Source: Granulosicoccus sp. (GTDB lineage: Bacteria > Pseudomonadota > Gammaproteobacteria > Granulosicoccales > Granulosicoccaceae). Taken from it: a stretch of 33,373 bases of DNA. The translations under genes and the position numbers were made by a program. Location of the stretch: the NCBI GenBank assembly GCA_023301795.1, contig JALZVU010000092.1, forward strand, positions 1-33,373. The letters run 5' to 3'. Position 1 is the first letter of the stretch; each line of letters begins with the position of its first letter. Shown here piece by piece: positions 1-33,373 of the stretch. Under the pieces are notes generated by a model. It made no database searches. It had not been told where the DNA came from and worked only from the letters and a program-made list of their open reading frames with translations.

Positions 1-123
1 ACTCTAGGTGAGATCCAGGAAAAATGAGTACAGCCCCTTAGATGCTGCTATAGAAGCAGCGAAGCGGTTCTGGGCCGGAATTTTATGCAACACTAGGGTG
101 TACAATAACCAAGGCATAAAATC

Positions 124-606
124 ATGTTGAAAGAAGGCGATACAATTCCTGCAGTAACCCTCAAGCAGATGACGGCTGAAGGTCCCACAGATGTGCCATT
201 GAGTGATTACTGTAAAGGCCGTAAAGTGGTTATTTTTGCTTTGCCGGGTGCCTTTACTCCCACGTGTTCTGAATCCCACGTGCCTAGCTACATTGAGCAT
301 GCACAAGCACTTCGCGACAAGGGCGTGGAAGCTGTAGCATGCGTATCTACCGCGGATTTCTTTGTCATGAATGCCTGGGGCAAGAGCATGGGCACAGGCG
401 AGCATGTGGACATGCTGGCTGATGGTAACGCTGAATTTACGCGCGCTGCCGGAATGACACTGGATCTGAGTGGTTTTGGTCTGGGTGAGCGATCACAGCG
501 CTATGTGATGGTTCTTGAAGATGGTGTTATCAAGCACTTGGCAATGGAGAGTGATCCTGGTTCTGCCACGGTCAGCGCAGCAGACGCTGTACTTGCAAAG
601 CTGTAA
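124..606 (+). CDS. Peroxiredoxin, Prx5/redoxin type
   Basis: A 160-residue thiol peroxidase of the Prx5-like (AhpC/TSA, redoxin) family, which reduces hydrogen peroxide and alkyl hydroperoxides, normally with glutathione/glutaredoxin or thioredoxin as donor, in the cytoplasm. The family signature PGAFTPTCS is at residues 41-49, making Cys48 the peroxidatic cysteine. The region around AWGKSMG (about residues 84-90) and the length match bacterial Prx5 enzymes. Other cysteines are Cys30 and a Cys near residue 73; none sits near the C terminus, so the resolving thiol may come from elsewhere. There is no signal peptide. The ATG follows AAGG with a spacing of about 9 nt. The gene stands alone and ends at a strong terminator. 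A glutathione reductase lies 2.8 kb downstream, a plausible but not co-transcribed partner. Confidence 0.93.
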   Translation: MLKEGDTIPAVTLKQMTAEGPTDVPLSDYCKGRKVVIFALPGAFTPTCSESHVPSYIEHAQALRDKGVEAVACVSTADFFVMNAWGKSMGTGEHVDMLADGNAEFTRAAGMTLDLSGFGLGERSQRYVMVLEDGVIKHLAMESDPGSATVSAADAVLAKL

Positions 607-641
607 GAACGCCTGATAGCCTCTTTATGGTTATCATTGAG

Positions 642-676
642 CCGCCACCTAATCGGTGGCGGTTCAACAATTTTTT
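642..676 (+). terminator. Rho-independent terminator after the peroxiredoxin gene
   Basis: A perfect 8-bp GC-rich stem (CCGCCACC at 642-649, GGTGGCGG at 655-662) with a 5-nt loop is followed by CAACAA and six T residues at 671-676. It closes the peroxiredoxin transcript. The T tract touches the stop codon of the convergent GTPase gene. Confidence 0.85.
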
Positions 677-2459
677 AGTCTTGCGGCTGTTGAGACTGAC
701 GAACCTTTGCCAACTGTTGTGCTAGCTGTGTATCCAGATTCGCACTCAACAATCTGTTGTCACTCAACGTACTGCTTAGTTTGAGCAGCGATGTCTGCAG
801 GGATTGTTCAAGCAATTGCGTCTTTATATGTTGACGCTGACGTACCTTCAGGTCGCGCTTCACGGTATCCAGGTATTTGCCCAGCGCCCCTTCCGTGAGC
901 AGTGATGTCACTGACAGCATGGCTGGCGCAAAAATAAGATCTGTCGGGGCAAGTCCGCCTGATTTTACCGCCAACGCAATACCTGCAGCGTCGCCGGTAG
1001 CACGGGCTGCGCGCAGGGTGTTCAGCAAGGCGGGGCGCTCTTTCAGTTGCTCGTATAACTGAGCGGCGGCCTTTTCAATTTCAGGTTCAAATGATCGACG
1101 CACCTGCTCACTTGATGCTGCGTAGGTTTGTCGTATTGCGGGAAGATCGATGCGCATTTGCTCGCCTAATGCCTGCCACCAAAGCTCATCAGGTGCTTCA
1201 AGCAGGTTGCGCTGCAGGCTGACGATGGCACTGTCGAGCATGTGCTGCAATGCCAGCGCTTCCTGGTCCATCACAGCTCCGCTGGCATCTCTTTGCGGCT
1301 CAGGGGATCTGTTCAGAGATTGCTTGCCAAAATCCAGCAGGCGTCTTGCAGGCCAGGTGATGAGTTTTCTGGCTTGCGTTAGCGTGTTGGCAACCCCCGG
1401 GATTTCCAGCAGAGTCAGTAGTTCTGCCAGAGCACGGTTAAAGGTTTCGTATTTGTCTGTGTTGTTCAGGTATTGATTCAGATAATAGGCGTCGGCATCG
1501 TCAATGGCCGTGTCAATCAGTGTTGTCCAATGTTCATTTGCGTCTACTTCTACAATGAGCGGCTGTAGCCACCGATTTTTGTGCTTGTCGACGAATTGTT
1601 CAACGCCTGTCAGGCTCGCATGAGTCTGTCCAGCCTCGGTCAATGTGAGCAATTCAGTTTTTAACGCTTTGATTGTTTTCCTGTCAAACGCAAGACGTTG
1701 TTGAGGGGTTTTTTTCTTGACGAACGGTAGCATCAAGACCTGTGGTACGGGTTTGCTGAACAGCGTCCTGTACCGTTCGCTAAATGCACTCCACACAACG
1801 TCCCTGTCGCTCTCCTCGATCTTGTTAATACACACTAGCAATGGCTTTTGCAGATCATTTAATAGTGCAAGTATGTCCCAGACACGTTGGTCGCCGTACT
1901 TGTCCTTGCTGACCACTAGAATGATATTGTCGCCAAGTGCTGCAGCTTTTAATACGGCAAGGTTGTAGCGTGAAGCGGTGATGGAGTCAAAATCCGGTGT
2001 GTCCCAGACAATGGCGTCAGCCGCCAGACTGCGGGCCTTGGAGGCTACAGATTCGAGTACATAACTATCAAGGTTGCCACTGTCCAGAGACTGCGCTGGG
2101 GTTCGCTCAAGCGGTGCCATGAGCTCTCCAACATAGGAAATGTCTGCTTCGCTGATGTCGCGGGCATAGCCTTGTGAATGAACTGTAAAACCTGCCAGTG
2201 GGCTAACGGATGCGGCCTGCGTATCCAGAAGCACATTGACCAGCGAGCTTTTACCCGATTGTGTGGGCCCTAACACCACCAGATGATCACTGTGTGAGTG
2301 ATGGCTCAGCTCCAGCTGTGCTTTGTCCAGAGCTGCCTTGCCCAATCGGAGTGTGGGTAGCTGTGCCAGTAATTCGCTGTCGGTGCGCTGGGCATCCTGA
2401 GTAGCGTCTTCATAACGCTTAGCCAGTGATGTCACCCACTGATAATCGGCTGTACTCAT
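675..2459 (-). CDS. Dynamin-like / large GTPase of unknown function
   Basis: A 594-residue protein with an N-terminal P-loop GTPase domain and a long helical remainder, resembling bacterial dynamin-like or 50S-binding-GTPase-related proteins. The P-loop GPTQSGKS is at residues 64-71. The G3 position reads DTPD (153-156) instead of DxxG, and the G4 motif is NKIE (212-215) instead of NKxD. After about residue 280 the sequence is mostly predicted helix. A more hydrophobic stretch near residues 505-535 could be a membrane-contacting paddle, but no clear transmembrane helix is present. The start codon overlaps the ubiA stop by 4 bp (ATGA), so it is the second gene of a ubiA operon. The specific function is unknown; a membrane-remodelling or membrane-associated role is an inference from the fold. 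Confidence 0.8.
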   Translation of the reverse strand: MSTADYQWVTSLAKRYEDATQDAQRTDSELLAQLPTLRLGKAALDKAQLELSHHSHSDHLVVLGPTQSGKSSLVNVLLDTQAASVSPLAGFTVHSQGYARDISEADISYVGELMAPLERTPAQSLDSGNLDSYVLESVASKARSLAADAIVWDTPDFDSITASRYNLAVLKAAALGDNIILVVSKDKYGDQRVWDILALLNDLQKPLLVCINKIEESDRDVVWSAFSERYRTLFSKPVPQVLMLPFVKKKTPQQRLAFDRKTIKALKTELLTLTEAGQTHASLTGVEQFVDKHKNRWLQPLIVEVDANEHWTTLIDTAIDDADAYYLNQYLNNTDKYETFNRALAELLTLLEIPGVANTLTQARKLITWPARRLLDFGKQSLNRSPEPQRDASGAVMDQEALALQHMLDSAIVSLQRNLLEAPDELWWQALGEQMRIDLPAIRQTYAASSEQVRRSFEPEIEKAAAQLYEQLKERPALLNTLRAARATGDAAGIALAVKSGGLAPTDLIFAPAMLSVTSLLTEGALGKYLDTVKRDLKVRQRQHIKTQLLEQSLQTSLLKLSSTLSDNRLLSANLDTQLAQQLAKVRQSQQPQD

Positions 2460-3331
2460 GGTTTGATCAGATAATCTGCAAACAGGGCGATAAACACTGT
2501 CATGCCCAGCCAGTTATTGTTGAGGAAAGCTTTCAGGCACAAGTGGGGATCACGATGCCGACATAGCCATAGCTGGTAGATGACAAATCCTGCCGCACCG
2601 ACTAGCCCCAGATAGAAGATCACGCCTCGCTCATACAACAAGCCGATATAAACCAGTAAGGCGAGCACTATCAGTTGAAATAATCCCACCAGAAGAAGGT
2701 CGAAGCGTCCAAACCAGATTGCGGTAGATTTGATGCCGATTTTCAGGTCATCTGCACGGTCTGCCATCGCATAGAGCGTGTCGTAGGCCATGGCCCAGAT
2801 CACAGCAGCACTAAACAGAATCCAGGCAGCGATAGGGAGTTGATTGGTTTGCGCGGAATATGCCATTGGGACTGCACAAGCAAATGCCGCACCCAATACC
2901 GCTTGTGGAAAATGGGTGTAGCGTTTGGTGAACGGATAAATAACAGCAAGTAGCAGGGCCACAAACGAGAGCTTGATTGTCAGGGGGTTGGTCGTCAGTA
3001 CCAGCGCAAACGCCAGAAGCATGAGCACGGCTGTGGTTATTAATGCATCTTTGGGTTGTAGTGCGCCAGTGGCCAGGGGACGGTTGCGAGTGCGTGTAAC
3101 ATGAGCGTCAAAATCGCGGTCCGCGTAGTCATTGATAGCGCAGCCTGCTGAGCGGGTAAGTGCTGTGCCTGCAATAAAGATGAGCAGGGTTGATAGTGTT
3201 GGTATGCCTTCTGCTGCAAACCAGAACGCCCACAACATAGGCCACATCAGCAGATAGATGCCGATAGGCCTGTCCAGGCGCGTTAGTGCAACCAACGCGG
3301 GTAGTTTTTGTCGTCCGTCGATGCTATTCAC
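2456..3331 (-). CDS. ubiA: 4-hydroxybenzoate polyprenyltransferase UbiA
   Basis: An integral membrane prenyltransferase (291 residues) that joins the polyprenyl chain to 4-hydroxybenzoate, the first membrane step of ubiquinone synthesis. The first Asp-rich motif NDYADRDFD (NDxxDxxxD) lies near residue 86, and the second region, DTLYAMADRADDLKIGIKST, lies near residues 183-202; both bind Mg-diphosphate. Several hydrophobic helices fill the rest, and the length equals the family norm. The usual partner ubiC (chorismate lyase) is not next to it: the upstream gene is the divergent gorA. Downstream it overlaps the large GTPase gene by 4 bp, implying co-translation. Confidence 0.96.
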   Translation of the reverse strand: MNSIDGRQKLPALVALTRLDRPIGIYLLMWPMLWAFWFAAEGIPTLSTLLIFIAGTALTRSAGCAINDYADRDFDAHVTRTRNRPLATGALQPKDALITTAVLMLLAFALVLTTNPLTIKLSFVALLLAVIYPFTKRYTHFPQAVLGAAFACAVPMAYSAQTNQLPIAAWILFSAAVIWAMAYDTLYAMADRADDLKIGIKSTAIWFGRFDLLLVGLFQLIVLALLVYIGLLYERGVIFYLGLVGAAGFVIYQLWLCRHRDPHLCLKAFLNNNWLGMTVFIALFADYLIKP

Positions 3332-3403
3332 GCCGGTATGTCCGGATAGATGCCTTGTAGAGCGTATAGTATCGCGATTAACCTAAACACAACATCAAGT
3401 ATC

Positions 3404-3410
3404 AGGAAGG
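3404..3410 (+). promoter_or_regulatory. Ribosome binding site of gorA
   Basis: AGGAAGG lies just before the ATG at 3414 (AGGA ends 6 nt from the start) and fixes that start. The 82-bp divergent ubiA/gorA spacer must hold both promoters; a TATAGT at 3365-3370 is a possible -10, but no convincing -35 is visible. Confidence 0.6.
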
Positions 3411-3413
3411 CCC

Positions 3414-4769
3414 ATGTCTGAATCTTATGACTTTGATCTCATCGCTATCGGTGGTGGAAGTGGTGGCATTGCCACGTGTAATCGTGCCGGCTCGTACGGT
3501 GCCCGAACCCTGGTGATCGAGAGTGATCCGGTACTGGGTGGTACCTGTGTCAACAGAGGTTGTGTCCCCAAAAAAGTCATGTGGTACGGCGGCGCCATGG
3601 CGCATGCTCTGCGTGATGCTGAGGGGTACGGATTTGATGTTACGGTCAATGGTTTTAGCTGGGAGCATCTGGTTGAAAAACGTGAAAGCTACATCAGCAA
3701 TATCAATAATGCGTATGCCAATTACCTAGGCAAGAATAATGTAACCATAGTGCACGGCTATGCCCGACTGACTGATGCTAATACCGTTGAAGTTGATGGT
3801 AAGCGTTACACCGCTGAGCGCATTGTGCTGGCCCCAGGCGGTCACGCTCGTGTGCCCGATATTCCGGGGAAGGAACTGGCGGTGACGTCTGATGGATTCT
3901 TCCATTTCAAGAGTCAGCCCAAGCGGGCGTTGGTGCTAGGGGCTGGCTACATTGCTGTTGAGCTTGCCGGAATGATGCAAGCCATGGGCACGGATGTCAC
4001 TCTGGGGATTCGCAAAGAGTCCTTCTTGCGAGAGTTTGATCTCATGCTGCAAGAGAAGCTGATGGATGAGATGTTGGCTGACGGTGTAACGATTGAAAAA
4101 CAGTTCAGCGTAGCCAGCCTTGAAAAGCTGTCTGATGGTATTTCGGCCACTACAGAGAGCGGTAAGCAGGTTGGTGGTTTTGATGCCGTGGTGTTTGCTA
4201 TCGGTCGATCACCTTCCACCGGCGATCTGGGGCTGGAAACCGCCGGCGTTACTGTGGATGAGCGTGGTTACATCCCGGTTGATAAATTCCAGCAAACCAA
4301 CGTCCCCAGTGTTTTTGCCATTGGCGATGTAACAGGACAAGCTGAGCTTACGCCCGTGGCTATTGCAGCTGGGCGCAGATTGGCAGATCGTATCTATGAT
4401 AATCAGGAAGGTCGCCATCTCAACTACGACCTGATACCTACCGTGGTCTTTTCACATCCACCCATGGCCACCGTGGGTTTGAGCGAGACACAAGCTCGCG
4501 AACAGCATGGCGAGAGCATCACGGTGTATCAGACAGCATTCACCGCCATGTACAACTCGTTCACAAGCCACAAGAGTAAAACAGCCATGAAGCTGATTTG
4601 TGCAGGTGATGATGAGAAGGTTGTGGGCATTCACATGATTGGTCTTGCGGCAGATGAGATGCTTCAGGGGTTTGCCGTTGCCATGCGCATGGGCGCAACC
4701 AAGCGTGATTTTGACGACACCATTGCCATTCACCCTACCAGCAGCGAAGAGTTAGTCACACTGCGTTAG
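3414..4769 (+). CDS. gorA: Glutathione-disulfide reductase
   Basis: A cytosolic FAD/NADPH enzyme (451 residues) that regenerates reduced glutathione. The FAD-binding GGGSGG motif is at about residues 13-18. The redox-active disulfide is in GGTCVNRGC (Cys45, Cys50). The NADPH-binding Rossmann motif is [11 protein letters not shown], followed by [11 protein letters not shown], whose two arginines match the NADPH-phosphate-binding arginines of known glutathione reductases and argue against dihydrolipoamide dehydrogenase. The C-terminal HPTSSEE carries the catalytic His-Glu pair. Length is typical. It is monocistronic, divergent from ubiA, and ends at a bidirectional terminator. Confidence 0.96.
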
Positions 4770-4787
4770 TACATTCCGGGAGTACGT

Positions 4788-4825
4788 ACCAAAGGGTTGA
4801 CCGCAGAGCGGGTCGACCCTTTGGT
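4788..4825. terminator. Bidirectional terminator between gorA and the ABC-F gene
   Basis: An inverted repeat of about 15 bp: ACCAAAGGGTTGACC at 4788-4802 and GGTCGACCCTTTGGT at 4811-4825, with one G-T mismatch and an 8-nt loop. It lies between two convergent genes. The T tract on the plus strand is poor (TGGTTGTGCTGTT), so the long stem carries most of the signal. Confidence 0.7.
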
Positions 4826-4836
4826 TGGTTGTGCTG

Positions 4837-6435
4837 TTACTGAATAATGCCCTGACTTTCCAGGTAATCCTCGTAGTTTCCGCGATAGTCGGTGTATGTC
4901 TCATCCCCAAGCTCAATAATGCGAGTGGCCAGCGAGCTGACAAATTCGCGATCATGGCTGACGAAAATGACGGTACCGGGATAAAGATCCATCGCCAGGT
5001 TCAATGATTCTATGGATTCCATATCCAGGTGGTTGGTGGGTTCATCCAGAATCATGACATTGGGCGAGAGCAGCATGAGTTTGCCAAACAACAATCGTCC
5101 TTTCTCACCACCTGAAAGAACATTAACCGGTTTGGTGATGTCGTCTTTGCCGAATAGCAGGCGGCCCAGAATGCCGCGAATCTCCTGTTCGTCAAGATTC
5201 TCACTGCTGCCCCATTGGCTCATCCAGTCGAGGATGTTGATGCTCTGTTCGAAGTCTTCTTCATGATCCTGAGCAAAATAACCCAGTGTTGCATTTTCTG
5301 CCCATTTCAAACGGCCAGCTTTTGGATCCACATCTCCTGCTAACAATTTGACGAAGGTGCTTTTGCCGATGCCGTTGGGCCCGATGACCGCGACCTTCTC
5401 GCCAGCCTCAATCATCATATCGACGTTCTTAAAGACCATATTGTCATCATAACCTGCCTTGATGCCCTCAAGCTCTGCAGCGTTTCGGAACAGCTTTTTC
5501 TCTATCTCAAAACGAATGTAAGGGTTTTGCCGGCTGGACGGTTTCATCTTTTCGATGGCTAGCTTGTCGATCTGTTTCTGGCGTGACGTGGCTTGGCGAG
5601 CTTTGGATTTGTTTGCCTTGAAGCGCTCTACAAAGGCTTGCAGATCAGCGATTTGCGATTTCTTCTTAGCATTGTCAGCGTATTGACGTTCGCGGGCTTG
5701 CGTGGACGCCAGCATGAAGTCATCGTAATTGCCCGGGAATATTTTGATCTCGCCGTAGTCAAGATCAGCCATGTGTGTGCAGATACTGTTCAGGAAGTGC
5801 CGGTCGTGCGAAATAATGATCATGGTGCTGTTGCGTTGATCGAGCACCGACTCCAGCCAGCGGATGGTATTGATATCCAGGTTGTTGGTAGGCTCATCCA
5901 GTAGCAGTAAATCCGGATCGGCAAACAGTGCCTGTACCAGCAAGACTCGTAATTTATCTCCCGGAGCCACCTCATTCATGAGCACATTGTGCTGCTCTAA
6001 CGGAATAGATGCGCCCAGCAAGAGCTCACCTGCGCGAGCTTCAGCTGAATAGCCGTCCATCTCGGCAAATTCCACTTCCAGCTCGGCAACGCGCATGCCG
6101 TCGTCTTCGCTCATCTCGGGCATGGCGTAGATCCTGTCGCGCTCTTCCTTGACCTTCCACAGCTCCTTGTGGCCCATGATGACCGCATCGATAACGCTGT
6201 ATTCCTCGTAACCGAACTGGTTCTGCTGGAGTGTGGCCATGCGCACTCCGGGAAGCAGTGTCACGTTGCCAGAGGAGGGTTCCAGGTCGCCGCCAAGGAT
6301 CTTCATAAAGGTGGACTTGCCACTGCCATTGGCCCCTATCAGGCCATAGCGATTACCTTCACCAAATTTGATGGAGACATTTTCGAACAAAGGCTTGGCA
6401 CCAAATTGAATGGTGAGGTTTGCAGTAGCGATCAC
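4837..6435 (-). CDS. ybiT: ABC-F family ATPase, YbiT-like
   Basis: A soluble tandem-ABC protein (532 residues) of the ABC-F class, which binds the ribosome and acts on translation rather than transport. Both ATPase domains are complete: Walker A GANGSGKS at residues 34-41 and GPNGIGKS in the second half; Walker [12 protein letters not shown] and [10 protein letters not shown]; signatures VAPGDKLR (degenerate) and LSGGEKGR. The basic, helical interdomain linker (about residues 240-320) contains [14 protein letters not shown]. From recall, long stretches match E. coli YbiT, for example [25 protein letters not shown] and the C-terminal GNYEDYL. The start is GTG at 6435, which gives the same N-terminal length as YbiT. 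There are no membrane segments. It stands alone, divergent from the C-S lyase gene. Confidence 0.94.
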
Positions 6436-6597
6436 AGGCGTAGCTTCTTCTTCAAAAGGGCCGAAACGATGTATTGTATCGGGTTTAAGCTCATCTCATG
6501 CAGGGCGCTATTTGTGCGACGTACTCGGTCGTGCTCGAACGCCACCAGCCTATGAAATGAGTTATCCAATACCCCTCACATGCGACATGAAAGCACC

Positions 6598-7743
6598 ATG
6601 AGCCACTTTGACACCGTTGTATCGCGCGCAGACACAGGCAGCCTGAAATGGGACCTGTACCGAGGTAAGGATATCTTGCCCTTCTGGGTGGCGGATATGG
6701 ATTTCCCCGTGGCGCAGCCCATTCAGGCAGCATTGGAGGCGCGGGTGGCTCATGGCATGTTCGGCTATACATTGGCTCCAGAGGGTATGAGTGAGGCGGT
6801 CATCAATCACCTGGTTGCGGAGTACCAGTGGCAGATTGATCCAGACTGGATAGTCTGGCTGCCGGGTGTGGTTACAGGGCTGGCAGTCAGCTGTCGCGCT
6901 TTTTGTCCCAGCGGACATGAAGTTGTGGTTAACCCGCCTATTTATCATCACTTCTTTGATTCTCACGAAGTGGCCACCCAGCATGTTGTGCGGGTGCCGC
7001 TTAAACGTGAAGATAATCGATGGACCTACGACATGGACGCCATGCGCGAGGCGTTCAATGCGAACACATCATTGGTGATGATGTGTTCGCCGCATAATCC
7101 CACAGGCACTGTATTCACCCGGGAGGAGCTGCAAGCGCTTGCCGAGCTGTGCAAGGAATACAACGTGATCATGGTGTCGGACGAGATACATTGCGATCTT
7201 GTCATTGATCGTTCAGCCAAGCACTATCCAGCGGCAGCTGCGTGCCCTGATTATGCAGACAATATCATCACGCTCATGAGTGGCAGCAAAACGTGGAACC
7301 TGGCTGGACTCAACTGCTCGTTTGCCATCATCCCCAATGCCGCACTACGTGATCGTTTCAAAGCAGGGATGCAGTCCATCGTGCCGGGTGTTCCGCCGTT
7401 GGCTTATGAGGCAACGCTTGCAGCCTATCGGGATGCACAACCATGGCGTCAGGAATTACTGGATTATCTGGCAGGTAACTTTCAATATCTGCAAGACACC
7501 CTAGGTGCTACCACTGTTTTGTCGGTTGAGCCTATTCAGGCGACCTATCTTGCCTGGATTGATGCGACGGCCCTTGGTTTGAGTGATACAAAAGGGTTCT
7601 TCGAGCAGCATGGTGTTGGCTTGTCCAGCGGTGAGCAATTTGGTCAGCCGCAGTATGTACGGATGAACTTTGCCTGCCCCAGATCAACCCTTGAAGAAGG
7701 GGTACGCCGAATGCAACTGGCTTTGCAGTCGCTGAAGCGCTGA
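6598..7743 (+). CDS. patB: PatB/MalY-type cystathionine beta-lyase (PLP aminotransferase fold)
   Basis: A fold-type I PLP enzyme of the MalY/PatB group, which cleaves C-S bonds in cystathionine or cysteine conjugates, giving pyruvate, ammonia and a thiol. Family features in order are the N-terminal KWDLYRG, LPFWVADMDF, GMFGYT, CSPHNPTG, SDEIHCDL and SGSKTWNLAGLN with the PLP lysine Lys231. From the ATG at 6598 the protein is 381 residues, close to the family norm; an upstream in-frame ATG at 6580 would add six residues and has no better ribosome site. Unlike E. coli malY it has no maltose neighbours. O-acetylhomoserine sulfhydrylase lies 2.8 kb downstream, so both belong to sulfur amino acid metabolism, but in different transcripts. 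Confidence 0.88.
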   Translation: MSHFDTVVSRADTGSLKWDLYRGKDILPFWVADMDFPVAQPIQAALEARVAHGMFGYTLAPEGMSEAVINHLVAEYQWQIDPDWIVWLPGVVTGLAVSCRAFCPSGHEVVVNPPIYHHFFDSHEVATQHVVRVPLKREDNRWTYDMDAMREAFNANTSLVMMCSPHNPTGTVFTREELQALAELCKEYNVIMVSDEIHCDLVIDRSAKHYPAAAACPDYADNIITLMSGSKTWNLAGLNCSFAIIPNAALRDRFKAGMQSIVPGVPPLAYEATLAAYRDAQPWRQELLDYLAGNFQYLQDTLGATTVLSVEPIQATYLAWIDATALGLSDTKGFFEQHGVGLSSGEQFGQPQYVRMNFACPRSTLEEGVRRMQLALQSLKR

Positions 7744-7813
7744 CGTCTTCAATCAACAAACCTTTCAGTTAATGGTTATATGCAAACTGGAGTGTCACAT
7801 CGCGTGGGCAGGA

Positions 7814-8434
7814 TTAATCTGCAGATGCGGGCAGAAGAATCACACCATCGTCGACCGCTTTTAGAAAGTTGAGGGTCATGCGTGCGGTGGCACCCCAGAG
7901 AATTTCTCCGTCAAAAGGTTCATAAACGATAATGGGATGGCGTCGGGCGCTTTGTGGGTCCATGTTCTGGCGCGCGCGGAAAGTAAAATTGTTTCGCTCC
8001 CTCAACCAGGCAAGCGGGATGAGAAACGCCCGCGCAACCTCTGTTATTTGAAGACTAAGCGTGGTTGGCCATTCCACAATGCCGACAACCGGCGTGACCT
8101 CATAGCTACTAACGGTTATGTAGGGGGCGATAGTGCCCACGATATTCACGCTCTGAGCCGTTACGCCAATTTCCTCACGTGTCTCACGAAGCGCTGCTGC
8201 TACGACATTGGCGTCGTCAGGTTCTATGCGGCCCCCCGGGAAAGCCACTTGACCGCTATGCCGGTCTCGTTCGTTCTGAGCACGGCGAATGAACAGTATC
8301 TGCCATTGCCCTTCATGACTGACTAGCGGGATTAGCACAGCAGCATGGCGCACAGCCTTGATGGCAGGCGAATCCGCATTTTTATGCAGTGCAGTATCGT
8401 CAGAGCATTCGATCTGTGTCAGTTTGTCATGCAT
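7814..8434 (-). CDS. NudL-type Nudix hydrolase (CoA pyrophosphatase)
   Basis: A 206-residue Nudix enzyme predicted to split CoA and acyl-CoA diphosphate bonds. The subfamily pattern is clear: LFIRRAQNERDRHSGQVAFPGG, the NudL/UPF0035 signature, leads into the Nudix box ending REEIGV (REUxEExGU). The C-terminal region GEILWGATARMTLNFL is also typical of the group. There is no signal peptide. It converges with the C-S lyase gene and diverges from the flavin-reductase-like gene. CoA pyrophosphatase activity is a family inference; another nucleotide diphosphate substrate is possible. Confidence 0.88.
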   Translation of the reverse strand: MHDKLTQIECSDDTALHKNADSPAIKAVRHAAVLIPLVSHEGQWQILFIRRAQNERDRHSGQVAFPGGRIEPDDANVVAAALRETREEIGVTAQSVNIVGTIAPYITVSSYEVTPVVGIVEWPTTLSLQITEVARAFLIPLAWLRERNNFTFRARQNMDPQSARRHPIIVYEPFDGEILWGATARMTLNFLKAVDDGVILLPASAD

Positions 8435-8574
8435 CGTTTAAGTATAGTGTCCGCGTGCAGTGCATCGTTCATTATTCTTGCTCTATTATCGGGTCTAATG
8501 TTGAGCCGCAACGGATAGAGTGCGGTTGCTGCACCTTTTTTCTTTTGTTAATTCACTGAGACGACCACCTACCC

Positions 8575-9183
8575 ATGCACGTTGACATGTCCTCGCTATC
8601 AGCTGTGGAGGCCTACGCCACCATGACTCAGACTATTGTTCCAAGGCCTGTGGCATGGATTCTGACCCAGAACGACACGGGTGATTACAATGTCGCGCCT
8701 TATTCCTATTTCAACGGTGTTAGCAGTGAGCCTCCGATGGTGATGTTTTCATCAGGGATGAAAGCTGATGGATCAATGAAAGACACGCGCCACAATCTGG
8801 AAGCACGCGGCGAATGCATTATCCATATCGCTCATCGGGAGATGGCCGGTAAAATGACAGCAACTGCTGCCACCCTGCCACGTAACACCTCTGAAGTAGA
8901 CGCACAATCTCTGGCAACTGCGCCGATGCCGGGTAGTGATTTGCCTCGGTTGGCTGATTGCCGCATTGCTTACGCCGCTACCTTGCGCGATACCAAAACC
9001 ATAGGGTATCAGTGGCTTGGATTCCTGGAACTGACCAGTCTGTACCTTGAAGACTCCGTGGTCGGCAGTGATGCCAAAGGCCGGATGAAAGTACTTGCAG
9101 ACAAGGTTGATCCTATCGGCCGGTTGGGTGGGGGTGAGTATTTGTTAGCAGGTGAGCTCATCTCGATTGAACGTCCGAGTTAG
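8575..9183 (+). CDS. Flavin reductase-like, FMN-binding split-barrel protein
   Basis: A 202-residue protein of the flavin reductase-like/DIM6-NTAB family. The N-terminal pattern IVPRPVAWILTQN and NVAPYSYFNGVSSEPPMVMFS is the conserved FMN-binding start of the family, followed by KDTRHNLEARGECIIHI. The physiological substrate is not evident: members act as flavin reductases or reductases of small aromatic or nitro compounds. The ribosome site upstream of the ATG is poor. It is the first gene of a same-strand run with a 42-nt gap to the TVP38 gene. Confidence 0.87.
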   Translation: MHVDMSSLSAVEAYATMTQTIVPRPVAWILTQNDTGDYNVAPYSYFNGVSSEPPMVMFSSGMKADGSMKDTRHNLEARGECIIHIAHREMAGKMTATAATLPRNTSEVDAQSLATAPMPGSDLPRLADCRIAYAATLRDTKTIGYQWLGFLELTSLYLEDSVVGSDAKGRMKVLADKVDPIGRLGGGEYLLAGELISIERPS

Positions 9184-9225
9184 CCTTCATATTGAAATAT
9201 TGCAGCTCCTGAGTGACCCATCTTT

Positions 9226-10020
9226 ATGAGTGAATCAGATCCAACAAGCCCCCCTGAGAAGCACTCGTCGGACAGCCCAGTGCCGCAAAGCCTGTCGCCA
9301 TTGAGCCGGGCGTACTGGAATCAGACGTTTAAAAATGGTCTGCTGAGAGTGATCGCACTGCTTGTCGTGCTTGGGCTGCTGGTCTGGATCTGGACGCTAG
9401 TGCCGGTGGGTGACTGGATAGAGCAGCTGCGGCTATGGATCGTAGCGCTGGGATGGCTCGGGATAGTGGCGTTTGCGTTGTTGTACATTGTCATGACGAT
9501 AGTGCTGGGGCCGGCCTCAGGCCTGACGCTTATGGCTGGACTGGCTTATGGCGGCTGGGGTTTTCCGGTGGTGATTGTGTCGGCCACACTGGCAGCGGCG
9601 TGTGCGTTTTTACTGGGTCGCTATGTGGCCCATGCGCGCGTGAATAACTGGATACGCGGTAAACCTAAACTGTCCGCGCTAAACCGTGCGGTAACTGCCG
9701 AAGGGTGGCGAGTGGTGGCCCTGATGCGGTTAAGCCCGATTCTTCCTTACGGGGTGCAAAACTACCTTTTTTCTGTCACCAATATTGGGTTTGTGCCGTA
9801 TGTGCTTGCCACGATGGTAGGTATCATGCCGGCCTCGGCCTTGTACGTCTACATCGGTTCGCTAGGCCAGGCAATCGGCAAGGCGTCGGCACTGCAATGG
9901 GTCTTGGTTGTTGTGGGTCTGCTTGTTACGGCATTAGTGGCGTGGGTGGTGGGAAAACGCGCAACGCTGGCATTACAACAACAAACTGAGCCGGAAGCTG
10001 GCGAGAGAGCTGATCCGTGA
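9226..10020 (+). CDS. TVP38/TMEM64 (DedA-superfamily) membrane protein
   Basis: A 264-residue inner-membrane protein of the VTT/SNARE-associated family. A charged cytoplasmic N terminus of about 40 residues is followed by helices around residues 43-65 and 70-130, a re-entrant GPASGLTLMAGLAYG region with the family glycines, the segment RLSPILPYGVQNYLFSVTNI, and C-terminal helices near 190-215 and 225-245. Some DedA-superfamily proteins act in lipid scrambling or carrier-lipid recycling, but no specific substrate can be assigned. Its stop overlaps the start of the CoA-binding gene by 4 bp. Confidence 0.88.
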   Translation: MSESDPTSPPEKHSSDSPVPQSLSPLSRAYWNQTFKNGLLRVIALLVVLGLLVWIWTLVPVGDWIEQLRLWIVALGWLGIVAFALLYIVMTIVLGPASGLTLMAGLAYGGWGFPVVIVSATLAAACAFLLGRYVAHARVNNWIRGKPKLSALNRAVTAEGWRVVALMRLSPILPYGVQNYLFSVTNIGFVPYVLATMVGIMPASALYVYIGSLGQAIGKASALQWVLVVVGLLVTALVAWVVGKRATLALQQQTEPEAGERADP

Positions 10021-10487
10021 CGGATGCGTCAACGCTTAAGCGTTATTTGGAAAACGCACAAACAATCGCTGTTGTCGGCTTGTCAGATAAGGTTCACCGG
10101 CCAAGTTATTTCGTGGGTAAATACCTGCTGGACCATGGTTATCGGGTGATACCGGTCAATCCAACTATCAGCGAAGTGCTGGGGCAAAAAAGCTACCCCA
10201 CGTTGGCGGACATTCCTGAGAAAGTGGATATGGTTGACTGTTTTCGACGTTCTGAGCAAATGGTGGAGCTGGCCCGGGAAGCCATTGCCATAAACGCTGA
10301 TTGCCTGTGGATGCAGTTGGGCGTGGAAAATGAAGAAGCGTGTCAACTGGCTGAGCAGGCAGGACTTAATGTAGTCATGAATCGTTGCACTAAGATCGAG
10401 CATGCCAGAGTGTTTGGTGGTCTTAACTGGGCTGGCGTAAACACTGGGTTAATCAGTGCCAGGCGTCCGCGCAAGATTAATCTTTAG
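10017..10487 (+). CDS. CoA-binding (Rossmann) domain protein, YccU-like
   Basis: A 156-residue single-domain CoA-binding protein (succinyl-CoA ligase-like Rossmann fold). The start is GTG at 10017, overlapping the upstream stop as GTGA. The phosphate-binding motif IAVVGLSDKVHRPSYFVGKYL is at about residues 18-38. VIPVNP, SYPTLADIP, DCFRRSE, LWMQLGV and MNRCTKIEH follow in the family order. No catalytic residues are known for the family. It immediately precedes metY, an arrangement I recall from other proteobacteria, which suggests a link to sulfur amino acid metabolism; that link is inference. Confidence 0.9.
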   Translation: MTDASTLKRYLENAQTIAVVGLSDKVHRPSYFVGKYLLDHGYRVIPVNPTISEVLGQKSYPTLADIPEKVDMVDCFRRSEQMVELAREAIAINADCLWMQLGVENEEACQLAEQAGLNVVMNRCTKIEHARVFGGLNWAGVNTGLISARRPRKINL

Positions 10488-10490
10488 CTC

Positions 10491-10495
10491 GGAGG
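10491..10495 (+). promoter_or_regulatory. Ribosome binding site fixing the metY start
   Basis: GGAGG lies 8 nt before the ATG at 10504. It supports this start over an in-frame upstream GTG at 10456, which would place the start inside the CoA-binding gene. Confidence 0.75.
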
Positions 10496-10503
10496 CACCT
10501 GTT

Positions 10504-11784
10504 ATGACAGATCGCGAATACGCTCCTGAAACTCTATGCCTGCATGCAGGCCAGATACCTGATCCGCTCACAGGTTCCAGAGCGCCCCCAATTTATCAGA
10601 CCAGCTCCTATGTATTTGATAGCGCCGATCATGCGGCGAGCCTGTTCAATCTGGAAACTTTTGGCAATGTGTATTCCAGATTATCCAACCCCACGAATGC
10701 TGTGTTGGAGGAGCGAGTTGCCGCCCTTGAAGGTGGGCGAGCAGCACTGGCGGTGGCCTCGGGTATGTCAGCGCAAACCATTGCAACACTGACGCTGTGC
10801 AAGGCAGGTGATGAGATCGTCGCCGCTAGCACCTTGTACGGTGGAAGTTACTCATTGCTGGATGTGAATTTGCGACGATTGGGAATAACCACACACTTCG
10901 TTGACCCTGATGACCCGGAGAATTTTCGCCGAGCCATCACGCCCAAGACCAAACTGGTTTATGCGGAAAGTCTGGGAAATCCCGGACTTAACGTGCTGGA
11001 TATTCAGGCGGTGGCCGATATCGCCCACGAGTACGGATTGCCTTTGATGGTGGATAACACGGTGCCGTCTCCGTTTCTTTGTCAGCCATTCCGTCATGGT
11101 GCCGACATTGTTATTCACTCGGCAACAAAATATATCGGCGGGCACGGTACATCAATAGGGGGGCTGATTATCGAGTCTGGAAAGTTTCCGTACGATAACG
11201 GCAACTTCCCGGACATGGTGGACCCCTCAGAGGGCTATCACGGCGTTCGTTTCTATGAGACGTTTGGTGATTTTGCCTACATCATGAAAGCGCGCATGGA
11301 GTATCTACGTACCATGGGACCGTGCATGAGCCCGTTTAATGCGTTCACATTTCTTCAGGGACTTGAGACGTTACATGTCCGGATGGAGCGTCATTGTGAG
11401 AACGCCATGGCTGTTGCGCACTACCTTGAACAACATGAAAAGGTGCTCTGGGTCAATTATCCGGGGCTTAGAGATAACCGATATCGAGAGTTGGCCGATA
11501 AGTATATGCCTAAGGGATGTAGTTCTCTTATGAGCTTCGGCATTGCAGGTGGTCTGCAGGCCGGTATTCAATTCATCGAAAAACTGGAGTTTCTGAGTCA
11601 CCTGGCCAATATTGGCGATGCCAAGACACTGGTAATACATCCGGCTTCTACAACACACAGGCAGCTCAGTGCAGAGCAGCAAGTGGCAGCAGGTGTAGGA
11701 CCGGATCTTATCCGTTTGTCGGTAGGTATCGAACACAAAGATGACATCATCTTTGATATTGCTCAGGCACTGGAGGCGCTATAG
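10504..11784 (+). CDS. metY: O-acetylhomoserine sulfhydrylase (aminocarboxypropyltransferase)
   Basis: A 426-residue PLP enzyme of the Cys/Met metabolism family that makes homocysteine from O-acetylhomoserine and sulfide. The start ETLCLHAGQIPDPLTGSRAPPIYQTSS is characteristic of MetY. The family motifs YSRLSNPTN and ASGMSAQTIA, and the PLP lysine Lys209 in HSATKYIGGHGT, are present. The region after GLIIESGKFPYDNGNFP is the MetY-type insertion that separates it from MetB/MetC and MetZ. The C-terminal HPASTTHRQLS and RLSVGIEH are intact. It follows the CoA-binding gene by 16 nt and is followed by a DUF481 gene after 18 nt, all probably one transcript. Confidence 0.95.
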   Translation: MTDREYAPETLCLHAGQIPDPLTGSRAPPIYQTSSYVFDSADHAASLFNLETFGNVYSRLSNPTNAVLEERVAALEGGRAALAVASGMSAQTIATLTLCKAGDEIVAASTLYGGSYSLLDVNLRRLGITTHFVDPDDPENFRRAITPKTKLVYAESLGNPGLNVLDIQAVADIAHEYGLPLMVDNTVPSPFLCQPFRHGADIVIHSATKYIGGHGTSIGGLIIESGKFPYDNGNFPDMVDPSEGYHGVRFYETFGDFAYIMKARMEYLRTMGPCMSPFNAFTFLQGLETLHVRMERHCENAMAVAHYLEQHEKVLWVNYPGLRDNRYRELADKYMPKGCSSLMSFGIAGGLQAGIQFIEKLEFLSHLANIGDAKTLVIHPASTTHRQLSAEQQVAAGVGPDLIRLSVGIEHKDDIIFDIAQALEAL

Positions 11785-11802
11785 AGAGAACACGGGTGTG
11801 CA

Positions 11803-12672
11803 ATGAGTCTGGTGTGTCGGTTTTCAAGTGGTTTTCAAACCCGCCAATCACCAGGCCGTGCAATTTTTCGGCTGCTAGTTGCTCTCGTTGCTGTATTTTC
11901 CACATCATCGCTGCACGCCTTCAGCATGCCGAAAAACCTAAAGCAGGGCTGGGATGGTGATGTGCAGCTGGGTGCTCTGGCAAACTTTGGTCAATTCGAC
12001 TCCAGTGCAATATCAGCACGAACAACCGTCAGTTATCGCGGCAAACGCTGGGAGCATGAGCTGGATGCAAAGCTGTACAAAAGCTCCAGTGAAGTGCTGG
12101 TGTCAAGGCGAGATGGTGACGGTGAGATCATGCGCGATGCCAACGACAAGGAAATCCAGGATCTTGTCAAAAACACCACCAACAATCGACGCTATGTCAG
12201 CAGTCAGAGTCGGTGGTTTTTTTCCCCAAGATACTACGTGTTCCTGATTGCTGATCTCGATGTCAACACCCCAGTCAACCTCCATTCGTCTACTCGCCAG
12301 ATAAGTGGCATCGGATATAAGCTCTACCACAGCAAAACCCATCTGCTCAGTGCCGAAGTTGGCGTGGGTAGAAAGAAGCGTGAAGAGGTAGAAGGTGACA
12401 TCGAGCAGGGCGCGATTGGCTATTTCGGGCTCAGTATCAGGCGCAAATTAGGTGAAAATCTGGTATTGGGATTCGATGTGGATTCGGATTTTGGAAGCGA
12501 AAATCGTTTTTCGGAAGCAGAAACATCGTTGAGTTGGAGGCTGCGTGATCCAGTGTCATTGAAGGTGAAATACGAGGCAACCTTCACCAGCGCCGTTACC
12601 GATCCTTTGAATACTTTTGATGACGGTTTTGAGGCAGCATTGAGTGTCAATATAGCGGTTGAAGTGTTTTGA
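11803..12672 (+). CDS. DUF481 (YdiY-like) outer-membrane beta-barrel protein
   Basis: A 289-residue predicted outer-membrane protein. An N-terminal signal peptide (basic start, hydrophobic core LLVALVAVFSTSSLHA, cleavage likely near residue 40) is followed by GWDGDVQLGALANFGQFDSSAISA, then alternating amphipathic strands (YRGKRWEHELDAKLY, ISGIGYKLY, LLSAEVGVGRKKRE, LRDPVSLKVKYEATFTSA) and a terminal aromatic residue (EVF), as expected for a DUF481 barrel. Function is unknown. It may be co-transcribed with metY, but shares no obvious role with it. A terminator follows the stop. Confidence 0.82.
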   Translation: MSLVCRFSSGFQTRQSPGRAIFRLLVALVAVFSTSSLHAFSMPKNLKQGWDGDVQLGALANFGQFDSSAISARTTVSYRGKRWEHELDAKLYKSSSEVLVSRRDGDGEIMRDANDKEIQDLVKNTTNNRRYVSSQSRWFFSPRYYVFLIADLDVNTPVNLHSSTRQISGIGYKLYHSKTHLLSAEVGVGRKKREEVEGDIEQGAIGYFGLSIRRKLGENLVLGFDVDSDFGSENRFSEAETSLSWRLRDPVSLKVKYEATFTSAVTDPLNTFDDGFEAALSVNIAVEVF

Positions 12673-12688
12673 TGTAGGGCATTTCATT

Positions 12689-12716
12689 GCAGCAATCAGT
12701 GCTGCGGCATTTTTTT
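12689..12716 (+). terminator. Rho-independent terminator after the DUF481 gene
   Basis: A 6-bp stem GCAGCA (12689-12694) and TGCTGC (12700-12705) with a 5-nt loop, then GGCA and seven T residues at 12710-12716. It marks the end of the flavin-reductase-to-DUF481 run. Confidence 0.75.
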
Positions 12717-12836
12717 GTCGCCCAGAGCAAGCTCATTTTCAATAAACGGGATTCGCAATGTAACGTGCGTTCGGTTAGGGTTAAAGTCCAGGTGCGTAGG
12801 CACTTGTGATTCACCTATGCTTTTTGGAGATGGTCT

Positions 12837-13883
12837 ATGAGTACTGAGCCCGACGTCAAACCACTTGTCTACAACGGTCGTGCAGACACCGAATCGATAT
12901 CATCATCATCTGATGACGGGGCGGTGCAAAGCCCCCTTATCGATACAAGGTTATCGCGCCGATCATTTTTTGCGGCTGCCGGTGCGATGGGTATTGGTGC
13001 CATGGGAGCCGGAGGAGCGTCGATCCTGGCGTCAAAATCTGCAAGCGCCCAATCCACTGATTGGACGCAACCTGGAAATAACAATCACGTTATTGAGCTT
13101 CAAGAGGCTTCGAGTTTTCCAGGCGGCGAAGTAAAGATCGATTTTTTTGGTCATTGCGCTATCAAGATTACCTCCCCGAGTGGTGCAACGATTTTATTTG
13201 ATCCCTGGCGTGATGATCCATCAGGTGCGTGGGGATTGTGGTTTAAAAATGAATTTCCTGAGACATTGGTGGATATCACGATGTCCACACATACTCATTT
13301 TGACCACGATGCTATTCATCGGCCGCAATCGACCATGGTGCTGGACCGAATGGTTGGCAACTTCGAATTTGCGGATTTGAAGATTACCGGCTTTGCTGAC
13401 AAGCACGCCTGCATTGCTCCGGGTTGGTACAAGTGGACAAATGCCTTGAAAGAATTTGGTGTGGAAGGTTGTCCGCCCAACAATATCGGCCATATGGATA
13501 TGGTGGTGTACCTTGTTGAAACAGGTGGAATACGAACGCTGATCTGGGGTGATAACAGAGCCGATCCGGCAGAGGGTTTCTGGGATGCGATCGGTCAGGT
13601 GGATGTCTTAACGCTGCCTGTTGACGGCTCGGAGCACATACTGGGTTATGGGCAAGCCGATGCGATTGTGGAGCGGCTGAAGCCAAAGATCGTCATCCCC
13701 ACACACTATCTGGCGGAGAGCACCACCTACACGCTGTCAACCTTAGCGCCAGCCGATGACTGGGTTAAAGCGCAGAAGAGTTATTCCATGCTTGATAGTG
13801 CCTCACTAAGTCTTGCTGCAGAGGAAGTGTCGGCTATGGATCGCGAATTCATGTACTTTGGAGGTAACGTTCAGACCACGTAG
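12837..13883 (+). CDS. Tat-exported metallo-beta-lactamase-fold hydrolase
   Basis: A 348-residue MBL-fold protein. The N terminus carries a twin-arginine signal: SRRSFF with Arg41-Arg42, the hydrophobic AAAGAMGIGAMGAGGASIL, and likely cleavage after SASA near residue 71. The RR pair is preceded by an unusually long, Ser/Asp-rich n-region of 40 residues; the ATG is well supported by GGAGA at 12826-12830. The metal motif is HTHFDH (His152, His154, Asp156, His157), and VIPTHYLAE supplies a C-terminal His. The pattern KIDFFGHCAIKITSPSGATILFDPW resembles the UlaG/RNase Z-like beta-lactamase group. The substrate is unknown; export through Tat implies it folds with its metals in the cytoplasm. Confidence 0.87.
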   Translation: MSTEPDVKPLVYNGRADTESISSSSDDGAVQSPLIDTRLSRRSFFAAAGAMGIGAMGAGGASILASKSASAQSTDWTQPGNNNHVIELQEASSFPGGEVKIDFFGHCAIKITSPSGATILFDPWRDDPSGAWGLWFKNEFPETLVDITMSTHTHFDHDAIHRPQSTMVLDRMVGNFEFADLKITGFADKHACIAPGWYKWTNALKEFGVEGCPPNNIGHMDMVVYLVETGGIRTLIWGDNRADPAEGFWDAIGQVDVLTLPVDGSEHILGYGQADAIVERLKPKIVIPTHYLAESTTYTLSTLAPADDWVKAQKSYSMLDSASLSLAAEEVSAMDREFMYFGGNVQTT

Positions 13884-14138
13884 TGTAATACTGAGTTTGC
13901 GCAGTTGATCGAAAGGGTCGCTTTGCCAGTGTAATCACCTGCTGGCAGAGTACTTAACCCTCTATCGATTTATCGTATTGGCACGTGTGTGTTGAGTTTC
14001 TCAGTGGAGGGTTTTTCATCTGTTGGGTTGAGCGCTTCGCCAGATCGTCGATGTGTGATTTGAAAACACATTTGTCGAGGTAATCGTGCTTGCGCTCGAT
14101 ATACAGTAGCGATATTGCCAATCGTTGGAACAGACGCC

Positions 14139-15188
14139 GTGACCTCATACCAGACAAATGCACAACGTTTAGAGGCTGTGCAATCTCGAGATTCACGTGC
14201 AGACGGTCAGTTTGTGTATGCCGTGATCTCAACTGGTATTGTTTGTTATCCATCGTGTCCATCGCGCGCGGCTTTGCCCGAGAACATGCGTTATTTTATG
14301 GATGTGCCCAGTGCGCTGGCTGACGGTTATCGTTACTGCAAACGTTGTAGAACAGATTTGCCACCGTTGGCTGTACGTAACAGGCAACTGGTTATTGATG
14401 CCTGCAGATTGATCGATAATGCTATTGATGCGGTGCGTATTGATTCGATTGCGGCGAACCTGGGCATCAGTCGTTATCATTTACAAAAGCTGTTCAAACA
14501 GTATGTTGGATTGAGTCCAAAGGCGTATGCACAAGCGATCAGACTGTCCAGACTGCAGGAACACTTGCAGAATAAACCCAGTATCACGCAAGCGTTACTC
14601 GACGCTGGCTATGAGAGCGTCGGCGGCTTCTATGGGGCTGTGCAAGGGCGGCTGGGTATGAAGGCAAGTACCTTGCATCGTGGATCTGTCGGTGTTCAGA
14701 TTCGCTACGGTTTTGCTGTCACCACCTTCGGTCGGATTGTGGTTGCGCAAACCGCAAAAGGCCTATGTGCTGTGTTGTTCGGAGAAAGTGAAGAGTCGTT
14801 GATAGCTGATCTGTCACAACGCTTTCCTAAAGCTATTCTCGTGCACGATACAGATGATATGCAGCCGCAAATAGACAGCGTGGTCTGTAAGATCAATCTG
14901 CCTGATGCGGCGATCGATATTCCCCTGGATATCTTGGGTACCGTTTTTCAGGAAAAAGTATGGCAGGCTCTTCGCGACATACAGCCTGGGAAAACTGCAA
15001 GCTATAAAGACGTTGCGCAAGCTATAGGACAGCCAACCGCCGCGCGTGCTGTGGCGCGTGCCTGTTCAGAAAATCCATTGGCAGTGTTGGTGCCCTGTCA
15101 TCGTGTTGTTAAAGCCGATGGTGGATTGTCAGGCTATCGTTGGGGTGTGGAGCGCAAGCGTGAATTGCTTGATAAGGAATCATGCTAG
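14139..15188 (+). CDS. ada: Bifunctional Ada: methylated-DNA methyltransferase and transcription activator
   Basis: A 349-residue Ada protein that removes methyl groups from phosphotriesters and O6-methylguanine, and activates its regulon once methylated. The N-terminal zinc domain has TGIVCYPSC and YCKRC (Cys36, Cys40, Cys67, Cys70); the spacings equal those of E. coli Cys38/42/69/72. An AraC-type helix-turn-helix follows (about residues 85-175, with LGISRYHLQKLFKQYVGLSPKAYAQA). The C-terminal methyltransferase has PCHRVV with Cys320. I chose GTG at 14139 because it begins the homologous region and follows GGAA; an upstream TTG at 14115 would add eight residues. No alkB or alkA is adjacent and I see no clear Ada box upstream. 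Confidence 0.95.
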   Translation: MTSYQTNAQRLEAVQSRDSRADGQFVYAVISTGIVCYPSCPSRAALPENMRYFMDVPSALADGYRYCKRCRTDLPPLAVRNRQLVIDACRLIDNAIDAVRIDSIAANLGISRYHLQKLFKQYVGLSPKAYAQAIRLSRLQEHLQNKPSITQALLDAGYESVGGFYGAVQGRLGMKASTLHRGSVGVQIRYGFAVTTFGRIVVAQTAKGLCAVLFGESEESLIADLSQRFPKAILVHDTDDMQPQIDSVVCKINLPDAAIDIPLDILGTVFQEKVWQALRDIQPGKTASYKDVAQAIGQPTAARAVARACSENPLAVLVPCHRVVKADGGLSGYRWGVERKRELLDKESC

Positions 15189-15261
15189 CCGGCATTGCAG
15201 CACACGCTTGTCGTGGGGAATGTTGAGAAAGAAAATCGCGTGTGTCAGGTTGCTTGTGTGC

Positions 15262-17055
15262 TTAGTCTAGACTGTATTGACTACCTGTAAAGATATCGCT
15301 GGTTAGCACTTTAATCTGTTGCAGCCAGGGGGCGCTGATGTTGCAAGGGCTGGAGGCAACATTCACTTCCATACACGCGGTAGTCGATTCATCCGTAGCT
15401 GATATGTGCATACCGTAGACGGGTCTGACAGTGACATTATCAGGATTGGAAGTCGCATCGAACATGGAGGGGTCCTCGTGTCCCAACAATGACATGACCA
15501 ATGATGGCAGTCGATATAAAGGCAGTTTGCCAAGCTGCAGGGGGCCGCGCTTGCCATCGATCACAATCAACGGTGTGCTGGTCAGTTGTTCAAGCTGTGC
15601 TCCGGAGAACTCCGAACGATCATCGGGCATATTCCACGCCTCAGTGTAGACACCGTAGTTGGGTCCGAGGAAAGGCAGATGATCTCCAAAGATGACAATC
15701 AGCGCATCAGGGTCGTCGCTTCGAAGGACTTCAAGGTGTTGCATGAGATCACGTGACTTGTACCAGACCTGATTTAGGTAGGCGTGCAGTAAGCCTGCGT
15801 CTTTGCCAGCAGCTACTTTGTCAGGGTAGTTGTCATTACTTGGGTAAGGAAGATGGCCGTGATATGTCAGCACATAATTAAATACTGGACCGGGAAGGTC
15901 AGATTTTTCGATGTGATCGGATATCTGTGAATACAGGCTGTGGTCCAGCAGTAGAGTGTCTACGGAGTCGGTAAGGTCGAAGTCTACCTTGCTAAGATAC
16001 TCTTCGAAACCGACGTACTGGTAGGCATTAGTCCGGTTCCAGAATCCTGGGACGTTAGGGTGTGAAGCCAGTGTGTGATAGCCCAAGTCACTGAGTTGTT
16101 TTGGCAGGCACGGGGCACTTTGCCGCAACCAGCCTTCGAAGAAAACAGCATTTGTGGTGACAGGAAATCCGCACAGCATTTCAAACTCGGCATTTGCGGT
16201 ATATCCGCCAAACACAGGTGATAGCGCAGTTGCATTTCCTGTTTGCTGCCATAAACGTCGAAAATCCTCAGGCAAGGGGTCTTGCGGTACCCAGTCGCTG
16301 CCCAGCGATAACGGATCAAAAAATGATTCCAGAACTAATATATGGACGTTCCTATCGGGCGCGATTTCAGTGTCGCTCATGACATCTTGCAGAGCGGTTT
16401 CCATGATCTTTGCGCTGTCAGCGGACAGAACTTGCTGCGCGGCTGCCACATCTGTGCGCATGGGGGCTTTTTCCACTTTGCTCATAGTGCGAATGGTTTC
16501 TTGAGCAAGATGCAAAGCCAGGCCACGGTCGCGAAAATTGGCTGGCTGATCCCAGACCGAGTTGCCAATAAGGCTGTCCAGAGCATTGCGTAGCGGCACG
16601 CTTTGCGCATTGACAGCGAACCCTGTGGCACCGAGAAAAATTAATGATAGCCAAACACTGGCCCGCTTCCAGGGTATGAATATGACAGCCAGAATCAGTG
16701 GAATACTGATGACGAAAAATAAAGCGATCTGGCGCCATCCGTCGGTTAGAAAAAACAGATTCTGGATATTGAAAAAATCATCAGGGCTAGCCGGTGTGCC
16801 CAGAATCGATATTTTGGCAGCATTGCACAATTGGAACATCACAATGATGACCGAGGAGAGAATCAAGGCCTTGTGTCGGGACTGGACGAGTAGCGCCACG
16901 ATAAGCGCTACCGCCAGATTGCCTAGAAAATCTCTGTACCAGAACTCAGAATCAAGGGTGACAGAGAACCCGTAAGCGATGATGCCTCTGCACACAAACG
17001 TGACGATGAGAATCGATAGTGTAAATAGGGCACTCTTCCTGAGTAGCAAAATCAT
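15262..17055 (-). CDS. LtaS/OpgB-like sulfatase-fold phosphotransferase, membrane-bound
   Basis: A 597-residue inner-membrane protein with about five N-terminal helices (residues 8-30, 43-60, 62-82, 110-128, 132-150) and a periplasmic alkaline-phosphatase/sulfatase-fold domain. The LtaS-type catalytic residues are recognisable: Glu243 in ILVLESFFDP, nucleophile Thr286 in VFGGYTANAEFEMLCGFP, and the metal-binding FGDHLPFLG. This family transfers phosphoglycerol or phosphoethanolamine from phospholipids to glycans. It lies 8 nt behind the glucan synthase gene with only a weak ribosome site, so translational coupling is likely. By analogy with OpgB, which decorates periplasmic glucan, its acceptor is probably the glucan made by its neighbour (inference). 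A true sulfatase is less likely because no Cys/Ser-x-Pro-x-Arg motif is seen. Confidence 0.82.
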   Translation of the reverse strand: MILLLRKSALFTLSILIVTFVCRGIIAYGFSVTLDSEFWYRDFLGNLAVALIVALLVQSRHKALILSSVIIVMFQLCNAAKISILGTPASPDDFFNIQNLFFLTDGWRQIALFFVISIPLILAVIFIPWKRASVWLSLIFLGATGFAVNAQSVPLRNALDSLIGNSVWDQPANFRDRGLALHLAQETIRTMSKVEKAPMRTDVAAAQQVLSADSAKIMETALQDVMSDTEIAPDRNVHILVLESFFDPLSLGSDWVPQDPLPEDFRRLWQQTGNATALSPVFGGYTANAEFEMLCGFPVTTNAVFFEGWLRQSAPCLPKQLSDLGYHTLASHPNVPGFWNRTNAYQYVGFEEYLSKVDFDLTDSVDTLLLDHSLYSQISDHIEKSDLPGPVFNYVLTYHGHLPYPSNDNYPDKVAAGKDAGLLHAYLNQVWYKSRDLMQHLEVLRSDDPDALIVIFGDHLPFLGPNYGVYTEAWNMPDDRSEFSGAQLEQLTSTPLIVIDGKRGPLQLGKLPLYRLPSLVMSLLGHEDPSMFDATSNPDNVTVRPVYGMHISATDESTTACMEVNVASSPCNISAPWLQQIKVLTSDIFTGSQYSLD

Positions 17056-17063
17056 GAGTTCTA

Positions 17064-19709
17064 TTACTGCTCGGCCTTAACAATAGTGTCCGTTAGATTA
17101 CCCAGCAGGCTCTGTTTACTCTTGCCGTTGAACAGGCGATTTGGAAGATCCTCGAAGGTACTTACTAGCGACAGAACAACTGCAGCAACATACGGTGTGC
17201 TCTGAACTACCAGCAATGCGATCCACAATCGAGTGTCAGCAAGGTAGGCGTCGTAACGCAGTGCAATGGCCGCAGCTGCAATCAATAAGCCTGCTGCAAT
17301 CAAAGCCTCTTCCCGAGCATCCATTAATGCTTGGCGCAAGGTATGAGCCTCACCCATTTTGGGTGTGCGGAAAAAACCGATACTGGTTGTGTGCAGCCCT
17401 GCGAGCATAGCGCGTGCAATGGTGTGAGACACCGCTAAACCTGCGATTCCAGCACCAATGCTTTGTGCAAAGCTGGCCTGCATGCGCCAGCGATACAGCA
17501 CCAGCATCTTTGACAGTTTAAAAACAAAGAAGCCAATAGGTAGCAAGCTGAGCATGATCTCAGGTGGATTGTACAGATGCGGGTACATCACCATCAGCAC
17601 CGAGTACATCAGCGCGATGCAGTTAAACATCAGGCATAAGCCATCAGCCATCCACGGCAACCAACCGGCGAGAAAATGATAACGCTGGCCTGAATTGAGC
17701 TTGGAGCGGTTGAGCCTTAGAAAATAGCGCATGTGATGACGCAGTATGAGTACTGAGCCGTAGGCCCAGCGAAAGCGCTGCTTTTTGTAGTCCAGAAAAT
17801 TATCTGGCATCAGGCCACGACCATACGATTTGGGAACGTACGAGGCCTTGTAGCCTTTCTCCAATATGCGTAGGCCCAGCTCTGCGTCTTCTGTGATGCA
17901 CCAGTCTGACCATCCGTCTACGTCGCTCAATATAGAGCGTCGGACGATGGTCATTGTGCCGTGCTGGATGATGGCATTCCGCGCATCACGATTTACCATA
18001 CCGATACCAAAAAAGCCGGCGTACTCTGAGTAAATCATGGACTTGAACAAGCTGTCGCCTGCGTCGCGGTAGTCCTGCGGTGCCTGCACGATGGCAATCT
18101 GTGGATCGGAAAACGCTGTGGTGCATTCGTTCAGCCATTCCGGGTCAACCACGTAGTCGCTGTCTATTACGGCGACAAGTTCGGCATCTTCAGCGGTGTG
18201 TTCCAGCGCATAGTTAAGCGCACCAGCTTTAAAGCCTGCGAGTGGATTGACATGATGGAAGTGGAATTGCCCGTCTTGTCGGGCGCACCATTGTTGCACT
18301 GGCATCCAGCAAGCCGCGTCAGCGGTGTTGTTATCAACGACGATAACTTCAAAATTCTGATAGTTGAGTGCCCTAAGAGCTGCCAGCGTCTCGATGACCA
18401 TGTCTGGAGGCTCATTGTAGGTAGGCACATGGATGGACACCTTGGGAGACAGCGTGTTTTTGTCAACAAGCTGCTTCTTGATATCGCGATGTCGTCGATT
18501 CCAGATCGCCTCGGCCCATTCGTGAGCTTCGGTGAGCAGGATAATGGTGATACAAAAGGCCGCCAATAAAAGACCGATGCCAACGACAACTTGTTCCCAT
18601 GTCATGTATTTCTGAGAGTAGTCGTAAACCATCCAGACCACAGCCGTTGAGATGGCGTAGGACACCAACACTAGAAAGCCTCGGCCACCGTGCACAAGGC
18701 CGCGGCTGTCGCGCAATAACATCGCCAGCATCAGCACTGCAAACGCCAGTGAGAAACCGGCAATGGCACGCCACTCTGGAATCGGTGTCACTGGTGCTGC
18801 AAACGGAAACTTGGGCTTGCGTTCAGCGTTGAAAATACCCCAATAACGACCTACTGCTCCTTCGTCAGTCTTCCAGATCTGATCAAACGCCTCTAGCACG
18901 AAATAGTTAGCATCGCTTGTGTTGGCCTGATCGAGAAACTGGCGCAGAAATGTTGCCTGGTTCTGCAACGAAGGCTGGGCGCCACCTCGCTTTCTACCTT
19001 CGCTGGGCCAACCAACCTCACCTAGGACAACGGTTTTGGTGGGGAACTCGCTTTGCAGCTGTTCATAGCGTTCAAACACATAGCTAGGTGCGCGCTTTGC
19101 TGGAACGCCTTCCCAGTAGGGCAGTACATGAGCGGTCACGAAGTCCACATGCTTGGCCAGAGACCGGTTTCTGAGCCAGTTGTCCCATGTCTCGGCAACA
19201 GTAACGGGTATTGATCCCACCATGGTTTTGACAATATCGACGTAATTGGCAAGCTGCTCACTCGTGATCTCGCCTCGCAGCAGAACCTCATTGCCAACAA
19301 CGACGCCAACAATGTTGCCGGGATTTGTGTCAACAATGGTGCGAAGTCGGCCGATTTCTTCCCAGTTGCGCTCGATATCGTCTGATATCCAGATGCCGAC
19401 CATGACATTCAAACCATGATCTGCGGCAAGTACCGGTATGTCGCCTAGCGTGCCCTCAACCGAGTAGGTGCGAACACGGTCTACTTTATCCGCTAGTAGT
19501 GCCAGATCTCGGCTTATTTGTTCTTCTGTAGGGAATTCGCTGGCATTTCGGGGGGACTGCCCGGCGCGAAATGGCGAGAACGCCACGCCTTTGATGGATT
19601 CGGGCCATTCAGGGACATAGTCTGGGCGATTAAAAATAGCCCCGGTGGTTATCAGCAATGTGCCAACCAGAGCGATAATAATCCACGATGCGCGGTCAAT
19701 TTTAAACAC
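17064..19709 (-). CDS. NdvB-like bimodular glucan synthase (GH17 + GT2)
   Basis: An 881-residue membrane protein with two enzyme domains. After an N-terminal helix (residues 9-26) comes a periplasmic GH17-type domain (about 37-305) that keeps both catalytic glutamates: Glu141 in VVGNEVLLR and Glu231 in LGEVGWPSEG. Three helices (about 313-333, 343-362, 372-393) lead to a cytosolic processive GT2 domain with VPTYNEP (428-434), VDNNT, AGFKAGALN, DSD (516-518), TED (606-608) and QRFRW (644-648). Several C-terminal helices follow. Proteobacterial NdvB-type proteins of this composition make beta-1,3-linked, often cyclic, periplasmic glucans, the GH17 part acting as a transglycosylase. The start is GTG at 19709 behind TATGGAAA. 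It is the first gene of a pair with the LtaS-like transferase gene. Confidence 0.85.
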   Translation of the reverse strand: MFKIDRASWIIIALVGTLLITTGAIFNRPDYVPEWPESIKGVAFSPFRAGQSPRNASEFPTEEQISRDLALLADKVDRVRTYSVEGTLGDIPVLAADHGLNVMVGIWISDDIERNWEEIGRLRTIVDTNPGNIVGVVVGNEVLLRGEITSEQLANYVDIVKTMVGSIPVTVAETWDNWLRNRSLAKHVDFVTAHVLPYWEGVPAKRAPSYVFERYEQLQSEFPTKTVVLGEVGWPSEGRKRGGAQPSLQNQATFLRQFLDQANTSDANYFVLEAFDQIWKTDEGAVGRYWGIFNAERKPKFPFAAPVTPIPEWRAIAGFSLAFAVLMLAMLLRDSRGLVHGGRGFLVLVSYAISTAVVWMVYDYSQKYMTWEQVVVGIGLLLAAFCITIILLTEAHEWAEAIWNRRHRDIKKQLVDKNTLSPKVSIHVPTYNEPPDMVIETLAALRALNYQNFEVIVVDNNTADAACWMPVQQWCARQDGQFHFHHVNPLAGFKAGALNYALEHTAEDAELVAVIDSDYVVDPEWLNECTTAFSDPQIAIVQAPQDYRDAGDSLFKSMIYSEYAGFFGIGMVNRDARNAIIQHGTMTIVRRSILSDVDGWSDWCITEDAELGLRILEKGYKASYVPKSYGRGLMPDNFLDYKKQRFRWAYGSVLILRHHMRYFLRLNRSKLNSGQRYHFLAGWLPWMADGLCLMFNCIALMYSVLMVMYPHLYNPPEIMLSLLPIGFFVFKLSKMLVLYRWRMQASFAQSIGAGIAGLAVSHTIARAMLAGLHTTSIGFFRTPKMGEAHTLRQALMDAREEALIAAGLLIAAAAIALRYDAYLADTRLWIALLVVQSTPYVAAVVLSLVSTFEDLPNRLFNGKSKQSLLGNLTDTIVKAEQ

Positions 19710-19862
19710 GTATTTCCATAAAATTTATCACTGTCGTCGAAACATGCCTGATGCATTGTGAAGGCAATTCGACTCGAGTTAAGTGAACGGTCCGGTCCTT
19801 TCTGACCACTTATTCGGTAAGGTGCAGTATCTGGGTACTAAATTCGATGATGAAATGGAAAA

Positions 19863-19895
19863 GAAGTTTGTTCCAAAGGGTGGGCAACAAACTTC
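19863..19895. repeat. Perfect 10-bp inverted repeat in the intergenic gap
   Basis: GAAGTTTGTT (19863-19872) and AACAAACTTC (19886-19895) are exact reverse complements separated by 13 nt. No T tract follows on either strand, so it is not an ordinary terminator. It lies about 155 bp upstream of the glucan synthase start and could be an operator or a folded RNA; the role is unknown. Confidence 0.6.
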
Positions 19896-20180
19896 GATAG
19901 ATTAATGGGTATAGATATCAGTACCTTATGTGTGGGTTGAGCAAAGTTACGATTCAGTAGCTTATGAAAAACGTCATGTTGTTGTCATCAATAAATGGGT
20001 TTGTATTGGAACTGCCTATCGTTTGTGACTACAAGATCGGACTCCCTGAGCCAGCCAGGAATCTGCGGCACCAGCGTGTACATCTCTAGAATTTGCCAGG
20101 GCCGATATCCAACAGTCTTTACTCAGACAGCAATCGTAACGGGGGGTTTAGATTTTGAGTCAGGTTCTCTTGTTAATTAA

Positions 20181-20203
20181 GGTGAATAGTTGCTCTATTC
20201 GCC
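20181..20203 (-). terminator. Possible terminator of the nucleosidase-radical SAM-SDR operon
   Basis: A 9-bp stem with one G-T pair (GGTGAATAG at 20181-20189, CTATTCGCC at 20195-20203) and a 5-nt loop lies about 85 bp beyond the SDR stop. On the minus strand it is followed by TTAATTAAC, a weak U-rich tail, so termination is only plausible. Confidence 0.4.
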
Positions 20204-20288
20204 AAAATTCACGCGCAAATGCCGGTCAAATTACCGCATCCCTAGTCGATGAGCTGATGCTCAGACAACTTGTTGGACGTGGGGTTGC

Positions 20289-21002
20289 TTATCGGCGGCG
20301 CTTTTTTACAACGTGTTGACGGGGTTGGACATTTATCTCGCTGATAAGTGCATTGTCGGGAGAGCTGATTAGTTGCCACACGGCGTTGGCAACATCGCTC
20401 GCTTCCAATGCGTGAGCGCTCTCAGGTCCGGGTTCGAAGTCGAGTTTATCGAAAAACCCTGTACGCACACTTCCCGGGTTCACAATTCCGACATGGCAGT
20501 TGGCATTAGCAACCTCGTGAGTCAGTGATTGAGCAACGCCGCGAAGAGCGAATTTGGCAGCACTATAAAGTGAGCCGTATCGAGCGCCTTGCAAAGCGCT
20601 GGTGGAGCCAATGAAAACGATATTGCTGCGATCACGCTTTCGCATCGTTGGGATGCATTCCCTGACAACACTCAGCGGGCTGATCAGATTGAACACAATA
20701 CTGTGATGGATCTGCTGGGATGAAAAATTTTCCAGTGAGCCGATATCGCCGCGTCCCGCATTGCAGACAACGGTATCCAGTGCGTGTTGCTTCAGGATGT
20801 TGTGAACAAGATCTGTTGTTGCGGGTAGGTCAGTCAGATCGATTTGATAATGGGTTTCGTTGGCATGAGTGTGGTCCGGGGCTGTCCTTGATAACGAGAC
20901 GGTATTGATTTGGTGAGTGCCCAGCAAATCACAGCAGGCTCGTCCAATTCCCCGACTTGCGCCGGTGACCAACACACACTGAGGTTTGTGGGCTACGTGC
21001 AT
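20289..21002 (-). CDS. Short-chain dehydrogenase/reductase (SDR)
   Basis: A 237-residue classical SDR. The cofactor motif TGASRGIG is at residues 14-21, NAG (in CNAGRGDIG) near residue 82, the catalytic Ser in FIGSTSALQ, and the YxxxK motif in YSAAK. It ends with NPGSVRTGFFDKL, the usual active-site cap region, and a basic tail (KKRRR). The reading frame starts 10 bp inside the end of the radical SAM gene, so the two are translationally coupled. The substrate is not evident. Context suggests it processes a product or substrate of the nucleosidase/radical SAM pair, but many SDRs are placed next to unrelated genes. Confidence 0.88.
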   Translation of the reverse strand: MHVAHKPQCVLVTGASRGIGRACCDLLGTHQINTVSLSRTAPDHTHANETHYQIDLTDLPATTDLVHNILKQHALDTVVCNAGRGDIGSLENFSSQQIHHSIVFNLISPLSVVRECIPTMRKRDRSNIVFIGSTSALQGARYGSLYSAAKFALRGVAQSLTHEVANANCHVGIVNPGSVRTGFFDKLDFEPGPESAHALEASDVANAVWQLISSPDNALISEINVQPRQHVVKKRRR

Positions 21003-21976
21003 GGGAAAAACTGGTGATCGCCAATATGTTGCTGCAACCTTTGCATGCAGAAGTTGCGCATGGTCTCTTCAACGTCTTCAGGGTAGCTCATCATGCCGTC
21101 GCGAGCTGCTATGGGTGCGTTGAGTAGCTTGGCATCTGGATATAGGCGCACCAGTTTTTTATGGAAGGCTTTGGGTAATCTGAATACTCCAAGGCTGACT
21201 GAGTGCACGTCACTCATATTCAGGGTCGCAAACACTTGGTCAAACATGGCGCCATAGATTTCGTTAAAGTTATCAGCGTACAGCAGGGGGTCGAATCGCA
21301 GACCTATTTTCCAGCCCGCGTCTTGCAGTTTTTTCAAGGCCTCCAGTCGCTTGGATAGCGATGGTGTGCCGTGTTCCTCTGCGCTGACAATGGGTTCGGG
21401 TGAAAGACTGAAAGCAACCACTGCATTGTTAATGGCTGCGCGTTTAAGTAATGGGCGAATTTGCGTGCTTTTAGTGCGAAGTTCCAGATGTGCTTGTGGT
21501 TGTGAGTCAAAGAAGCTCAGGCATTCGTCGACAAAGCCTGTGATCGGATCCAGCGCTAGTGAGTCACAGTCGTATCCTGAGAAAAACCACACATCATCGT
21601 TGTGTTCGCGCACGGTACGATCCATGTCTGCAAAAAAATCTTCACTGTTAATGAAGACAACATAGTGTGCTGATTGGTACATGCCCTGAAGAAAGCAGTA
21701 ACGACAGTCGTACACGCAGTTCAGCATATGAGAAAAATAGTAATTGTTCTCCCCACCTATGTGATAACCGGGTGGGGTGGGTAGAACACGTTTTCCCGGC
21801 TTTTTGGCAAGGATTAGCGCAGGGCTGGCTTTTTGATGCTTGAAGTTTTGTGCTGGCGCGTTGAAGACATCACCATAGTGTTCAATGCTCACTATCCGGG
21901 CCTTGGGATAACGGCTGCGCAGGGTCAATGTGCGTGGGTGATTTGCAACGGCATCTTCTATGTAAAGTGTATCCAT
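20993..21976 (-). CDS. Spore photoproduct lyase-like radical SAM protein
   Basis: A 327-residue radical SAM protein of the SPL family. The cluster motif CVYDCRYC gives Cys87, Cys91 and Cys94. A fourth cysteine, Cys137 in FFSGYDCDSL, lies 50 residues after the first; in Bacillus SPL the H-donating Cys141 lies 51 residues after Cys90 in a similar context. Later segments (FSLSPEPIVSAEEHGTPSLSKRLEALKKLQDAGWKIGLRFDP) resemble SPL, as does the C-terminal FFP. True SPL splits the thymine dimer of spore DNA. Here there is no sign of a spore former, so the substrate is unknown: a DNA or nucleoside lesion is plausible. The gene lies 8 nt after the nucleosidase gene and overlaps the SDR gene by 10 bp. 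Confidence 0.85.
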   Translation of the reverse strand: MDTLYIEDAVANHPRTLTLRSRYPKARIVSIEHYGDVFNAPAQNFKHQKASPALILAKKPGKRVLPTPPGYHIGGENNYYFSHMLNCVYDCRYCFLQGMYQSAHYVVFINSEDFFADMDRTVREHNDDVWFFSGYDCDSLALDPITGFVDECLSFFDSQPQAHLELRTKSTQIRPLLKRAAINNAVVAFSLSPEPIVSAEEHGTPSLSKRLEALKKLQDAGWKIGLRFDPLLYADNFNEIYGAMFDQVFATLNMSDVHSVSLGVFRLPKAFHKKLVRLYPDAKLLNAPIAARDGMMSYPEDVEETMRNFCMQRLQQHIGDHQFFPCT

Positions 21977-21984
21977 ACTATGCG

Positions 21985-22800
21985 CTACTCATAAATAACA
22001 GGGTGAGCTGCGATGCTTGATTGCAGTGTTTTTCTGATGTGTGCAGAGCTTTTTCCCTGAGTATCAAGCCGGGGTATTTCACCAGCCTTGACAATATGCT
22101 GATGAATCAGTTTTCTGAGTATCCGCTCATCATTAACCGTATGGTGAATTTGTTGGAGCAGGTTGCTGATTAAAACGTCACCTTCCACTGAGACCGCATT
22201 GTGTTCCTCATTAAAGTTATGGTGCAATACGTCAAGTATGGAGTTGATGTCAGGCATTGCATTTTCGATGAGGGCGATGACGGTGCGCTTGTTTATTGTC
22301 TCGATGCCGTGCTCAGGATTATCTGAGACCACTTTGATGCAATGTATCTGGCTTGTTGAAAGATGTCGGCTGGCAGCTGTGAATATTCCGGCAGCTTCCA
22401 TGTCGAACAATTCTCCCTGACGATAATGCGTATCAGGTGCATCGATTGTGGTGATGTTCTGTGAAGGCAGGCTGCGAAACGTGTTGTTATCGGGCAGGTG
22501 TGGATACCACCGTGCGCCGCTTGCGTGATCACGAACCTGATGCGCCAATACACTCTGACCGATGGGTTGGCAGCCACCTGCAATACCGACGTTAAGTATT
22601 GCTGCAATATCCGGGTACGCTTGCAACATAGCGCCGGTGCCAGCCGCCGCATTCATTTTGCCAGGACCACACTCTAGTAAAAGAAACCGTTCTGATGCGT
22701 ACACCCGCAAATGTCGTGCATTACTTTGCTGGAGGCTCAGTGCATCAAGTAGTGGCCGTGTCTCCGCTGGCAGTGCGGTGATGATACACAGACGTTTCAT
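21985..22800 (-). CDS. Nucleosidase / nucleoside phosphorylase family protein (MTAN-like)
   Basis: A 271-residue protein of the PNP/UDP phosphorylase-I superfamily. It begins IITALPAETRPLLDAL, with the conserved Glu; LNVGIAGG is the phosphate/ribose-site glycine loop; FDMEAAGIF carries the ribose-binding Met-Glu; and VVSDN supplies the catalytic Asp of MTA/SAH nucleosidases. The last ~80 residues form a helical tail beyond the catalytic core (starting near NFNEEHN) that ordinary MTAN lacks. The substrate is unclear: 5-deoxyadenosine, MTA/SAH or a modified nucleoside are all possible. It is first in an operon with a radical SAM gene, which could use it to clear 5-deoxyadenosine (inference). 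Confidence 0.8.
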   Translation of the reverse strand: MKRLCIITALPAETRPLLDALSLQQSNARHLRVYASERFLLLECGPGKMNAAAGTGAMLQAYPDIAAILNVGIAGGCQPIGQSVLAHQVRDHASGARWYPHLPDNNTFRSLPSQNITTIDAPDTHYRQGELFDMEAAGIFTAASRHLSTSQIHCIKVVSDNPEHGIETINKRTVIALIENAMPDINSILDVLHHNFNEEHNAVSVEGDVLISNLLQQIHHTVNDERILRKLIHQHIVKAGEIPRLDTQGKSSAHIRKTLQSSIAAHPVIYE

Positions 22801-22866
22801 GGTAGGCAGATGCGGTGTGGGCGGTTAGCTTGCAACGGTTTCATGTGGGCGGGTGCTGGGTGTAGC

Positions 22867-22892
22867 CGGTACAATGCACCCCTATTGTACCG
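22867..22892. promoter_or_regulatory. Palindrome with divergent -10-like boxes upstream of the first YbjQ gene
   Basis: CGGTACAAT (22867-22875) and ATTGTACCG (22884-22892) are exact reverse complements with an 8-nt spacer. Each arm contains TACAAT, a good -10 hexamer, one per strand, and the site lies between the divergent nucleosidase and YbjQ genes. It can be read as overlapping divergent promoters or as an operator for a dimeric regulator. No convincing -35 box is seen for either direction. Confidence 0.5.
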
Positions 22893-22907
22893 TTTACAGG
22901 AAAACAC

Positions 22908-23243
22908 ATGCTGGTATCCAATCTGGAGTTTCTTCCCGGCCGCAAGGTTGTCCGACATCTTGGGCTGGTGCAAGGGAGCTCGGTACGTTCTAAGCACGTC
23001 GGACGCGATATAGCGGCATCGTTCAAGAATTTTTTTGGCGGTGAGCTGCGCGGTTACACCGAGCTACTCTCCGACTCGCGAGAAGAGGCGACCAGCAGAA
23101 TGCTGGAACAGGCGACCAGCCTTGGTGCTAATGCGGTGCTTAACGTGCGATACAGTACGTCCAGCATTGCTGCAGGCGCTGCCGAGATTTTTGTATACGG
23201 TACGGCTGTGGAACTTGCCGAGGATGTGGTGACTGATGTTTAG
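22908..23243 (+). CDS. YbjQ-family (UPF0145) protein, soluble
   Basis: A 111-residue protein of the YbjQ/UPF0145 family, sometimes named a heavy-metal-binding domain although the biochemical role is unproven. Conserved features are GRKVVRHLGLVQGSSVRSKHVGRDI, FFGGELRGYTELLSDSREEATSRML and the C-terminal GANAVLNVRYSTSS with YGTAVEL. There are no membrane segments. Members form ring-shaped oligomers. It overlaps the next gene by 8 bp, and three genes form one translationally coupled operon: soluble YbjQ, membrane-anchored YbjQ, M48 protease. Confidence 0.88.
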   Translation: MLVSNLEFLPGRKVVRHLGLVQGSSVRSKHVGRDIAASFKNFFGGELRGYTELLSDSREEATSRMLEQATSLGANAVLNVRYSTSSIAAGAAEIFVYGTAVELAEDVVTDV

Positions 23244-23754
23244 CCTTGTCATTCAGGCAGGCATTGTTGTCTCATTGCTTGTTCTGGGCTACCTGTTTGG
23301 TTCATTCGCTGAAAGACGCCATTATAAAAAAATCCGTGAGAGAGAAGCCAAAGGCACCGGATTGCCGGTTATTGCTAGCCGTTACCCTCCACAGGATCAA
23401 CGCTATCATCAGCATCTTGTGACAGGCAGTACGGTGGTTGCGTCAGATTATTTCAAAAATTTTCTGGCAGGGCTTGTCAATATTTTTGGCGGGCGCGTTA
23501 CCCCGTTTGAATCCTTGCTGGACAGAGCACGGCGAGAGGCTGTATTGCGTATGAAAGATCGGGCCCGGGAGCTTGGGGCTGCCTACGTGTTTAACATCAA
23601 GTTCGATACCACTCGCATCGCTACAGGGCGTCTTGCCGCAATGGAAGTGCTGGCCTATGGCACGGCGATGGTGCCTATGGATAAGGCGCTTGGATTGCGC
23701 AGTGCCTTGTCAGATGATGACGTACTTCAGCCTGGGCCCGTCCATGCAGTATGA
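23236..23754 (+). CDS. YbjQ-family protein with N-terminal membrane anchor
   Basis: A 172-residue paralogue of the preceding protein. An N-terminal transmembrane helix (residues 4-24, LVIQAGIVVSLLVLGYLFGSF) and a basic RRHYKKIREREAK juxtamembrane segment place the YbjQ domain (about residues 57-150) in the cytoplasm. The domain keeps VTGSTVVASDYFKNFLAG, FGGRVTPFESLLDRARREAVLRM, GAAYVFNIKFDTTRI and YGTAMV. A short acidic tail follows. It overlaps both neighbours (8 bp upstream, 11 bp downstream). The pair suggests a mixed oligomer tethered to the membrane (inference). Confidence 0.86.
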   Translation: MFSLVIQAGIVVSLLVLGYLFGSFAERRHYKKIREREAKGTGLPVIASRYPPQDQRYHQHLVTGSTVVASDYFKNFLAGLVNIFGGRVTPFESLLDRARREAVLRMKDRARELGAAYVFNIKFDTTRIATGRLAAMEVLAYGTAMVPMDKALGLRSALSDDDVLQPGPVHAV

Positions 23755-24592
23755 GAACCGGTTACCAGAGGAGGGCATAAACGTCACGCGTGTCCACCCG
23801 TTAAAACAGTTTTTGCTGTTGGTCATTGGTGCGCTGGTACTGGTGGTGTCATTGGTAGTTGTATTGCAGGTGTCGGGCGGGTGGTTGGCCAAGCGAGTGC
23901 CGTTTGACTTTGAATTGAAGGTGATAGAGGAGCTTGATATCGAATTTGGTCATAACAAGCAGCACCCACAGATGGTCACCTACCTGAATGAGCTTGCACA
24001 GCGGGTAGCCATACATATGAGTGTGCCGGACGATATGCGTTTTCAGGTTCACTACAACGAGGATGATGTGTTTAATGCATTCGCCACGATTGGTGGCAAT
24101 CTGATGTTCTACAAAGGGCTTCTGGAAGACATGCCTGATGAGAACGCGTTGGCGATGGTCATGGCGCATGAAATAGCACATGTGCTGCATCGAGACCCGG
24201 TGGGGGCATTAGGTGGGGGTGTTGCCAGTACCCTTGCGCTGTTAGCATTGACGGGGGGTGCCGGTTCCAGCATGGCAGGATCAATGCTGAGCGCGGGCAG
24301 CGTAACGAGCATACAGTTTACTCGCGGTATGGAAGAGGCTGCCGACGAGGAGGCGTTGGCTGCATTGAACGCACTGTATGGGCACCTGAATGGCACCTCT
24401 GCATTGTTCGAAATGTTCAGTGATGCTCGTGGCCCAAGCCGGCGTTCTGAGCAAGTACTGGAACGCTTCCTGAGCACGCATCCGCGCGATCAGGATCGCG
24501 TTAGTGCCGTAGCACAGCGTGCTCAGGCGGAAGGCTGGTCTGTGGAAGGTGCTCTCACACCTTTACCTGAAGGTTTCAAAGACTGGTTATAG
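23744..24592 (+). CDS. M48-family membrane metalloprotease
   Basis: A 282-residue zinc protease. I chose the ATG at 23744, which overlaps the upstream stop by 11 bp; a longer frame starting at 23573 would run through the coding part of the YbjQ gene. A transmembrane helix covers residues 22-48 (LLLVIGALVLVVSLVVVLQV). The catalytic domain has HEIAH (His142, Glu143, His146) and the third ligand in EEAADEEA (Glu197, Asp201), followed by the C-terminal FLSTHPRDQDRVSAV typical of M48/BepA-like proteases. A single helix with no signal cleavage site suggests the protease faces the periplasm. Coupling to YbjQ proteins suggests these may deliver or regulate something for the protease; that is inference. 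Confidence 0.88.
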   Translation: MQYENRLPEEGINVTRVHPLKQFLLLVIGALVLVVSLVVVLQVSGGWLAKRVPFDFELKVIEELDIEFGHNKQHPQMVTYLNELAQRVAIHMSVPDDMRFQVHYNEDDVFNAFATIGGNLMFYKGLLEDMPDENALAMVMAHEIAHVLHRDPVGALGGGVASTLALLALTGGAGSSMAGSMLSAGSVTSIQFTRGMEEAADEEALAALNALYGHLNGTSALFEMFSDARGPSRRSEQVLERFLSTHPRDQDRVSAVAQRAQAEGWSVEGALTPLPEGFKDWL

Positions 24593-24648
24593 CAGCCAAG
24601 TTTTCTGCAGGTGCTGCACAACTGCGTGCTGCCGCTGATAAACCAAAC

Positions 24649-25587
24649 TTACGCAGTTCCTATCCAGCGGTCGATCAGATGTCTGGCAATGGAGTCTGTG
24701 CGTGGCAGTTTGTAACCCTTGTCCTCATCTCCCCAGTTACCAAAGCTACGCAGCTGGTCACGGGTAAACCATTGGGCGTCGGCAAGCTCAGTCGGGTCAC
24801 ATTGAATCCGGGTGGTGGTGGCTTGCGCCTCAAAGCCCAACATGATTGATCGAGGAAATGGCCAAGGCTGGGATGCCACGTAACGTACGTTTGTCGTGTG
24901 AACGGAAGCCTCTTCGAGCACCTCTCTCCGAACCGCCATCTCAAGCGATTCTCCGGGTTCTACAAAACCTGCCAGAGTAGAGAAAACACCCTCTGGCCAG
25001 GCTGGGCTGCGACCAAGCAGGCACAGATCATCCGCGCCTGCTTCCTGGTAGGTGACCAGCATGATGACGGCTGGATCGGTACGCGGGAAGGCGATGTAAT
25101 CACACCCGCTGCAATGGCGGACGTGGCCACCGTTGGTCGAGCTCAACAGCTCGCCGCAGCGAACGCAGTAGCGGGTGTGCTGATTCCAATAGACCAGGCC
25201 GCGGGCGTAGGCCAGCAGCGAGCCGTCATCATCAGGTAGTAGTGGTCCGATGTTGCGAAGATCATTGAATGCACCAGATTGTTTGTTGCCATCTATATCG
25301 CAGGCGCAGCTGATGAGTTCTGTGCGCGCGGTTTCGTCCAGAGTGCTGACGTCTACGGCAAAGTACGCACGTTGATTATCAGTACCCAGAAAAACCTCGG
25401 GGTGGGTACTTGGCAGGGTCGCGTCGAGCATCAGTGCCTTTGGAGGTGCATCGCCTGTTGTTGTTAGCGATTTTCCTTCGTAAACAGGAATAAGGCGCGT
25501 GCTGTCCGCAACGCGCAACTGTTGTAGGGCTGTCGCGTCTTTGCGTAGATGGTCGGCGCGATCAATCGAGCTCTGGCTGTAGTGCAT
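24649..25587 (-). CDS. nudC: NADH pyrophosphatase / NAD-capped RNA decapping enzyme NudC
   Basis: A 312-residue NudC. The zinc ribbon is CVRCGELLSSTNGGHVRHCSGC; YIAFPRTDPAVIML follows; the Nudix box is GFVEPGESLEMAVRREVLEEASV; and the NudC-specific SQPWPFPRSIMLGF is intact. It hydrolyses NAD(H) and removes NAD caps from RNA. At 312 residues it is longer than the E. coli enzyme (about 257), the extra length being in the N-terminal half. The start ATG at 25587 is divergent from the MipA-like gene. It converges with the M48 gene, with a 56-bp spacer and no obvious terminator. Confidence 0.95.
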   Translation of the reverse strand: MHYSQSSIDRADHLRKDATALQQLRVADSTRLIPVYEGKSLTTTGDAPPKALMLDATLPSTHPEVFLGTDNQRAYFAVDVSTLDETARTELISCACDIDGNKQSGAFNDLRNIGPLLPDDDGSLLAYARGLVYWNQHTRYCVRCGELLSSTNGGHVRHCSGCDYIAFPRTDPAVIMLVTYQEAGADDLCLLGRSPAWPEGVFSTLAGFVEPGESLEMAVRREVLEEASVHTTNVRYVASQPWPFPRSIMLGFEAQATTTRIQCDPTELADAQWFTRDQLRSFGNWGDEDKGYKLPRTDSIARHLIDRWIGTA

Positions 25588-25769
25588 GAGTGGACGGATT
25601 CAATGGCAGATGCTGGTGAGTATACGTGCTGGCGGGTTAATTGCTCTGTTGTGGGTTCAGGTGTGTCGTCAGAGAGTGGTTCCATCGACTGCACGTTTTT
25701 CTTCCACGACAAGTATGATGACAAATTGTGTTTTACACCCTCGGATTTATCTCTTTTGATGGTACTAGC

Positions 25770-25775
25770 AGGAGG
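25770..25775 (+). promoter_or_regulatory. Shine-Dalgarno site fixing the MipA/OmpV start
   Basis: A full AGGAGG lies 7 nt before an in-frame GTG at 25783. It decides for a 326-residue protein over the longest frame from 25549, whose first 78 codons lack family features and overlap the 5' end of nudC. Confidence 0.8.
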
Positions 25776-25782
25776 CTTGTTT

Positions 25783-26763
25783 GTGTCGGATAACCTGAAG
25801 CATGGCGCTTTTTATACAGTCGTTCATCGTGCAATTTGCAGCAGGCGTTGGCTGATAGGTGGCTTGCTTATCGCCAATGTTGCTATGGCAGACGAGCAGG
25901 CTATCCCCGTTGATGATGATGCTGTTCCAGTAGTCAATCTGGACATTAACGTACCTTCCGAATCTGTAATAGCCAGGCCCCGATGGGAGTTGGGTGTGGG
26001 TGGTGGGTATTTTTCAGGGTTTGACTATCCTGCCTCGCGCGAGACCAACGAGCGTGCGATTGCCGTTCCGTTTTTTATCTATCGATCACCGCGGTTGCGT
26101 CTGGGTGACGGAGGTATTCGGGCGGTAGCTATCGAGCGGCCTCGATTGAAGCTGGATTTGTCGATTAGTGGTTCGCTCAATGCCAGCACACGAGAAAACA
26201 GTGTCAGGCAAGGAATGGACGATCTGGATTTCCTGTTCGAAATTGGTCCTCAGCTTGAAGTGCGCTTGTTTGACCGTAGTCTGGCGTCGGGTGCTCGGGT
26301 TCGTGGGCGACTAACCTCCGAGTTGCGTGCCGTGTTTTCCACCGATTTCAACTCTGTGGACGAGCAAGGTTTCGTCGCCGATGTTGGGCTGGGTGTAAAT
26401 GTGGCTAACGTGGCTGGCACGGGAATCGGTTTGCTGGCTGCTGTTGATGTCGTCTTTGCCACTGAGAAACTGCACGATTATTTCTATCAGGTTGATCAGG
26501 AGTTTGTGACTGCAACGCGCCCGGCCTTTGACGCAAGAGGAGGATTTCTTGAATCTTCACTCGTATTGGGTTTTGCGTTTAGTCCATTCACCGATGTTCG
26601 GGTTTTTACCGGTGTTATTCAGGGTTTTTTTGGTGGTGCCAGAAATGAGGATAGCCCCTTGTTTGAAGTCACACAGCAGACGCGAGTTGCCGTTGGGATT
26701 GTCTGGACGCTGTTGCGCAGTAAAACGATGGTTAACGTTGTGGATCTGGGACGCGACAATTGA
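25783..26763 (+). CDS. MipA/OmpV-family outer-membrane protein
   Basis: A 326-residue predicted outer-membrane beta-barrel. From the GTG at 25783 the protein has an N-terminal signal (basic CSRRW, hydrophobic LIGGLLIANVAMA, cleavage near ADEQ). The mature part starts with RPRWELGVGGGYFSGFDYPAS, the MipA/OmpV opening pattern, then IAVPFFIYRSPRLRLGDGGIRA, LKLDLSISGSLNAST, DLDFLFEIGPQLEVRLF and a strand-rich C terminus. Family members bind MltA and the peptidoglycan synthase, or act as porins, in other species; the role here is unknown. It lies 154 bp upstream of the imelysin operon. Confidence 0.85.
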   Translation: MSDNLKHGAFYTVVHRAICSRRWLIGGLLIANVAMADEQAIPVDDDAVPVVNLDINVPSESVIARPRWELGVGGGYFSGFDYPASRETNERAIAVPFFIYRSPRLRLGDGGIRAVAIERPRLKLDLSISGSLNASTRENSVRQGMDDLDFLFEIGPQLEVRLFDRSLASGARVRGRLTSELRAVFSTDFNSVDEQGFVADVGLGVNVANVAGTGIGLLAAVDVVFATEKLHDYFYQVDQEFVTATRPAFDARGGFLESSLVLGFAFSPFTDVRVFTGVIQGFFGGARNEDSPLFEVTQQTRVAVGIVWTLLRSKTMVNVVDLGRDN

Positions 26764-26863
26764 AGCGTTGAAGAGACCTGATGCCACGGTTTTCGTGAGC
26801 TGATGCCAGGCAGTAGCGTGCGCAGCACAAACGCTGTCGACTGTGGGCATGGATCTGTTTTAT

Positions 26864-26899
26864 TTGTTAGTATGATAATACGAACTATTCTTATTATCA
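26864..26899 (+). promoter_or_regulatory. Promoter with Fur-box-like inverted repeat for the imelysin operon
   Basis: TGATAAT (26873-26879) and ATTATCA (26893-26899) are exact reverse complements flanked by A/T-rich sequence, resembling the GATAATGATAATCATTATC type of Fur site although with a 13-nt centre. The match to consensus is partial. A possible -35 TTGTTA near 26864 and -10 TATTCT, about 16 nt apart, overlap the repeat. The gene's ATG is at 26918. Regulation by iron through Fur fits the downstream imelysin, but no binding is shown. Confidence 0.5.
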
Positions 26900-26917
26900 T
26901 TAGCAAATGGGCATATC

Positions 26918-28189
26918 ATGAGAAAACTATTATTGGCCTGTAGCGGATTGACTCTACTGGTGTCGGGTGTGCCGGCTTACGCGGACACAGATCTTGAACG
27001 CAGTGTTGTAGATACCTATGCAAACATTGCTGAAGCGGGCTATGGTGACTCACTCAGCTCCGCTATGGCTTTGCGTGAGGCTGTCAGCGAGCTGACCATG
27101 TCCCCCTCTGAGGCGTCATTGGCTGCAGCGCGCCAAGCGTGGCTTGAGGCGCGCAGGCCTTACCAGCAAACCGAGGTTTACCGATTTGGTAATGCCATAG
27201 TGGATGATTGGGAAGGTAAGGTAAATGCCTGGCCTCTGGACGAAGGGCTTATTGATTATGTCGACACCGCCTACGGTGATGATTCGGAGGACAATGAACT
27301 TTACACTGCCAATATCATATCCAACCCGTCCATTACTGTTAATGGACAGTTGATAGATGCCGCAACGATTACACCTACACTTTTGGGTGGCGAGTTGCAT
27401 GAGGCGGGCGGTATCGAGACCAACGTCGCCACTGGGTACCATGCTATCGAGTTTCTTCTCTGGGGGCAGGATCTCAACGGCGGTGAGGCCGGTGCGGGTG
27501 ATCGTGAGTACACTGATTACTCCATGGAAAATTGCACCAATGGCAACTGCGATCGACGTGCACAGTACCTTTCGGCAGCTACCGATCTACTTATTGAAGA
27601 CCTGACATTCATGGCTGAAGCCTGGACGAGTGGCGGTGAGGCTCGACAAGCTCTTGATTCAATGGGAACCAAAGGTGCACTCGGCGCGATGCTTACAGGT
27701 ATGGGATCTTTAAGCTACGGGGAGCTTGCCGGAGAGCGGATGCAGCTAGGCCTGATGTTGCATGATCCTGAAGAAGAGCATGATTGCTTCGCTGATAACA
27801 CCTCTTATTCACACTACTACGATGGTGTCGGTATTCAAAACGTTTTTTTGGGTCGGTACGAAGCATTGGACGGCCAGGTTGTCAGTGGTCCTTCACTGTT
27901 TGACCTGCTCGTTGAAACGGACAAGGCATTGGCTGATGAGCTAGCTGCTGATCTGCAAAGCAGCGTTGATGCACTTAAGGTTATGACGGACAGTCAGGAC
28001 AATGGTCAGGCCTATGACCAGCTGATTGCTGAAGGTAATGTCGAAGGCAATGCGATTGTTCAAAGTGCGATTGATGCGCTGATACATCAGACGCGTAACA
28101 TCGAACGTACCGTGGCTACTTTGGGTGTCGATAGTATATCGTTTGAAGGATCAGACTCTCTTGATGATCCGTCAGCCGTTTTCCAGTAG
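26918..28189 (+). CDS. Imelysin-family iron-regulated protein (IcmP-like), first paralogue
   Basis: A 423-residue exported protein. A signal peptide (MRKLLLACSGLTLLVSGVPAYA, about 22 residues) is followed by the imelysin fold: WPLDEGLIDYVDTAYG and the family motif GxHxxE as GYHAIE (His175, Glu178) in GYHAIEFLLWGQDLNGG. Similar proteins are Pseudomonas IcmP (PA4370) and cyanobacterial IrpA, which are induced by iron limitation; a peptidase role (M75) was proposed but is uncertain. It is the first gene of a four-gene locus with PA4370-4373-like order, preceded by a Fur-box-like repeat. A 188-bp gap carrying a stem-loop separates it from the next gene. Confidence 0.9.
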   Translation: MRKLLLACSGLTLLVSGVPAYADTDLERSVVDTYANIAEAGYGDSLSSAMALREAVSELTMSPSEASLAAARQAWLEARRPYQQTEVYRFGNAIVDDWEGKVNAWPLDEGLIDYVDTAYGDDSEDNELYTANIISNPSITVNGQLIDAATITPTLLGGELHEAGGIETNVATGYHAIEFLLWGQDLNGGEAGAGDREYTDYSMENCTNGNCDRRAQYLSAATDLLIEDLTFMAEAWTSGGEARQALDSMGTKGALGAMLTGMGSLSYGELAGERMQLGLMLHDPEEEHDCFADNTSYSHYYDGVGIQNVFLGRYEALDGQVVSGPSLFDLLVETDKALADELAADLQSSVDALKVMTDSQDNGQAYDQLIAEGNVEGNAIVQSAIDALIHQTRNIERTVATLGVDSISFEGSDSLDDPSAVFQ

Positions 28190-28241
28190 GCTTGGTTTTA
28201 TCCGAAGGGCACTTGCTTAACACTAGGATTAAGATCGGTAG

Positions 28242-28302
28242 GCTTGTGGAGGCGGGAATCCAGCTACGCAAACGAGTGGGTTCCCGTTTTCACGGGAACG
28301 AC
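28242..28302. repeat. REP-like extragenic element with hairpin
   Basis: The stretch holds GGCGGGAATCCAGC followed by a perfect 8-bp hairpin, GTTCCCGT (28280-28287) and ACGGGAAC (28292-28299) with a TTTC loop, then GACAAT. It is similar to the GGGAATCC/ATTCCCGC type of repetitive extragenic palindromes common in proteobacteria, in degenerate form. It sits between two genes of one locus, where it could reduce or stabilise downstream transcripts. I found no second copy in this window. Confidence 0.55.
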
Positions 28303-28318
28303 AATTTACAGTATTTCT

Positions 28319-28345
28319 AGTGCCATGAGTGCCATGAGTGTCATT
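28319..28345. repeat. Three tandem 9-bp repeats upstream of the di-heme oxidoreductase gene
   Basis: AGTGCCATG occurs at 28319-28327 and 28328-28336, and a degenerate copy AGTGTCATT at 28337-28345. The unit is a multiple of three but lies in non-coding DNA 32 bp before the start codon at 28378. It may be a slippage site that varies in copy number. Confidence 0.6.
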
Positions 28346-28377
28346 CGCCCCTATTCGATTATTTCAGCAGGTAACTG

Positions 28378-29904
28378 ATGTCTGACGCACGTTTGACGTT
28401 TTCAATTCGAAACGTTTGCCTGATCGCCGGTTCGCTATCGTGCTTACTGGCGATCGGCGCTTTTGCCAGTAACACGCCACACGTGTCGAATACTTCAAAG
28501 GCGCCGAATGCTATACCAGACGCTGTCTGGGGCGGTAATCAACGCGTACGCGATGTGCTGGTGCCAACCACGGACTTCACCAAGGCAGAAAAATTCGAGC
28601 TGATGCAGGGCGGGGCCGGTACGCAGCAGGTCAAGGCCGATCGTAACGCTTATTCCATGGAGAACGGCACCCTAGGCTTTGAAGGATTGCAGAGTTTCAA
28701 GCTTGGTAATGCGTTGTTCAATAAGTTCTGGGTAGCATCGCCTTCCTCTACACAGGCGTCAGATGGATTGGGTCCTTTTTACAATGCACGGGCGTGCCAG
28801 TCTTGTCATATTAAAGACGGCCGTGGGCAGCTTCCTGTCGTGGGGGAGAAGACGGCTTCATTGTTACTGCAACTGAAAAACGAAAATGCTGGTTGGGGTC
28901 CTGACCCTGCTTATGGTGGGCAGTTGCACACATCGGCAGTTCCCGGGGTCAAGGCTGAAGGGCTAGTCGACATTATTCACAAGGATAAATCCATTGTCCT
29001 GAACGGCGAGGATCCCGTGATCTTGAGAGCGCCGAGTTACCAATTCCGCGACCTGGCCTACGGGCAACTGGACGCCAACACACACATATCGGCTCGACTT
29101 GCGCCAGCGATGTCCGGTCTTGGTTTGCTGGAGGCGATTGATGCATCGCACATACTCGCGTATGCAGATCCTGATGACAGTGATGGGGACGGTATCTCAG
29201 GTCGAGCTAACTGGGAAGTGCGTGACGGGCAAGAACCTCAATTGGGTCGCTTTGGTCACAAGGCGTCGACGCACAGCGTGAGGTCGCAAAACGTACATGC
29301 CTTGTTTTCAGACATGGGATTGTCGAGCGCTGAATTTCCAGATCCGCAAGGCGATTGCGCATCGTTACAAACATTCTGTAATGATCTTCCACACGGTGAT
29401 CAAGCCCGGCTAGGTAAGGGTGAAGCCCCTGCCAAGATGGTAGATCTCATTACTTTCTACGCAAAGAATCTGGCTGTGCCGGCACGACGCGAAGTAGAGG
29501 GCTTGAGTGAATTGGCTGGTAAAGAGCTGTTCTATGGAAGCGGTTGCATTTCGTGCCACACCCCCAAGCATGTCACGGCAAGAGACGCCTCTCAAGATGA
29601 ATTACAGTTTCAGCTTATCTGGCCTTACACCGATTTGTTGTTGCACGATATGGGGGATGCACTGGCGGACAACGCAGGTGATGGCGCTGCAAACGGTCGA
29701 GAATGGCGCACAGCTCCTCTGTGGGGTATCGGACTTGCACAAGTGGTGAACCCCAATACCAGTTTCTTGCATGATGGTCGTGCACGTACTTTGCTCGAAG
29801 CTGTGTTGTGGCACGGTGGGGAAGCTCAGCCAGCGCAAGAGGCTGTGGTTGCGATGACTCCGTCAGAGCGTCAGCAGCTAGTTCTGTTTCTTGAATCCCT
29901 ATGA
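28378..29904 (+). CDS. Di-heme oxidoreductase (DUF1111 / thiol oxidoreductase-like)
   Basis: A 508-residue exported c-type cytochrome, PA4371-like. An N-terminal hydrophobic signal (about residues 10-30) is followed by heme motifs CQSCH (140-144) and CISCH (390-394), DSDGDGISGRANWEVRDG and the C-terminal WRTAPLWGIGL with FLHDGRARTLLEAVLWHGGEA. The di-heme fold resembles MauG/cytochrome c peroxidase relatives, and the protein is expected in the periplasm. In PA4370-4373-like loci it stands between imelysins and is likely a partner in iron handling (inference). Its stop overlaps the start of the second imelysin gene by 4 bp. Confidence 0.92.
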   Translation: MSDARLTFSIRNVCLIAGSLSCLLAIGAFASNTPHVSNTSKAPNAIPDAVWGGNQRVRDVLVPTTDFTKAEKFELMQGGAGTQQVKADRNAYSMENGTLGFEGLQSFKLGNALFNKFWVASPSSTQASDGLGPFYNARACQSCHIKDGRGQLPVVGEKTASLLLQLKNENAGWGPDPAYGGQLHTSAVPGVKAEGLVDIIHKDKSIVLNGEDPVILRAPSYQFRDLAYGQLDANTHISARLAPAMSGLGLLEAIDASHILAYADPDDSDGDGISGRANWEVRDGQEPQLGRFGHKASTHSVRSQNVHALFSDMGLSSAEFPDPQGDCASLQTFCNDLPHGDQARLGKGEAPAKMVDLITFYAKNLAVPARREVEGLSELAGKELFYGSGCISCHTPKHVTARDASQDELQFQLIWPYTDLLLHDMGDALADNAGDGAANGREWRTAPLWGIGLAQVVNPNTSFLHDGRARTLLEAVLWHGGEAQPAQEAVVAMTPSERQQLVLFLESL

Positions 29905-30989
29905 AGACCATGATGAAATTATCTTCAGTCTGTCTGTTTACAGCATCCGTGGTGTTTAGCTCTGTTCAAACGGCCAATGCGCAAAATGAGGGTTTCAGTG
30001 CGAACGCAAGGCTTGCGGTAGAGTTGGTCTATCGGCCTGGTTTTGAACAGTTCAGCGCCCATGCCAGTGCATTTTCGAAGCAGGTAAGCACCCTGTGTAA
30101 GGAGTCCTCCAGTGATACGTTCACAAGTACACGTAATAGCTTTGCCTCTTTCGTGTATGAATTCGGATTGGTGGAGTTTTACCGAACTGGCCCTATGCTT
30201 GCGGAGAATCGTCAAAACCGATTGTTCTACTGGCCAGACAAACGTCGAGTGGGTGAGCGTCAACTGCGCAATTTTTTGAATACTGACAATTTGGCACATC
30301 TGGAGTTGGCTGAATTTCAGCAAAAAAGTGTGGCGTTGCAAGGCTTTCCTGCAGCCGAGCGCTTGTTGTTTTCCAAAAGCTCAGAGCACGCTTTTAGTGG
30401 TGAAGGATCATCGAATAGCTGTGCTGCACTGCAATTGATCGCCCGGAACATGGATGACATGGCTCTTGGTCTGAGCAGTGCCTGGCAGATCGATGATGGT
30501 ATTGCGCAGCAGTACATGGCACCTGATGCAAGCGCCTCACAGTTTCGTTCACGCACTGAGGTACTGCGTAGTATCGTGACACAAATCAGTGTGGCCATCG
30601 ATAATGTCATGATGCGAAAAATCAAACCGATGCTGGATAATCAAGATACACCTGCGCGCTATGCCCCCTTGTGGAGAAGTGGTGCAACCGCTGCGATGCT
30701 GGCTGGAAATGTTGAATCCATTCGTGCGCTAGTCATTGATACAAAGCTGGCAGATGCCACCAATTTGGAAGACGAACTGGTGTTCGAGTTCAAAACGCTC
30801 GCGGGTGTTCTGGGCAAGCTGCAAGCACTGCCCTCTATGGTTGATGATTCTGGGGCCTTGTCCGAGGACGCTGAGTCCTTACTCAACGCTGCGCAAGCGA
30901 TACTTGGTGGAATTAGATCAACAGTGAATGAGCGATTTATGAGCAAACTTGATGTCAGGGCAGGCTTCAACAGCGATGATGGCGATTAA
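29901..30989 (+). CDS. Imelysin-family protein, second paralogue (variant motif)
   Basis: A 362-residue exported protein with an imelysin-like fold. The signal peptide ends near ANAQN (about residue 28). The equivalent of GxHxxE reads GFPAAE (148-153), so the His is replaced by Pro150 while Glu153 is kept; this is the PA4372-type subgroup. VYEFGLVEFYRTGPMLAENRQNRLFYWPDKR is typical of it. A metalloprotease role is therefore unlikely for this copy. It overlaps the di-heme gene by 4 bp and is followed after 5 nt by the DUF1513 gene, so translation is coupled. Confidence 0.88.
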   Translation: MKTMMKLSSVCLFTASVVFSSVQTANAQNEGFSANARLAVELVYRPGFEQFSAHASAFSKQVSTLCKESSSDTFTSTRNSFASFVYEFGLVEFYRTGPMLAENRQNRLFYWPDKRRVGERQLRNFLNTDNLAHLELAEFQQKSVALQGFPAAERLLFSKSSEHAFSGEGSSNSCAALQLIARNMDDMALGLSSAWQIDDGIAQQYMAPDASASQFRSRTEVLRSIVTQISVAIDNVMMRKIKPMLDNQDTPARYAPLWRSGATAAMLAGNVESIRALVIDTKLADATNLEDELVFEFKTLAGVLGKLQALPSMVDDSGALSEDAESLLNAAQAILGGIRSTVNERFMSKLDVRAGFNSDDGD

Positions 30990-30994
30990 CGCAA

Positions 30995-32230
30995 ATGTCG
31001 ATTTGTAGCATGCAACGCCGTGATGCATTAAAGCTGCTGACAGGTGTCGTTGCCAGTGCTGCACCCATTGGCGCAAGCAGTGGCGTTTTCGCACGTTCTG
31101 CTAAAAACGTGTACAGCACTGTTCGCTACGTGAGTGCTGCTCGAACCCTAGCAGGCATTGATTGCGGTGTTCTGCTGGATGAACAGGCGCGTATCATCCG
31201 AAAGATAACAGTGCCTGCTCGTGCGCATGGAGCTGCGGGTCATGACGGTATTGGCAAAGGGTGTTTGTTTGCACGACGTCCCGGTGGATACATGATTGCC
31301 TTCGATCTTGAAAGCTCTCAGGCAACTGAGCAGCGAAGCGATCGAGTGGTCGAGGCAATTGCTGGTCGGCATTTTTACGGGCATGGTGCATATAGCAGCT
31401 CAGGCGACTACCTGTATGCCACCGAAAATGACTACGAGCGTGCGCGAGGTGTTTTGGGCGTGTACGAGGTAGAAGCAGGATATCGTCGTGTTGCAGAGAT
31501 TGATGTTCTTGGCATCGGCCCGCACGATGTTATTCGTGTGCCAGGTACTGATCTGCTTGTGGTGGCAAACGGTGGGATTCGCACACACCCTGAGCACGGC
31601 CGGGATAAACTGAATATTGATTCTATGCAGCCCTCCATCGTACTGATCGAGGGTGCTAGTGGGCGAATCGTTGCTCGGCATGAGCTCGATGATGACCTGC
31701 ATCAGCTCTCATTGCGACATCTTGCGTGTTCGGATACAGCTCAGATCTGGTTTGCTGGCCAGTATGAGGGTGATGATGCGAGCATAAAAGCTGTCGCAGG
31801 CTCTTTGTCTATCGAACACAGTGTGCGCAGTTATAAGGGTGGACTATCTTCTCGTGGACTGCAGTTGCTGGATTTACCGGAGTTGCTACAGTTAAGAACA
31901 CAACATTATCTGACTTCAGTAGCGGTGGCCGGTACACAGGTGATTTTTTCATCTGCCAAAGGTGGTGTGGTTTTCAGTGTTGACATGCGCACCCGCGAAC
32001 TGACTAACAGCGTGTCTATTCTTGACTGTAGCGGTGTAGCCAGCCAGCATGCGACAAACGATTCTTCTAAAATTACAGTAGAGGGCGGTGAGCCATCTAC
32101 GAGTGATTTTCGGGTAAATGATTTCCTGGTGAGCAGCGGTACTGGGCAGATAACGCCTATAAGCAATGCTGAACTGGGCTCGTCAAACCTCTATAAACTC
32201 CAGTGGGATAATCATCTATATCGGCTTTAG
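30995..32230 (+). CDS. DUF1513 protein with Tat-type signal
   Basis: A 411-residue protein, PA4373-like, of the beta-propeller DUF1513 family found next to imelysins. The N terminus has MQRRDALKLLTGVVASAAPIG, a twin-arginine-like signal. Two starts compete: ATG at 30995 and ATG at 31010, neither with a good ribosome site; either suits coupling to the upstream stop 5 nt before 30995. Family segments include ARAHGAAGH, RRPGGYMIAFDLESSQ, FYGHGAYSSSGDYLYATENDYE, IGPHDVIRVPGTDLLVVANGGIRTHPEHGRDKLNIDSMQPSIVLIEG. Iron-related function is inferred from the locus. The end overlaps the convergent tgpA stop by 15 bp. Confidence 0.88.
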   Translation: MSICSMQRRDALKLLTGVVASAAPIGASSGVFARSAKNVYSTVRYVSAARTLAGIDCGVLLDEQARIIRKITVPARAHGAAGHDGIGKGCLFARRPGGYMIAFDLESSQATEQRSDRVVEAIAGRHFYGHGAYSSSGDYLYATENDYERARGVLGVYEVEAGYRRVAEIDVLGIGPHDVIRVPGTDLLVVANGGIRTHPEHGRDKLNIDSMQPSIVLIEGASGRIVARHELDDDLHQLSLRHLACSDTAQIWFAGQYEGDDASIKAVAGSLSIEHSVRSYKGGLSSRGLQLLDLPELLQLRTQHYLTSVAVAGTQVIFSSAKGGVVFSVDMRTRELTNSVSILDCSGVASQHATNDSSKITVEGGEPSTSDFRVNDFLVSSGTGQITPISNAELGSSNLYKLQWDNHLYRL

Positions 32231-33373
32231 ACTCCGGTTGAACAAAAGAGCCAGGCGTAGAGAGCGCAGTTCTTTTTTTGCATTCCCAATTAATGTCTGA
32301 CGCTCAGCGACATCAAGTGATCTGAACCTCAATGCAGTAAAGATATTGTCCAGTTGCTGCAGGCTTTCTTGGTGAGATGGCCATGCTGTAGCCGCTCGTT
32401 GCAAGAACTCTGAAGGACTCTCACTGGGCCTTCGTGGCAAGCCTTTATTATATAAAAACAGACTTAAGCGTTGCCAGTAGCGTTCCTGAATATCAAGTTT
32501 TTTGGACTGTCTGTGCGGTGAGCGCAACACCACAGCACTCCAGATACCCGCGAGCAGCAGAAAGACAACCATGATTTGCCACTGTGTCGGTTTGCCCAGA
32601 CCAAGGCGATCCCATAAGCCCGCTTGCGAGTCATTGTCAAAATCAACAACCAGCCGTTGCCAGTGATGATTGGCGGCATCCCAGCGAAGCTGCATGGTGC
32701 GTAATAATCCTGGTGCATGGCGTGCCATACGTGGAACGAATGACTCATTAGGAAGCGCTGCGGCCAGACCGCCTTCGATGCGAGAAGGCGCAACTGCACT
32801 GGTTGGATCAAAACGTTGCCACGTGCCATCAATATAGGCTTCTGTCCATGCATGTGCGTTTGATTGGCGCACGATCATATAATCCCCATTCATCTCTCCA
32901 CCCTGATAGCCGGTGACCACACGTGCAGGGATGCCCGCAGCACGCATCATCACGACAAATGCAGCAGCATAGTGTTCGCAAAACCCTTCGCGGCTGTTAA
33001 ACATAAAATCGTCCACAGGTGAGTTTCCGAGTAACTGGGGGCGCAGGGTGTATCGGAAGGGTTCCACGTTAAAATGTTGTAGCACGCGATGTGCGAATTC
33101 TCTATCAGTGTTAACTTCTGATCGCAGAGTTTTGGCAAAGTCGATTGTGCGTTTGTTCCTGCCGGGCAGATAACGTGTTTCGCTGGCGGGTTCGCCGGCG
33201 GCTGGAAAGCTGTTACCTAACACTGAGCGTTGGCGATAACGGATAGTCTGGGATACTGTGTCGTTAGCCAGTATCTGGCCATCGTCATACATGCGGCCGA
33301 TAGCGCGCAGATTTTGTGACTCGTTTTGTGCAGTGGCAGTGTAAGAAGTGGGCAGCGAGATAGCGGTATCGAG
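32216..33373 (-). CDS. tgpA: TgpA-like transglutaminase, C-terminal part (truncated by window edge)
   Basis: The frame is open to the last base, so the N-terminal membrane part lies outside; an internal ATG at 33292 is not the real start. Visible are the end of the upstream domain, the papain-like transglutaminase core (GFCEHYAAAFVVMMRAAGIPARVVTGYQGG, NAHAWTEAYIDGTWQRFDPTSAV) with the Cys-His-Asp triad, a transmembrane helix near WQIMVVFLLLAGIWSAVVL, and a cytosolic DUF4129-like tail. This order matches TgpA of Pseudomonas, an essential periplasmic-facing protein. It is on the opposite strand from the imelysin operon. Confidence 0.88.
   Translation of the reverse strand, partial: LDTAISLPTSYTATAQNESQNLRAIGRMYDDGQILANDTVSQTIRYRQRSVLGNSFPAAGEPASETRYLPGRNKRTIDFAKTLRSEVNTDREFAHRVLQHFNVEPFRYTLRPQLLGNSPVDDFMFNSREGFCEHYAAAFVVMMRAAGIPARVVTGYQGGEMNGDYMIVRQSNAHAWTEAYIDGTWQRFDPTSAVAPSRIEGGLAAALPNESFVPRMARHAPGLLRTMQLRWDAANHHWQRLVVDFDNDSQAGLWDRLGLGKPTQWQIMVVFLLLAGIWSAVVLRSPHRQSKKLDIQERYWQRLSLFLYNKGLPRRPSESPSEFLQRAATAWPSHQESLQQLDNIFTALRFRSLDVAERQTLIGNAKKELRSLRLALLFNRSLKPI

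Follow-up and report, generated by a model that had tools for sequence, protein, structure and literature searches.

In the futalosine pathway, the radical SAM enzyme MqnE adds a 5'-deoxyadenosyl group, and the nucleosidase MqnB then follows. Spore photoproduct lyase (SPL) abstracts a hydrogen and does not add its radical. In hopanoid biosynthesis, HpnH adds the radical and the putative phosphorylase HpnG removes adenine; the enzyme leading on to BHT is not established, sugar addition is possible later, and a cited title assigns reduction of the radical intermediate to a conserved Cys of HpnH (PMC12583986). For B. subtilis SPL, PMC3742179 describes a C91/C95/C98 cluster and C141, proposes that SAM is regenerated via a Cys-Tyr pair, and reports that the C141A and Y99F mutants consume SAM and release 5'-deoxyadenosine (5'-dA).

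We analyzed a 33,373-nt stretch of DNA from Granulosicoccus sp. (contig JALZVU010000092.1), referred to here as the window, for a locus that combines an SPL-fold radical SAM protein (rSAM) with a nucleosidase (NUC) and a short-chain dehydrogenase/reductase (SDR). The coordinates of the three open reading frames (ORFs) in a preliminary description of this DNA were confirmed. By these ORF calls, NUC lies upstream of rSAM with a gap of 8 nt, and rSAM and SDR overlap by 10 nt.

21985..22800, minus strand: NUC, 271 amino acids (aa), MTAN/futalosine-hydrolase-fold nucleosidase with a C-terminal helical extension of ~70 aa
20993..21976, minus strand: rSAM, 327 aa, SPL-fold radical SAM enzyme, subtype 1 (short)
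20289..21002, minus strand: SDR, 237 aa, short-chain dehydrogenase/reductase (PF00106, 122 bits)

No Rfam matches above the gathering score and no tRNA genes were found in the window, and promoter and terminator scans of it performed no better than shuffles.

A co-inherited four-enzyme module

The trio makes up three of the four members of a co-inherited biosynthetic module that comprises rSAM, NUC, SDR or an aldo/keto reductase (AKR), and a GT2 glycosyltransferase. In the window genome, GT2 is carried on another contig than the trio and was for that reason invisible to the preliminary description. Support for the module comes from co-occurrence, operons, a nucleosidase-GT2 fusion, and catalytic residues that are intact in nearly all copies examined.

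Among 369 gammaproteobacterial genomes, rSAM (E<=1e-5) was detected in 64, or about one in six, distributed over 33 families. At the thresholds used, NUC (>140 bits) was present in 58 genomes, GT2 (E<=1e-50) in 59, and SDR (E<=1e-50) in 43, all of them within the 64; the 305 genomes that lack rSAM gave no above-threshold match to any of the three. Every rSAM genome has at least one partner gene; GT2 was not found in five (G106, G113, G252, G303, and G355) and the SDR family in 21 of the 64, where absence denotes no match at the stated threshold and some genomes are incomplete. No fifth gene was constant with the module. In the loose first pass, only the top candidates were scored per genome, and NUC matches below 50 bits in 19/369 genomes were set aside; most of these resemble other PF01048 members, and that of G098 is a degenerate NUC fragment. 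Because the genomes are related, p-values from exact tests overstate the case for co-occurrence.

The order NUC, rSAM, SDR, with NUC upstream, was seen in 22/29 loci of relatives and in 26/43 loci of the genome_contigs set. In that set the window's own gene is entered twice, as L044 and L045, and several loci appear to come from genomes that also supplied G loci. The trio is thus a conserved unit, and the lack of conservation across related genomes that the preliminary description had named as grounds for refutation was not observed. Given the duplication, residue counts were made on distinct sequences. In eight genomes whose locus had no NUC beside rSAM, NUC was nonetheless present in all eight; in the genome of L012, a contig break next to rSAM divides it.

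The four enzymes occur together in many non-sporulating bacteria, and the rSAM family is also present in some Alphaproteobacteria. A phylum sample returned GT2 (E<=1e-50) in 2/229 genomes, the window's own and G580 (180 bits), which says little on breadth; a search with A1 gave no confirmed relatives in viral_contigs. No description of the module was found in the titles and abstract starts of the open-licence literature.

The radical SAM protein and spore photoproduct lyase

The assignment of rSAM as an SPL-fold radical SAM enzyme held: it scores 86.1 bits against PF20903 (SPL; cut-off, 27), and its predicted model (pLDDT 91.1) matches SPL 4fhc across the whole chain (Z 33.6, rmsd 2.3, 311 aligned residues). 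Against TIGR04070, the true SPL equivalog, it reaches 96.1 of the required 400 bits. In family libraries, such proteins carry no description beyond spore photoproduct lyase (family) protein. Three subtypes were distinguished among the 64 genomes, with 49 full short, 10 long, and 3 third-type proteins, together with 2 contig-edge fragments (G323 and G418). The residues that bear on the comparison with SPL are as follows.

21695..21718, minus strand: CxxxCxxC cluster motif of rSAM, codons 87-94; Cys87, Cys91, and Cys94 invariant in 67/67 distinct sequences
21692..21694, minus strand: Phe95 codon, in the place of the SPL radical-relay Tyr98; Phe in 64/67, Tyr in 3/67
21557..21577, minus strand: GYDCDSL, codons 134-140; Tyr135 opposite the SPL H-donor Cys140, Cys137 opposite the Ser at +2 from Cys140
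20999..21001, minus strand: Cys326 codon, matching in alignment the YLCM/YFCM Cys of the other two subtypes; Cys in 60/67

Cys87, Cys91, Cys94, and Cys137 lie where they had been placed previously, and Cys137 is kept in 66/67 distinct homologues; conservation of the cluster Cys residues and of Cys137 is far beyond chance. Cys137 had been taken for an SPL-type catalytic Cys on the basis of its distance from the cluster, with the SPL spacing given as 51 residues from Cys90. As the residues given in PMC3742179 are C91 and C141, the B. subtilis spacing is 50, and its equality with that of rSAM is nonetheless misleading. In the profile alignment to G. thermodenitrificans SPL, Tyr135 stands opposite C140 and Cys137 opposite a Ser two residues on, so that, as judged by alignment, Cys137 is not at the H-donor position of SPL (C140 in G. 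thermodenitrificans, C141 in B. subtilis). Furthermore, the relay Tyr (Tyr98 and Tyr99, respectively) is replaced by Phe95, and position 137 holds Ser or Gly in two sister rSAM types accompanied by the same set of partner genes. On these grounds, the argument for Cys137 as the catalytic Cys fails. A claimed C-terminal FFP match to SPL likewise found no support, as the alignment stops at profile position 296/330 and P325 is present in 47/74 alignment rows.

Since both the Cys and the Tyr of the SPL pair are replaced, rSAM would be expected to consume SAM. Overall, the protein shares with SPL/SplB its fold, its CxxxCxxC motif, and a PF20903 score above cut-off, but it differs in the H-donor and relay residues, in its low TIGR04070 score, and in being co-inherited with NUC, GT2, and SDR.

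The nucleosidase and its partners

NUC belongs to the PF01048 nucleosidase superfamily by score (29 bits; cut-off, 25.1), by fold, and by a conserved Glu/Glu/Asp set. Its model (pLDDT 92.8) aligns with the MTAN fold at Z 23.8 and rmsd 2.4 (193 aligned residues over residues 1-198), and Glu13, Glu135, and Asp160 are present in 55/55 distinct sequences.

22762..22764, minus strand: Glu13 codon, aligned with an MTAN Glu whose role we take to be catalytic
22396..22401, minus strand: Met134-Glu135 codons (ME motif), from alignment and conservation
22321..22326, minus strand: Ser159-Asp160 codons (SD motif), from alignment and conservation
21988..22203, minus strand: C-terminal extension, about residues 200-271; 47 genomes with and 11 without, by match ranges

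The MTAN fold and these residues point to an adenine nucleoside as the substrate. Although NUC resembles MTAN in both respects, it scores 34.2/169 bits for NF004079 (MTAN), is ~38 residues shorter over the matched stretch, and carries the C-terminal extension; residues 171-271 have no Pfam match above cut-off. Its best NCBIfam match, TIGR03664 (futalosine hydrolase), reaches 44.1/124.7 bits, and TIGR03468 (HpnG) reaches 16.4/187.1. A true MTAN is encoded elsewhere in the window genome (255 bits; cut-off, 169), as are an MTI phosphorylase and an AMP nucleosidase, and NUC therefore looks dedicated. In one genus (G098 and, by eye, G348), the nucleosidase part has lost the catalytic residues while the gene is retained, so NUC activity may be dispensable there.

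With orientation ignored, rSAM lies no more than 600 nt from NUC in 42/58 genomes, and NUC and GT2 are neighbors in 43 of the 54 that have both. In the 11 long-rSAM genomes, NUC adjoins GT2 in 10 and rSAM in none. In one family (G130, G257, and G359), nucleosidase and GT2 are fused into one protein of ~495 aa, and an AKR adjoins rSAM in place of SDR. A further candidate fusion, a 501-aa open frame in G348, was rejected, as a stop separates the two parts on the reading frames. In SDR, Asn105, Ser133, Tyr146, and Lys150 are invariant in 20/20 aligned rows.

NUCs paired with the long rSAM type are without the C-terminal extension, and no genome combines the extension with the extra N-terminal domain of long rSAM (extension present in 47 genomes and absent from 11, a count in which G323 and G418 were typed from contig-edge fragments of rSAM). 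Of 150 column shuffles, 1 and 0 reached the hhalign scores between the two domains (14.0 and 14.4, respectively), and HMM matches rank the other domain's family above background (rank-test p of 1e-16 and 1e-4, from sequences that are not independent). No single match in the HMM searches between the two was significant, the hhalign probability was ~1%, and match positions were scattered over NUC. Homology of the two domains is thus suggestive only and is not claimed.

Proposed pathway and alternatives

Taken together, the gene content suggests, tentatively and at somewhat less than even confidence, that rSAM adenosylates an acceptor, NUC removes adenine, SDR or AKR reduces, and GT2 glycosylates. 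In such a sequence, rSAM would make a 5'-deoxyadenosyl radical that adds to a widely available unsaturated acceptor to give an adenosyl-X adduct. A dedicated NUC would cleave adenine from adenosyl-X to leave a 5-deoxyribosyl-X aldehyde or hemiacetal, which SDR (AKR in one lineage) would reduce, and GT2 would glycosylate the resulting hydroxyl; the SDR and GT2 steps might come in either order. To our knowledge, no SPL-fold enzyme is known to add an adenosyl group.

A doubtful but substantial competitor is that rSAM performs hydrogen abstraction (a rearrangement, lyase, or oxidation reaction) on a small molecule whose processing also involves SDR and GT2, while NUC merely clears 5'-dA and so eases product inhibition. 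5'-dA is a substrate of MTAN-type enzymes, and NUC is frequently found beside rSAM. With Tyr98 and Cys140 replaced, SAM consumption and 5'-dA release would be expected, as described for C141A and Y99F in PMC3742179, and the loss of catalytic residues in one genus would be easier if another MTAN substitutes. Against this, the window genome encodes a canonical MTAN besides NUC, and in the long-rSAM genomes NUC lies beside GT2 (10/11) and not rSAM (0/11), in addition to being fused to GT2 in one family. This NUC-GT2 linkage is easier to reconcile with NUC acting on an intermediate of the pathway than on a by-product.

Salvage or remodeling of a modified nucleoside or base would place the same two enzyme classes side by side, as do the nucleoside hydrolase QueK and the radical SAM queuine lyase QueL, the latter an SPL-like radical SAM protein. 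QueK has an inosine-uridine hydrolase fold, however, in place of the MTAN fold of NUC, and neither GT2 nor SDR has a known role in queuine salvage, which makes this reading improbable. An SPL-like reaction that mends UV or oxidative damage in DNA is likewise improbable: the SPL fold and the PF20903 score favor it, but the H-donor Cys and relay Tyr are not conserved, the TIGR04070 score is low, and an MTAN-fold nucleosidase, an SDR, and a GT2 are not typical DNA-repair partners. Moreover, no repair gene was recognized among the neighbor clusters common to many loci, most neighbors being without annotation. The preliminary description had presumed a substrate other than the spore lesion, such as a DNA lesion or nucleoside; rSAM probably does act on a non-spore substrate, but a DNA lesion is a poor fit since the module contains a glycosyltransferase. 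DNA repair by rSAM is therefore unlikely, and the module more likely makes a sugar-linked molecule. Chance proximity of genes with no common function is already contradicted by the nested co-occurrence in 369 genomes, the recurrent gene order, and the recovery of NUC in all eight genomes searched for want of it beside rSAM, and its probability is negligible.

Through co-inheritance, operons, and partner fusion, the rSAM family is linked to an apparent small-molecule or glycoconjugate pathway. Were the adenosylation reading correct, it would imply an undiscovered metabolite, offer testable functions for four families, and advise caution where PF20903 proteins are annotated as DNA repair.

In the proposed scheme, adenosylation by a radical SAM enzyme is followed by loss of adenine, a further conversion, and attachment of a sugar. 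The hopanoid route runs through these enzyme classes in the same sequence (PMC12583986), but rSAM has the SPL fold and NUC is far below the HpnG threshold. Membership in the hopanoid pathway was rejected, as HpnH is above cut-off in 7/64 module genomes (57/64 without) and hopene cyclase in 9/64 (55/64 without; none in G000). At E<=0.001, TIGR03470 matches 56/64 module genomes and 14/14 control genomes, as the search picks up other radical SAM proteins; only 7/64 module genomes exceed its cut-off. Because most module genomes are without HpnH and hopene cyclase, the acceptor would be something other than that of the hopanoid pathway. The futalosine pair MqnE/MqnB shares the succession of radical SAM enzyme and nucleosidase as well as the fold of NUC (4bmz, Z 22.9), and TIGR03664 tops the NCBIfam matches; NUC nonetheless falls short of the TIGR03664 threshold, and rSAM is nearer SPL than MqnE (Z 13.8). 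It is conceivable, though we hold it with rather less than even confidence, that an SPL-fold rSAM, rather than undoing a thymine photoproduct, adenosylates a common metabolite and, with NUC, a carbonyl reductase, and GT2, yields a new class of glycosylated ribityl or ribosyl conjugate, with Gammaproteobacteria and some Alphaproteobacteria as producers; it would then join HpnH/HpnG and MqnE/MqnB as an instance of radical SAM adenosylation with subsequent removal of adenine.

Organisation of the locus

The window carries three genes in tandem:

21985-22800, minus strand, nucleosidase (NUC), 8-nt gap to rSAM
20993-21976, minus strand, radical SAM protein (rSAM) like spore photoproduct lyase (SPL), 10-nt overlap with SDR
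20289-21002, minus strand, short-chain dehydrogenase/reductase (SDR), 10-nt overlap with rSAM

The genome comprises 313 contigs (5.78 Mb), and its closest named relatives are MAGs of Granulosicoccus and Granulosicoccaceae; rSAM was present in 25 of 26 further genomes from the genus and in 18 of 21 others from the family. Among 43 loci from genome contigs, NUC lay upstream and SDR downstream of rSAM in 26, NUC only was present in 8, SDR only in 8, and neither in 1; the corresponding counts for 29 loci of relatives were 22, 5, 1, and 1. The trio claimed in the preliminary description is therefore a real unit. Eight genomes were searched because NUC was missing from their rSAM locus, and all eight encode it, one copy being split by a contig break beside rSAM and five adjoining a gene or gene fragment of a family 2 glycosyltransferase (GT2). 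Most records titled uncultured Alphaproteobacteria (AG- isolates) that contain rSAM (41-46% identity) also preserve the arrangement of NUC and SDR around it. The trio also occurs at locus L020 (rSAM 53% identity), on a possibly misbinned contig assigned to a chlamydial (Waddliaceae) MAG.

Two other neighborhoods were recorded in the window. Two adjoining YbjQ-family (PF01906) genes (22908-23754) are followed by an ORF resembling an M48-type peptidase (by eye) and by a NUDIX gene like NudC; several Granulosicoccaceae loci (L001-L005, L016) have comparable genes upstream of the trio. A protein joining a GH17 glycosidase-like to a GT2-type glycosyltransferase domain (17064-19709) adjoins a sulfatase-family protein (15262-17055), and the two together resemble a gene pair for a glucan at the surface or in the periplasm.

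A four-enzyme module and three rSAM types

In 369 gammaproteobacterial genomes, rSAM (E<=1e-5) was detected in 64, distributed over 33 families; the partner counts were 58 for NUC (>140 bits), 59 for GT2 (E<=1e-50), and 43 for SDR (E<=1e-50). Every rSAM genome held at least one partner gene, and none of the three partners reached its threshold in the 305 rSAM-free genomes. GT2, a well-conserved family (A4; 58% mean column identity, n = 14 sequences), usually adjoins NUC, the two being adjacent in 43 of 54 genomes holding both; NUC and rSAM were adjacent in 42/58 genomes and rSAM and SDR in 34/43. In the window's genome, GT2 lies on a separate contig (C221). We conclude that rSAM, NUC, SDR, and GT2 are a co-inherited, so far uncharacterised four-enzyme module, which is the larger finding here.

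The short rSAM of the window (type 1) pairs with NUCs carrying a C-terminal extension. Ten genomes encode type 2 (~410-480 aa, with an additional N-terminal domain), and in another it was inferred from a fragment; all 11 have short NUCs, with GT2-NUC adjacent in 10, NUC-SDR in 8, and rSAM adjoining NUC in none. In one (G287), rSAM lies just beyond SDR in opposite orientation. Type 3 is represented by three genomes of a single family (G130, G257, G359), where NUC and GT2 are fused into one protein of 493-500 aa, and rSAM lies elsewhere beside an aldo/keto reductase (AKR; PF00248 confirmed in two of three):

L170:4778-6262, nucleosidase-glycosyltransferase fusion
L171:4728-6209, nucleosidase-glycosyltransferase fusion
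L172:2564-4066, nucleosidase-glycosyltransferase fusion

The isolated N-terminal part of the G130 fusion scores 25.5 bits against PF01048 (cut-off, 25.1) and the whole proteins 22-23. No SDR of the module's family was found in these genomes (E<=1e-50); its replacement by AKR suggests, without proving, that this step is carbonyl reduction. SDR itself retains Asn, Ser, Tyr, and Lys in 20/20 aligned rows.

NUC belongs to PF01048 (29 bits; cut-off, 25.1), and its model has the MTAN fold (Z 23.8); over the matched stretch it is ~38 residues shorter than MTAN. Across the types compared, 80 of 81 distinct sequences keep the MTAN Glu/Glu/Asp set; only G098 departs from it. Canonical MTAN, MTI phosphorylase, and AMP nucleosidase are also encoded in the window's genome, so NUC is additional to these. 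The nucleosidase part no longer has its catalytic residues in G098 and (by eye) in G348, and the gene with its C-terminal extension persists between GT2 and rSAM (one genus; L169:4396-5058 and L168:3300-4905), possibly as a pseudo-enzyme with a structural role.

Cysteines of rSAM and a proposed pathway

The SPL-like identity of rSAM was borne out: it passes the PF20903 cut-off (86.1 versus 27 bits), and its AlphaFold2 model (pLDDT 91.1) matches SPL along its entire length (Z 33.6), with other radical SAM enzymes among the structure matches listed at Z <=15.0. The SPL equivalog cut-off was not reached (96.1 versus 400 bits). In profile and single-sequence alignments, Tyr135 faces the SPL H-donor Cys140, and Cys137 faces an SPL Ser two residues beyond; the SPL relay Tyr is Phe95 in rSAM (Phe in 64/67, Tyr in 3/67), and position 137 is Ser or Gly in the two sister types with the same partner genes (9 and 3 sequences). 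The proposed SPL-type catalytic role of Cys137 is therefore not upheld, and the DNA-lesion reading is unlikely. Being conserved in 66 of 67 distinct short-type sequences, Cys137 probably matters, and it could still lie near SAM, in the same loop two residues past the H-donor position. As judged from alignment, Cys326 is the better candidate for a role common to all types, since it aligns with a Cys in both others and is kept in 60/67 of the short type.

In SPL, the Cys-Tyr pair is proposed to return the H atom and regenerate SAM (PMC3742179). Since rSAM lacks this pair, its 5'-deoxyadenosyl group should either be incorporated into the product or be released as free 5'-deoxyadenosine. We favor the former, on the ground that NUC is linked to GT2 no less tightly than to rSAM: rSAM would form an adenosyl adduct, from which adenine would be removed before carbonyl reduction and glycosylation. 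No fifth gene accompanies the module constantly, so the acceptor is probably some metabolite that is widely available. Counting against adenosylation are the loss of catalytic residues in G098/G348 and the failure to find GT2 in 5/64 and the SDR family in 21/64 rSAM genomes (E<=1e-50), and release of 5'-deoxyadenosine as a by-product cleared by NUC is nearly as likely.

A methyltransferase-like gene (cluster 17) recurs near the module in 5/43 loci from two distant groups:

L023:7386-8225, methyltransferase-like gene
L024:7249-8226, methyltransferase-like gene
L029:3571-4380, methyltransferase-like gene, directly upstream of NUC
L041:3409-4209, methyltransferase-like gene, directly upstream of NUC
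L042:3403-4206, methyltransferase-like gene, directly upstream of NUC

Its product has a signal-peptide-like start (by eye), and that of L041 had no NCBIfam match.

Hopanoids were excluded as the module's general product, as HpnH exceeded its cut-off in only 7 and hopene cyclase in 9 of the 64 module genomes, and neither did so in the window's genome. The adenosylation hypothesis for the module is testable, and its proposed steps follow the same order as those of hopanoid biosynthesis (PMC12583986).
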